Part shown: positions 1-55,917 of the stretch, one piece after another
Layout of the letters: each line of letters starts with the position of its first letter
How positions within the stretch are numbered: the stretch's first letter is position 1
Assembly: GCA_903912525.1 (NCBI GenBank)
Contig: CAIWHK010000069.1
Location: 1 to 55,917, forward strand
DNA length: 55,917 nt
Direction: 5' to 3'
From: an uncultured bacterium
Lineage (GTDB): Bacteria; Krumholzibacteriota; Krumholzibacteriia; LZORAL124-64-63
Notes under the pieces: generated by a model
What the model was told of the DNA's origin: nothing
The model's input: the letters and a program-made list of their open reading frames with translations, nothing else
Databases searched by the model: none
Made by a program: the position numbers and the translations under genes

Positions 1-614
1 CACGACGTTGCCGGCGCCGGCGCCGCGTAGGGCGCGACCGGGGCCGGGCCGTAGGCGGTCGGCTGGTTCCAGGGCGACGGCGCCGGGCCCGGCAGCGGGC
101 CGGCCGGCGTGGCGTGCGACACCACGGAGTCGGCGATCTCGCCGAGGCGACGGTCGAGGTCCTCGAAGTCGGTCCGGTGTGCATCGACGAACTGGATCTG
201 CGCCTCGGCCAGGGAGCGGAAGCGCGCCAGGTAGGTCTCCTTCTCGCGGCGCAGGCCGATGAGCTCGCGACGCAACTCGTCGGTGCGCAGGCGGCACTCC
301 TCCATCACGCCGCGCGCCTTCTGCTCGGCTTCGCGGATGATGAGTTCGCCTTCGCGGGCCGAAGCCTCGCGCGACTCCTGCGTCAGGCGCTCGGCCGTCA
401 GCAGCGTGTCGCGCAGGTTCTTCTCGAGGTGATGGTACTCGCCCAGCTTGTCCTCGAGCTCGAGCGTGCGCTCACGGATCTGCTTGTTGTCCATGAGCAC
501 GGCTTCGTATTCGTCAGCCAGCGTGTTCAGGAAGGCGCGCACCTCGTCGCAGTCGAAGCCACGCATCGACCGGGCGAAGTCCTGCTTCCGCACGTCAAGG
601 GGGGTGATCCTCAT
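1..614 (-). CDS. divIVA: DivIVA-domain protein (C-terminus cut by window edge)
   Basis: About 204 residues are visible and the stop codon lies outside the window. The N-terminus (MRITPLDVRKQDF, then RGFDCDEVRAFL) matches the DivIVA/GpsB membrane-binding N-terminal module. A long charged coiled coil follows, roughly residues 25-155, and then a Pro/Ala-rich tail. DivIVA proteins bind curved membrane at poles and septa and act in division or growth. The gene is last in a minus-strand series ATPase-yggS-yggT-divIVA, which resembles the ylmE-ylmG-divIVA order beside the division genes in many bacteria. The ATG at 614 is the only start that keeps the conserved N-terminus. The family call is firm; the precise role is inferred. 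Confidence 0.85.
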   Translation of the reverse strand, partial: MRITPLDVRKQDFARSMRGFDCDEVRAFLNTLADEYEAVLMDNKQIRERTLELEDKLGEYHHLEKNLRDTLLTAERLTQESREASAREGELIIREAEQKARGVMEECRLRTDELRRELIGLRREKETYLARFRSLAEAQIQFVDAHRTDFEDLDRRLGEIADSVVSHATPAGPLPGPAPSPWNQPTAYGPAPVAPYAAPAPATS

Positions 615-701
615 GTTCGGTCCTCCGGCAGGGTACCGCCGGAAGCCTGGTGACCAGGGCCGGGCGTGTCGCAAACGACACCGCCGGGCGGCAGCAACTG
701 G

Positions 702-950
702 TCAGGCGCCGGCCTGCATGATCCATCTCATCAGGAGCTGTATCAAGAGCCATGCCAGCAGCGGCGAGAGGTCGAGGCCGGGGATCGGGATCAGCTTGCG
801 CAGGGGCGCCATGACCGGCTCGGTCAGCCGTATCACCCACAGCAGCAATTCGTTACGCGGATTGGGATTGACCCAGCTGAGGATCACCCGGACGGTGATG
901 ACCCAGGAGTAGACCCTCAGGACAGCCAGGGCAAGTCGGGCGAGGTCCAT
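702..950 (-). CDS. yggT: YggT family membrane protein
   Basis: 82 residues with two hydrophobic segments separated by the YggT signature (RVILSWVNPNP, then a second helix ending near LMRWIM). YggT/YlmG proteins are small inner-membrane proteins linked to division-site organisation and osmotic tolerance; their biochemistry is poorly defined. The ATG at 950 is chosen because GGAAGGA lies 5 bases upstream; a GTG at 965 would put that Shine-Dalgarno inside the gene. It sits 39 bp after yggS and 87 bp before divIVA on the same strand, the usual neighbourhood of this family. Confidence 0.88.
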   Translation of the reverse strand: MDLARLALAVLRVYSWVITVRVILSWVNPNPRNELLLWVIRLTEPVMAPLRKLIPIPGLDLSPLLAWLLIQLLMRWIMQAGA

Positions 951-989
951 GGCATTCCTTCCCACCGGCGCGCCGTCGGCCGCCGTTGG

Positions 990-1712
990 TCAATCGTCGT
1001 TCGGGTCGAAGATGGCCCCGCCGATGCGGACGATCGTGGCGCCTTCGAGGATGGCGGCCTCGAAGTCACCGCTCATCCCCATGCTCAGTTCCGGCAGGGG
1101 CAACCCCGTCCGCTCCCGTTCGCGCCCGGCCAACTCACGCAGGCCCGCGAAGGCGCGCCGGGCGGTCGCCTCGTCGTCGCCGTACGCGGCCATGCCCATC
1201 AGCCCGCGCAGGTCAATGCCCTGCAGGCCCGCGACCGCATCGACCAGTCGCGGCAGGTCGGCCGGCGCCACGCCGTGCTTCTGCTCCTGTCCGGTCAGGT
1301 TGACTTCCAGGAGGATCGCCTCGCGACGTCCCAAGCCCGCGGCGCGCTCGGACAGGATGCCGCCCAGTTCGGCCGAGTCGACCCCGTGAAGCAGCGCAAA
1401 GCGCCCGGCGGCACGGGCGGCCTTGTTGCGCTGCAGGTGCCCGATGAAATGCCACCGGAGGGTGGCGGGGTCCACGCCGACATCTGCGAGAAGGCCCGCC
1501 AGGTCGTCCCGGCGGGCCAGTGCTTCGCTGACGCGGTTTTCCCCGAGGTCCCGCTGACCGGCCGCGCAGGCCTCCACGATCAGGGGCAGCGGCACGTACT
1601 TGGTGACGGCCACAAGCCGCACTTCGTCCGCATCGCGTCCGGCGCGCGCGCAAGCCCGGGCGATCCGCTCACGAATCGCTTCGAGCCGACCGGCCACAGG
1701 CCGGGATTCCAT
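990..1712 (-). CDS. yggS: YggS family pyridoxal-phosphate homeostasis protein
   Basis: 240 residues, normal for the family. It has the alanine-racemase-like N-terminal barrel fold with the PLP lysine in AVTKYVPLP, then GENRVSEA, WHFIGHLQRNK and near the end LSMGMSGDFEAAI and RIGGAIF. All are hallmark YggS/PLPBP motifs. The protein binds PLP without known catalysis and balances B6 vitamers and amino/keto-acid pools in the cytoplasm. The start ATG at 1712 overlaps the stop of the preceding ATPase gene (TGATG), so translation is probably coupled. A longer frame upstream is only the antisense or out-of-frame extension into that gene. Confidence 0.93.
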   Translation of the reverse strand: MESRPVAGRLEAIRERIARACARAGRDADEVRLVAVTKYVPLPLIVEACAAGQRDLGENRVSEALARRDDLAGLLADVGVDPATLRWHFIGHLQRNKAARAAGRFALLHGVDSAELGGILSERAAGLGRREAILLEVNLTGQEQKHGVAPADLPRLVDAVAGLQGIDLRGLMGMAAYGDDEATARRAFAGLRELAGRERERTGLPLPELSMGMSGDFEAAILEGATIVRIGGAIFDPNDD

Positions 1713-2419
1713 CACTGCCAGCGCAGCAGCAGCGTCGTCGGGTCCAGTTCCATCCTGACCTGGGCCGGCTCGGTGCTGGCGTGCTCCTTGAGGACCTTCA
1801 GGCTGATGCGCCCGTTCTCCGTTGCCAGGTGCAGCACCACGGCCAGGTCCGCGTCGTAGCGGGCGATCTCCGTGGGGATACCGCGCGCATCCAGCTCCTG
1901 GGCCTCGCGATGCAGCAGGCCGCTGGTCCACACTTCGGCGTTCCACTGGCGCGCCAGCTTGCGGATGGCGTCCAGTTCCCACTGCTCGGTGCTCTCGAAC
2001 CGCGGCGTGCCGTCCATGATCACCATGTCCGGCGTGAACCCGGTGGTCTCGGCAAGGAACGTCGCCGAGTTCTCGAGCTTCTCGACGCTGAAGAGCTTGC
2101 GGTTGTAGACCAGGATGTGCCGGTTGCGCTCCATCTGCAGCTGGCGCTGCGGCACCTCGTCCATCGCCAGCGACTCGGCCATGGCGTGGAAGATCTGGTC
2201 GAAGAAATCGTTCACGTGCTCCACCGACTCCTTGGTGGAGATGTAGAGCACGCGCTTGCCCTGCAGCAGCTTGTCAACAGCCAGGCCGATCATGAAGCCG
2301 GTCTTGCCGCCGCCGTTGCGCGACAGCACAACGCCGATGTTGCCGGCACCGAGGCCGCCGCCGATGGCGCGGTCGAACACGCGGACCGGGCTGCGTTCGA
2401 TCATGGTCTTCTCGGGCAT
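1712..2419 (-). CDS. RecA/KaiC-like P-loop ATPase of unknown function
   Basis: About 235 residues. It resembles a single RecA/KaiC-type domain: a gene-start motif FDRAIGGGLGAGNIGVV, a Walker A-like loop SRNGGGKTG (Ser replaces the usual first Gly/Ala), then a strand GKRVLYISTKES and a Walker B-like strand DMVIMDG. The C-terminal part lacks partner domains. Three in-frame ATGs lie at 2425, 2422 and 2419, and a GTG at 2431; GTGAGG directly upstream best serves the ATG at 2419. It lies 59 bp after the EF-G gene and is coupled to yggS by a TGATG overlap. The substrate is unknown, but the linkage to yggS-yggT-divIVA suggests a role near cell-envelope or division functions, which is inference. Confidence 0.7.
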   Translation of the reverse strand: MPEKTMIERSPVRVFDRAIGGGLGAGNIGVVLSRNGGGKTGFMIGLAVDKLLQGKRVLYISTKESVEHVNDFFDQIFHAMAESLAMDEVPQRQLQMERNRHILVYNRKLFSVEKLENSATFLAETTGFTPDMVIMDGTPRFESTEQWELDAIRKLARQWNAEVWTSGLLHREAQELDARGIPTEIARYDADLAVVLHLATENGRISLKVLKEHASTEPAQVRMELDPTTLLLRWQ

Positions 2420-2478
2420 CATCATCCTCACTCGCTGACGGATGTGGCCGCGGCCATCGCCGACCGGCGGCCTGTGCT

Positions 2479-4566
<2,088 letters not shown>

Positions 4567-4719
4567 GCCTGTGCGTCCTTTGCGCGGCGGCTGCCTGCCG
4601 CCTGCCCCCCTGGTGGTCACTGGTGCGCCCGGCCGTCCGACTGTGGACCGGCCCTGGCACCCAAAAAAACACGTCCGCGCTGGCCGGGATGCAGGTCAGG
4701 CAGACGTGGCTCGCGCGGG

Positions 4720-4748
4720 AAAGTAGCTCCCGGCGGCCCGAAACGCAA
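4720..4748 (-). promoter_or_regulatory. Candidate sigma-70 promoter for EF-G
   Basis: On the minus strand TTGCGT (4743-4748) and TACTTT (4720-4725) are separated by exactly 17 bp. The implied transcript would start near 4713, giving a leader of roughly 145 nt before the EF-G ATG. The 229-bp gap 4567-4795 holds no other gene. The match is moderate and unproven. Confidence 0.4.
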
Positions 4749-4795
4749 ATCCGCCCGATCCCATCCACCTTTTCGGGCCCGCCCCCGGGCCGGCC

Positions 4796-7399
4796 CTACT
4801 TGCCCTTGCCCCCCCGCAGGCCCTTGAGGATCGACTTGACCCCCGCGTCGAGGCCCGACTTCGTCGTATCGGCCCCGGCGGCCGCGGTGTCGGCCGGTTG
4901 GCCGGTCAGCCGTCCCAGCACCTTGGCCGCCGCGCCTGTAACCTGTTCGGTGACTTTATCCTGCACCTGCGACTTGACCTGTTCCACCTGCTGTCCGGCC
5001 CGGGCCCGGACCCGGCCCTTGGCGGCGTCGGCCATGCCGGCGGTGTCCAATTGCACCAGGGGATCGTCCCAGCGGCCGGTCATCCCGACCGGGACGACCA
5101 GCGGCGCGCCCGAGCCGTCGAACAGGGCCGCGGCGACCACCGTGGGCAGCTTGGCCCGCAGCCCCTCGGCCAGGTTCTGCGGCACGGTCAGCTCGACCCC
5201 GAGGGCGACATCGCCGGCCAGCGACTGCCAGCCGCCCGCCTTCACGCCGATGCCGGCGGCGATCAACTTGAGGCCGTCGACATGCAGCTTGCCGTCCTCG
5301 ATACGGAACGGCTGCAGCCACTCGGTCACCGCGACCGATTCCAGTTCGGGGCGGGCCAGCAGCGTGGCCAGCTTCTTCTGCAGCGGGGACCCGGCCAGGC
5401 GCGCCTGGCGGATCTCGATCTGTCCGTTGGTCGAAAGCGTGGGCAGGTCCAGGCCGAAGGTGTCGTCGAGCGCGCCCTTGAGCGTGGCCTGGCCGTCGAC
5501 GAAGCCCGTCACCAGGCCGCCCAGGCGGGCGAACCTGCTCATCGCCACGGCGCGGCGGCTCAGCTCGGCCGCCTGCACGCCGGCCAGCGTCACCTTCAGG
5601 TCCATCTTCCCGTGGTCGGGATCGCTCAGGTCGATGATGCCGTCCATGTCGACCTTGCCGCCGTAGAGGGCGCCGCGCACGCCCTTGAGGTCGAGGCGGC
5701 CGCGGTCCAGGCGCACGGCGCCCGTGACGTCCTGCAGTTCCTGTCCGCGCGTCAGCACACGCTTGAACACGACGTCGGCGTTGCCGGTGATGAGCGCCAG
5801 GCGCGCGAGGCCCTGGTTCTTCGACGCGGCTTCCTTCTTCGCCCCGGGCGGCGCCGCGTACTGGTCGGCGTCGATGAGGCGGCCCTCCACGCGCGCGGCG
5901 AGCACGGCCGGCGGCGCTACCTTGGCCTCGGGGACCAGCGCCAGGAAGTTGTCGACGGTGCCGAAGACGGTCAGGTCGGTGGTGCCCTGCTTGTACACCA
6001 CGCCGTCGGCCTGCATCTGCTGCCCGTGCAGCCGGAACGGGCCGTCGATGCGGTCGATGGCCGGGACCAGGTCCGGGCCCGACATGCGCACGTCGGTCAG
6101 GCGCCCGGCGCCCTCGAGCGCCAGCGACGACGGCGGGTTGACCGGGCCGGTGATGGTGACGGCGCCGGTGAAGCGGCCGGTCACCTGCGGCGGGGCCGGC
6201 TGGTTCGGAACAGGCGGCTGCAGGGCCATCGCCTCGGCCAGGTCGACGTCGGCGTCGATCTTCAGCGCGACCTCGGGCGTCGTCAGCAGGCGAGACATGG
6301 TGCCGGAGACGGCCAGCCGGCTGCGCGGCGTGGCGGCGGCGAAGCGCGCCAGTTCCACGACCTCGTCGTGCGCGCGCAGGTGCAGTTCGATGCCCGACAG
6401 AGGGGTCGGCAGCGACGGCGCCGACACGCGGCCATCGGCCAGGTCGAAGGTCACGTCGTAGGCGAACGGCAACGGTTGCCCGACGGCGGCCGGCGGGGCC
6501 ATGCGGCCCTTGATGGTGCCGGCCAGCGCGACGGTGCCTGACGACTGCACGCCGGCCAGCTGCGGCACCAGGAACGGCGGCAGGAACCCGAGCAGCGAGG
6601 CGACCTGCACCGGACCGCCCTTGAAGGCGAGGTCGGCGAGCGGATCGCCGGTCGCGGGCAGGTCGACCGTGCCGCTGAGCGTTACCGGCAGGTCGCCGAG
6701 GGACAGTGTCGAGGATCGTACCGAAAGGCGGCGCGCAGACGCCTGCCAGGCCAGGTCTTTCTCGAGCCGGACCTTCAGTCCCTCCCCCAGCGTGCCCTGC
6801 GGCGTGTGGAAGCGCAGGGTGTCGAGCGTGGTGGTGCCGGACAGGGCCACGTCGCCGCCGGGGGCCAGCGTCGCCGACAGCTGCTCACCGAGGCCGCCGA
6901 TTTCCAGCAGGGGAACGCCGTCAGCCCGCAGCACGCGGGCTGCGCCGTCGATGATCGTCAGGCTGCGGATGTTCACGAGCATCGGGACGGCTGCCCGGCC
7001 GTTCGCCGGAGGCAGGGTCGCCGTGGGCGCAGCCGGATCGGGCACCTGCAGGACCACGCGCGGCGCGACCACCGTCAGGCTGGTCACTTCCACCTGTCGC
7101 CGCAGCAACGGACCGAACGCCAGCGACAACGCCAGGCGGTCGGCCGACAACGACACCAGCGGGCCGGCGCCGCCCGAACCGACCTTCACGTCGCGCAACT
7201 CGGCCCGCGGGGAAGGGAACAGCGACGACGACACCGACCCCACCGCGACGGGCCGGCCCAGCGCCTGGCTGAGCTGGCGCACCATGAGGTCGCGCACCAG
7301 GTTGCCGGGCGACAGCATCACCACAGCCACGGCCACGACGGCGACCGCCGCCAGCGGCAGCAGGACGCGCTTGCGGAGAAACAGGGATCGACGACTCAT
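4796..7399 (-). CDS. AsmA family protein
   Basis: 867 residues. One N-terminal membrane segment (about residues 10-30) is followed by a very long periplasmic repeat-rich region. AsmA features are visible: an N-terminal module around GRPVAVGSVSSSLFPSPRAELRDV, and a C-terminal AsmA_2-like region with KGVRGALYGGKVDMDG and GLDLPTLSTNGQIEI. AsmA/TamB-type proteins form hydrophobic grooves that move phospholipids or other lipids between inner and outer membranes. It is the last gene of a five-gene run after an oxoamine synthase, ACP and AcpS, 45 bp from its neighbour, so a role in handling a lipid product is possible but inferred. The ATG at 7399 directly precedes the basic n-region; an upstream in-frame start is less likely. 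Confidence 0.85.
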   Translation of the reverse strand: MSRRSLFLRKRVLLPLAAVAVVAVAVVMLSPGNLVRDLMVRQLSQALGRPVAVGSVSSSLFPSPRAELRDVKVGSGGAGPLVSLSADRLALSLAFGPLLRRQVEVTSLTVVAPRVVLQVPDPAAPTATLPPANGRAAVPMLVNIRSLTIIDGAARVLRADGVPLLEIGGLGEQLSATLAPGGDVALSGTTTLDTLRFHTPQGTLGEGLKVRLEKDLAWQASARRLSVRSSTLSLGDLPVTLSGTVDLPATGDPLADLAFKGGPVQVASLLGFLPPFLVPQLAGVQSSGTVALAGTIKGRMAPPAAVGQPLPFAYDVTFDLADGRVSAPSLPTPLSGIELHLRAHDEVVELARFAAATPRSRLAVSGTMSRLLTTPEVALKIDADVDLAEAMALQPPVPNQPAPPQVTGRFTGAVTITGPVNPPSSLALEGAGRLTDVRMSGPDLVPAIDRIDGPFRLHGQQMQADGVVYKQGTTDLTVFGTVDNFLALVPEAKVAPPAVLAARVEGRLIDADQYAAPPGAKKEAASKNQGLARLALITGNADVVFKRVLTRGQELQDVTGAVRLDRGRLDLKGVRGALYGGKVDMDGIIDLSDPDHGKMDLKVTLAGVQAAELSRRAVAMSRFARLGGLVTGFVDGQATLKGALDDTFGLDLPTLSTNGQIEIRQARLAGSPLQKKLATLLARPELESVAVTEWLQPFRIEDGKLHVDGLKLIAAGIGVKAGGWQSLAGDVALGVELTVPQNLAEGLRAKLPTVVAAALFDGSGAPLVVPVGMTGRWDDPLVQLDTAGMADAAKGRVRARAGQQVEQVKSQVQDKVTEQVTGAAAKVLGRLTGQPADTAAAGADTTKSGLDAGVKSILKGLRGGKGK

Positions 7400-7444
7400 C
7401 TGCCACCCCACGACTGCCGCGCCCGGCGCTCTCCGCACCGCGGC

Positions 7445-8692
7445 CTACAGCCCGTACATGTCCTTGATCTCATCCTTGTTCTTGCCGAGGATCCCGTATT
7501 TGCGCCCCACCGTTTCGAAGGCCGCCAACCCCCGTTCAAGGTGATCCATCTCGTGCGCGGCCGACAACTGGGTGCGGATCCGGGCCTGCCCCTTGGCCAC
7601 CACTGGGAAGAAGAACCCGACCGCGTAGATGCCTTCCCCGTACAGGTCACGCGCCACGTCCTGGGCCAGCTTGGCATTGTAGAGCATCACCGGGACGATC
7701 GGGCTGTCGCCTTCCTTGATGTCGAGGCCGATCCGCGTCAGGCCCTCGCGCCAGAAGCGCGTGTTCGCCTCGAGCTTGTCCCGTCGCTCGGTGGAGGCCT
7801 GGACGAGGTCCATCACCTTCAGGGCGCCCGACACGATCACCGGCGCCACCGTGTTGGAGAACAGGTACGGGCGCGCGCGCTGCCGGCACAATTCGACGAT
7901 CTCGCGGCGGCCGCTGACGCAGCCGCCGGAAGCGCCGCCCAGCGCCTTGCCGAGCGTCGTCGTGATGATGTCGATCCGACCCAGGACCCCGCAGTGCTCG
8001 TGCGTGCCGCGGCCGGTCCGGCCGATGAAGCCGGAAGCATGCGACTCGTCCACGAACACCATCGCGTTGTACTTCTCGGCCAGGTCGACGATGCCGGCGA
8101 GCGGCGCCAGGTCGCCGTCCATCGAGAACACGCCATCGGTGATGATCAGCCGGTACCGCTTGTCCTGGTGCTCCTGCAGCTTCTCCTCCAGGTGGGCGAG
8201 GCTGCCGTGCTTGTAGGTGTCACGCGCCGCGGAGCACAGCCGCATGCCGTCGACGATCGAGGCGTGCACGAGCCGGTCGGCGATCATCACGTCCTGCTCG
8301 TTCAGGATGGCCTCGAAGACGCCGGCATTCGCGTCGAGGCACGACGGGAACAGCAACGTGTCTTCCGTGCCCAGGAACGCCGTCAGGCGCTCCTCGAGTT
8401 CGCGGTGGATGTCCTGCGTGCCGCAGATGAAGCGCACGGACGACATGCCGTAGCCGCGCCGATCCAGTCCGGCCCGGGCAGCCGCCACCACTTCCGGGTG
8501 GTTCGAAAGCCCCAGGTAGTTGTTGGCGCAGAAGTTGATGACGGTTCGCCCTGCCGCGCCGGCAGGATATTCCACCTCGATGTTCGCCGCATGCGGGCTG
8601 CGGATATACCGCTCCTCCTTGAAGAGGCCCGCCTCGCGGATCGCCTCCAGGTCGCGCCCGTAGCTCGCCCGTGCCTCATCGGAATACGCCAT
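7445..8692 (-). CDS. Alpha-oxoamine synthase, glycine C-acetyltransferase-like (paralogue 2)
   Basis: 415 residues of fold-type I PLP enzyme. KBL-type marks include NFCANNYLGLSNHPEVV, VRFICGTQDIHREL, DGVFSMDGDLAPL, VDESHASGF and the PLP lysine in TTTLGKALGG. KBL condenses glycine with acetyl-CoA to 2-amino-3-oxobutyrate. A second KBL-like gene lies three genes upstream. The one discussed here starts only 18 bp after an acyl carrier protein gene, which hints at an acyl-ACP donor as in some serine palmitoyltransferase systems. By sequence alone the donor cannot be told. ATG at 8692 has GGGGGA upstream; a TTG two codons earlier is rejected. Confidence 0.85.
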   Translation of the reverse strand: MAYSDEARASYGRDLEAIREAGLFKEERYIRSPHAANIEVEYPAGAAGRTVINFCANNYLGLSNHPEVVAAARAGLDRRGYGMSSVRFICGTQDIHRELEERLTAFLGTEDTLLFPSCLDANAGVFEAILNEQDVMIADRLVHASIVDGMRLCSAARDTYKHGSLAHLEEKLQEHQDKRYRLIITDGVFSMDGDLAPLAGIVDLAEKYNAMVFVDESHASGFIGRTGRGTHEHCGVLGRIDIITTTLGKALGGASGGCVSGRREIVELCRQRARPYLFSNTVAPVIVSGALKVMDLVQASTERRDKLEANTRFWREGLTRIGLDIKEGDSPIVPVMLYNAKLAQDVARDLYGEGIYAVGFFFPVVAKGQARIRTQLSAAHEMDHLERGLAAFETVGRKYGILGKNKDEIKDMYGL

Positions 8693-8710
8693 GACCAATC
8701 CCCCGCGGGC

Positions 8711-8965
8711 TTACTTGCCCTGTTGCAGCCGCTGAACGAGCGCCGCGATTCTGGTGACGCTGTCGAACGCCTCGGGACTCGCGTCCCGGTCCGGGATGCT
8801 GATGGCGTATTTCTTCTCCAGGAACCGCTTGAGCGAGACCATCGAGAACGAATCGACGATCCCGCCGCTGATCAGCTGCGTGTCGGCCGTGATCGTTTCG
8901 TCCCCGTCCTCGTCCAGGTACTCGTGCACGACATAGTCGAGGATCGCCTTCTTCAACTCGTCCAT
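8711..8965 (-). CDS. Acyl carrier protein
   Basis: 84 residues, a normal ACP length, acidic, with the phosphopantetheine attachment site in GGIVDSFSMVSL (Ser39). DSF replaces the DSL of fatty-acid-synthase ACPs, which together with the setting suggests a dedicated carrier rather than the housekeeping AcpP. It lies 46 bp after acpS, the enzyme that would activate it, and 18 bp before an oxoamine synthase, the enzyme that could use its acyl load. Start ATG at 8965; longer upstream readings run into the acpS gene's tail. Confidence 0.88.
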   Translation of the reverse strand: MDELKKAILDYVVHEYLDEDGDETITADTQLISGGIVDSFSMVSLKRFLEKKYAISIPDRDASPEAFDSVTRIAALVQRLQQGK

Positions 8966-9011
8966 TGCGGACCTCCCGATCCGGTTGAATGGCCCGGCAC
9001 CGCGCCGGAAT

Positions 9012-9413
9012 TCAGGGCAGCGAGGCGCTGTCGCCGCCCCCCTCAAGGATGACACTGGCCACGGCCATGCTCTCGACGTGCGTCAGGGAAACCCAGACGC
9101 GCGACACGCCGAGCCCGGCCGCGACGTCTGCCGCGCGCCCGCGGAGCCGCACCTCCGGCTGGCCGCCCGGGGCGTTCACGATCTCGATGTCCAGCCAGAA
9201 CGAGCCGGTCGCCGGCGAAGCCGACAGCGCCTTGACGACAGCTTCCTTCGCCGCGTACCTCGCGGCCAGGTGGAGCGCCGGAGAACGCTTGCTGCTGCAA
9301 TAGGCCACCTCGGCCGGGGTGAACACCGAGGCCATGAGACCGGGGTCCGGGCTTGCCAGCCATTCCTGCAGGCGCGCCGCGTCGCAGATGTCGATGCCCG
9401 TTCCCAGGATCAA
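9012..9413 (-). CDS. acpS: Holo-[acyl-carrier-protein] synthase
   Basis: 133 residues. AcpS motifs are present: GTGIDICD at residues 4-11 (Mg-binding Asp), FTPAEVAYC, and AARYAAKEAVVKAL with the catalytic Glu/Lys. The enzyme transfers 4'-phosphopantetheine from CoA to the conserved serine of ACP. It lies 31 bp after the first KBL-like gene and 46 bp before the ACP gene. AcpS is often found beside pdxJ or alr; linkage with its own carrier and an oxoamine synthase is notable. Confidence 0.92.
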   Translation of the reverse strand: MILGTGIDICDAARLQEWLASPDPGLMASVFTPAEVAYCSSKRSPALHLAARYAAKEAVVKALSASPATGSFWLDIEIVNAPGGQPEVRLRGRAADVAAGLGVSRVWVSLTHVESMAVASVILEGGGDSASLP

Positions 9414-9444
9414 AGCTGCGCTCCCCTCGGCGCGAACGCCGGGC

Positions 9445-10662
9445 CTAGCCGTGCTGAACGACGCCGCCGATCACGCCGTGTCGGCGACCGACCCGCGCAA
9501 AGGCCTCCAGGCACTGGGTAACGTGCGCCTCGGTGTGGGCCGCCGACGCCTGCAGGCGGATGCGGGCCTTCCCCTTCGGCACGACGGGGAATCCGAACCC
9601 GACGCAATAGATGCCCTCGCCCAGCAGGTCGCTCGCGATCGCCTGCGACAGCCGCGCATCGTCCTCGTGGCCGCGGAAATGCACCGGGATGATGGCGTGT
9701 TCGCCCTCGTCGACGTCGAAACCGAGCTCGCGCAGGCCCGCGCGCAGGCGAGCCTGGTTGCGGGCCAGCCGACGCAAAGGTTCGGGATCCTCGCGCAGGA
9801 TGCGCAGGACCTCGAGCGCCGCGCCGCAGATCATCATCGGCAGCGAATTGCTGAACAGGTACGGGCGGCTCTTCTGGCGCAGCCAATCGATGATCTCGCG
9901 CCGGCCGCTGGTGCAGCCGCCGAGCGCGCCGCCGAGCGCCTTGCCCAGCGTCGTCGTGACGACATCCACGCGACCGATGCAGTCGAAGCGTTCGCACGTG
10001 CCGCGGCCGGTGGCCCCCACGAAGCCCGTGGCGTGGCTGTCGTCGACCATCACCAGGGCGCCGTACTTGTCGGCGAGGTCACAGATCTCGGGCAGCTTCA
10101 CCAGGTCGCCGTCCATCGAGAACACGCCGTCGGTCACGATCATCCGGAACGGCGACGCCTGCGAGGCCTTCAGCTGCTCCTCGAGGCTATTCATGTCGGC
10201 GTGCTGGTAGATCAGGCGCTGCGCCTTGGCCAGCCGGACGCCGTCGATGATCGAGGCGTGGTTCAGCTGGTCGGTGATGATCGTGCTGTCCTTGTCCAGC
10301 AGCGGCTCGAAGATGCCGCCGTTGGCGTCGAAGCACGCCGCGTACAGGATGGTATCCTCGGTGCCGAGGAACTCGCTCAACTCGCGTTCGAGCTGCTTGT
10401 GCAGCGACGTGGTGCCGCAGATGAAGCGCACCGAGCTGAGCCCGTAGCCCCACTCGCTGAGCGTGCGCCGGGCCGCCTCGGTCACCCGCGGGTCCGAGGC
10501 CAGGCCCAGGTAGTTGTTCGCGCAGAAGTTCAGGACCTTGCGGCCGCCGACGGTCACCTCGGCGCCCTGCGGCCCTTCCAGCACCCGTTCTTCCTTGTAG
10601 AGGCCCTGCGCGCGCAGCGCGTCCAGCTCGCCCCGCAGGACCTCTCCCAGCTTCCCGTACAT
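9445..10662 (-). CDS. kbl: Glycine C-acetyltransferase (2-amino-3-ketobutyrate CoA ligase), paralogue 1
   Basis: 405 residues, the usual length of Kbl. Signature stretches are LNFCANNYLGLASDP, SVRFICGTTSLHKQL, DGVFSMDGDLVKL, VDDSHATGFVG and the PLP-binding lysine in TTTLGKALGG. Kbl makes 2-amino-3-oxobutyrate from glycine and acetyl-CoA, or acts in threonine breakdown with Tdh; no tdh is present in the window. It begins 21 bp after the aldolase gene and is followed by acpS. Of the two paralogues this is the better match for a classical Kbl, but substrate specificity was not testable here. Confidence 0.88.
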   Translation of the reverse strand: MYGKLGEVLRGELDALRAQGLYKEERVLEGPQGAEVTVGGRKVLNFCANNYLGLASDPRVTEAARRTLSEWGYGLSSVRFICGTTSLHKQLERELSEFLGTEDTILYAACFDANGGIFEPLLDKDSTIITDQLNHASIIDGVRLAKAQRLIYQHADMNSLEEQLKASQASPFRMIVTDGVFSMDGDLVKLPEICDLADKYGALVMVDDSHATGFVGATGRGTCERFDCIGRVDVVTTTLGKALGGALGGCTSGRREIIDWLRQKSRPYLFSNSLPMMICGAALEVLRILREDPEPLRRLARNQARLRAGLRELGFDVDEGEHAIIPVHFRGHEDDARLSQAIASDLLGEGIYCVGFGFPVVPKGKARIRLQASAAHTEAHVTQCLEAFARVGRRHGVIGGVVQHG

Positions 10663-10683
10663 CCCGTCCCCTTTGCAAAGCGG

Positions 10684-11703
10684 CTAGCGGTAACGGCGCG
10701 CCATGTCCTCGAGCGTCACGTTCGGCACCTTGTCGGCCCAGCCGGCCTGCCCGAAGGCGATCATGCGCTCCTTGACGACCTGCGCCATGGCCTCGCGGGC
10801 GGGCTTCATGTAGTCGCGCGGGTCGAACTTCTCGGGCGTCAGCGCAAACACCTGGCGGATCGCGCCGGTGATGGCCAGGCGGTTGTCGGTGTCGACGTTG
10901 ATCTTGCGCACGCCGTGCTTGATGCCCTTCTGGATCGCCTCGACCGGCACGCCGTAGCTCTCCTTGAGCTTGCCGCCGTACTTGTTGATGATGTCGATCA
11001 GCTCGCGCGGCACGCTGCTGCTGCCGTGCATCACCAGGTGCGTGTTCGGCAGGCGGCGGTGGATGTCCTCGATGACGTCCATCTTCAGGACATCGCCGGT
11101 CGGCTTGACCGTGAACTTGTAGGCGCCGTGGCTGGTGCCGATGGCGACGGCCAGCGCGTCGCAGCCGGTGTCCGCGACGAAGCGCTCAGCCTCGGCCGGG
11201 TCGGTCAGGTGGGCCAGGGCCTCGTCGCCGCTCAGGCCGGCGCCGTGCCCGTCCTCGATGCCGCCGAGGCAGCCGATCTCCGCCTCCACCGTCACGCCCA
11301 GCGCGTGGGCGCGCTGCACGACCTGCCGCGTCACGTCCACGTTGTACTCGTAGGTGGCCGGCGTCTTGCCGTCCTCCATGAGCGAACCGTCCATCATCAC
11401 CGAGGTGAAGCCCTGGTCGATGGCGCTGAAGCACGTGGCCGGGCTGTTGCCGTGGTCCTGGTGCATGGCGATGGGGATCTTCGGGTTCAGCTCGGAGGCG
11501 GCCAGCATCAGGTGACGCAGGTAGTTGTCGTTCGTGAAGGCGCGGGCGCCGCGGCTGGCCTGCACGATGACCGGGCTGTTGGTTTCGGTCGCGGCCATCA
11601 TGATGGCCTGGATCTGTTCCATGCTGTTCACGTTGAAGGCGCCCACGCCGTAGTCGTGTTCGGCGGCGTGGTCGAGCAGGGCACGCATCGGGACCAGTGG
11701 CAT
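10684..11703 (-). CDS. fba: Class II fructose-bisphosphate aldolase
   Basis: 339 residues. It begins with the class IIB opening [13 protein letters not shown] and has [10 protein letters not shown], the Zn ligand region [39 protein letters not shown] and KINVDTD. The enzyme interconverts fructose-1,6-bisphosphate with DHAP and glyceraldehyde-3-phosphate, or acts in the Calvin cycle. ATG at 11703 has AGGAG at normal spacing. A weak promoter-like pair (TTGCCT and TATAGG, 15 bp apart, 11757-11783) lies upstream on the minus strand. The gene heads the minus-strand run that includes kbl, acpS and ACP. Confidence 0.94.
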
Positions 11704-11867
11704 GATCGTCTCCTCGCGAAGGCGGGAAAAGGGCAGGACCGAACTCACCGCTCCAACCTATAACAAGCGGCGGGACAAGGCAATCGCGAGGCTGGGGGGC
11801 GGTTTTCGCGGTTGCGCCACCCCCGCCGCCCGCTATCATGGGGCGGTCCCAACCAGGCGGTTGCCCG

Positions 11868-12740
11868 TTGTCGAAAAACCCCCGCCCGCTGCTGTGCCTT
11901 GTGGCGCTCGCGCTGGCCTGCGGCCTCCCTGCCGCAGCCCGGGCCCAGGCGCCGGTGCGCGTGGCCGTCAGCATCCCTCCGCAGAAGTGGCTGGTCGCGC
12001 AGGTGACCGGCCCGGCGGCGCAGGTGTCCATCCTGGTCGAACCGGGCCGTTCGCCCGAGAACTTCGCCCCCACGCCCCGCCAGGTGGCCGACCTGCAGGG
12101 GGCCGACGTCTACTTCAGCGCCGGCGTGGCCTTCGAGCTCGGCCTGTTGCCCAGGCTGGAGGCGATGCCCGGCGACCTGCGCGTGGCCGGCCGTCGCCCG
12201 GTCTCCGAAAAGCACGGCACCGAGGGCGGCGACGAGGACCCCCACGCCTGGCTGGACCCTCGCGAGGCGGCCGCCTTCGCCGACACCGTCTGCCGTGTGC
12301 TCTCGGAGCTGCGCCCGGCGCAGGCGGCTGCGTTCGCGCAGGGGCGCGATGCACTGAAGGCCCAACTGGCCGCGCTCGACACCGAACTGGCCGCGAAGCT
12401 GGCCGGCTGCCGCGGGCGCGAGTTCTACGTCTTCCATCCCGCGTACGGACACTTCGCCGCTCGCTACGGATTGCGGCAGGTCGCGGTCGAGGAGCACGGC
12501 CACGAACCGGGCGCCCGCCACCTGGCCGAGACCATCGACCGCGCGAAGGCCGCCGGCGCGCGCACCATCCTTGTGCAGCCGCAGTTCCCGCAGCGCTCGG
12601 CCGACGCCGTCGCCAAGGCGATCGGCGGCCGCGTGCTCGTGGCCGACCCGCTCGAGCCGGACTACCCGGCCGGGCTCAGGCACCTGGCGGATGTGCTCCA
12701 GGAGGCGCTCGGCTGCGCGGACGGGAAGGCGGGTCGATGA
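11868..12740 (+). CDS. znuA: Zinc/manganese ABC transporter substrate-binding protein (ZnuA-like)
   Basis: 290 residues with a signal peptide (LLCLVALALACGLPAAARA). Family marks are VAVSIPPQKWLV, a ligand His in DPHAWLDPR, YVFHPAYGHFA and VEEHGHEPG. The cluster A-I substrate-binding protein captures Zn2+ or Mn2+ in the periplasm. The first usual ligand His (SIHP) is replaced by Pro here. TTG at 11868 is preferred: AGGCGG lies 8 bases upstream. The ATG at 11838 has no such site and overlaps a possible -10 (TATCAT, with TTGCGC 16 bp upstream). The gene overlaps znuC by ATGA. Confidence 0.87.
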   Translation: MSKNPRPLLCLVALALACGLPAAARAQAPVRVAVSIPPQKWLVAQVTGPAAQVSILVEPGRSPENFAPTPRQVADLQGADVYFSAGVAFELGLLPRLEAMPGDLRVAGRRPVSEKHGTEGGDEDPHAWLDPREAAAFADTVCRVLSELRPAQAAAFAQGRDALKAQLAALDTELAAKLAGCRGREFYVFHPAYGHFAARYGLRQVAVEEHGHEPGARHLAETIDRAKAAGARTILVQPQFPQRSADAVAKAIGGRVLVADPLEPDYPAGLRHLADVLQEALGCADGKAGR

Positions 12741-13501
12741 ATACCGTCACCAACCCGGTGCTGGCCTGCCACAACCTGGACTTCGGATACGATGGGCGCC
12801 CTGTGCTCAAGGACGTGAACCTGGCGATCCCCGCCGGCGACTTCGTCAGCGTGGTCGGCCCCAACGGCAGCGGCAAGACAACGCTGCTGAAACTGGCGCT
12901 CGGCCTGCTGCACCCGACCGCGGGCGAAGTGACGGTCTTCGGCGAGAAGCCCGAGCGCGCCCGCCACCGCATCGGCTACGTGCCCCAGCACGCGCACCTC
13001 GACCCCCTGTTCCCCGTCTCGGCGCTCGACGTGGTGCTGATGGGCCGGCTCGGGCTGGGCGCCCCGCTGGGCCCCTGGCGCGGGCGCGACCGTGACGCGG
13101 CGCGCGTGGCGCTGGCCGAAGTCGGGCTGAGCGAGCACGCCGACCGTCATTTCGCGGCGTTGAGCGGCGGGCAGAAGCAGCGCACGCTGATCGCGCGCTC
13201 GCTGGCCGGCGAACCCGAGTTGCTGCTGCTGGACGAGCCCACCGCCGGGCTGGACGCCCATGTCGAGGAAGGGTTCTTCCGCCTGCTCGAGGAACTGAAC
13301 CGCCGGCTCACCATCGTCATGGTCTCGCACGACCTCGGCTTCGTCGCCGGCGTCGTCAAGAGCGTCATCTGCGTCGGCCAGAAGGTGGTCGTGCACCCGA
13401 CGAGCGCCATCACCGGGCAGGTCATCGCCGACCTCTACGGCGCCGACATGCGCATGATCCGCCACGACCACCGCTGCAGCGAGGAGGGCCACCAGTGCTG
13501 A
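12737..13501 (+). CDS. znuC: Zinc/manganese ABC transporter ATP-binding protein (ZnuC-like)
   Basis: 254 residues with all ABC ATPase motifs: Walker A GPNGSGKTT (about residues 40-48), Q-loop YVPQHA, signature LSGGQKQR, Walker B LLLLDEPTAG and the switch His in VSHD. A histidine/cysteine-rich C-terminus (IRHDHRCSEEGHQC) could bind metal. It powers uptake by ZnuAB. The start overlaps the znuA stop and its end overlaps znuB by 7 bp, so the three are translated as a unit. Confidence 0.95.
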   Translation: MNTVTNPVLACHNLDFGYDGRPVLKDVNLAIPAGDFVSVVGPNGSGKTTLLKLALGLLHPTAGEVTVFGEKPERARHRIGYVPQHAHLDPLFPVSALDVVLMGRLGLGAPLGPWRGRDRDAARVALAEVGLSEHADRHFAALSGGQKQRTLIARSLAGEPELLLLDEPTAGLDAHVEEGFFRLLEELNRRLTIVMVSHDLGFVAGVVKSVICVGQKVVVHPTSAITGQVIADLYGADMRMIRHDHRCSEEGHQC

Positions 13502-14331
13502 CGCCGGCCTTCCTCGGCCCCCTGGCCGCGCACGCATTCCTGCAGTACGCGCTGCTGGGGGGCATCCTGGTCGCGATTCCCTGCGGCCTGGTCGGCAGCT
13601 ACGTCGTGATCCGCCGCATCAGCTACATCGCGGGCGCCATCTCGCACAGCGTGCTGGCCGGGCTGGGCCTGGTGCAGTACCTGCGCGTCGTGCACGGCGT
13701 CACCTGGCTGTCGCCGCTGGGCGGGGCCGCCGTCGCTGCGCTCGTGTCGGCGCTGGTCATCGGCTGGGTCAGCCTGAAGCTGAAGCAGCGCGAGGACACC
13801 GTGATCGGCGCCGTGTGGGCCGTCGGCATGGCCGCGGGCATCGTGCTGATCAGCCTGACGCCCGGCTACGCCGCCGACCTGATGAGCTACCTGTTCGGCA
13901 ACATCCTGATGCTGACCCCGCGCGACCTGATCCTGATCGGCGCGCTGGGCGTCGCCGTCGTCACCGTCGTCACGCTCTTCCACAAGCAGCTGCTGGCCGT
14001 CTGCTTCGACGACGAGTTCGCCTCGCTGCGCGGCGTGCGCACCGCGCGCTACCACTTCCTGCTGCTGGGGCTGACGGCCCTGACGGTGGTCGTGCTGGTG
14101 TCGGTCGTGGGCATCATCATGGTGATCGCCCTCTTGACCCTGCCGGCCGCCACGGCCAACCACCTGACGCGCCGGCTGTCGCACATGATGATCGTCGCGG
14201 CGCTGCTCTGCGCCGGGCTGACCGCGGCCGGGCTGGCCCTGAGCTACGGCCCCGACCTGCCGGCCGGCGCAGTGACCATCCTGCTGACCGGCGCCCTTTA
14301 CTTCGCCACGGCCCTGATCAAGAAGCGATGA
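13495..14331 (+). CDS. znuB: Zinc/manganese ABC transporter permease (ZnuB-like)
   Basis: 278 residues, strongly hydrophobic, about eight membrane segments, ABC-3 family. The family stretch GSYVVIRRISYIAGAISHSVLAGLG and the SLRGVRT loop are visible. It forms the membrane channel for ZnuA-delivered metal. Its start is a GTG inside the last codons of znuC, giving a 7-bp overlap. The stop overlaps the next gene's ATG by 4 bp. No Zur-like gene is present in the window. Confidence 0.94.
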   Translation: MLTPAFLGPLAAHAFLQYALLGGILVAIPCGLVGSYVVIRRISYIAGAISHSVLAGLGLVQYLRVVHGVTWLSPLGGAAVAALVSALVIGWVSLKLKQREDTVIGAVWAVGMAAGIVLISLTPGYAADLMSYLFGNILMLTPRDLILIGALGVAVVTVVTLFHKQLLAVCFDDEFASLRGVRTARYHFLLLGLTALTVVVLVSVVGIIMVIALLTLPAATANHLTRRLSHMMIVAALLCAGLTAAGLALSYGPDLPAGAVTILLTGALYFATALIKKR

Positions 14332-15476
14332 CGGCGCCCGCGGGCATCCGGTTCGACCGCAACGAACTGGCCGGCAGTTTCGGCGACCTGGGTACCGACC
14401 TGCCGCTGATTGTCGGCATCGTCATGGCCACCGGCCTGGACGCCGGCGGGGTCTTCGCGGTGTTCGGCCTGTTGCAGATCGCCAGCGGGCTGCTGTACCG
14501 CCTGCCGATGCCGGTGCAGCCGCTGAAAGCGATGGCCGTCATGGTCATCACGCAGAAGATCGCCGGCAGCGTCCTGCTCGGGGCGGGCCTGGCGATCGGC
14601 GCCACCATGCTCGTGCTGACGCTCACGGGCGCGCTGGGCCTGCTCGTGCGCTGGACCCCGCGCTGCGTGGTGCGGGGGATCCAGTTCGGGCTGGGGCTGT
14701 CGATGGCGTCCCTCGCGCTGAGGAACTACGTTCCCGCAGGGGGCGCCTCCGGATACGTCCTTGCCGCAGTCGCCCTGATGGTGATGTTCGGCCTCTGGGG
14801 CAACCGGCGCCTGCCCCCCGGCCTGCTCGTCATCGCCCTCGGTTGCCTCTATGCGCTGGCCACCGGATTGCACCTGGGGGTCATCCGCGACGGCGTGGGC
14901 TTCTCGCTGCCGCAGTTCCACCGTCCCGCGCTCGCGGACATCATGACCGGCTTCGTCGTGTTGGCCCTGCCGCAGATCCCGCTGTCGATCTCGAACTCCG
15001 TGATCGCCACCGAGCAGACCGTCAGCGACCTGTTCCCCGCGCGCGCGGTCAAGGCGCGCCGGATCGGGTTCACCTACGCGGCAATGAACCTCTTCGCGCC
15101 GCTACTGGGCGGCATACCGGTCTGCCACGGTTGCGGCGGGCTGGCCGGACATTACGCATTCGGCGCCCGCACCGGGGGCTCGGTCGTCCTGTACGGCGCC
15201 TACTACCTGATCCTGGGCCTGTTCCTGGGCGGGCCGCTGCACGAAGTGCTGAAGGTGTTTCCCGAGCCGATCCTCGGCGTCGTGCTGCTGTGCGAAGCGC
15301 TCACGCTGCTGGGATTCGTGCGCGACCAGGCCGGCAGCCCGCGCGATCTGATGATTGCGCTGCTGGTGGGCGTTGTGGCGTTGGCAGTGCCGCAGGGATT
15401 CCTCGTCGGATTGCTGGTCGGGCTCGTGGCCTACTACGGCTTCCGTCGCTTCGGGGCACCCGCGGGAGGCCGCTAG
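14328..15476 (+). CDS. MOT1-like molybdate/sulfate transporter
   Basis: 382 residues, about ten to eleven membrane segments. It has the MOT1 marks ELAGSFGDLGTDLPLIVG near the N-terminus and LPMPVQPLKAMAV around residues 60-75, and a second copy of the fold with GGIPVCHGCGG. MOT1 proteins belong to the SulP/STAS-less relatives that carry molybdate. The ATG overlaps znuB's stop (ATGA), so zinc and molybdate uptake appear co-expressed. The substrate is inferred from motif resemblance. Longer readings upstream are out-of-frame shadows of znuB. Confidence 0.85.
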   Translation: MTAPAGIRFDRNELAGSFGDLGTDLPLIVGIVMATGLDAGGVFAVFGLLQIASGLLYRLPMPVQPLKAMAVMVITQKIAGSVLLGAGLAIGATMLVLTLTGALGLLVRWTPRCVVRGIQFGLGLSMASLALRNYVPAGGASGYVLAAVALMVMFGLWGNRRLPPGLLVIALGCLYALATGLHLGVIRDGVGFSLPQFHRPALADIMTGFVVLALPQIPLSISNSVIATEQTVSDLFPARAVKARRIGFTYAAMNLFAPLLGGIPVCHGCGGLAGHYAFGARTGGSVVLYGAYYLILGLFLGGPLHEVLKVFPEPILGVVLLCEALTLLGFVRDQAGSPRDLMIALLVGVVALAVPQGFLVGLLVGLVAYYGFRRFGAPAGGR

Positions 15477-15538
15477 CCGGCCGGCGGCGCTTTTCTGCCG
15501 GACGCCGCCTGTCGGCGCGGGCCGGCGCACCATCCTCG

Positions 15539-15567
15539 ATGACAGGCCCTGCCACGCCGAGTAGAAT
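15539..15567 (+). promoter_or_regulatory. Candidate sigma-70 promoter for the methyltransferase
   Basis: ATGACA (15539-15544; 5 of 6 to TTGACA) and TAGAAT (15562-15567; 5 of 6 to TATAAT) are separated by 17 bp. Transcription would begin near 15574, leaving a leader of about 34 nt before the ATG at 15608. This also argues against the in-frame ATG at 15539 as a start. Confidence 0.55.
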
Positions 15568-15607
15568 GCGGTCGAACGCGACCAGAACGTCAACACGGAG
15601 TCGGCCC

Positions 15608-16453
15608 ATGTACTGGCGGGGCTCGCACGACATCAAGGAATTGCTCGGCCGCGTCCTGCGGGAACGCGCCGCCGAATTCCGCGGCAAGGTCGTCGTCGAC
15701 GTGCCGGCCGGCAACGGCGTGACCAGCGCGCAATTGAGGGCCTGGGGCGCGGACGTCCGCGCGCTCGACCTGTTCCCGGAGTTCTTCAAGGCGCCCGGGC
15801 TGACGTGCGCGAAGGTCGACCTGGCCGATGCGCTGCCGCTGCCGACCGCCAGCGCGGACTGGATCATCTTCCAGGAAGGCATCGAGCACCTGCCCGACCA
15901 GGTCAGGGTGCTGCGGGAATGCGCGCGGGTGCTGCGTCCGGACGGCCGCCTGATCCTGACCACCCCCAACACGTCCAACCTGCGCTCGAAGCTGGCGCAC
16001 TTCCTGTTCGAGGCGGAAACGCTGAAGGTGCTCCCGCCCAATGAAGTGGACTCGGTGTGGGTGACCGCCGACGGCGATTCGAGTGACGGCCAGCCGCGGG
16101 TCTACTTCGGGCACCTGTTCTCCATCGGCATCCAGCGCCTGCGCACCCTGGCGAAGGTGGCCGGGCTGGACATCGTCACGGTCCACCCGGCGCGCGTGAA
16201 CTGGACGTCGTTCGCGCTGTGGTGCCTGCTGGCGCCGTGGATCCACGCCAGGAGTTCGGCGACCTTCCGGCGTTCACTGCGGAAGAACGGCTTTGCGACG
16301 CCGCCGCAGGCATACACCGAAACCCTCGCGCTGATGCGCCGGCGGGACATCCTCTGTTCCGGCCATCTCATCGTCGAGTTCCGCAAGTCCGCGACCGCGA
16401 CGCTGCCCACCGACGCCCGCAGCGCGCAGGACCTGCGCGACGTCATCACCTGA
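15608..16453 (+). CDS. Class I SAM-dependent methyltransferase
   Basis: 281 residues. A Rossmann-type methyltransferase with motif I VVVDVPAGNGVTS (about residues 27-39), motif II RALDLFPEF, motif III/IV DWIIFQEGIEHLPD and VLRPDGRLILTTPN. This pattern is Methyltransf_11/25-like and common in small-molecule or polysaccharide methylation. The C-terminal half is specific and gives no substrate clue. ATG at 15608 has GGAG 7 bases upstream. It is a single-gene unit with its own promoter, separate from the znu operon and convergent to ssrA. Confidence 0.85.
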   Translation: MYWRGSHDIKELLGRVLRERAAEFRGKVVVDVPAGNGVTSAQLRAWGADVRALDLFPEFFKAPGLTCAKVDLADALPLPTASADWIIFQEGIEHLPDQVRVLRECARVLRPDGRLILTTPNTSNLRSKLAHFLFEAETLKVLPPNEVDSVWVTADGDSSDGQPRVYFGHLFSIGIQRLRTLAKVAGLDIVTVHPARVNWTSFALWCLLAPWIHARSSATFRRSLRKNGFATPPQAYTETLALMRRRDILCSGHLIVEFRKSATATLPTDARSAQDLRDVIT

Positions 16454-16469
16454 CCCAATCACGTGCCAC

Positions 16470-16518
16470 AAAAAAGAACGAACCCGCCTGGTCGCGCAGC
16501 GACTCCCGGCAGGTTCGT
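16470..16518 (-). terminator. Rho-independent terminator of ssrA
   Basis: On the minus strand an 11-bp stem (16508-16518 with 16478-16488, one G-U pair) encloses an inner GTCGC/GCGAC stem and is followed by a six-T run (16470-16475). It lies 10 nt after the tmRNA 3' end. The T-run exists only on the minus strand. Confidence 0.85.
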
Positions 16519-16527
16519 CCTATCTAC

Positions 16528-16885
16528 TGGTGGAGGCGGCGGGAATCGAACCCGCGTCCGTAACCGGCGCCCCGCCGGCGTCTACATGCTTAGCTCCCTG
16601 TTAATTTAACCCGACGACTGGCCAGGGAACGCGCCAATCGCAAGGCTAGCCCCATGTTTAGTCTCGTCCGTCCGCCAGGGACACGCTTCAGGACCAGACA
16701 CCAGAAAACGGCGCTCCCATTGGGCCAGTCCGGTGACCCCCCGACCCGGGAACGGGCTGCGTTATTTAGGCAGCCAGTGCGAAGTTAGCTTCGTCACTTG
16801 TTTTTGTTCCACCGTTTAACGAGATGGATGGGATCTCGGCATGCAGCCAACGGTCCTCCGACCACGTCGAGACCATTTCGCCCCC
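16528..16885 (-). ncRNA. ssrA: Transfer-messenger RNA (tmRNA)
   Basis: The 5' end GGGGGCGAAATGGTCTCGAC and the 3' end (T-arm GCGGGTTCGATTCCCGC, then CGCCTCC and ACCA) are classic. The acceptor stem pairs over 7 bp with one G-U. The CCA is encoded. Length is 358 nt, typical of tmRNA. The tag-coding segment ends in ...SDEANFALAA followed by tandem stops TAA and TAA one base apart; the resume codon is not certain. tmRNA with SmpB rescues stalled ribosomes and tags the peptide for proteolysis. An extended -10-like TGCTATCTT lies at 16937-16945. A strong terminator follows the 3' end. Confidence 0.96.
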
Positions 16886-17010
16886 ACGAGTCAGCAACCA
16901 CCAGAAGGTACCCGCAACCGGGTGACCTTGTTCAACAAGATAGCACGCCCCCTGCGCCCCGCCAGAGCCAACTGGCCCGCGGCGGCCCGCCCCACACCGG
17001 GCCGCACCCC

Positions 17011-17517
17011 TCATTCCCGGGAATCAGGAAGTTCGGTGACCGGAATCTCGGTCGCGAGGAACTCGTCGTAGAGTTCCGCCTCGCGCGACTTCAGCCGGCG
17101 GTACGCATCGGCCCGGGCCTGCCCCAGCAGCAGGCGGCGCACAGCCGGCGGCAGCCACGACGCCTTGAGCCGGGCCAGCCGCAGCCGCCAATAGAACGAC
17201 GAGTCGAGGCGCCATGCCGCGGCCGGGTCCCCCTCCCGCCCGCAGCGGGCCAGCAGCAGGGCCATCAGGAGCGAGTCCCGGCCGGCGGGGGCCGGCTGCG
17301 CCAGGCCGGCGTCCGACCACCAGGCAGCATCGGGCCACGGCAAGGGGTGCGGCAGGGGGCGCGGCCGTTCATGGCGCGGCGCGGCGAACTCCACCTCGGC
17401 CGGTGATCGCAGGTACGGCGCGCGACGGGTGGTATCGGGGATGGCCGACGGGGCGTCCGCGAACGCGGACGCCCCCACCAGCAGGCTCAGCAGCAACGTC
17501 GGCAGCAGGGACCACAT
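17011..17517 (-). CDS. Exported hypothetical protein
   Basis: 168 residues. A clear signal peptide ends near SAFA at residue 20, then a Pro/Arg/Trp-rich stretch and a charged, probably helical C-terminal half with ARLKASWLPPAVRRLLLGQARADAYRRLKSREAEL cut into short motifs of no recognised family. It is 40 bp downstream of the MmgE/PrpD gene on the same strand and is the last gene before ssrA. Function not recognised; secretion to the periplasm or beyond is the only inference. Confidence 0.65.
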   Translation of the reverse strand: MWSLLPTLLLSLLVGASAFADAPSAIPDTTRRAPYLRSPAEVEFAAPRHERPRPLPHPLPWPDAAWWSDAGLAQPAPAGRDSLLMALLLARCGREGDPAAAWRLDSSFYWRLRLARLKASWLPPAVRRLLLGQARADAYRRLKSREAELYDEFLATEIPVTELPDSRE

Positions 17518-17557
17518 GAGGGATGCAACCCTCCCGCAGCTCCCGGGTTCCGCCGCG

Positions 17558-18946
17558 TCAGTCGACCTTCAGCAGGCGCAGGTACGCCCCCAGGTCGCGG
17601 CAGTTCTCGAAGTCCCACGTCGCCTCGATGACCCGGTCCTGCGCGGCCTTGTCCAGCACGGCGCCGGCGTTGGCCCGGAACTTCGCCACGAGCTCGTCGT
17701 CGCTGAGCGGGTTGAGCGGGCTGCCCTTGGCGTTGTCCACCGTCTTGGTGAACGTGCGGCCGTCGTTCGTGGTCAGCGTGGCGATGGCGCGCTTGGTGCC
17801 GGGGAACATCGCGTCGATCTCCGCATTGGCCACGACCTTGATCTTCGGCAGCAGCGCGCGGATGCGCGGGTCGAACAGCTTCTCCCTCTCGAAGCTGTTC
17901 GGGTAGACGCCGCCGTCGGCCGCCACCGCCGCCAGGCAGTACGGCAGGCTGTGGTCGGCGGTCTCCTTGGTCTGCGGGTCGTACTTGCTCGGGTCGCTGA
18001 GGATGTCCGCGCCGCGCGTCGTCGTCTGGATGTGGATGCTCGCCAGGTCCTCGGCCTTCAGCCCGTGCTCCTGCATCGCGCCGAGCACCGCCGACATCGG
18101 CTGGTGCGTCAGCGCCTCGGTCGGGAACGCCTTGTAGCCGCAGCGGCGGATCATCGGCGGCTGCACGCCCAGCCCCTCGAGCAGGATCTCCGGCTTCAGC
18201 TGCACGTTGTGGATGACATGCTGGAAGCCCTCCTTGCCCTCAATGACCTCGACCGGGCCCTCATAGCCCTCGGCCGCCATCTGCGCGGCCAGCACGCCCG
18301 CCTGCGTGGCCAGCGGGTCGGCCGTGTTCTTCATGTTCGTCAGGTGCCCGGCCACGACGCCGCCGAGGGTGAAGTGGCTGCTGCCGCTGATGCCGGCGGC
18401 GGCAACCAGCTGGTCGACACCCAGGCCGTACATGCGGCCGGCGACGAACGGGCTGACGAACTGCGTCAACGTCGCGTGGTGCCAGCCCACCTCGCGCACG
18501 CCGGGGAAGCAGGCCAGGCACCACCGCAATTCCAGTTCATAGGCGATCATGATGCCGACAAGGGCCTCGCGGCCGTCGCGACCGCAGGCCTCGGCCGGAG
18601 ACAGCGCGCCGAAGATGATGTCCGACGGATGGCTCGGGTCCTGCTCCCAGAAGATGTCGTTGTAGTCCAGGGCGCGGATCAGCAGGCTGTTCATCAGCGA
18701 CGCGTTCGCCGCGTTCGTCTTCTCGCCGGTGCCGATCAGCGTGGCCTCCGGCGTGCCGCCCTGCCGGCGGATGAAGCGGTACATCGCCCCCATGTCCGGA
18801 TTGCGGACGGCAGCCAGAGCGCAGCCGACCGAATCGAGCAGGAAGCGCTTGGCTTCCTTGACGTCGGCGGCGGGCAGGTCCTCGTAGCGCAGGTTCACGG
18901 TGTACTCGGCCATGCTGCGTGTCAGGCTCGGGCGGGCGTTGCTCAT
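17558..18946 (-). CDS. MmgE/PrpD family protein (2-methylcitrate dehydratase-like)
   Basis: 462 residues, the usual length. Family marks include LDSVGCALAA near residue 40, RALDYNDIFWEQDPSHPSD, GWHHA, CGYKAFPTEALTHQP and KETADHSLPYCLA. PrpD dehydrates 2-methylcitrate in propionate metabolism, but many paralogues act on other tricarboxylates (for example cis-aconitate decarboxylase). No prpB or prpC is nearby, so the substrate is open. ATG at 18946 has GGAGGGG at good spacing. It follows the PPDK_N-nucleotidyltransferase gene by 44 bp in the glutamate dehydrogenase operon. Confidence 0.88.
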   Translation of the reverse strand: MSNARPSLTRSMAEYTVNLRYEDLPAADVKEAKRFLLDSVGCALAAVRNPDMGAMYRFIRRQGGTPEATLIGTGEKTNAANASLMNSLLIRALDYNDIFWEQDPSHPSDIIFGALSPAEACGRDGREALVGIMIAYELELRWCLACFPGVREVGWHHATLTQFVSPFVAGRMYGLGVDQLVAAAGISGSSHFTLGGVVAGHLTNMKNTADPLATQAGVLAAQMAAEGYEGPVEVIEGKEGFQHVIHNVQLKPEILLEGLGVQPPMIRRCGYKAFPTEALTHQPMSAVLGAMQEHGLKAEDLASIHIQTTTRGADILSDPSKYDPQTKETADHSLPYCLAAVAADGGVYPNSFEREKLFDPRIRALLPKIKVVANAEIDAMFPGTKRAIATLTTNDGRTFTKTVDNAKGSPLNPLSDDELVAKFRANAGAVLDKAAQDRVIEATWDFENCRDLGAYLRLLKVD

Positions 18947-18990
18947 CGGTCCCCTCCGGGAGGCGTTGCGGGTCAGGTTTGTGCCTATGG

Positions 18991-21735
18991 TCAGGCTTCG
19001 TCGGCCAGGGGCAGCCGCGACCAAGCAGATTCGACGACATCGTCGTTCCCGACGATGACCGCATCCAGCAGCCACTCCACCCTGACGCCGGTGTTCTGCA
19101 GGTTCATGGCGACCACGGCGCGGTTCCAGCCGCCCAGCCAGGCCTCGAGGTGCGCGCGCTGCTCGCCTGTGCCGTTGAAGGACACCACGAGGTCGATGTC
19201 GCTCTCGGGTCCGGCCTTGCCTTCGGCCACGGAGCCACGCAGGTAGACCGCGCTGACGCCGCTGGTGGCGGGGTCCAGGCCGTGCGCCAGTTCCTCGGCG
19301 ACCAGGCGCCGCCAGCGCGCGTGGCGCAGCGGCGAACCGGCGCCCGTGGTGGCACCGCGCCCCGTGCCCAGCCCGCGCCGGTCGCCCGGCTCCTCGAGCA
19401 CCGCCACGGCGTGGTCCAGGTCCGCGTTCTGGTAGATCCTCAGCACGCGTCCGTGGGTCGCCGCCGGGACGTCGATGACGCGCACGCAGTCGGCCAGCGC
19501 CGCATGGTCGGGCAGCAGCTCGGCCAGCCGGTTCGGCGCACCCAGCAGGAACGACTCCTGGAACACGACGCCCGGGTCGTCCGGGTACAGCGGCAGGTAG
19601 CGGATGCCGGCCTCGACCAGGTCCTGGAAGAAGTGCGTGCCGAAGCTGAGGTCCGGCACATAGTCGCCCTTGCGGCGCGCCACCTCGCACAGCATCGCCG
19701 TGTTGTTGATGTCGGCATACGTGACCGACACGCCCAGCTTGATGTCGCCGCGGCTGCCCCACCGGCCCGGGCCGATCAGCACGAACGACCGCTTGGGCAG
19801 CAGCCCGTTCAGCGCGCCGACCACGCGGCCCACCGAGCGCATCGTCTCGACGTCCGGCAACGCCGCGTAGGCGTCGGGCGCCACGAACACGATATGCGTG
19901 ATGTCCGGCACCAGTCCGTTCGATACAAAGCGGTTCGCCGTGAACAGCACGTCGTCCGGGCGCGGGTCGTGCGGCAGCACCGACGGCACAGTGTCGCCGG
20001 ACATCGCCTGGGGACGGCACTGCAGCAGGTAGAAATCCTTGCCGTCGTGCGCGAACTCGATGTCCACCGGCGACTGCAGATACATCTCCAGCATGCGCAG
20101 CAGGGCGTGGATGCGGGGCACGAAGTCCGTCCCGTCCAGCAGCCCGCGCATGTCGGCCACGAGGTCGTCGTGCACCGGGTCCATCATCAGGCGCGGCACC
20201 CGCACCAGGTTGCCCGAACGCAGCACGGAGAAGATCTGCTCCACCAGCGGGTAGTCGTCGCCGGCCGCCTTCAGGAGGTCCGCCAGCTCGACCGATTCGA
20301 ACCGCGCCGTCTCCAGGTTGATGACGTCCGCGCGCCGGGGGCTGTAGCGCAGGGTCTCCTGCAGCGAGGCGTGCGCGCGCAGGCCCTTGCGGCCGGGCAC
20401 CGCCAGCACCGGGTAGTCGTCGGCCACGCGGTCGACGGCGCTCGTGCCAAGCCCGGGAACCAGGCGAATGAGCCCGTCCTCGCGACGGATGCGCGGCGAC
20501 CAGCGGAATTCGTTCAGGCTGAAGGCCACCCCCGCGAACGCGGGCAGCCACCAGTTACCGACCCGCGTGCCGACCACTTCCTGGATGAGGATGCCCATCT
20601 CCTCGACGAATTCCTGCAGGCCCCGCTCGCGGCGGTACTCGATCGGGTCGGGACCCAGGATCGAGGCCCAGACCTCGGCCACGGCGTCCGCCATCGCGGC
20701 CAGGAGCTCTTCCCGCGTGCCGGTGTTGGGCAGGAACAGGCTCTTGTACTTGCCGGAGAACGCGGTGCCGAAGCGGTCCTCGAGCAGGCTCGAACTGCGG
20801 ATGATCAGCGGCACGTCGCCGAAGTAGTCCAGCGAGCGCGACAACCCTTCCACCAGTTCGGGCGGGAACGGGCTGTTCTTGAACAGCTGGACCATGTTCG
20901 GGTACTCGCGACGGACCTGGCTGATGTCCTTGAACTTCTGGTCCATCACGTCGTCGAGGTCGTTCAGCCGGATGAAATCCATGATGACGTCCGACACGAT
21001 GTGCCAGGTGCGCGGCGTCTTGATCTCGCCGACGCCCAGTTCGCGCGCCTCGGGCTGTTCCAGGATCCAGCCGGCCAGCAGCAGGCCGGCAGCCTTGCCG
21101 CCCAGCTTGCCGTAACACCCGCGCGTCATGATGATGCGGTCAAGCAGCCCGTGGAAATCGGTGATGCGCGCCACTTCCTTGGCGACGTTGATGTAGTCAA
21201 GCTGTTCGCTCAGGAAGCGCTGGATGAGCGAGACCCGCAGGCTCTTGAGCGTGCTCGGCGCCAGGCCGCTGCGGCCGCGCAGCACGTCGTTGTAGCGGCG
21301 GATGGCCTCGGCGATCTCGGGCATGCTGCTGCGCGGGTCGCCCACCACCGTGCCGAAGAAGCTGGCCTCGTCCTCCTTGAGCCAGCGCTGCAGGCGCTCG
21401 GAGATTTCCTCGTCGGGCAGGTAGCGCGCCGCCAGTTCGAAGGGCGCGCCCGTCATCAGCGCGGATTGTTCGAGCGGCACGCGCGTGCCGGGCATCTTGT
21501 CGCCGGCGCCGTGGCCTTCCCGGGGCACAGCAGCGGCCGCGCCGGGGTCCACGTCCACCAGCATCCCCTGCGCCTCGCTCAGGCCGATGGAACAAAGGTG
21601 ATTGAGCATCTTCCTGGAAACGCGAACGAACTGCCGGCCGCGACCCTGACGGATCACTTCCAGCAGTTCGCGCCAGGGGACGGCAGCAAACGCGCGGCGG
21701 GAGTCTTCTGCCTGCCCGCCGCGCGCGCCGTCCAT
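18991..21735 (-). CDS. PEP/pyruvate-binding (PPDK_N) protein fused to a nucleotidyltransferase domain
   Basis: 914 residues. An N-terminal helical region is followed by a PPDK_N ATP-grasp-like domain: YGKLGGKAAG near residue 213, VPLIIRSSSLLEDRFG near 311, GLGTSAVDRVADDYP, DIEFAHDGKDFYLLQCRPQ. Then comes a block with LIGPGRWGSRGDIKLGV. The last ~130 residues look like a small nucleotidyltransferase (YLRGSVAEGKAG then ESDIDLVVSF, about residue 831 on), giving the GS and DxD metal motif of MNT/NTP_transf_2 enzymes. There is no phosphohistidine or PEP-utiliser domain. ATG at 21735 starts 2 bp after the glutamate dehydrogenase stop. Function is unknown; see the finding on this gene set. Confidence 0.82.
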   Translation of the reverse strand: MDGARGGQAEDSRRAFAAVPWRELLEVIRQGRGRQFVRVSRKMLNHLCSIGLSEAQGMLVDVDPGAAAAVPREGHGAGDKMPGTRVPLEQSALMTGAPFELAARYLPDEEISERLQRWLKEDEASFFGTVVGDPRSSMPEIAEAIRRYNDVLRGRSGLAPSTLKSLRVSLIQRFLSEQLDYINVAKEVARITDFHGLLDRIIMTRGCYGKLGGKAAGLLLAGWILEQPEARELGVGEIKTPRTWHIVSDVIMDFIRLNDLDDVMDQKFKDISQVRREYPNMVQLFKNSPFPPELVEGLSRSLDYFGDVPLIIRSSSLLEDRFGTAFSGKYKSLFLPNTGTREELLAAMADAVAEVWASILGPDPIEYRRERGLQEFVEEMGILIQEVVGTRVGNWWLPAFAGVAFSLNEFRWSPRIRREDGLIRLVPGLGTSAVDRVADDYPVLAVPGRKGLRAHASLQETLRYSPRRADVINLETARFESVELADLLKAAGDDYPLVEQIFSVLRSGNLVRVPRLMMDPVHDDLVADMRGLLDGTDFVPRIHALLRMLEMYLQSPVDIEFAHDGKDFYLLQCRPQAMSGDTVPSVLPHDPRPDDVLFTANRFVSNGLVPDITHIVFVAPDAYAALPDVETMRSVGRVVGALNGLLPKRSFVLIGPGRWGSRGDIKLGVSVTYADINNTAMLCEVARRKGDYVPDLSFGTHFFQDLVEAGIRYLPLYPDDPGVVFQESFLLGAPNRLAELLPDHAALADCVRVIDVPAATHGRVLRIYQNADLDHAVAVLEEPGDRRGLGTGRGATTGAGSPLRHARWRRLVAEELAHGLDPATSGVSAVYLRGSVAEGKAGPESDIDLVVSFNGTGEQRAHLEAWLGGWNRAVVAMNLQNTGVRVEWLLDAVIVGNDDVVESAWSRLPLADEA

Positions 21736-21737
21736 CT

Positions 21738-23027
<1,290 letters not shown>

Positions 23028-23122
23028 CCTGGTCACCCCTGGTTGAGCCGGGGCGCGTCATGCGCGCCCAAACGTGGGATTGACGGAAAAATCACAATCG
23101 GGACCGTCCGGGGCAAGGAGAA

Positions 23123-26100
23123 TCAACGGATTTCGGTCGCCGCGCCTTGTCCGGTTTCCGTTTCGGGGTCCGATTCGTCGCCGGTGTCCGGCCGCAGGAC
23201 GATGCCCCGCCGCGTGCGGCCGTCGATCAGCACGGTCAGCGGCGACCGCAGGCGCAGGTGGCGCACATACTGCCCGGCCGCTACCGGGACCTGCGCATCC
23301 AGCCAGTCCCAGTCCAACCGGCCCCCGGGCGTCCCGGCCCCGGCCGTCAGGTAGCCGACCTGGAAATGCGTCAGGTTCTGGAAGAAATGCGAGCCCTGGC
23401 TCGGGGCCAGCGAGAACCCATCCAGGTCGCCCTCGACGATCACCCGCGCACCCGAGATCTCGTCCCAGCGGACCGGGATGCCCAGCCAGCGGTCCGACGA
23501 ACCCCACCGCCCGGGCCCGACCAGCAGGTACGGGCGCCCCTCGGCCAGGAGGCGCCGGTTGAACTGCGCGATCTCGGCGGCCACCTCCGGGCTGTGCGCC
23601 CGGTCGAACCCGGCCCGTGGCACGTACAGGATGTCGGCCAGGTCGGCCGGGCGCCCGTTGCCCAGCGCCACCTCGGTCGCCACCAGGGCCCGCGGCGAGG
23701 ACAGCAGCTCGACCGGAACGGCCGGCGCGTCGAGCCCCGCCGCCAACGGCCGGATCTGCAGGAAGCCGAACTGGTGCGGCACGTCCTGCCCGTCGCCGAG
23801 CACGACAGCGAACTCGATCTCGACCTCGGCGCTCATCGTGCGGCGTCCCACCTCCAGCAACTGCTGCAGGATCTCCGCCAGCGGGAACGCCCGTGCCTTC
23901 AGCACGCCCGCGAACGACACCAGCCGCTCGCCATCGCGCCCGAGCCCGTCGTAGATCATGTTGTCGGCCGCCACGTACACCGAGCCCACCGGCTCGAGGG
24001 TGCCGTGCGCCTCGGCCGCCGCCAGGTCCAGCAGGGCCAGGTTGAAGTCGTCGCGCGGCCCGGGATATTGTTCGGGCCGGCTGACGTCGACGGCGAAGAA
24101 CTCGCGCTGGCTCTCGCGCAACCAGTCGTTCAGCGTGCCGAACTGCGGCAGCGCCAGCGGCCGCGCCGGGCAGAACCGCAGCGCCTTGCCCCCGCCCACC
24201 ACGGTCCGGCCGAGGCCCAGCGCCACCGATGCCACGCCGTCCTCCGGCTTCAGGTCGCCGGCAGGGTAGAAATTCGCCGACAGGCCGACGCCCGAAAAGT
24301 GCGGATAGTCGTAGTGGTCATGCCGCCGGCCGACGACCTGCTGCACGATGACCGCCATCTTTTCTTCCTCGATGCGGTTGGCCGTCGCCTCCACGTAGCT
24401 CTTGGCGGCGCGCGAATACGTCGAGGCGTAGACCAGCTTGATGGCGTCGCACAACTGGTCGAGCCGCACTTTCAGGTCGGGATGGTTGTTGGCCAGCATG
24501 TACGTGGCGTAGACGCCCGCGAAAGGCTGGAACTGGCTGTCTTCCAGGAGGGAACTCGAGCGCACGGCCAGCGGGTAGCGCACCTGGTCCAGGAAGGCCT
24601 CGAGGTCGCCGTAGATCTCCGAAGGCAGCTTGTGCGCGAGGCAGGCCTCGATCACATGTGCGTCATCGGCATCGGCCAGCACGCTGTCGCGCAGGGTGCC
24701 CTGGTCGAAGAAGGAATCGAAGACGTCGGTGCCGATGACCGCCGTGGTCGGCACGCGGATGATGGTGCCCGGGAAGCGGTCGTGCAGGCCGTAGCCGTGC
24801 AGCAGCGAGTTGACGAACGCCAGCCCCCGCCCCTTGCCGCCCAGCGAGCCGCCGCCGATGCGCACGAACGCGCTCAGCGTGTCGAAGTGGCGCCGCGAGA
24901 AGTCGGCCACCACCCCGCGCTGGCTCTCCGAGCGGAACCGCGTGATCGTCTGCACCAGGAATTCGCGCAACTCCTCGACGTTGCCGAACTCGGTCACCTT
25001 GCGCGGCCGGATCGCCGCCGCCAGCTGGAACTCGGTCCGCGCGCGCAGCCAGTTCGAGAAATGGTCGTGCGAGGCGTGGTGCCTCACCGACTCGCCCGGC
25101 ACCGTGCGCAGCAGCCAGACCATCGTCTTGAGGTCGGCGGCGCGCCCCACCTCGGTTCCGTCGGCCAGCCGGAACACGAACTCGCCGAACCCGAAGTTGT
25201 CGAGCATGAAGCGCCGCAGGTCCTGCAGCAGCGTGCGCGAGCGCTTCTGGATGAATCCCGCCCCCACCCGGTACGCCACGGGCGCCAGGTCGGCGTTCGT
25301 CGACTGCAGCACCGTCGGGGTGTGCGGATCCACATACTTGATGCGGCGGATGAACTCCAGCCCGGCATCCTCGCGCGCGGCGCCCTGCCACGGGAAGCGC
25401 CCGTCGGTGATCACCCCGAGCAGCGAGTCCTTGTACTTGGTGTAGAGGTCCCAGGCCTCCTCGAAGGTGCCGGCCAGCAGGATCTTCGGCCGCGCGCGCA
25501 GGCGCAGCAGCCGGTGGCTGAGGTTGATGCCCTCGGCCATCAGCGATTGGGTCTGCTCGAGGATCTCGCCGTACAGCAGCGGCAGGTACGACGAGTAGAA
25601 CCGCACCGAGTCCTCGATGAGCAGGATGCAGCGCACGTCCCCATAGCGCGTGTCGTGCGCCACGTTCCGTTCGTCCTCGCAGTACTTGATGATGGCCAGC
25701 AGCAGCCGGACATCGCCGTTCCACAGGAAGTAGCGGTCGATGCAGCCCTGGCTGTCGGCGTCCTGCAGGTGCTGCAGTTCGCGCGGGCTGAAGGCCAGCG
25801 TGTAGATGGGCACGTCCGCCACCCGGCTGCGGATGCGGCGGGCCAGCTCGGCCGCCGACATGTCCCCCAGCCGCGTCATGGTGACCACCATGTCGTAGCG
25901 GTGGGCCTCCAGCAGCTTGATGGCCTCGTCGCCGCTGTCGGCGCGGGCCACGTGCGGCGGGTAGCTCAGGTTCAGCTCGCGGTACTCGCTCAGGAGCAGC
26001 TCGGTCAGCCGGCCGCCCTCTTCCAGGGCATAGGCGTCATACTGCGACGCGACCAGGAGGATCTCCTGGACCCGGAACGGCATGAGGTGCCCGAATCCGC

Positions 26101-26149
26101 GAAACTGCGGCGGGGTGTCACCATGGGGGCTGGCTGGCGTGTGTGGCAT
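23123..26149 (-). CDS. Tandem receiver - PEP/pyruvate-binding (PPDK_N) protein
   Basis: About 1008 residues. The first receiver-like domain (about residues 25-150, EILLVASQYDAYALEEGG) lacks an acceptor Asp (VVTMTRLGD). A second one (RCILLIEDS, GVITDGRF, LQSTN, FIQKRS) keeps the acidic pair, acceptor Asp, Thr and Lys of true receivers. A PPDK_N region follows with GGGSLGGKGRG, YPLAVRSSSLLEDS, FLQIRPLA and LVGPGRWGSSDRW. No phosphohistidine swivel domain is evident. The start is uncertain: ATG at 26149 is chosen since the conserved FGHLMPFRV segment precedes the ATG at 26083. It lies 95 bp before gdhA. Role unknown; it is probably a signal-controlled regulatory or kinase-like protein. Confidence 0.82.
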   Translation of the reverse strand: MPHTPASPHGDTPPQFRGFGHLMPFRVQEILLVASQYDAYALEEGGRLTELLLSEYRELNLSYPPHVARADSGDEAIKLLEAHRYDMVVTMTRLGDMSAAELARRIRSRVADVPIYTLAFSPRELQHLQDADSQGCIDRYFLWNGDVRLLLAIIKYCEDERNVAHDTRYGDVRCILLIEDSVRFYSSYLPLLYGEILEQTQSLMAEGINLSHRLLRLRARPKILLAGTFEEAWDLYTKYKDSLLGVITDGRFPWQGAAREDAGLEFIRRIKYVDPHTPTVLQSTNADLAPVAYRVGAGFIQKRSRTLLQDLRRFMLDNFGFGEFVFRLADGTEVGRAADLKTMVWLLRTVPGESVRHHASHDHFSNWLRARTEFQLAAAIRPRKVTEFGNVEELREFLVQTITRFRSESQRGVVADFSRRHFDTLSAFVRIGGGSLGGKGRGLAFVNSLLHGYGLHDRFPGTIIRVPTTAVIGTDVFDSFFDQGTLRDSVLADADDAHVIEACLAHKLPSEIYGDLEAFLDQVRYPLAVRSSSLLEDSQFQPFAGVYATYMLANNHPDLKVRLDQLCDAIKLVYASTYSRAAKSYVEATANRIEEEKMAVIVQQVVGRRHDHYDYPHFSGVGLSANFYPAGDLKPEDGVASVALGLGRTVVGGGKALRFCPARPLALPQFGTLNDWLRESQREFFAVDVSRPEQYPGPRDDFNLALLDLAAAEAHGTLEPVGSVYVAADNMIYDGLGRDGERLVSFAGVLKARAFPLAEILQQLLEVGRRTMSAEVEIEFAVVLGDGQDVPHQFGFLQIRPLAAGLDAPAVPVELLSSPRALVATEVALGNGRPADLADILYVPRAGFDRAHSPEVAAEIAQFNRRLLAEGRPYLLVGPGRWGSSDRWLGIPVRWDEISGARVIVEGDLDGFSLAPSQGSHFFQNLTHFQVGYLTAGAGTPGGRLDWDWLDAQVPVAAGQYVRHLRLRSPLTVLIDGRTRRGIVLRPDTGDESDPETETGQGAATEIR

Positions 26150-26258
26150 GGTGGACAGGCTATCGCATGGGCCCGCTCCCTGCCAGCCCGGAGTGGCGCC
26201 ACCCCGGCCTCCCCAGCCGCGCCGCATGGCCTGTCACCCGACCTCGCCGGCCCCCGCT

Positions 26259-26297
26259 AACACGTGGGCCCGGGGTCTCCCCCGGGCCCATCGTGTT
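26259..26297. terminator. Strong GC hairpin downstream of the saccharopine operon
   Basis: An 11-bp perfect stem (26265-26275 with 26280-26290, loop of 4) is extended by AACACG/CGTGTT across one bulged base. It lies between the aldehyde dehydrogenase stop (26337) and the next gene (26149). No U-tract follows on either strand, so it may be a Rho-aided terminator or an mRNA-stabilising hairpin. Confidence 0.5.
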
Positions 26298-26336
26298 CAG
26301 CCGGGCCGTGCCATGCCCTGGACGCGGCTTTCACCC

Positions 26337-27944
26337 TCAGGGATGAAACTCAACGCCCTGAGCCAGGTGAATTTCCCCACCCCAGTTGATGGTGTTGGTC
26401 TGCCGCCGCATGTAGGTCTTCCAGCAGTCCGAACCGCTCTCGCGGCCGCCGCCGGTCTCCTTCTCGCCGCCGAAGGCGCCGCCGATCTCGGCGCCGCTGG
26501 TGCCGATGTTGATGTTCGCGATACCGCAGTCGCTGCCCTCGGCGCTCAGGAAGCGCTCACCCTCGGCCAGGCTGTCGGTGTAGATCGAGCTGCTGAGGCC
26601 CTGCGGCACGCCGTTGTGCATGGCGATGGCGTCGGTCAGCTTCTTGTACTTCATCACGTACAGGATCGGCGCGAAGGTCTCGGTCTGGACGATCTCGGCC
26701 TCGTTCTTCAGCTCGATGATCGTCGGCTCGACGAACGTCGGCACGCCGAACGGCTTGAGCACCTTGCCGCCGTAGAGGACCTTGCCGCCCTGCTTCTTCG
26801 CCGCCACGATGGCCTTCTCGAAGTCGGCCACGGCGCCCTCGTCGATCAGCGGACCCATCAGCGTCGCCGGGTCCAGCGGATCGCCGATGCGCACGCGCTT
26901 GTAGTTGGCGATCAGCTTCTGCAGGAAGGTGGCGTACACCTTCTCGTGGATGATCAGGCGGCGCGTGCTGGTGCAGCGCTGCCCGGCGGTGCCCACGGCG
27001 CCGAAGAACGAACTGGCCAGCGCGCAGGTCAGGTCGGCCTTGTCAGAGATGATGATGGCGTTGTTGCCGCCCAGCTCGAGGATGCTGCGGCCCAGGCGCT
27101 CGCCGATGACGCCGCCGATGCGCCGGCCCATCTTGGTCGAGCCGGTGAAGCTGATCAGCGGCAGGTCGTGGTCGTTGATCATCACTTCGCCCACGGACGA
27201 GCCCTTGCCGATCACGACGCAGGTCAGGCCGGCCGGCAGGCCGTTGGCCTGGAAGACCTCGTTGGCGATGTTCTGGCAGGCGATCGCGCACAGCGGCGTC
27301 TTGCTGGACGGCTTCCACAGCACGCTGTCGCCGCACACCCAGGCCAGGGCCGAGTTCCAGGCCCACACGGCCACCGGGAAGTTGAAGGCGCTGATGACGC
27401 CGACGACGCCCAGCGGGTGCCACTGCTCCATCATGCGGTGCTTCGGTCGCTCGCTCTGCAGCGTCGGGCCGCTGAGGGTACGCGACAGGCCGACGGCGTA
27501 GTCGCAGATGTCGATCATCTCCTGCACTTCGCCCTGGCCCTCGGTCAGGATCTTGCCCATTTCCAGGCTGACCAGGGCGCCCAGCATGTCTTTCTTGGCG
27601 CGCAGCGCGTCGCCGAACTGGCGGATGACCTCGCCGCGGCGCGGGGCCGGCAGCATGCGCCAGGCCAGGAACGATTCCTTCGCGGCTTTCATGACCTTCG
27701 CGTAGTCGGCATTGTCGGCCTGCTCGATGCGCGCCAGCAATTCGCCCGTGGCCGGGTTGCGCGAGTCGAGCCAGTCGCCGCTCGAGGCGAACCACTCGCC
27801 GCCGCAGTTGGCGCCCTTCAGGCGGGCCGACAGCCCGAGTTCCTTGAAGATCCGCGCCTTGGTCAGAGCGGGCTGCGCTTTGGTCAGAGCGGGCTGCGCT
27901 TTGGTCAGCGCCGGCTGCGCCTTCTTCGTCGTCTTCTTGGCCAT
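26337..27944 (-). CDS. ALDH7-type aldehyde dehydrogenase (alpha-aminoadipate semialdehyde dehydrogenase)
   Basis: 535 residues. ALDH motifs are FNFPVAVWAWN, FTGSTKMGRRI, ELGGNNAIII (general base Glu), TAGQRCTSTRR (nucleophile Cys) and TETFAPILY. The ending ESGSDCWKTYMRRQTNTINWG is characteristic of the ALDH7/antiquitin/AmaB group, which oxidises 2-aminoadipate 6-semialdehyde. That fits the upstream reductase and dehydrogenase. The N-terminus carries a Lys/Ala/Thr extension with three copies of AQPALTK (described separately), so the start at 27944 adds about 30 residues to the usual enzyme. It is 50 bp after the saccharopine dehydrogenase gene. Confidence 0.9.
   Translation of the reverse strand: MAKKTTKKAQPALTKAQPALTKAQPALTKARIFKELGLSARLKGANCGGEWFASSGDWLDSRNPATGELLARIEQADNADYAKVMKAAKESFLAWRMLPAPRRGEVIRQFGDALRAKKDMLGALVSLEMGKILTEGQGEVQEMIDICDYAVGLSRTLSGPTLQSERPKHRMMEQWHPLGVVGVISAFNFPVAVWAWNSALAWVCGDSVLWKPSSKTPLCAIACQNIANEVFQANGLPAGLTCVVIGKGSSVGEVMINDHDLPLISFTGSTKMGRRIGGVIGERLGRSILELGGNNAIIISDKADLTCALASSFFGAVGTAGQRCTSTRRLIIHEKVYATFLQKLIANYKRVRIGDPLDPATLMGPLIDEGAVADFEKAIVAAKKQGGKVLYGGKVLKPFGVPTFVEPTIIELKNEAEIVQTETFAPILYVMKYKKLTDAIAMHNGVPQGLSSSIYTDSLAEGERFLSAEGSDCGIANINIGTSGAEIGGAFGGEKETGGGRESGSDCWKTYMRRQTNTINWGGEIHLAQGVEFHP
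27858..27920 (-). repeat. Three-copy 21-bp in-frame tandem repeat
   Basis: Three near-identical 21-bp units encode AQPALTK three times at residues 9-29 of the aldehyde dehydrogenase. Two of the units are identical at DNA level, indicating recent duplication by slippage or unequal exchange. The segment lies in the N-terminal tail ahead of the catalytic domain. Confidence 0.93.
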
Positions 27945-27994
27945 GTCCCGTTTCCCCTCGTTGGAGCCCCGCCGCGGCCGCAGCCGCCGGCCGA

Positions 27995-29329
27995 TCAGCA
28001 GTCTTCCGTCTCTTCCAGGCATTCGATCCCCAGCCCCGCCAGTTCGCGCAGCACCGGGTCGTAGATTTCCGCGACCACCGGGCGCAGCACGCCGCGCGCG
28101 GTGATCTTCCCCTCCAGCACCAGCTTCGCGGCCACCGCCGCCGGCAACGACACCGTACGGGCCATCGCCGTGTCGCCGCCGCGCTCGCCGCAGGCCACCA
28201 GCCTTGAGGTGGCGCGCCGCCGGCCGCCGGCCGCCGTGTTCCAGAGGAACTCGTGGAACATGACGACCATGTCGCGCTCGCCGGGCCCGTAGCAGAGTTT
28301 TTCCAGCATCGCGTCGCCCAGCAGGTCCAGCGGCGCCCGCGGGCCCGCCGGCAGGGGCGTCTCGTCGGCCAGGCCCAGCCAGGCCAGGTTCGCCATGGGC
28401 AGGCAACCATCGGCCTGGCCCAGCTTGCGCGAGGCCGCCCGACGGACGTCCGCGCCGGCCGGCGCGCCCAGCAGCGAGCGCACGTAGGCCGCCCGCGTGA
28501 CGCCGCCCTCGCGCGGCTGGTCGTCCAGCAGGCCCAGGCGCCCGAACGCGTGCAGCGTGTCGCACCAGCCCATGTTGCGCAGCGTGCCGCGGAACAGCGT
28601 CTCGATGTCGGCGGGCAGGCCGTAGGCCTCCAGGTACGTCATCGAGTCGCGGTTCGGATAGGCCTCGAAGTCGCCGGCGCCCTCGACGTGCAACAGGTGC
28701 ATATCGCGGAACAGGCGGTCCGAAGGCACCTGCACCTCGCGGCCCTCGCGCCGGTAGCGCGCCGAATTGCGGCACGCCATGAGCACCCCGCGCGGCGCCC
28801 ACGAGAACTTGTAGCCGAGCGGGTTGTCGTTGGCGTCGGGCGCGGGCAGGCCGCCGCAGTACGAGCGGAACGAGCGCAGCTTGCCGCCCTCGCGCGCCAC
28901 GGCGTCGATGACGCGCATCGCCGACATGTGGTCGATGCCCGGGTCCAGGCCCAGCTCGTTGAGGAAGGTCAGGCCCTGCGCGCGCGCCGCGGCGTCCAGT
29001 TCCTGCATCGCCGGCGCCACGTAGGACGCCGTGACCAGGTGCTTGCCGTGCCGCAGGCAGTGCCCGGCGACCCTGGGATGGAACGCATACGGGACCAGGC
29101 TGACCACGAGGTCGTGCGCGGCCACGAGCGCCGACAGGCCCTCGTCGTCGGACAGGTCGAAAGCGCGCGCCGTGCCCTGCGGATGCCCGCCCACGAGCCG
29201 CTCGGCCTCGGCCTGCTCCAGGCTGGTGACGGTCAGGCGCGCGCCATCCCCCAGCAGGTAGCGCACGAGCGGACCGGCCACCATGCCGGCGCCCAGAACC
29301 AGGATGTTCGCCCTCGGGACGTTTGTCAT
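27995..29329 (-). CDS. Saccharopine dehydrogenase (glutamate-forming), LYS9/SDH type
   Basis: 444 residues. N-terminal Rossmann motif ANILVLGAGMVAGPL (residues 8-22), then VVSLVPYAFHP, LNELGLDPGIDHMSAMRVID and FRSYCGGLPAPD, all typical of the SDH part of AASS/LYS9. It oxidises saccharopine to 2-aminoadipate 6-semialdehyde and glutamate. It lies 56 bp after the lysine-ketoglutarate reductase gene and 50 bp before ALDH7. ATG at 29329 sits directly at the Rossmann domain. A longer frame upstream would run through the neighbour out of frame. Confidence 0.9.
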   Translation of the reverse strand: MTNVPRANILVLGAGMVAGPLVRYLLGDGARLTVTSLEQAEAERLVGGHPQGTARAFDLSDDEGLSALVAAHDLVVSLVPYAFHPRVAGHCLRHGKHLVTASYVAPAMQELDAAARAQGLTFLNELGLDPGIDHMSAMRVIDAVAREGGKLRSFRSYCGGLPAPDANDNPLGYKFSWAPRGVLMACRNSARYRREGREVQVPSDRLFRDMHLLHVEGAGDFEAYPNRDSMTYLEAYGLPADIETLFRGTLRNMGWCDTLHAFGRLGLLDDQPREGGVTRAAYVRSLLGAPAGADVRRAASRKLGQADGCLPMANLAWLGLADETPLPAGPRAPLDLLGDAMLEKLCYGPGERDMVVMFHEFLWNTAAGGRRRATSRLVACGERGGDTAMARTVSLPAAVAAKLVLEGKITARGVLRPVVAEIYDPVLRELAGLGIECLEETEDC

Positions 29330-29385
29330 CTTGCCCGACCCTTCCTTGCGCCCACCCCGCCGGACGGCGTTGGCGCGACTGACCC

Positions 29386-30711
29386 TCAGCGGCGGCCGCG
29401 GTCCAGGTACTCCTGCAGGTAGCGGTAGTCGGGCGCCAGCGCGCCGCGATGCGCGATAACGGCCTTCTTCAGGTGCGGCGGCAGCAGCAGGCTCTCGAAG
29501 CGCACCGAGAAATCGGCCTGCGCCAACGCCGGCATCATGTCGCTGAGCACGCGGCTGAAGTACTGCGACGACTCGCGCGGCACCTCGCACGGCAGGTTGT
29601 CCACGGCCATGATGACCGGGCCAGGCCCCTCGACGCCCATCAGCAACTCGCCCGTGTCGGGCACCGCCACGTAGCACGGCTCGTCCGGCATCGTCGGCTT
29701 GGTGGTCAGTTCGATCGCGCCCTCGAGGTCGCAACTGATGTCGCCGATCACCTGCAGGCGCGGCTGCTTGCCCTGCGCCCAGGCCGTGCGTGCCCACTTG
29801 CGCGTCATCAGGCGCGGGTACGGCGAGTCCCAGTAGATCGAGTTGACCAGGATGTCCAGGTGCGGCAGGTGGCGCTCGAAGATGCCGCGGTAGTTCTCGG
29901 GGTGCTGGTAGTAGTCCTGCAGCACGAACTGCGCGTCGGCCGAGCGCGGCTCGACCATGTGCTCCTCGCGGAACGTCACGAAGGCCAGCGGGCCCAGGTC
30001 GGCGACACCGGCCTTCGCCGCATCGGCCAGTTCGGTCACCTTAAGCTCGCGCGCGGGCAGGCAGTCCAGCACCTCGCGACAGCCGGCGGCCACGTTGCCG
30101 TAGCCGGCCATGCCGATGACCAGCGGCTTGCCCTCGCCCGCGGCGGCGGCCGCCGACAGCCGGGCGCCGATCTCGCGCAGGTGGGCCTTCAGCTCATCGA
30201 GGTCCCCGTATTCGTGCGCCGGCTTGATGTCCACCAGCGCGGTGTGCCTGCCCTGCAGCGCCAGCCGGCGTCCCGCCGCCGCCAGCGTCTCGGCCATGCC
30301 CGCGTAGCCGGCGTGCAGGCTGAAGAAGATCAGCCGCCGGTTCTGTTCGTTGACGATGCGTTCGTAGTCGATGAGCGTGGCGCCGAGGTCGAGGATCTTC
30401 TGCAACAGGGGCATGTTGTACTTCTGCCCCTTGACCGTGTGCGAGAAGAAGAGGTAGGTCGTCCGCCCGCGGAGCAGTTCCAGCGGGATCTCCTTGACCG
30501 CCACCACGATGCCCGCGGCGGCGAGGTCCTCCTGCACGGCCGCGCCGGCGGCCAGGTACTCGTCATCGCCGAACACGCGGATCTGCGAAGGCTGGACGAC
30601 GAACGCCAGGTCGTGCCGCCGACCCAGTTCGGCGACATCGTCGGGGGTCAACGGAACGCGGCGTTCCCATTTGTTCTTGTCTTCACGTCGGATGCCGATG
30701 GTCACGCCCAC
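29386..30711 (-). CDS. Lysine-ketoglutarate reductase (saccharopine dehydrogenase, lysine-forming; LKR)
   Basis: 441 residues. AlaDh_PNT_N-like N-terminus IGIRREDKNKWERRVPLTP, then YLFFSHTVKGQKYNMPLLQ, DYERIV, FSLHAGYAGM, and an NAD(P)-binding motif VIGMAGYGNVAAGC. Later are YWDSPYPRLMT, DISCDLEGAIE and VDNLPCEVP. These are hallmarks of the LKR half of animal/plant AASS. It condenses lysine with 2-oxoglutarate to saccharopine. The start is GTG at 30711, or GTG two codons later. It heads the three-gene saccharopine operon; the start region is GC-rich and shows no convincing promoter. Confidence 0.9.
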   Translation of the reverse strand: MGVTIGIRREDKNKWERRVPLTPDDVAELGRRHDLAFVVQPSQIRVFGDDEYLAAGAAVQEDLAAAGIVVAVKEIPLELLRGRTTYLFFSHTVKGQKYNMPLLQKILDLGATLIDYERIVNEQNRRLIFFSLHAGYAGMAETLAAAGRRLALQGRHTALVDIKPAHEYGDLDELKAHLREIGARLSAAAAAGEGKPLVIGMAGYGNVAAGCREVLDCLPARELKVTELADAAKAGVADLGPLAFVTFREEHMVEPRSADAQFVLQDYYQHPENYRGIFERHLPHLDILVNSIYWDSPYPRLMTRKWARTAWAQGKQPRLQVIGDISCDLEGAIELTTKPTMPDEPCYVAVPDTGELLMGVEGPGPVIMAVDNLPCEVPRESSQYFSRVLSDMMPALAQADFSVRFESLLLPPHLKKAVIAHRGALAPDYRYLQEYLDRGRR

Positions 30712-30854
30712 GGAGTCACCGCTTCACTGGGATGGAGCCCGGACGAAAGCGCGGCCGGGAGGGCCGCCACCCCGACAACCGGGCTTGGTCCGGGGTCGGG
30801 CGTCGGGCGCGGGCAAAGCTAGAGGTCGCCCCGTGGCCCGTCAAGGCGGCCCGC

Positions 30855-30878
30855 CGCGGGCCCCTGCGGGGGCCCGCG
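30855..30878. repeat. Perfect 10-bp inverted repeat between divergent genes
   Basis: CGCGGGCCCC (30855-30864) and its complement (30869-30878) around a 4-base loop lie in the 299-bp gap between LKR and the DinB-like gene. It may be a hairpin or protein site. Nothing else but the promoter below was found in this gap. Confidence 0.4.
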
Positions 30879-30915
30879 CGACCCGCGATCCCGGCCGGGC
30901 CGGCCAAACTATGGC

Positions 30916-30944
30916 GTGACAAGCCGCCGGACCCGTCCTAGACT
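30916..30944 (+). promoter_or_regulatory. Candidate sigma-70 promoter for the DinB-like gene
   Basis: GTGACA (30916-30921) and TAGACT (30939-30944) are spaced by 17 bp. The implied start is near 30951, with a 60-nt leader before the ATG at 31011. Confidence 0.45.
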
Positions 30945-31010
30945 GCGCGCACCGGCGCCGAGCCCGAGGCGAGGAACGTCGCCGGTCTTCGTTACCGGGA
31001 AGGAGTCGCG

Positions 31011-31484
31011 ATGGCCGCCAATGCCCATGTCGTGCAGCTGAAGCAGTCCCTGCAGTTCTTCAGCCGCACCTGCAGTGTCTTCAAGGAAGATGATTCCAAC
31101 TTCGCCCCCACGCCGGGCCAGTTGTCCGTGGCCCAGCAGGTGGCGCACGTCGCCCAGACAATCGACTGGTTCGTCGCGGGCGCGTTCAATCCCCATGGCT
31201 TCGATATGGACTTCGCGGCGCACCATGTCGCCGTGCGCAACGTCCAGTCCCTGGCCGAGGCCTTCGCCTGGCTGGCCCGTTCGGTCGATGCCGCCGCCGC
31301 CGACCTCGGCGCGCGCAGCGAGGCCGAAATGGCCGCGCCCCTGCCCGCCGGCCCGATCATGGGTGGTTTACCCCGCTGCGCGATCGTCGGCGCGATGTGC
31401 GAGCACACGGCGCACCACCGCGGTTCGCTCGCTGTGTACGCGCGCCTGCTCGACTATGCGCCGCCGATGCCCTACGGCGACTGA
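31011..31484 (+). CDS. DinB family protein
   Basis: 157 residues with DinB four-helix-bundle features: VAQQVAHVAQTIDWFVAG (first metal His) and EHTAHHRGSLAVYARL (HxxxH-type pair) near the C-terminus. The family has a three-His metal site and includes thiol-transferase-like and stress proteins; a specific reaction is not known here. ATG at 31011 has GGAAGGAG upstream. It is monocistronic, divergent from the saccharopine operon, and followed by a strong hairpin. Confidence 0.88.
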   Translation: MAANAHVVQLKQSLQFFSRTCSVFKEDDSNFAPTPGQLSVAQQVAHVAQTIDWFVAGAFNPHGFDMDFAAHHVAVRNVQSLAEAFAWLARSVDAAAADLGARSEAEMAAPLPAGPIMGGLPRCAIVGAMCEHTAHHRGSLAVYARLLDYAPPMPYGD

Positions 31485-31504
31485 CCGGACGCAAGCCTGA
31501 ACGT

Positions 31505-31540
31505 CGAAGGCCCCTGTCCCTTCCGGGACGGGGGCCTTCG
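31505..31540. terminator. Bidirectional terminator hairpin between convergent genes
   Basis: A 16-bp stem (31505-31520 with 31525-31540, one T-G pair) with loop TTCC lies between the DinB stop at 31484 and the PepSY-TM stop at 31562. There is no long T-run on either side, but the position and stability fit termination for both. Confidence 0.7.
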
Positions 31541-31561
31541 CGATTCCGATCAGCACGCCGA

Positions 31562-32125
31562 TCAGCGCGCCAACCTCATCACCACTGCGTAGATGATCGG
31601 CAACACGACGCCGAGACCCATCATCACGCCGCCGCGACCGGCCAGTCCCTTGCGCCCGCGCACCAGCAGCGGGCCCGTCAACGCCAGCACGATCAGCAGG
31701 CCCGCGTACACGTCGGCAACGACGGTCCACGGCCCCTTGCCGTTGTTCAGGTGCATGAAATTCAGGTCGAACAGCACCGGTCTCGGGCGCGCCAGGCGAT
31801 GGACGGCCTGCCCGGTGACGAGGTTGACCTCGTAGCCGCCACTTTCCTGGAAGACCTGCAGCACCTCGGGCGAGGCGCGCCACGTCGTCTTCACCTGATC
31901 GCGACGCAGCCCAAGCCGCTCCAGAACCAGCGGCTCCACCTCCGCGGTCGGCCCGGCGCCGACGGGCTCGATAGCCAGCGGTTCGGCCACGCGTTCGTAG
32001 TTCGCGTCCCAGTGGTGGGCGTGGTTGACCGCGATGCCGCTGACGGCATAGACGATCGTCAGGCCCACCACCAGGAAACCGATCTCCCGGTGCAGGGTCC
32101 AGCAGACCTTGCGCACTCGCTGCAT
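31562..32125 (-). CDS. PepSY-associated transmembrane protein
   Basis: 187 residues. An N-terminal membrane segment (HREIGFLVVGLTIVYAVSGIAVNH) carries the His residues typical of PepSY-TM proteins. A periplasmic PepSY-like domain follows (QVKTTWRASPEVLQVFQESGGYEVNLVTG), then HLNNGKG and a C-terminal membrane pair. Such proteins occur with iron or heme reduction/uptake systems, and the conserved His in the helices may bind heme. It lies 7 bp after a DUF4920 gene, so the two are probably co-translated. Confidence 0.85.
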   Translation of the reverse strand: MQRVRKVCWTLHREIGFLVVGLTIVYAVSGIAVNHAHHWDANYERVAEPLAIEPVGAGPTAEVEPLVLERLGLRRDQVKTTWRASPEVLQVFQESGGYEVNLVTGQAVHRLARPRPVLFDLNFMHLNNGKGPWTVVADVYAGLLIVLALTGPLLVRGRKGLAGRGGVMMGLGVVLPIIYAVVMRLAR

Positions 32126-32132
32126 GCGCCGG

Positions 32133-32627
32133 TCAGTTCTTCGCGGCGACGGCGCCCGTGCCGGTCAACTGGTACGTCGTCATGCACGAGGTGACTTCGT
32201 CCGCGTTGAACTTCTTGCCGCTCTTCTTGGCCTCGGCCTCGCAGACCATCTTCGTGGTCTCCATGTCCAGCTTGTTGGCCGTCCACACGCCTTCGGCGGT
32301 GACCATGTCGCCCAGGATCTCGGGCGGGAAGACGATCTCGCCGTCGGTGACCTTCACGCGCAGGGTCTGGCCCTCGACGTCCGAGGCCAGGTTGATCCAG
32401 CAGCCGCGGTGCTCGCACACCCCGACGGCCTTGCCTTGCACGCGGATGGTCTTGCCGACCCACTTGTCCGGGTTGGCCAGAAGCGCGCTGACGCGAACCG
32501 TGTCGGAGGCGGCAACGCCCTTGCCGTAGGTCTTGAGGCTCTTGCCGGTGAGTGCCGGGCCATCGCCGGCCAGGGCCGCGCCGGCCAGGAGCGTGCTCGC
32601 GAGCACGAGGGAAGCCAGGAAACGCAT
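32133..32627 (-). CDS. Exported DUF4920 protein
   Basis: 164 residues. A signal peptide ends near ALAGD (residues 1-21). The domain matches the DUF4920 pattern: GKTIRVQGKAVGVCEHRGCWINLASD with a CxxxxCW pair, then LRVKVTDGEIVFPPEILGD. The function of the family is unknown; the Cys pair suggests metal or disulfide chemistry. ATG at 32627. It is the first of a two-gene unit with the PepSY-TM protein. Confidence 0.85.
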   Translation of the reverse strand: MRFLASLVLASTLLAGAALAGDGPALTGKSLKTYGKGVAASDTVRVSALLANPDKWVGKTIRVQGKAVGVCEHRGCWINLASDVEGQTLRVKVTDGEIVFPPEILGDMVTAEGVWTANKLDMETTKMVCEAEAKKSGKKFNADEVTSCMTTYQLTGTGAVAAKN

Positions 32628-32749
32628 GTCGGGTACCTCACTACCGTTTCAGGTGCGGTCAAAGGGGTCCGCCCCCGCGGCCCCCGGCGAACAATACCCA
32701 TCGAAGCCCGGGAATCAAGACCGTGCCGGTGTTCGACACGCGGGGAAAG

Positions 32750-33742
32750 CTACCGACCGGCCGGTCGACCTGGCGACAATCCAAGGGCGAACCGGAACCC
32801 CTCAGCCAGCCCCTGCCGCCAGCTGACCCAGTTGTGCCCGGCGGGGCGGGTCACCAACCGGGCGTCAGCCCCCTGGCGGAGAAGGGCATCGGCCAGGCGC
32901 TGGTTACTCGGCAACAGCCATTCGAAGGTCCCACAGTCAAAAAACCACCTGATTTTTTGTTGTGGTCCCGTGACCACCATATCCAGAAACGCCTCGTTGC
33001 CGTGAAATGGGTCACCCGGGGTCATGTCCGGTGAAAAAAGGAACGCCCCCGACTGCGTCACGACCGCCTCGAACCCCCCGGCCGCCTCCCACGCCAGCTG
33101 GGCGCTGAGCAGCCCGCCGAGGCTGGCCCCCCAGGCAATCCTCCGGCCGCTGCAGGCGACCCGCGCCGCCACGAATGGCAGCACCTCTTCCCTCAGGAAC
33201 GCACGGTAGGCGGGATTGAAGAAGTACTCGGGCGTCCGCTCGCGCGGCGGCACAAAGACCAGGTGCGCGGGCTCCACCTCGCCGCGGGCCAGCAGGCGAT
33301 CGAAGACCTGCGGCGCACGCCCCCAGCCGTAGTACGCCTTGCCGTCCTGGAACAGCACCAGCGGCAGCGCGCGGTCGCCACAATCGGCAGGGGTGTAGAC
33401 GATCAGGTGCCGCGATTGCTCCAGCACGCGCGAGGGCAGTTCGAGCCGCAGCACGCGCCCGGCGGGCGCCGCCTGCAGCGCCGCCTCGGCGTCCGCGTCG
33501 AACCGCCAGCCGGGACCGACCACGTTGCAGGCGTAGGTCCACCAGGGATTCAGGCGCGGGTTCGTATTGAGGGGATCCTCGCGGCGTTCGCCGCTCGCGT
33601 CACGCCACGCGTACTCGAAGTAGGCGTCGTCGGGCAGGTCCAATGGCCGCAGGTCGCCGACCGGCAGCGGCGCGCGCTGCCAGTCGGTCAGGTCGCTCAT
33701 CAGGTGGGTCGCCCAGTCGGGCGCGGTCAGTTCGACGCGCAT
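32750..33742 (-). CDS. Esterase of the Fes/enterochelin esterase-like family
   Basis: 330 residues. An N-terminal immunoglobulin-like segment (THLMSDLTDWQRAPLP, as in CBM48/Fes_N) precedes an alpha/beta hydrolase with LVLFQDGKAYYGWGRA, FVPPRERTPEYFFNPAY, the nucleophile elbow GASLGG and a His near HNWVSWR. Relatives hydrolyse siderophore or sugar esters. No siderophore genes are present, so the substrate is open. No signal peptide is seen, so it is probably cytoplasmic. Start ATG at 33742. Confidence 0.83.
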   Translation of the reverse strand: MRVELTAPDWATHLMSDLTDWQRAPLPVGDLRPLDLPDDAYFEYAWRDASGERREDPLNTNPRLNPWWTYACNVVGPGWRFDADAEAALQAAPAGRVLRLELPSRVLEQSRHLIVYTPADCGDRALPLVLFQDGKAYYGWGRAPQVFDRLLARGEVEPAHLVFVPPRERTPEYFFNPAYRAFLREEVLPFVAARVACSGRRIAWGASLGGLLSAQLAWEAAGGFEAVVTQSGAFLFSPDMTPGDPFHGNEAFLDMVVTGPQQKIRWFFDCGTFEWLLPSNQRLADALLRQGADARLVTRPAGHNWVSWRQGLAEGFRFALGLSPGRPAGR

Positions 33743-33801
33743 CGCCCGTTCCCCCGGGCCGTCCGCGCCTGCGCCGCGGGCGGCCGATTCCCGCCTTCGC
33801 C

Positions 33802-35616
<1,815 letters not shown>

Positions 35617-35706
35617 GCTCTGCCTTCGGATCGGGACGGGAATGCCTAAAAACAGGGGGCCGCAAAAGATAGTGTTTGTCCGGTTGGGGGCAAGCCGCTT
35701 TGGCTC

Positions 35707-35735
35707 TTGACGCGCTGGCACCGCCCTTGCATGAT
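35707..35735 (+). promoter_or_regulatory. Candidate sigma-70 promoter for the TrmB-like regulator
   Basis: TTGACG (35707-35712) and CATGAT (35730-35735) are separated by 17 bp. GTAGTCACAC follows at the expected start point; a GTAGTCA element also occurs inside the palindrome at 37011-37032. Confidence 0.55.
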
Positions 35736-35760
35736 CGTGTAGTCACACAACCACAAGATT

Positions 35761-35790
35761 GCTGCCCGCGACCGGACCAGACCGGGCAGC
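35761..35790 (+). promoter_or_regulatory. Inverted repeat in the TrmB leader
   Basis: GCTGCCCG (35761-35768) and CGGGCAGC (35783-35790) are perfect 8-bp complements spaced by 14 bp, ending just before the Shine-Dalgarno GGAGGAG. It could be an RNA hairpin next to the ribosome site or an autoregulatory operator. Confidence 0.5.
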
Positions 35791-35801
35791 CCGGAGGAGC
35801 C

Positions 35802-36914
35802 ATGAACGACGACCTGCACCAGCCCCGCCAGATCGATGTGCTGCGCGAGCTGGGTCTATCCCGCACGGAGGCAGAGGTTTACGTCGCCTGCCTGTCCCTC
35901 GGGCAGGTTGGCGCGCTCAGCAGTTATCGCGTGGCCCAGGAAATGGGCCGTGACCCGGCCAACGTCGGCAAGGTGGTCAACGCACTGGTCCATTGGCAGG
36001 CAGTTCGTGTGGTGCAGGAAAAACCACGCCTGTTCGTCGCAGTGCCCCCCGACGCGTTCGCCTCCCACCTGGTGGAGCGCCTGCGGAAGCACGGCGCCGA
36101 GGCCGTGACCCTGCTCGAGTCGTTCGCCACCCCCGCCGCGGACGGGGTCGCGCAGGCCCTGACCAGCCCTGGGCAGGCTCTCGACCGCGCCCGTGACCTT
36201 CTGGTCGGGTGCCACACCAGTGTTGTCGTCATGGGATCACCAGAGACGCTGCATCAACTGGGCGCCGACCTGGAAGACGTCGCCGGCCGCCCCGGCTGCC
36301 GGGTGCGGGTCCTGAGCCCGGAGGCCCTGGCCTCTGCCGTGGTCGATATTGGCCATCTCCCGGTTACTGGGCATGTTGGGAGCGTGGAAGGCGACCAGTG
36401 GCTGCACCTGGTGGTCGATGACAGCGCCTGGCTGACCGCCGTCCTCGGCCCGGCGGCCATGTCCGGCGGTCCCTGCGGATGGTGGTGTTACAACAGCACC
36501 ATCGGACGCGTCCTGGGCGAGATCCTCGAGACCTGCTGGCGCTCCGCAGTGCCCCTGCTGCCCGCCGCGCCGGCCCCTGTGAGCGAAAATGATGTAGTTA
36601 TTGCACCACAAGAAGAGCCCGTGTCGACCGTCACCCCGGCGCCCGCGACCCGGACCGGCATCCACCCCGCATTTTCAGGGGTCGAACAGGTAAGAACATC
36701 ACCACAAGAGGCCTCGCCGCCGCCTCCGGCGACACCGACACCGCCCGCGCAGGCCGTCGCGGCACCAGAACCCCCCTCGCAGGCGCCGTCGAAACCGACC
36801 CCTCCCCAACAGGAGCTCTGGTCGAGCCCGCTGTCCTCCGAAGAGGCCGACCGGGCCGGCTTCTCATTCCTCTTCCGGCACCCCGGAAAATCGAAAAAGG
36901 GTGGCGATAAGTAG
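35802..36914 (+). CDS. TrmB-like transcriptional regulator with proline-rich tail
   Basis: 370 residues. The N-terminal winged helix IDVLRELGLSRTEAEVYVACLSLGQVGALSSYRVAQEMG matches the TrmB/MarR-like helix-turn-helix. The middle (about 115-255, TSVVVMGSPETL, RVLSPEAL, WWCYNSTIG) resembles the TrmB sugar-binding/PLD-like regulatory domain. The last ~110 residues are Pro/Ala/Thr-rich and probably disordered. TrmB proteins, mostly known from archaea, control sugar uptake. No sugar operon adjoins it, so targets are unknown. ATG at 35802 has GGAGGAG directly upstream. Confidence 0.8.
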   Translation: MNDDLHQPRQIDVLRELGLSRTEAEVYVACLSLGQVGALSSYRVAQEMGRDPANVGKVVNALVHWQAVRVVQEKPRLFVAVPPDAFASHLVERLRKHGAEAVTLLESFATPAADGVAQALTSPGQALDRARDLLVGCHTSVVVMGSPETLHQLGADLEDVAGRPGCRVRVLSPEALASAVVDIGHLPVTGHVGSVEGDQWLHLVVDDSAWLTAVLGPAAMSGGPCGWWCYNSTIGRVLGEILETCWRSAVPLLPAAPAPVSENDVVIAPQEEPVSTVTPAPATRTGIHPAFSGVEQVRTSPQEASPPPPATPTPPAQAVAAPEPPSQAPSKPTPPQQELWSSPLSSEEADRAGFSFLFRHPGKSKKGGDK

Positions 36915-37010
36915 CCGGCCCGCCCTGGGCGCCTTGTTGAACCGCACGGTCGCTGACGCTCCGTGCCGCCATCTTTCCACGCCAGAACAAGTTACGAGCA
37001 CGCCCGATGA

Positions 37011-37032
37011 ATGGTAGTCATGCGACTACCAT
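37011..37032. promoter_or_regulatory. Perfect 9-bp palindrome after the TrmB gene
   Basis: ATGGTAGTC (37011-37019), spacer ATGC, GACTACCAT (37024-37032). It lies in the 158-bp gap between the convergent TrmB and lipid-kinase genes. No T-run follows, and it shares GTAGTCA with the TrmB promoter region, so an operator is as plausible as a terminator. Confidence 0.5.
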
Positions 37033-37072
37033 AATTCCGTGGCCATTCTCGGGAGCCATCGTCGCCGGCAGG

Positions 37073-38107
37073 TCAGGAATCATCTTCGGCAGGGAGCGGT
37101 GAACCGTCGGCCAGGCGTCGGCGCACCCAGCCCCGGCGCGTGCGCACCCAGGGCAGGTGGAATTCCTTCAGGAAGCCGCCGCCGTCGGGGTTCTCGCGGT
37201 ACCGGCTGCCCACCACGAGCTGGACGCCGCCCGGGATGATGCGCGCGGTCAGGGGGGTCTGGCCGAGGTCTTCGCCGTCGATCTGCACCGCCACCGGCGG
37301 ATCGGTGGTGATGACCACGCTTTCGGCCTGGAAATGGTGCATGCGGGGGGTCGGTCGGTAACGCCACGTGAGCATGCGGAACAGCACCAGGAGGAGCTCC
37401 CACAGCGAGCGGCTTGAGATGACGCTGATGTCGAAGCGACCGTCATGCGCGCTGGTATCGGGCGTGACTTTCAGGTTGATGTCACCGATACGGCCGATGT
37501 TCGACAACAGGATCGTGTTGCCTTCGAACTCGAACGTGGCGCCGTGCCCGTCCTCGATGAAGATGCGCGTTTCGTCCAGATTAAAGGCGTTTCTGAGCGC
37601 CGCGCCGAGATACGCGAACGTGCCGAACATGTTCTTCAGGCGTCGCGGCGAGTCGCGGATCACGCGCGCCGGGTAACCGATCGCAGCCATCAGGAAGAAG
37701 TAGCGGTCGAGGTCGGGCAGGTAGCCGACATCGAACGGCAGCACGCGCCCCTCGATGATGTTCGACACCGCCATGCCCGGCAGCCACGGCAACGCGAGCG
37801 CCAGCGACACGACGTTGGCTGTGCCCACAGGCACGATCGCGATCGGCACCTTGCGCGACGAACAGGCCTGCCCCGCGACGGCTTCGCCCACCGTCCCGTC
37901 GCCACCGATGGCGACGATCAGGTCGAAGCCCTCGTCCGCCGCCGTCTCGGACCAACGCCGGGCATCCCCCTGCCCGTTGGTCACGCGAACGGCGCAGGCC
38001 AGTCCCCGGCCCTCCAGCGAGTCGCGCAACTGCTGCCCCAGGCGCAGCCCCCGCGCGTAGCCGGCGACCGGATTGACGATGAGCATGGCGCTTTGGTAAG
38101 TGGACAT
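37073..38107 (-). CDS. Diacylglycerol/long-chain-base kinase-like lipid kinase
   Basis: 344 residues. The DAGK catalytic domain shows MLIVNPVAGYARG near the N-terminus and the ATP-binding loop IVAIGGDGTVGEAV, followed by VPVGTANVV. The C-terminal domain contains NTILLSNIGRIGD and HDGRFDISVISSRS and VAVQIDGEDLG. These enzymes phosphorylate diacylglycerol, sphingoid bases or related lipids. The substrate cannot be read from the sequence. ATG at 38107. It is monocistronic and convergent with the TrmB gene. Confidence 0.9.
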   Translation of the reverse strand: MSTYQSAMLIVNPVAGYARGLRLGQQLRDSLEGRGLACAVRVTNGQGDARRWSETAADEGFDLIVAIGGDGTVGEAVAGQACSSRKVPIAIVPVGTANVVSLALALPWLPGMAVSNIIEGRVLPFDVGYLPDLDRYFFLMAAIGYPARVIRDSPRRLKNMFGTFAYLGAALRNAFNLDETRIFIEDGHGATFEFEGNTILLSNIGRIGDINLKVTPDTSAHDGRFDISVISSRSLWELLLVLFRMLTWRYRPTPRMHHFQAESVVITTDPPVAVQIDGEDLGQTPLTARIIPGGVQLVVGSRYRENPDGGGFLKEFHLPWVRTRRGWVRRRLADGSPLPAEDDS

Positions 38108-38220
38108 CCGTATCCTGTTTTGGCGCGGCCAGGGTGGCAGGGACCACCTGATCTTACCCGCTCAGGATAGGAGGCCGCCCGCAGGGGAGCAAGCCCGGGG
38201 TATGCGGTATCGGGGCGCGG

Positions 38221-39537
38221 TCAGCCGGTCATGTCGCTCAGGACATGGACGCGGTGGGCCAGGCGGGCGCGCTGCAGGTCCATCAGCAGGTCGCGGATCC
38301 GGGCCGAGGCGGCACAGTCCTCGACACTGTCGGCGCAGAATTCCAGGCCGATCTCGCGCTGCCACTCGTTGCGGTCGGCAAGGCTCAGGGACACCCGGCG
38401 GACCACCGCCGTGATGACCAGGGGCTCGGGGTCACCGGGGATTTCGAGGTGGCAACGGGCCAGCTGCCCCTGCTCCAGCATGGGCCCGTCGGCCCCGGCC
38501 GGGATGACCACCCGCCCGCCCTCGAAGCTCAGGTCGCTGAGCAGGCCCTTCAGGACGGGCCCCCGCGTCGGCGTGGTGTCGCCCCAGGGGGAACCTGACC
38601 GCAGGTTGTCCACGCTCTCGACCTCGATGTCCAGGGGGCGCGGCAGGGGCAGGCGGAACGAGCGGCGGCGCTGCGTGACCATGATCGATTCAGGCACCGC
38701 GAACCAGGCGCACGGCAGGCTGCCGCCGCCCGAGAGCGCGAAGCGGTCGTGCTCCAGGAACGCAAGGTCGAAGCCGAATGCGCGGTCCTGCAGCCCGACG
38801 CTCGCGCGCAGGGTGTGCCCGCGCGCGAGAGGCTCCGATTCGCCGTCGTCGAGGTCGACGCACAGGCGGATCGCCCGCTGCCCGCAGCGCGTTCCGTGGT
38901 CCAGAAGCAGGCCGCTGTGCAGGCTCAAGCCGTCGGCTCCGCGCGAGACACCCAGGAAGAGATCCGCCTCGATCTTGCGGACGAGCACCAGGAAATTGTC
39001 GATGGCCATGCCGGAGGTCAATTCCCGCCGCTGCAGCCAATCCGGGGGCAGGTAGCGCGCGATCAACCGGGCCGCCGCGTCGCCGTTGTTGGTCTCCTCC
39101 ATCTCGACCTTGGAGGGGATTTCGGCCAGCATGAACAGGCGGCCGCTTTCGGTCTCGAGGCGGACGCCGAAGGTGCGCTGTCCCCGCGTGTGCAGGGAGA
39201 CGGGGGCCGGCGCCAGGTTCTCGACGATGCCGCGCGGCCGGCGCCCTTCCATCTCCTCCAGCAGGCTGGACAACACCCGGGCGGCCATGACCTCCAGGCC
39301 CGAGCTCCCGTCCGGACTGTCGGCGCCCGAAGCCAGGCGCGTCATGAGCACGGTGTCGCAGCCGAGGTGGACCTTCTGGAGCGTGCCGTTGCGGATGTGC
39401 AGCTCGCCGAGCGCCGGGAAGGTCAGGCTCCCGTTGCCGACCATCGACACGTGGGCCTGCGTCACCGACAGGCCGCATGTGGTCTGGAGGGCGTCGATAC
39501 CGGCGCGGATCAGGCTGTCCAGCGTCTGCAGGAGCAT
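38221..39537 (-). CDS. PilZ-domain c-di-GMP-binding protein (YcgR-like)
   Basis: 438 residues. The PilZ domain is C-terminal, with the arginine motif QRRRSFRLPL (about residue 280) and the second motif LSDLSFEGGRV, which together bind c-di-GMP. A YcgR-N-like segment precedes it. The first ~170 residues, with SGLEVMAARVLSSLLEEMEG and LFMLAEIPSKVEMEE, form an extra domain I could not assign. Such proteins brake flagella or regulate surface functions. ATG at 39537 is the first plausible start; upstream in-frame sequence is poor. It is divergent from the GlgX gene. Confidence 0.83.
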   Translation of the reverse strand: MLLQTLDSLIRAGIDALQTTCGLSVTQAHVSMVGNGSLTFPALGELHIRNGTLQKVHLGCDTVLMTRLASGADSPDGSSGLEVMAARVLSSLLEEMEGRRPRGIVENLAPAPVSLHTRGQRTFGVRLETESGRLFMLAEIPSKVEMEETNNGDAAARLIARYLPPDWLQRRELTSGMAIDNFLVLVRKIEADLFLGVSRGADGLSLHSGLLLDHGTRCGQRAIRLCVDLDDGESEPLARGHTLRASVGLQDRAFGFDLAFLEHDRFALSGGGSLPCAWFAVPESIMVTQRRRSFRLPLPRPLDIEVESVDNLRSGSPWGDTTPTRGPVLKGLLSDLSFEGGRVVIPAGADGPMLEQGQLARCHLEIPGDPEPLVITAVVRRVSLSLADRNEWQREIGLEFCADSVEDCAASARIRDLLMDLQRARLAHRVHVLSDMTG

Positions 39538-39691
39538 GCACGTCACTCTCGACGGGAGTATCCGGGTACGTCGGCCCGACCGGACCTGACGCCCGTTGCA
39601 ATTCCCCTTCCGATGCGTTATCGGTAGCCGGCGCCCCGGATTTAGGGGCGCGTGCGGGCCGCTGCGCCCGCCCCACCCGTCCCAGGAGAGC

Positions 39692-41770
39692 GTGCCGACC
39701 GTGCCCTGTCCCCCCGCGAGTGCTTTCGGTCCCGGTTCGGCCTTTCCGCTGGGTGCGTCGGTGACCGGCGACGCCGTCAATTTCGCCGTCCATGCGCCCC
39801 GGGCCACGGCCGTGCGCCTGCTGCTGTTCACCGGCCCGGAAGATCCCGCGCCCGCGGCCATCCACACCCTTGACCCCGCCGCCAACCGCACCGGCCCCTA
39901 CTGGCATGTCCGGGTGGACGCCTGCGGGCACGGCCAGGTCTACGGCTGGCAGGTCGACGGCCCGCGTGACCCGGCGGCCGGCCTGCTGCACGACGGCGCC
40001 AAGCTGCTGCTGGACCCGTATGCGCGCGCGGTGGCCGGGCACGGCATCTACAACCGCTCCGCGGCAGCCACTCCCGGCGACAACACGGCCTCGGCGCTGC
40101 GCGCGGTCGTCGTCGACAACGAACGCTACGACTGGCAGGGAGACCGACCGGTGCCCGCGCCCGCACGCGACGTCATCTACGAGATGCACGTGCGCGGCTT
40201 CACCGCGCACCCCTCGAGCGGCCTGGACCCCGAACTGCGCGGCACCTACGCCGCGCTGGGCGCGCGCGCGGGCTGGCTGCGCGAACTGGGCGTGACGGCC
40301 GTCGAACTGATGCCCGTGTACGCATTCGACGCGCAGGACGCGCCGCCCGGACGCACCAACGCCTGGGGCTACAGCCCCGTCGGCTGGTTCGCGCCGCACG
40401 CCGGCTACAGCAGCGACCGCACACCGACCGGGCCGGTCGACGAGTTCCGCGACATGGTCCGCGCGCTGCACCGCGAAGGCCTGCGCGTCATCCTGGACGT
40501 CGTCTACAACCACACGGCCGAGGGCGGGCCCGACGGGCCGATGTTCTCGTGGCGCGGCTTCGACAACCGGGGCTACTACCTGGCGGGGCCCGAGCCGGGC
40601 CGCTACGCGGACTTCACCGGCTGCGGCAACACGTTCAACTCGAACCACCCGGTCGGCAGCCGGATGATCCTCGACTCGCTGCGCTATTGGGTGTCGCAGA
40701 TGCACGTCGACGGGTTCCGCTTCGACCTGGCCTCGGTGCATGCCCGCGGCGAGGACGGCCGCCCGCTCGACCGCCCGCCCGTGCTGTGGGCCATCGGCAC
40801 CGACCCCGAGCTGGCCGGCGCCTCGCTGATCGCCGAAGCCTGGGACGCCGCCGGCCTGTACCAGGTGAGTGACTTCCCCGGCGGCCGCTTCGCCGTCTGG
40901 AACGGACGCTTCCGCGACGACGCGCGGCGCTACTGGCGCGGCGACGAGAACACCATCGAGAGCCTGATGGCGCGCATCGTCGGCAGCCCCGACGTACTGC
41001 GCGGCGAACGCGCGCTGCCGTCGCACTCGGTCAACTTCGTGACCTGCCATGACGGCTTCTGCCTGCGCGACCTTGTCTCCTACGACCGCAAGCACAACCG
41101 CGCCAACGGCGAGGACAACCGCGACGGCACGGACGACAACCTCAGCTGGAACTGCGGCATCGAGGGCGCCACGGATGACCCCGTGGTCGCCGCGCTGCGC
41201 GCGCGCCAGGTCCGCAATTTCCTGGCGCTGACGCTGCTGTCGCACGGCACGCCGATGCTCAACTCGGGCGACGAGTTCGGCCACACCCGCGTGGGCAACA
41301 ACAACCCCTGGTGCCAGGACAACGGCCTCAACCACCTCGACTGGTCGCCCGCGGCGCAGGACGCCGGCCTGCTGCGCTTCACGCGCCTGCTGGTCGCGCT
41401 GTCGCGCGGGCTGCGCGTCCTGCAGGAGGACCGCTACTGGGCGGCGACCAACCCCGAGCGGACCGGCGACATCTCGTGGCACGGCGTGCGCCTGGGCCAG
41501 CCCGACTGGAGCCCGCGCTCGCGCTCGCTGGCCTTCACGCTCGCGCACCCTGATGGCGACGAGCACCTCCACGTCATGGCGAACGCCGGAGCGCAGGGCC
41601 TGTCCTTCGAGTTGCCGCCGCCACCGGCCGGCCGGCAGTGGCTGACCGTGGTGGACACCGCGCGGCCGTCGCCAGGCGACATCGCCGGACCCGACGCCCC
41701 CGCACTGCCGGCCGAGGCGCCGGTCAAGGTGGCGCCCCACAGCATCGTCGTGCTCCTGTGCCGGCCGTGA
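39692..41770 (+). CDS. glgX: Glycogen debranching enzyme, GlgX/TreX-type isoamylase
   Basis: 692 residues. An N-terminal CBM48-like domain (LGASVTGDAVNFAVHAP) is followed by a GH13 barrel with YEMHVRGFTAHPSSG, LDVVYNHTAEGG, catalytic Asp in DGFRFDLASVH, acid/base Glu in IAEAWDAAG and stabilising Asp in TCHDGF. It removes alpha-1,6 branches from glycogen or limit dextrins. The GTG at 39692 has AGGAGAG just upstream. A weak promoter-like pair TTGCAA and TATCGG (39597-39625, 17 bp spacing) lies ahead. No other glycogen genes are in the window. Confidence 0.93.
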   Translation: MPTVPCPPASAFGPGSAFPLGASVTGDAVNFAVHAPRATAVRLLLFTGPEDPAPAAIHTLDPAANRTGPYWHVRVDACGHGQVYGWQVDGPRDPAAGLLHDGAKLLLDPYARAVAGHGIYNRSAAATPGDNTASALRAVVVDNERYDWQGDRPVPAPARDVIYEMHVRGFTAHPSSGLDPELRGTYAALGARAGWLRELGVTAVELMPVYAFDAQDAPPGRTNAWGYSPVGWFAPHAGYSSDRTPTGPVDEFRDMVRALHREGLRVILDVVYNHTAEGGPDGPMFSWRGFDNRGYYLAGPEPGRYADFTGCGNTFNSNHPVGSRMILDSLRYWVSQMHVDGFRFDLASVHARGEDGRPLDRPPVLWAIGTDPELAGASLIAEAWDAAGLYQVSDFPGGRFAVWNGRFRDDARRYWRGDENTIESLMARIVGSPDVLRGERALPSHSVNFVTCHDGFCLRDLVSYDRKHNRANGEDNRDGTDDNLSWNCGIEGATDDPVVAALRARQVRNFLALTLLSHGTPMLNSGDEFGHTRVGNNNPWCQDNGLNHLDWSPAAQDAGLLRFTRLLVALSRGLRVLQEDRYWAATNPERTGDISWHGVRLGQPDWSPRSRSLAFTLAHPDGDEHLHVMANAGAQGLSFELPPPPAGRQWLTVVDTARPSPGDIAGPDAPALPAEAPVKVAPHSIVVLLCRP

Positions 41771-41851
41771 ACGCCGTCCCGAAGGGATCGCGGCAGCCCC
41801 GAAAGGTCGAATCCGGTGGCGACCGATCCCGGCTTCATGTATGATGCCCCG

Positions 41852-42000
41852 GTAGGCAACGGGGGATTCTTCTCAACGAATCCTTGCTCACAGACGGACA
41901 TCTGGACTGACAGCCGCGCTGCTTCTTGTCCGATTCGCCCGGATCTTCCGTTGACCCCCGCCCCCGCCCCGGCTCGCCGGAAGCGGGGGCGGAACTTTTT
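41852..42000 (+). ncRNA. Candidate structured RNA (leader or sRNA) before the cysteine desulfurase
   Basis: A -10-like TATGAT at 41840-41845 would start transcription near 41852. The predicted RNA closes with CAACGG/CCGTTG (41857-41862 with 41948-41953). It encloses hairpin GGATTC/GAATCC (41864-41869 with 41878-41883) and a longer arm CGGACA/TGTCCG (41895-41900 with 41927-41932) containing a CAGC-CGC-GCTG hairpin. A strong terminator follows at 41958-42000. Base-paired arms were read by eye. It matches no riboswitch class I recall. The cysteine desulfurase starts 28 nt after the terminator's T-run. Confidence 0.45.
41958..42000 (+). terminator. Strong rho-independent terminator ahead of the cysteine desulfurase
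   Basis: CCGCCCCCGC (41958-41967) pairs with GCGGGGGCGG (41983-41992), with inner CCGG/CCGG stem and loop CTCG; AACTTTTT follows. It ends 27 bp before the desulfurase ATG. It could end glgX transcripts, end a small RNA, or act as an attenuator. A G-run at 41861-41865 could pair with the C-run of the stem and prevent its formation. Confidence 0.85.
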
Positions 42001-42027
42001 CTCCCCTGCCCGGACACGGGAGCCCGC

Positions 42028-43176
42028 ATGAAGCACGACGCCCCGCTCTACCTGGACCACAACGCCACCACGCCCATCGACCCGCGCGTCCTCGAGGCGA
42101 TGCTGCCGTGGTTGCGCGAGGGCTTCGGCAACCCGTCGAGCCCGCATGCCTACGGCCGGCGCGCCCGCGATGCCGTCGAGTCCGCGCGCGGGCAAGCCGC
42201 CGCGCTGCTCGGCGCGCCGTTGGGCGGCATCATCTTCACCAGCGGCGGCACCGAGTCCGACAACCACGCCGTCATCGGCGCCGCGCGGCTGGGGCTGCGC
42301 GCCGGGCGCGACGAACTGGTCATCTCGGCTGTCGAGCACCCGGCCGTCAGCGAACCCTGCCGCCAACTCGCGGAAGCCGGCTGTCGCACGGTGGTGCTCG
42401 GCGTCGACGGCGAAGGCCGCGTCGATCCCGGCGAGGCGGCGCGCGTGATCGGGCCGCGCACCGCGCTTGTCTCGGTGATGCACGCGAACAACGAGACCGG
42501 CGCCATCCAGCCGGTGGCGGCCCTGGCCGCGCTGGCGCGCCAGGCCGGCGCGCTGATGCACACCGATGCGGCCCAGTCGGCCGGGAAGATCCCCGTCCGC
42601 ATGGACCAGTTGGGCGTGGACCTGCTGACCGTGGCCGGGCACAAGCTGTACGCCGCGAAGGGCGTGGGCCTGCTCTGCCTGCGCGAGGGGTTGGCGCTGC
42701 CGAACCTGATGGCCGGCGCCGGCCATGAGCAGGGTCGCCGTCCCGGCACCGAGAACGTGGCGGCCATCGTGGGACTCGGGCGCGCGTGCGAGATCGCGCA
42801 GCGCGAGCTGGCGGAAGAAGCCGAGCGGCTGGCCCAACTGCGCGACCAGCTCGCCGCGCTGCTGTGCGCCGCGGTCCCGGGTTCCGCCGTCCACTCGGCC
42901 GGCGCGGCGCGCCTGCCCAACACGTTGAGCATCGGCTTTTCGGGCGTCATCGCCGGCCGTGTGCTGGCGCACCTGCCCGACATCGCCGTCTCGGCGGGCG
43001 CGGCCTGCCACGGCAGCGGCGGCGGGTCGTCGGTGCTGTCGGCGATGGGCGTGGCGCCGGAACTGGCGCTGGGAACACTGCGGGTGTCGCTCGGGCGCGG
43101 CACGCGCGCGCAGGATATCCCCCACGCGGCGGCAGCCATCACGCTGGCGGTCGCTGCAGCGCGCGCCGAGGGCTGA
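42028..43176 (+). CDS. Cysteine desulfurase (NifS/IscS-like)
   Basis: 382 residues, fold-type I PLP enzyme. Key stretches are LYLDHNATTPIDP, FTSGGTESDNHAV, AVEHPAV, MHANNETGAIQP, HTDAAQSAGK and the PLP lysine in VAGHKLYAAKG, then RRPGTENVAAIVGL. The active-site Cys is in GAACHGSGG. It makes alanine and a persulfide from cysteine for Fe-S or thiocofactor assembly. No iscU or sufBCD is adjacent. ATG at 42028 has GGGAG at good spacing. The gene lies right after a structured leader and terminator and is convergent with an Rrf2-family regulator. Confidence 0.92.
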   Translation: MKHDAPLYLDHNATTPIDPRVLEAMLPWLREGFGNPSSPHAYGRRARDAVESARGQAAALLGAPLGGIIFTSGGTESDNHAVIGAARLGLRAGRDELVISAVEHPAVSEPCRQLAEAGCRTVVLGVDGEGRVDPGEAARVIGPRTALVSVMHANNETGAIQPVAALAALARQAGALMHTDAAQSAGKIPVRMDQLGVDLLTVAGHKLYAAKGVGLLCLREGLALPNLMAGAGHEQGRRPGTENVAAIVGLGRACEIAQRELAEEAERLAQLRDQLAALLCAAVPGSAVHSAGAARLPNTLSIGFSGVIAGRVLAHLPDIAVSAGAACHGSGGGSSVLSAMGVAPELALGTLRVSLGRGTRAQDIPHAAAAITLAVAAARAEG

Positions 43177-43203
43177 GCGCCGCCCGGGAAGCCATCGCGG
43201 CGC
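43177..43203. terminator. Hairpin between convergent desulfurase and Rrf2 genes
   Basis: GCGCCGC (43177-43183) pairs with GCGGCGC (43197-43203). No T-run is present. It is the only structure in this 42-bp convergent gap. Confidence 0.35.
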
Positions 43204-43218
43204 GACGGGTGAGGCTGG

Positions 43219-43734
43219 TCAGCGAGGGCGCAGCGCGGGGTCGATGAGCTCGCTGCCGGTGAGCGCCGCCAGTTGCCTCTGCAGCGTCGGGCAGCGGTTC
43301 TCCTCGGTCAGCACTTCGGCCAGCGTCGTCGAGGCGAAGGCCGCCTCCACCATGCCCAGCGCGTTGTCGAGGCGGCTGTGCAGCGGGCACAGTTCCGAAC
43401 TGTGGCTCTCCAGGTCGATGGGGCACGACTCGATGCGCTTGAGCGGGCTGACCGCGTTGAGGATGTCGAGCATGCGCCAGTCCTCGGGACGCCCCACCAG
43501 CACGAAACCGCCCTTCAACCCGCGCGTGGACTGCACGATGCCGGCCTTGACCAGCGATTGCAGCACCTTCGACAGGTAGCTCGGCGGGACCTTCATCGCC
43601 GTGGCGATCTGCTTCGTGGTCATGGAGCGGCCACCGCCGGCGGCCAGGGCCAGGACGGCGCGCATCGCGTATTCGATCGTCAGGGAGAACAATGCGTGCC
43701 CCGCGGCGCCGGCGCCGTGTGTTTGGATGCCCAA
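43219..43734 (-). CDS. Rrf2/IscR-family transcriptional regulator
   Basis: About 171 residues from TTG 43734, or 157 from TTG 43692. Winged helix LTIEYAMRAVLALA, QIATAMKVPPSYLSKVLQSLVKAGIVQSTRGLKGGF. Cysteines in ESCPIDLESHSSELCPLH and NRCPTL resemble the Fe-S ligands of IscR/NsrR. Family members sense Fe-S status or NO. The first start has AGG 7-8 bases ahead; homologues usually begin near LFSLTIEYA, so the second start is possible. It likely represses itself (operator described) and may relate to the neighbouring cysteine desulfurase. Confidence 0.87.
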   Translation of the reverse strand: MGIQTHGAGAAGHALFSLTIEYAMRAVLALAAGGGRSMTTKQIATAMKVPPSYLSKVLQSLVKAGIVQSTRGLKGGFVLVGRPEDWRMLDILNAVSPLKRIESCPIDLESHSSELCPLHSRLDNALGMVEAAFASTTLAEVLTEENRCPTLQRQLAALTGSELIDPALRPR

Positions 43735-43755
43735 TATCAGACCTGAGCATCCAAA
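43722..43755 (-). promoter_or_regulatory. Rrf2 operator candidate (9-bp inverted repeat)
   Basis: TTTGGATGC (43722-43730) and GCATCCAAA (43747-43755) are exact complements separated by 16 bp. The right arm overlaps the -10 of the Rrf2 promoter and the left arm lies around +17 to +25, a position fit for auto-repression. Confidence 0.65.
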
Positions 43756-43781
43756 TTAGCCCCGGCAGGGGGCGGTGTCAA
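43753..43781 (-). promoter_or_regulatory. Promoter of the Rrf2-family gene
   Basis: TTGACA (43776-43781) and TAATTT (43753-43758) on the minus strand, spaced 17 bp, are one of the best sigma-70 matches in the window. The -35 overlaps the stop codon of the OmpW-like gene. Expected start near 43746 gives a very short leader to TTG 43734. Confidence 0.65.
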
Positions 43782-44464
43782 CGACCCAGCGCCACCCCGA
43801 CCCGCACCGACAGGTAGTCCCAGTTGTAGTCCAGGTCCCGGCCGTCGGGGTCCAGGTTGCCGGTCGTGAAGCGGTTCCAGGTGTATTCGCCGGTGAACTC
43901 GAGGTTGCCCAGCCGCAGGCCGGCGCCCAGGCTCAGGCCGGGGGTGTTGACGGTGGCCTCGAAGGGATACGAACCCTCGAGCTCGTCGCGGTAGCGGTTG
44001 TGCAGCAGGGCCAGGCCGCCGGTGACGAACGGGCGCGTGGCCCCGCCGGGCTCGCCCAGGTACTTCTGCATGTCCAGCCCGTAGCGCACCGTGGAGGTCT
44101 GGAGGCGGTAGCCGAGGTTGTCGCCCGTGCCGAAGTCGCCGACGCCATCGGCGGCCCCGAAGGTGACCCAGTGGATCGAGGGCGCGACCGAGAAATCGCG
44201 CCCGGCGAACTGCCGCACGCGCACGCCGAGTTCCCAGCCGGCGCCTGCGTCGAAGCCCGTGGATGTGGTCCAGAAGTCGTCGCCGACATCGCCTGCCGGC
44301 TGGACCAGGCCCCCTTCGAGGACGAGCTCATGCTCCGAGGGTGCGCGATGGTGCTTCGGTCCGCGTGATTCCAGCACGACTTTCGCTTGCGTCGTCGAGG
44401 AGATCAGCGCGGCCAGCAACACCAGCGACGCGACGGTTGCGGTTCCGTTTCCCGGGTTACGCAT
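43778..44464 (-). CDS. OmpW-like outer-membrane beta-barrel protein
   Basis: 228 residues. A signal peptide (about residues 1-25, VASLVLLAALISSTTQA) precedes alternating hydrophobic strands typical of an eight-stranded barrel: FVTGGLALLHNRYRDE, PGLSLGAGLRLGNLEFTGEYTWNRF, and a final WDYLSVRVGVALGR ending in an aromatic/Arg pattern. Outer-membrane barrel function (pore or structural) is inferred; the substrate is unknown. ATG at 44464 is favoured since AGGAGA sits 7 bases upstream; ATG 44470 would be 1 base from it. The 258-bp upstream gap shows nothing convincing. Confidence 0.75.
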   Translation of the reverse strand: MRNPGNGTATVASLVLLAALISSTTQAKVVLESRGPKHHRAPSEHELVLEGGLVQPAGDVGDDFWTTSTGFDAGAGWELGVRVRQFAGRDFSVAPSIHWVTFGAADGVGDFGTGDNLGYRLQTSTVRYGLDMQKYLGEPGGATRPFVTGGLALLHNRYRDELEGSYPFEATVNTPGLSLGAGLRLGNLEFTGEYTWNRFTTGNLDPDGRDLDYNWDYLSVRVGVALGR

Positions 44465-44722
44465 GGTCATTCTCCTGAGGTGGCGGCACCCCGCGGGGGC
44501 CTGAGTCCGGCACGACAGGTTCACCCTTGCACGGACGATGCCTGCGCGCCGGCGCGCCGATCTGTTCCTGCGACATTTGTAAGTCATTGCGGTTCAATCG
44601 TCCACACGGGCGGGCGGAAATGGGCGAGCTCGCATCGGCGTCGCACCTGTTCCCGCGCCGGGACAGACCGCCGCCGGAAGTGGACACCAGGCCCCAGCCG
44701 GGTCACCGGCGACGAGCCTGCC

Positions 44723-45109
44723 TCAGACGCACGTGCGCGACCGCTCGAGCTGGTCCTCGACGGCCGCAAGCAGCACCACCGAGTCGAACGGCTTGGTGAT
44801 GTACTTCGCCACGCCGCCTTCGCGGGCGCGCCGGTAGTCGTCCTCGCCGGTGCGCGCGGTCAGGTAGATGACCGGGATATGGCTGGTGGCCGCAATGTGC
44901 CGCAGCCGTTCCACCACCACGTGCCCGTTGCCGGCCGGCATCCCGATGTCCAGGAGGATGAGGTCCGGCTGGTGTTCGATGGCCGCCTTGGTGGCGCCGA
45001 GGCCGTCCATGGCCGTGACCACGTGGTAACCCGCCGCGCCCAGCCTCAGGGAAAGGCTGTGCACGATGTCGGGCTCGTCATCCACGACGAGGATCCGTCC
45101 CTTGTTCAT
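44723..45109 (-). CDS. Single-domain response regulator
   Basis: 128 residues, one receiver domain and nothing else. It shows the acidic pair in RILVVDDEPDI, the acceptor Asp in LILLDIGMP, Thr in YLTAR and Lys in YITKPF. Such CheY-like proteins accept phosphate from a kinase and signal by binding. The ATG at 45109 has GGAG upstream and overlaps the kinase stop by ATGA, so it is the third member of the phosphorelay unit. Confidence 0.93.
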   Translation of the reverse strand: MNKGRILVVDDEPDIVHSLSLRLGAAGYHVVTAMDGLGATKAAIEHQPDLILLDIGMPAGNGHVVVERLRHIAATSHIPVIYLTARTGEDDYRRAREGGVAKYITKPFDSVVLLAAVEDQLERSRTCV

Positions 45110-46674
45110 CGCCAGACTCCTTCGGGCGTCGGGCTTTCCGCGGACGCCAGGCTGTACCATTTATCGGCCGACGGAATGGCCGTCAGCGCTCCGGTTTCGT
45201 CCACGGCCACCGTGACCCAGGCCAACACGGCCGCGTCACCAGCGGCAGGTTCGTGCGACGCCAGCTGACCAACCCAGGCCAGGGCCCCCTCCGACCCGCC
45301 GCGCACCAGCGCCACGAGTGTCGGGGCGCCCTGCACCGGAACCACGGCGCGGCGCTCGTCCATCCCCTCGACCGCCTGGCCGGCCGCCGTGACCAGCCAC
45401 TCGGGCACCGGCCGGCCGAGATGATCGCGCACCAGCACCAGGCTCCACGGCTCCCAGCGCCGCGCCGCCTGCCGCACCGAATCACTGCAGAACGCACGCA
45501 GGTGCCCCTCGGCCGTGTATCGGGGCAGCGTAAAGCCGAAGATCGAGCCGAACCCCGGAGTGCTGACGAGGTCCAGCCGGCTGTCCTGCAACTCGAGCAG
45601 GCGCGTGGCGATCGCCAGGCCCAGCCCCAGGCCCTGCTCGCCCGGCCCGTCGCGCCGGTCCACCTGCGTGTACTTGCGCACGATGCGGTTACGGTGTCTC
45701 GGCTCGATGCCGGGACCGCGGTCCGCGACTTCGACGGTGACGCTCTCTCCCAGACGGCGCACACGGATGCGGATGGTCCCATCTGTCGGCGAGAACTTGA
45801 CGGCGTTGTCCAGAAGCTGCGTCAGCGCGTTGGCCACCAGTTCGCCGTCGGCCAGGACCTCTGCGTCGCCGCGGCGCGCCGGCAGGAGAAGTTCGACGAC
45901 CTTGCCGGCGCTTCGGCAACGGGCGGCGAGAGTGACTGCGCGCTCGCGCACCAGTTCGGCCAGGTCGACAGCGCCGCGCCCCAGGCGCATGCGCCCCGAC
46001 TCGACGCTGTCGAGGTCCACCAGATGCTCGACGATGCCGCCCAGCCGACGGCAGTTGCGCAGCGCCGTCTCCAGGCAGCGGCGCTGTTCGTCGTTGATCG
46101 GCCCGACGATCTCGTCGTGCACGAGCGAGCAGAACTCCTTCATCGCCGTCAGCGGCGTCCGCAATTCGTGGCTCGCCGAAGCGAGGTAGTCGGACTTCAG
46201 CAACGCCGCCTCTTCCAGCTGTGCATTGGCCCGGCTGAGGCTGTCGAGCAGGCGCTCGCGCACGATCTGGCTGCGCTTGAGTTCCAGGAAGACCGCGACC
46301 TTCGCGCGGATGACGTGCGGGTCGAGCGGCTTGAACAGGTAGTCCACCGCGCCGGCGTCGTAGCCGCTGAAGATGTGCTGGCGGTCCTTGCTGATCGCGG
46401 TGACGAAGATGACAGGAACGTGGCGCGTCCGTTCGTGGCTCCGCATCAACGTCGCCACCTCGAACCCGTCCATGCCCGGCATCTGGACATCCAGCAGCAC
46501 CAGCGCGAAGTCATGTTCAAGCATCAGGCCGAGCGCCTCGTTGCCCGAAAGCGCCGTGTGGATCGCCACATCGTCACGCGCCAGCAGCTGGCTGAGCGAC
46601 TGCAGGTTGGCCTCGCGGTCGTCGACGATCAGGAGGTTGAGCCGGGCCGTGCCAACGGGCAGGTGACCGTTCAT
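45106..46674 (-). CDS. Hybrid receiver-histidine kinase with extra C-terminal domain
   Basis: 522 residues. An N-terminal receiver (about 12-130; LLIVDDREAN, LVLLDVQMPGMDG, FVTAIS, YLFKPLDP) is followed by HisKA (phospho-His in SASHELRTPLTAM) and HATPase (LLDNAVKFS, DRGPGIEP, GLGLGLAI). The last ~135 residues, after the HATPase, are unassigned but hint at a degenerate GGDEF-like fold (EPWSLVLVRDHLGRPV and IPSADKWYSLASAES). Receiver-first order suggests it is a phosphorelay intermediate. ATG at 46674 overlaps the upstream kinase stop by 4 bp. Confidence 0.9.
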   Translation of the reverse strand: MNGHLPVGTARLNLLIVDDREANLQSLSQLLARDDVAIHTALSGNEALGLMLEHDFALVLLDVQMPGMDGFEVATLMRSHERTRHVPVIFVTAISKDRQHIFSGYDAGAVDYLFKPLDPHVIRAKVAVFLELKRSQIVRERLLDSLSRANAQLEEAALLKSDYLASASHELRTPLTAMKEFCSLVHDEIVGPINDEQRRCLETALRNCRRLGGIVEHLVDLDSVESGRMRLGRGAVDLAELVRERAVTLAARCRSAGKVVELLLPARRGDAEVLADGELVANALTQLLDNAVKFSPTDGTIRIRVRRLGESVTVEVADRGPGIEPRHRNRIVRKYTQVDRRDGPGEQGLGLGLAIATRLLELQDSRLDLVSTPGFGSIFGFTLPRYTAEGHLRAFCSDSVRQAARRWEPWSLVLVRDHLGRPVPEWLVTAAGQAVEGMDERRAVVPVQGAPTLVALVRGGSEGALAWVGQLASHEPAAGDAAVLAWVTVAVDETGALTAIPSADKWYSLASAESPTPEGVWR

Positions 46675-48827
46675 GCCGGCACCTCCTCAGCCTGCAACGC
46701 CCGCCTGGCCCCGCCCGGGCGGGCCAGCCCGGCCAGCGTCTCGCACAGCCGTCCACCCGGGCCGTCCGGGTCGAAGACCGGCAGCCCGGCAGGGACATCG
46801 GCCGTGGCCGGGATGCGACCGGCCAGGACGACGATGCGTGCCCCCGACGCGATCGTCGCCGACCACCACGTACGCCGCTCGGCCGAAGGCAGCCCGGCCA
46901 GGACCTGCGGGCGCACCAGGACAAGCGCGCGGGGCGGCAGGTCGTCCAGCCGCGTCAGGCAGGCCGCCGGGTCCCGCGCCACCTGCACCGTCGCCCCCGC
47001 GGCCTCGAGCAGCGCGGTCAGCCGGTACACGGACCGCATGTCGCCGTCGATCATCAGTACGCGCTGTCCCGTCAGCAGGCCTGCGACCGGCTCGCGGTCG
47101 GGGAGTGAGGACGCCGGCCTTGCGGCGGGTCGGGGCACCGTCACTGGGGACGCTTCGACAGGGACGACGAAGGCCGGAAGCGGCGGCGGCGGCGCCTCGG
47201 CGACGCGCGCCACCGGCTGCACCGGCAGGCGCAGGGTGAACGTGCTGCCCCTGCCCACCTCACTGGCCACGAGCATGCGGGCGCCGAGCAACTCGGTCAG
47301 CTTGCGGCAGATGGACAGGCCGAGGCCTGAACCGCCGAAGCGCCGCGCGATCGAACCGTCGCCCTGTGTGAACGCGGCAAACAATGCGGGCAGCACTTCC
47401 GGGCTGATGCCGATCCCCGTGTCGGACACCACGAAGTCGAGGGCCGGCGCATCGCCGATCTCCTCCGCGGCCGGCCTGATCGTCAGGCTGACCGAGCCGA
47501 ATTCGGTGAACTTCAGCGCGTTGTTCAGCAGGTTCTTCAGGATCTGGCTCAGGCGCGTGGGGTCGGCGCGGCACTGCGTGGACGTCAGCGGGTCGACCGT
47601 CACGCGCAGGTCCAGGCCGCGCCGCGCCGCGAGCGGCCGGTAGAGCGCGATCAGCGACTCGGCCAGGTCCGAAATTTCGATGTCCTCCGGGTAGAGTTCC
47701 AGGCGCCCGGCCTCGGCCTTCGTCAGGTCGAGGATGTCGTCGATGATCACCAGCAGCTCGCGGCCCGCCTTGTTGATCACCTGCGCGGCGTCGACCTCGT
47801 CGGCACCCAGGCGACCGTGGCGGTTCTCTACGAGCACCTGCGACAGCAACAGCATGCTGTTGAGCGGCGAGCGCAGTTCGTGCGTCATGTTCGCCAGGAA
47901 CTCGTTCTTGTAGCGGTCGGACTGCTGCAGGCGGAGGTTCGTCTGCTGCAACTCGCGCTGTTGGACCGCGAAGGCCGCCGCGTGCTGCCGCGTCTCGTCC
48001 AGCAGCAGCTGCACGCGTTCACGCGCGCGGCGCGTGTCCAGCGCAATGGCCACCTGCTCGGCGGTGTCGGCCAGCACATCCTGTTCGTCGTCGGTCAGGT
48101 CGCGGGCCAGGGCGAAGACGGCGACACCCTTCACGCGGCCGGTCAGGTGGTAGGGAATCGCCACCAGCCTGGTCCCGTCCGCTGCCGTCTCGGTACCCAT
48201 CCGGCGCTCGCTGGCCACACGCCCGACCAGTCCCTCGCCCAGGCGGATCTCGGCCGGCGGCAGGCCGGGCAAAAGCGCGCCGGTGTGGGCCGCCGGCTCG
48301 AGCCGCTGGCCACCCTGCATCAGGTAGAAGGCCCCGCCGCGCGCCTGGCAGCCGGCGCCCAGGACGTGCAGGATGGCGCGCGCCAGGCCCTTGGATGTCG
48401 GCGCCGAGCGCAGCGCCCGGCGCAGCGAGACCTGCACCTGCGACTGGCGCGCGTGCCGCGCCGCCAGCCGCCGCGCTGCTTCCCGCTCGCGGGCCAGGGA
48501 GGTCACCCGGTCGGCCACATGGGCCACTTCTGCCGGCGCCCCGGCGGGCACCTCGCACCGCGTTGCTTCGCCAGCCAGCCGGCAGGCCCGCTCGAGTTCC
48601 AGCAGAGGGCGAACTGCGCGCTGTGCCAGCCAGGCGGACACCAGCACGGACACCGCCGCCAGGATGATGGTCAGCGCCAGGGGAACGGTCCCGGGCACCA
48701 GCCCCTGCAGCAGGGCCAACGGCGTGCAGGCCGCCAGCGACAGCCACAGCCACAAGCGGGAGCGCAGGCTGCGCCGCCGCCCGTTGCCGGGATTGTCGCG
48801 GGTGGATTCCGACCGTTCGCTGCGCAT
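46671..48827 (-). CDS. Membrane sensor histidine kinase (TM-GAF-HisKA-HATPase-pseudoreceiver)
   Basis: 718 residues. Two membrane segments (about 22-66) with almost no periplasmic loop are followed by a HAMP-like linker, a GAF domain (about 130-275; [14 protein letters not shown]), a coiled coil, HisKA (phospho-His in [15 protein letters not shown]) and HATPase ([22 protein letters not shown]). The C-terminus keeps a receiver-like fold ([14 protein letters not shown]) but lacks the acceptor Asp, so it is a pseudoreceiver. It probably senses cytoplasmic or redox ligands through GAF. It begins a three-gene unit with the hybrid kinase and regulator. Confidence 0.92.
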
Positions 48828-49037
48828 GCCTCGCCGTTTCCCCGTTGGACCGGCCGCCCCCGGTTTGGGTGCCGCGGGCCGATCCCGGCCCGTCCGTTTT
48901 CGTCCGGATACGCGAACGCTTTATCAAAGACACCGATCCCATTCGGGAAACGGCACCCCGGCAGCGGAACCTGTCGGCCGGCCGTTCGGCATGGTACATT
49001 GCCCCCGGCCACCAACCCGCCAAAGGGGAGCAAGACC

Positions 49038-50066
49038 ATGGAATACCGTTTCTTGGGCAAGTCGGGCCTGAAGGTCTCGGCGCTGTCGTACGGCGCCTGG
49101 GTGACCTTCGGCGACCAGGTCGACACCGACCTGGCCTACCAGTGCATGACCGCCGCGTACGATGCCGGCGTCAACTTCTTCGACAACGCCGAGGCCTACG
49201 GCGGCGGCCGGGCCGAGACCATCATGGGCGAGGCCCTGCGCCGCGCCGGGTGGCGCCGCAGCGACGTCGTCGTCTCGACCAAGATCTTCTGGGGCGGCCA
49301 GTACGTGGGCCCCGGCCAGCCCTACCACAAGGGCGTCAACGACACCGGGCTGTCGCGCAAGCACATCATCGAGGGCACCAACGCGGCCCTGCGCCGGCTG
49401 CAACTGGACTACGTCGACCTGCTGTTCTGCCATCGCCCCGACCTGGACACGCCGCTGGAAGAGACCGTGCGCGCGATGGACTTCCTGGTGAACCAGGGCA
49501 AGGCGCTGTACTGGGGCACCAGCGAGTGGTCGGCCGCGCAGATCCGCGCGGCGTACGACATCGCGCGGCGCGAGCACCTGGTGCCGCCGACGATGGAGCA
49601 GCCGCAGTACAACATGTTCCACCGCGACCGTGTCGAGGTGGAGTTCGCGCCGCTGTACGACGAGATCGGGCTGGGCACGACCATCTGGAGCCCGCTGGCC
49701 TCAGGCATCCTGACCGGCAAGTACAACGACGGCATCCCCGCCGACTCGCGCCTGGCGCTGCCGGACTACGGCTGGCTGCGGCCCATCGTCGAGGGGCCCG
49801 ACGGCGCCGCGAAGCTGGCGACGGTCACGAAGCTGGCGCCGCTGGCGAAGGAACTGGACGCCTCGCTGGCACAGCTGGCCATCGCCTGGTGCCTGGCGAA
49901 CGAGGACGTGAGCACCGTGATCCTGGGCGCGTCAAAGGTGTCGCAGATCACCGACAACCTGGGCGCGCTGGACGTGGCCGAGCGCCTGACGCCCGATGTC
50001 CTCGAGCGCATCGAGGAGATCCTGGGCAACCGGCCCAAGCCCGAACAGAACTGGCGGGGCAACTAG
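49038..50066 (+). CDS. Aldo/keto reductase, Kv-beta/YghZ-like
   Basis: 342 residues. Conserved AKR features: [23 protein letters not shown] at the start, catalytic Asp/Tyr in [14 protein letters not shown], Lys in STKIFWGG, and His in DLLFCHRPD. The IFWGG and SEWSAAQI forms match the voltage-gated potassium channel beta-subunit/YghZ group, which reduces aldehydes with NADPH. The physiological substrate is not known. ATG at 49038 has GGGGAG upstream. A peptidase gene follows only 1 bp after its stop. Confidence 0.93.
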
Positions 50067-50067
50067 C

Positions 50068-52203
50068 ATGAAGCAAAGGATGGCTTTCATCATGGTCTTT
50101 CTCAGCATCGTCGGGACGGCCGGCGGGTCCGGCGCCGCGCCTGAACGCGTCAACCCGCTGCTGGTGGACTGGGACACGCCGGAAGGGACGCCGCCGTTCG
50201 CGCAGGTGCAGCTGGCAGACTTCGAACCGGCGATGATCGAGGCCATGGCGCGCCATGACGCCGAGATCGCGGCGATCGCGGACAATGCCGAGGCCCCCAC
50301 GTTCGCCAATACGATCGAGGCGCTGGACCGCGCCGGCGCGCTGCTGACACGCGCGGGCGCGGTGATGTCGACGCTGAACGGGACCTGCACGAACGACTCG
50401 CTGCAGGCCATCTCGAAGCGCCTGGCGCCGCTGCGCTCGCAGCACGACGACGCCATCACGCTCAATCCCGCCCTCTTCGCGCGCATCGATGCGCTGCACG
50501 CGAAGCTCGACGCGCTGGGGCTCGAGCCGGAGCAGCGCCGGCTGCTGGACGAGACCTGGAAGGACTTCCGGCGCGGCGGCGCCAACCTGGTCGGCCCGGA
50601 CCGCGAGCGGCTGCGGGCCATCAACCAGGAGATGTCGCTGCTGGGCCTGCAGTTCGGCGAGAACATCCTGAAGGAGACGAACCGGTTCGAGCTGGTCGTC
50701 ACCGACCCGGCCGACCTCTCGGGGCTGCCAGCGGCCGTGGTCGAGGCCGCGGCCGAGACGGCGACCCGCCGCAAGAAGGAAGGCAGCTGGGTCTTCACGC
50801 TGCAGAGCCCGAGCCTGTTCCCGTTCCTGCAGTACAGCGACCGCCGCGACCTGCGCGAGAAGATGTACGGCGCCTACCTGGCGATGGGCAGCCACGGCGA
50901 CGAACTGGACAACCGTGGCCTCCTGGCGAAGACGGCGGCGCTGCGCCTGGAGCGCGCGAAGCTGCTCGGGTTCGCCACGCACGCCGACTTCGTGCTGGAC
51001 GAGAACATGGCCGCCAAGCCGGGCAGCGTGTACGGGCTGCTGAACGAGCTGTGGGCCCCCGCCCTGGCGCGCGCCAAAGCCGAGGCGGCCGATATGCAGA
51101 AGCTGATCGACGCCGAGGGCGGCGGCTTCCAGCTGGCCGGCTGGGACTGGTGGTACTACGCCGAGAAGGTGAAGAAGGCGCAGTACGACCTGGACGAGAA
51201 CATGCTGCGCCCCTACTTCGAGCTGGAGCGCGTGCGGTCCGGCCTGTTCGAGGTCGTGCATCGCCTGTACGGGTTGACGTTCAGCGAGCGCCACGACGTG
51301 CAGACCTGGGACCCCGAGGTGAAGGTCTACGACGTGCTCGACGCCGACGGCACGCGACTGGCCGTCTGGTACAGCGACTACTTCCCGCGCGACAGCAAGC
51401 GCGGCGGCGCCTGGATGAGTTCGCTGCGCAAGGAGAAGCTGGACGGCGGCGCGCGCGTCGTCCCGCTGGTCTACAACGTGGGCAACTTCACGCGGCCGAC
51501 CGCGGGCACGCCCGCGCTGCTGAGCGCCGACGAGGTGCACACGATGTACCACGAGTTCGGCCACGCGCTGCACGGCATGCTCTCGCAGTGCCGCTACGAG
51601 AGCCTCAGCGGCACGGCGGTGGCGCGCGACTTCGTGGAGTTGCCCAGCCAGGTGCTGGAGAACTGGGCGCTGGAGCCGCAGGTGCTGGCCCTGTACGCGA
51701 AGCACTGGCAGACGGGCGAGCCCATCCCGGCCGAGCTGGTCGCCAAGCTGCAGAAGGCGAAGCACTTCAACCAGGGCTTCGAGACGGTCGAGTACCTGGC
51801 CGCGAGCATCCTGGACATGGACTGGCACACGATCAGCGACCCGGCGGTGTTCGCGTCGCAAAATGCGGAACAACTCGTTGACCGGTTCGAGGCCGAGTCC
51901 CTCAGCCGCATCGGGCTGATCGGCGCCATTGCGCCCCGGTACCGCAGCCCCTACTTCCGGCACGTCTTCGGGGGCGGCTATTCGGCCGGGTACTACTCGT
52001 ATGTCTGGGCCGAGGTCCTGGATGCGGACGCCTTCGCCGCCTTCGAAGCCACCGGGGACATTTTCGACCCGGCCACGGCCAAGTCATTCCGCCAGAACAT
52101 CCTGGAGCGCGGCGGCACCGAGGATCCGATGGTCCTCTACCAGCGCTTCCGGGGGCAGGCCCCCGGCATCAAGCCGCTGCTGGTGAGGCGCGGGTTGGAC
52201 TGA
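50068..52203 (+). CDS. dcp: M3 family metallopeptidase, dipeptidyl carboxypeptidase-like (Dcp)
   Basis: 711 residues. A signal peptide (KQRMAFIMVFLSIVGTAGG) is followed by the large helical M3 fold. The zinc motif HEFGHALHG (about residues 495-503) and the downstream Glu region (DFVELPSQVLENWALEPQVL) are intact. It cleaves short peptides, in Dcp by removing C-terminal dipeptides. The signal peptide puts it in the periplasm, unlike cytoplasmic E. coli Dcp. The gene starts 1 bp after the reductase stop, and a terminator follows. Confidence 0.9.
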   Translation: MKQRMAFIMVFLSIVGTAGGSGAAPERVNPLLVDWDTPEGTPPFAQVQLADFEPAMIEAMARHDAEIAAIADNAEAPTFANTIEALDRAGALLTRAGAVMSTLNGTCTNDSLQAISKRLAPLRSQHDDAITLNPALFARIDALHAKLDALGLEPEQRRLLDETWKDFRRGGANLVGPDRERLRAINQEMSLLGLQFGENILKETNRFELVVTDPADLSGLPAAVVEAAAETATRRKKEGSWVFTLQSPSLFPFLQYSDRRDLREKMYGAYLAMGSHGDELDNRGLLAKTAALRLERAKLLGFATHADFVLDENMAAKPGSVYGLLNELWAPALARAKAEAADMQKLIDAEGGGFQLAGWDWWYYAEKVKKAQYDLDENMLRPYFELERVRSGLFEVVHRLYGLTFSERHDVQTWDPEVKVYDVLDADGTRLAVWYSDYFPRDSKRGGAWMSSLRKEKLDGGARVVPLVYNVGNFTRPTAGTPALLSADEVHTMYHEFGHALHGMLSQCRYESLSGTAVARDFVELPSQVLENWALEPQVLALYAKHWQTGEPIPAELVAKLQKAKHFNQGFETVEYLAASILDMDWHTISDPAVFASQNAEQLVDRFEAESLSRIGLIGAIAPRYRSPYFRHVFGGGYSAGYYSYVWAEVLDADAFAAFEATGDIFDPATAKSFRQNILERGGTEDPMVLYQRFRGQAPGIKPLLVRRGLD

Positions 52204-52234
52204 TCATCGACGGTTCCCTTTACGGACCCACGCG

Positions 52235-52263
52235 GGGCCGGGCGTACGCGCCCGGCCCTGTTT
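52235..52263 (+). terminator. Terminator after the M3 peptidase
   Basis: GGGCCGGGCG (52235-52244), loop TACG, CGCCCGGCCC (52249-52258), then TGTTTGC. The stem is perfect and very GC-rich, but the T-tract is short. Confidence 0.7.
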
Positions 52264-52365
52264 GCTAAAGCCCACCCGGACCGTGCCGATCTCCTTGTGT
52301 CGCGCCAAATCGGCGCCACGGACGCACACAGCGTCCATCGGCATCCGCTTTCCGGGGGGATCCGC

Positions 52366-53511
52366 ATGCGGATCACGACGAAATTGACCTGGCTCGTGCT
52401 GGCCGCCGGCCTGGCGCCGCTGACGGTGGTTGGTGGCTTCGCCGCCATCTGGCAGGGTTGGCGTCCACACCCGGTTGCGCTCGCACTGGCGGCACTGGCC
52501 GTCGCGGGTCTCGTCGTTTTCGCGCGCCGCACCGTACGCGCGCTGACTGCTCCCCTGACCGCGACCTACCAGGAACTGGCGCTCGGCTCGCAGCAGGTGG
52601 CTGCGGCCAGTTCGCAGATCGCCTCGGCGAACGCGAACGTGGCCCACGGCGCCAGCCAGCAGGCGGCGAGCCTCGAGGAGATCACCGCGTCGCTGACCGA
52701 AATGGCCGGCGTGGTCCAGCGCAATGCCGAGCATGCCGAGGAAGCCGGCTCCACCGCCAGCTCCACGCAGGAAGCGGCCGAGTCCGGGCGAACGGCGCTC
52801 TACTCCATGATGGAATCGATCGGCGAGATCAAGGAATCGACGGACAAGATGGCGAAGGTCGTCAAGACCATCGACGGCATCGCCTTCCAGACCAACATGC
52901 TGGCCCTCAATGCGGCGGTCGAAGCCGCCCACGCCGGCGATGCCGGACGCGGATTCTCCGTCGTGGCCACCGAGGTGCGCGCGCTGGCTGGCCGCAGCGC
53001 CGAGGCGGCGCGGTCGACAGGCGACCTCATCCTGGTGGCGGTGCGCAGCGCCGAGGCCAGCGTCGCCGCGTCGGAGGCGTTCGTCGCCACGCTCGAAGAG
53101 ATCATCAGCGGCATCGACCGCATGAACGACCTCACGCAGCAGGTGGCCGGCGCCACACGCGAACAGTCGTCCGGCATCTCCCGCATCAACCAGGGCCTGG
53201 CCGGCCTGGACCAGGTGGTCCAGGACAACGCCGCAAGCACCGAGGAAACAGCGTCCAGCTGCCAGGAACTGACGGTCCAGGCCGAGCAGTTGGCGCAGAC
53301 CATCGGCAAGCTGTCGTCGTGGCGCGAATCCACCGAAACGGCGCGCGAGCCGAAGCCGAAAGCGAAGCGCGCCCCTGCCGCCGCCCCCGTTCCGGAATCG
53401 ACGCCCGCTGAGGCGGCGCCGGTGGCCGACGCCAAGCCGGTGTCGCGCACCTGCAAGGTGGAGACACTGACGCTGGACGAACTGTCGGCCGACGACATTT
53501 TCGAGGTTTGA
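52366..53511 (+). CDS. Methyl-accepting chemotaxis-like protein without a sensor domain
   Basis: 381 residues. Two membrane segments (about 8-28 and 35-55) are joined by only a few residues, so there is no periplasmic ligand domain. The signalling region contains the universal hairpin tip [28 protein letters not shown] (read in pieces) and [14 protein letters not shown]. No classical HAMP is seen. A Lys/Pro/Ala-rich tail (about 320-360) precedes a final acidic stretch without the NWETF pentapeptide. It may sense cytoplasmic state. ATG at 52366 has GGGGGGA upstream. The next gene is a bacteriohemerythrin. Confidence 0.9.
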
Positions 53512-53629
53512 GTTGGAGCCCGGCGGAACCGGGATCCGGGGGGACGGGCAGCCCGCGCAGAGCCGTGGTCGCCGCTCGGCATGAAGAAGGCCACCTCGTG
53601 GCCGTCAACGCAACGCAAGGAGCCTGATC

Positions 53630-54037
53630 ATGGCGCTGCTGGACTGGAATACGAGCCTGAGTGTCGACGTCTCCGCGATGGACGAGGAACACAAGAAGCT
53701 GATCGGCCTGGTCAACGACCTGAACGAGGCCATGAAGCAGGGCAAGACCAAGGACGAGATGGACCGTGTGTTCAACGAGCTCGCCCGCTACACGCAGTCG
53801 CACTTCGCCTCCGAAGAGCGCTATCTGGAGAAGATCGGCTACCCCGGCGCCGCCCAGCAGAAGAAGGAACACGCCGAGCTGATGACCCAGGTCGCCGCCT
53901 TCAAGGCCGAGTACGACGCGGGCAAGGCGATGATCAGCGTGAAGCTGATGGGGTTCCTGCGCGACTGGGTGCGGAATCACATCCAGAAGACTGACAAGCA
54001 GTACGGTGTGTGGGCGCAGCAGAACGCCAAGGTCTGA
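53630..54037 (+). CDS. Bacteriohemerythrin with one altered iron ligand
   Basis: 135 residues, single hemerythrin domain. Ligands seen are His21, His58, Glu62, His81, His117 and Asp122; the position expected to be the third-helix first His (four before His81) is Gln77. Hemerythrins hold a di-iron site binding O2, and bacterial ones act in O2 sensing or delivery. ATG at 53630 has AAGGAG upstream. It is 118 bp after the chemotaxis protein, so the pair may work together in aerotaxis, which is inference. A terminator follows. Confidence 0.92.
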   Translation: MALLDWNTSLSVDVSAMDEEHKKLIGLVNDLNEAMKQGKTKDEMDRVFNELARYTQSHFASEERYLEKIGYPGAAQQKKEHAELMTQVAAFKAEYDAGKAMISVKLMGFLRDWVRNHIQKTDKQYGVWAQQNAKV

Positions 54038-54063
54038 GGATTGGCGGACTGACGATGGAAGTG

Positions 54064-54097
54064 AAGCGCCCCGGCTGGGATGGCCGGGGCGCTTTCC
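54064..54097 (+). terminator. Terminator of the bacteriohemerythrin gene
   Basis: AAGCGCCCCGGC (54064-54075), 7-nt loop, GCCGGGGCGCTT (54083-54094), then TCC. It begins 26 bp after the stop codon and forms a 12-bp stem. Confidence 0.75.
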
Positions 54098-54118
54098 ATT
54101 GCCTGCCGGCAGCACCGG

Positions 54119-54155
54119 AAAAAACAAGGGCTCACGGCATCGCCGCAAGCCCTTG
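54119..54155 (-). terminator. Terminator of the tRNA-Lys gene
   Basis: On the minus strand AAGGGCT-type arms (54125-54132 with 54148-54155) enclose an inner CGGC/GCCG hairpin and are followed by six Ts (54119-54124). It sits 7 bp downstream of the tRNA 3' end and marks ancestral chromosome beyond the element. Confidence 0.85.
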
Positions 54156-54162
54156 AAAAAGT

Positions 54163-54207
54163 TGGTACGCCGCCAGGGACTTGAACCCCGAACCTACTGA
54201 TTAAGAG
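54163..54207 (-). tRNA. 3' half of tRNA-Lys(CTT), integrase att site
   Basis: On the minus strand the 45 nt from C32 to the CCA end are intact: anticodon loop CTCTTAA (anticodon CTT), TCAGT, variable AGGTT, T-arm CGGGG-TTCAAGT-CCCTG, acceptor GCGGCGT, A73, CCA. The 5' half is missing: bases upstream do not pair with TCAGT or with the acceptor. This is what a tRNA-targeting integrase leaves at one element border; the whole tRNA should be at the other end, outside the window. Confidence 0.85.
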
Positions 54208-54218
54208 AAATCACGAGC

Positions 54219-54252
54219 CCCCGTTATTGATGTTTTATCTCTATTAACGGGG
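54219..54252. repeat. Inverted repeat next to the att site
   Basis: CCCCGTTA (54219-54226) and TAACGGGG (54245-54252) flank an AT-rich 18-bp spacer, 12 bp inside the tRNA fragment. It could be an integrase arm site or a regulatory hairpin upstream of the integrase. Confidence 0.5.
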
Positions 54253-54304
54253 ATTAAAAAAAGTGTTTACTATTTTGTTTGCAATGATTTAGGTCTGTTT
54301 TCAC

Positions 54305-54333
54305 TTTACTTTCGCTTAACGTAATGATACAAT
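54305..54333 (+). promoter_or_regulatory. Candidate promoter of the integrase
   Basis: TTTACT (54305-54310) and TACAAT (54328-54333) spaced by 17 bp. It would give a leader of about 93 nt to the ATG at 54433. Confidence 0.5.
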
Positions 54334-54432
54334 CCTACATGCCCGAAGTTGAACAGGAGTTGAACGTCTTCACCCCCGTCTTTCAACCGAACGGAGCCCT
54401 GTGGACCATCTAGTAACGATCAAGGAGATGAC

Positions 54433-55623
54433 ATGAATCGCTTCAATTTCACAGTCAAACAAATCAATGCCCTGCCCACACCGACAAAGGGAACTGGTCA
54501 CTACCGTGACAAGGAAGTCAGGGGACTTGAACTCATTGTCACGCCCGGCCAGAAAGGACAGGGCAGGACCTCCTTCTACTTCAATCGAAAGTTTCGGGGA
54601 GAATCCATTCGGATTCTGATTGGAACATTTCCTGAAAAGACCATTGAGCAGGCGAGAACGAAGGCCAAGAAATTCAGTACAATGGTCGACGATGGCATTG
54701 ATCCAAGAAGTACCGCCCCACGTCCACGAGCCGGGCTCAACCTCCAGCAGTTGTTTGATGAATACATCGAAGTGAAGAAGCTGCCCAAAGAGTTGGGTGG
54801 CAAATTGACGTGGGAACAAGACTTGGCCCAATACAACCTGTATCTCAAAAAGGACCTTGGCCACCGGAAGATTAACAGCATCACCAGAAATGAGATCGAA
54901 GACATCCATAGAAAGATGGGGCTGCGAACCCTGACGGCGGCAAACAGGCTCTTGTCCCTGCTAAAGGCCGTCTTCAATCACGCCATACGAAGGGGTCACC
55001 TCACATCTCAGAATCCAGCGATGCTAATCAAGAGGCACCACGAGGAGAAATCCAAGCGAGTCCTGACCGATGAGGAATTGGCTGCGTTCCTTTTGGCATT
55101 GGACAAAGAAACCAACAGGGACTTTCCAAACATCTTCCTGCTTTGCCTCTTCACCGGGGCCAGAAGGAACAATGTCTTGTCAATGAAGTGGGAGGAAATT
55201 GACTGGGCTGATGAGACTTGGACCATTCCAAGAACGAAGAACGGAGATGAAATCACGATCCCGCTGTATCGGGATGCCGTCACCCTCCTGGGCGAGCGCC
55301 ACGAAACAGCACGCACCTCATTTGTGTTCCCAAGCGAGGGCAGTAAGTCAGGCCATATCATGGAGCCAAGATTTGGGCTCCACCGGATCATGAAGAGAGC
55401 CCACATTGGCCATTTCACAGTCCACGGGCTAAGAAGATCATTTGCCTCGATTCTCGCAAGCAGGCACGTCTCGTACATTGTGATTGAACATTGTCTCGGC
55501 CACAAAGCCAAGGACGTCACGATGGGATATGCACGGGTCAGCCTCAAGGCACATAGAGAAGCAATTGATATCGTCGGCAATCACATCATGGCATGTCGTG
55601 GAATTAGCCACACCATCGCCTAA
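54433..55623 (+). CDS. int: Tyrosine-type site-specific integrase (P4-like)
   Basis: 396 residues. An N-terminal arm-binding DUF4102-like region (FTVKQINALPTP, YRDKEVRGLELIV) is followed by a core-binding domain and the catalytic domain. Catalytic residues are Arg in FTGARRNN, Lys in IPRTKNGDE, HxxR in FTVHGLRRSFA, His in EHCLGHKAKD and nucleophile Tyr in TMGYARVS. Such integrases insert elements into tRNA 3' ends, as the adjacent tRNA-Lys fragment shows. ATG at 54433 follows AAGGAG. Its codon use is plainly less GC-rich than that of neighbouring genes. Confidence 0.95.
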   Translation: MNRFNFTVKQINALPTPTKGTGHYRDKEVRGLELIVTPGQKGQGRTSFYFNRKFRGESIRILIGTFPEKTIEQARTKAKKFSTMVDDGIDPRSTAPRPRAGLNLQQLFDEYIEVKKLPKELGGKLTWEQDLAQYNLYLKKDLGHRKINSITRNEIEDIHRKMGLRTLTAANRLLSLLKAVFNHAIRRGHLTSQNPAMLIKRHHEEKSKRVLTDEELAAFLLALDKETNRDFPNIFLLCLFTGARRNNVLSMKWEEIDWADETWTIPRTKNGDEITIPLYRDAVTLLGERHETARTSFVFPSEGSKSGHIMEPRFGLHRIMKRAHIGHFTVHGLRRSFASILASRHVSYIVIEHCLGHKAKDVTMGYARVSLKAHREAIDIVGNHIMACRGISHTIA

Positions 55624-55835
55624 TTGCCTCAGTTGACAGAGACCCCCACATAGCAAAATAGACCACTGATGCCATGTTCTATGACACACAGGCTATACCT
55701 GCGTACTGGGGCCAAACCAGAATGGAGAATGTTCCAATGACCACTTTTGACGACCCAAATGATTACCTTGTAACACCGTAAGCGTCCGGCCGTCGGCGTG
55801 TTCCAGCCGCCCGTGCTCTGTGATATGTTCCCGGA

Positions 55836-55917
55836 TTACGCTTGATCGTTGTTGACGGCGGCGGCCTTGGCCGCCAGCCACCCGCGTGGCGTCAGCTCCG
55901 CCACCCGGCTCTGGGGA
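55836..55917 (-). CDS. C-terminal fragment of an unidentified gene (window edge)
   Basis: Reading into the window from the right edge, 26 codons with GC-rich third positions end at TAA (55836-55838); the tail reads SRVAELTPRGWLAAK then AAAVNNDQA. Too short to assign. Its codon use resembles the chromosome more than the integrase, so it may be a cargo gene of different origin or a chromosomal gene. Between 55624 and 55835 no gene is recognised. Confidence 0.35.
   Translation of the reverse strand, partial: PQSRVAELTPRGWLAAKAAAVNNDQA

Follow-up and report, generated by a model that had tools for sequence, protein, structure and literature searches.

Small regulatory RNAs that work independently of Hfq through exposed C-rich loops are known from Gram-positive bacteria, where RsaE/RoxS and FsrA typify the group. 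A search of the literature on desulfurase leaders and on small RNAs associated with glgX yielded, among the papers listed, nothing relevant to the locus described here, which lies in a 55,917-nt stretch of a contig from an uncultured member of the Krumholzibacteriota (the whole stretch analysed, hereafter the window). Judged from its sequence and that of its relatives, the window encodes a small structured RNA that had not been described before, from a gene with a predicted promoter and terminator of its own. The RNA family is absent from Rfam. Its hosts, represented in this analysis by draft genomes alone and without recognizable Hfq, are bacteria in which small-RNA regulation is essentially unstudied.

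The RNA locus

The RNA unit occupies the interval between the glycogen-debranching gene glgX (positions 39596 to 41770, forward strand; Pfam domains CBM48, alpha-amylase, and isoamylase C-terminal domain), which ends with its stop at 41770 and lies outside the RNA, and a cysteine desulfurase gene (aminotransferase class V according to Pfam; 42028 to 43176, forward strand), the ATG of which is at 42028. An Rrf2-family regulator gene (43219 to 43734, reverse strand) is convergent with the desulfurase gene. Elsewhere in the window, the only Rfam family recognized is a tmRNA gene (16528 to 16885, reverse strand; 175.2 bits).

All parts of the unit are on the forward strand. The −10-like TATGAT that the first-pass annotation had reported is indeed present at 41840 to 41845, and a −35-like element, TGGCGA (41817 to 41822), is situated 17 nt upstream of it. 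The predicted transcript spans 41852 to 42000, with its 5′ end placed ca. 7 nt past the −10 element and its 3′ end at a T-run. This segment folds at −66.0 kcal/mol (z −3.44), a value matched by none of 200 shuffles, versus a z of −2.09 and 6 of 200 shuffles as good for the span originally proposed (41840 to 42027).

In the minimum free energy (MFE) structure, GGGGGATTC (41861 to 41869) closes the outer stem by pairing with GGATCTTCC (41941 to 41949), forming the 9-bp helix P1, which is prolonged outward by GGCAAC (41855 to 41860) and GTTGAC (41950 to 41955). Inside it, CGAATC (41877 to 41882) pairs with GATTCG far downstream (41932 to 41937) to form helix P2. A strong intrinsic terminator, also anticipated in the first-pass annotation, follows at 41958 to 42000; it consists of a GC-rich CCGCCCCCGC/GCGGGGGCGG stem (41958 to 41967/41983 to 41992) with an inner hairpin and a terminal TTTTT (41996 to 42000), and was not among the output of a simple terminator scan. 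Since P1 and the terminator form together in the MFE of 41852 to 42000, no antiterminator switch is evident and mutually exclusive terminator/antiterminator folds were not found; the fold likewise lends no support to the idea that an internal G-run competes with the terminator's C-run.

The architecture suggested initially was a three-way junction built from four helices. Its outer stem CAACGG/CCGTTG exists and is the only one of these helices to be conserved. In the window sequence itself, the 5-bp CGGACA/TGTCCG arm is formed and so is the CAGC/GCTG hairpin, but neither is conserved, while the GGATTC/GAATCC hairpin does not appear in the MFE. The junction was not confirmed, and its exact fold is not maintained across homologues. 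Over 15 homologues, the four helices were paired in 48.6% of cases, compared with 31 to 41% when slid by 1 to 3 columns and 46.0% in shuffles. The conservation in relatives applies to the RNA as such and to P1, which covaries; the four-helix fold is barely above its controls.

Homologues and genomic distribution

A covariance model (R1) built from only three congener sequences was run on 80 genomes of the class, the same 80 that make up the phylum search. Matches in other genera were confined to the same family, with E values per genome from 9.6e-8 to 0.3. Every homologue with enough flanking sequence sits directly 3′ of glgX and, because R1 holds no glgX information, this synteny validates the weak matches in G017 and G021 as well. 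A second model (R2), built from 15 sequences, gave E values of 5e-15 to 3e-22 on the homologues, figures that are circular for the training members, and disclosed no further convincing member; weak extra R2 matches in G064 (contig C258) and G021 (contig C10) were rejected because the full core was missing. Two additional forms were recognized by eye on reading the 3′ flanks of glgX, namely a divergent one in G007 and a long one in G070 that both covariance models had missed. The latter (L168) lies behind glgX and has the same conserved ends, with a central insert of ca. 170 nt.

In all, six genera (g1, g7, g8, g9, g10, and g12) have members, 16 sequences altogether with a single copy per genome, the best-scoring homologues being those of g8 (96 to 97 bits). 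Two of the three congeners, G001 and G003, keep the whole unit at the same place, and the 27-nt core at 41916 to 41942 is identical in these congeners except for two T/C changes in G003. In the third, G002, the RNA unit is absent and the stop of glgX and the start of the desulfurase gene overlap in ATGA, indicating that the desulfurase needs no such unit. The RNA is likewise absent from g13 and from several g12 genomes and is hence dispensable; about half of the family genomes are without it. It was not found in nine family genomes without a glgX match. A search of 32 genomes of other groups gave no RNA match, a weak negative as the set contained no positive control.

Conserved fold

The homologues share a common fold consisting of the 9-bp P1, an internal loop with CCC on its 3′ side, P2, and a variable central loop that ends in CUYGYC. 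P1 is strongly supported, with ca. 97.4 to 98.5% of cells paired versus 36 to 62% when slid (16 sequences, 13 distinct; arms registered by hand in several of them owing to loop gaps, and a bulged A omitted in G003). Double-sided changes affect six of its nine pairs and 0 of 500 shuffles reach any of the measures, statistics that ignore the relatedness among the 16 sequences. The stem is often extended outward by unrelated complementary arms (AAAAG/CUUUU, ACAGAC/GUCUGU, UGCAGU/ACUGCA, and CAAC/GUUG), as in the outer part of the closing stem in the window. These data reveal a conserved secondary structure with covariation, as expected of an independent small structured RNA gene.

P2 behaves differently in that its 5′ arm is CGAAUC or CGGAUC in 16 of 16 sequences and its 3′ arm GAUUCG is invariant in all of them; since the only change is from A-U to G-U, its conservation comes with little covariation support. 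The unpaired CCC between P2 and P1 (41938 to 41940) is invariant in 15 of 16 members and is UCC in G070. On the 3′ side of the central loop, the insert of which spans from ca. 45 to ca. 170 nt across members, the strand CUYGYC (CTTGTC in the window, 41925 to 41930) is kept in nearly all homologues, as CUCGCC in most of them, and has diverged in G021.

Promoter and terminators

A TANNNT hexamer is found 13 to 19 nt upstream of P1 in all 15 homologues with upstream sequence, against a mean of 2.5 and a maximum of 9 in 5,000 shuffles, the window and spacing for this comparison having been picked after looking at the data. In 11 of the 15, TGG is located 40 to 45 nt upstream of the closing stem, i.e., 20 to 21 nt before TANNNT. 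The combined TGG-N20/21-TANNNT motif, often preceded by a T-run, may represent the standard kind of promoter in this family. Such conservation of the putative promoter points to a separate transcription unit in every genus. A 27-nt match to 41813 to 41839 in G008 and G016 was considered as a shared promoter and dismissed as coincidental, as there is apparent coding sequence there and the stretch is not conserved in G001.

By sequence, the RNA has its own terminator in g1, g8, g9, g12, and G007 and lacks one in g7 and g10. The terminator arms in G001 and G003 are the same as in the window; those of g8, g9, g12, and G007 are of other sequence.

Genes downstream of the RNA

The arrangement beyond the RNA varies among genera. 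In g1 and G007 the RNA and its terminator are followed by a co-directional desulfurase gene, and in G009 and G066 (both g7) and in g10 the desulfurase lies behind the RNA with no terminator between them. In another g7 genome, G017, the desulfurase is gone from this position and a convergent Rrf2 gene directly faces the RNA. In G063 (g8), g9, and g12, the RNA and terminator are followed by a convergent tamB (PF04357 in G063 and G064), and in two further g8 genomes, G010 and G019, the contigs stop shortly past the terminator, and what remains looks by eye like the 3′ end of tamB. G010 and G019 have a desulfurase gene at another locus, with no RNA upstream. Conversely, the desulfurase is directly behind glgX without the RNA in G002 and in G015, G060, and G062 (g13).

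The RNA therefore assorts independently of the desulfurase but not of glgX. With a convergent tamB and an intervening terminator, there is no co-directional gene left to lead in g8, g9, and g12, and together with G017 these genomes show that the RNA does not keep a conserved position upstream of the desulfurase, as a riboswitch or attenuator would. The desulfurase linkage being limited to some genera, and the existence of glgX-desulfurase arrangements without the RNA, favor a trans-acting small RNA over a leader or riboswitch. The control of the desulfurase by transcription attenuation that was originally envisaged is not supported by the same genomes. Its fallback, an independent small RNA, is sustained by the promoter, the terminator, and the conservation in relatives.

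Known RNA families, coding potential, and Hfq

No match to Rfam 15 was obtained at gathering score in the element or in ten homologue loci, in agreement with the earlier view of a structured RNA outside the known classes, and permissive thresholds applied to the window and the ten loci returned only chance matches. Among the latter was the alphaproteobacterial ar14 small RNA (RF02344), at 21.9 bits and an E value of 2.1 in the G071 homologue (gathering score, 58.8). The signal recognition particle (SRP) RNA families RF00169 and RF01854 had no match at the RNA locus. In G000 (97.75% complete), no SRP RNA was recognized at all, with RF00169 giving a chance-level 16.5-bit match on contig C14 and RF01854 none; its SRP RNA may be in an assembly gap or divergent.

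A small peptide was also contemplated, as frame 0 reads ...SPDSPSLP in many members, but the start is missing or the frame is interrupted in several. GAUUCGCC keeps its third codon positions and there is no conserved start codon, in line with a noncoding RNA. Hfq (PF17209) was detected in 0 of 38 family genomes and was positive in control genomes, which does not fit an Hfq-dependent small RNA.

Discussion

Overall, we favor with reasonable, not firm, confidence an independent small noncoding RNA gene, the product of which would be a free RNA of ca. 150 nt acting in trans. Comparison across genera documents the promoter, the fold and, in most genera, the terminator at the sequence level; that the RNA is transcribed, released, and active in trans is what we infer from them. 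The RNA is probably a free-standing regulator to which the desulfurase is a neighbor by position only. Presumably synthesized from its own promoter and released by its own terminator in most genera, it would most likely act through the C/U-rich strands exposed beside P2 (CUYGYC and CCC), which could pair with G-rich mRNA sites, e.g., ribosome-binding sites, presumably with no need for Hfq. In g7 and g10 the desulfurase is not preceded by a terminator; there, the same promoter may drive this gene as well and the RNA could double as its 5′ leader. Against an independent RNA gene are the presence of the desulfurase directly behind the RNA in g1, g5, g7, and g10, the dispensability of the RNA, and the slight covariation of P2.

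The main rival is a protein-binding role, since the P2 region is conserved beyond pairing needs. An RNA of this kind would, in the manner of 6S or Csr RNAs, titrate or guide RNA polymerase or an RNA-binding protein via the P2 internal loop, and the near-invariance of P2 with its flanking strands and the rod-like shape with conserved internal loops would suit it. We nevertheless hold it to be rather unlikely, because a canonical 6S RNA (RF00013) is encoded elsewhere, the sole match in the genome (contig C28, 74.4 bits) with no second one at an E of ≤10, and because the GGA motifs of a CsrA sponge are not conserved by eye (about one each in G064 and G065). A related proposal, equally doubtful in our estimation, is that the near-invariant core (CGAAUC/CUYGYC-N-GAUUCG-CCC), set within a closing stem that covaries freely, binds a specific ligand or protein, making the RNA a new functional class and not an ordinary antisense small RNA.

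That the RNA arose as a cis-acting desulfurase leader (riboswitch or attenuator), later orphaned where the gene was lost, seems improbable. The co-directional desulfurase behind it in g1, G007, two of three g7 members, and g10, the terminator that separates the two in g1 and G007, and the Rrf2-type regulator gene beyond the desulfurase would all accord with such a leader, yet the top-scoring g8 members retain promoter, core, and terminator with no desulfurase. The desulfurase genes without the RNA (at other loci in G010 and G019, and behind glgX in G002 and g13), the lack of a terminator ahead of the desulfurase in g7 and g10, and the coexistence of core and terminator in one fold also speak against it. 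Most improbable of all is that the RNA belongs to the 3′ end of the glgX mRNA, as a conserved element for its stability or termination: although the RNA occurs behind glgX only, and is not seen where glgX gave no match, it has a promoter of its own in every homologue that could be assessed, its closing stem is a module distinct from the terminator, and in G069 a plain terminator-like repeat is all that ends glgX, with the RNA missing. The case illustrates how proximity to a gene can mislead, genome comparison having recast a supposed riboswitch of the desulfurase as an RNA gene in its own right, the function of which the alignment now makes testable.

Compared with described systems, the RNA resembles sulfur or Fe-S riboswitches and attenuators in the succession of structured RNA, terminator, and desulfurase seen in g1, and differs from them in its unconserved desulfurase linkage, the absence of an antiterminator fold, and the lack of an Rfam match. 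Like 6S RNA it is a long hairpin interrupted by internal loops, with a stem closing its ends, but it is shorter, does not match RF00013, and occurs in only about half of the genomes of the family. SRP RNA is near-universal, whereas this RNA is absent from G002 and g13; the likeness to ar14 is a weak match in the G071 homologue alone, not repeated in the others. Although its C-rich strands flank an internal helix, and the parallel is drawn without sequence or structural homology, the RNA has in common with RsaE/RoxS and FsrA its own promoter and terminator and conserved C-rich unpaired strands, in a family in which no Hfq was found.
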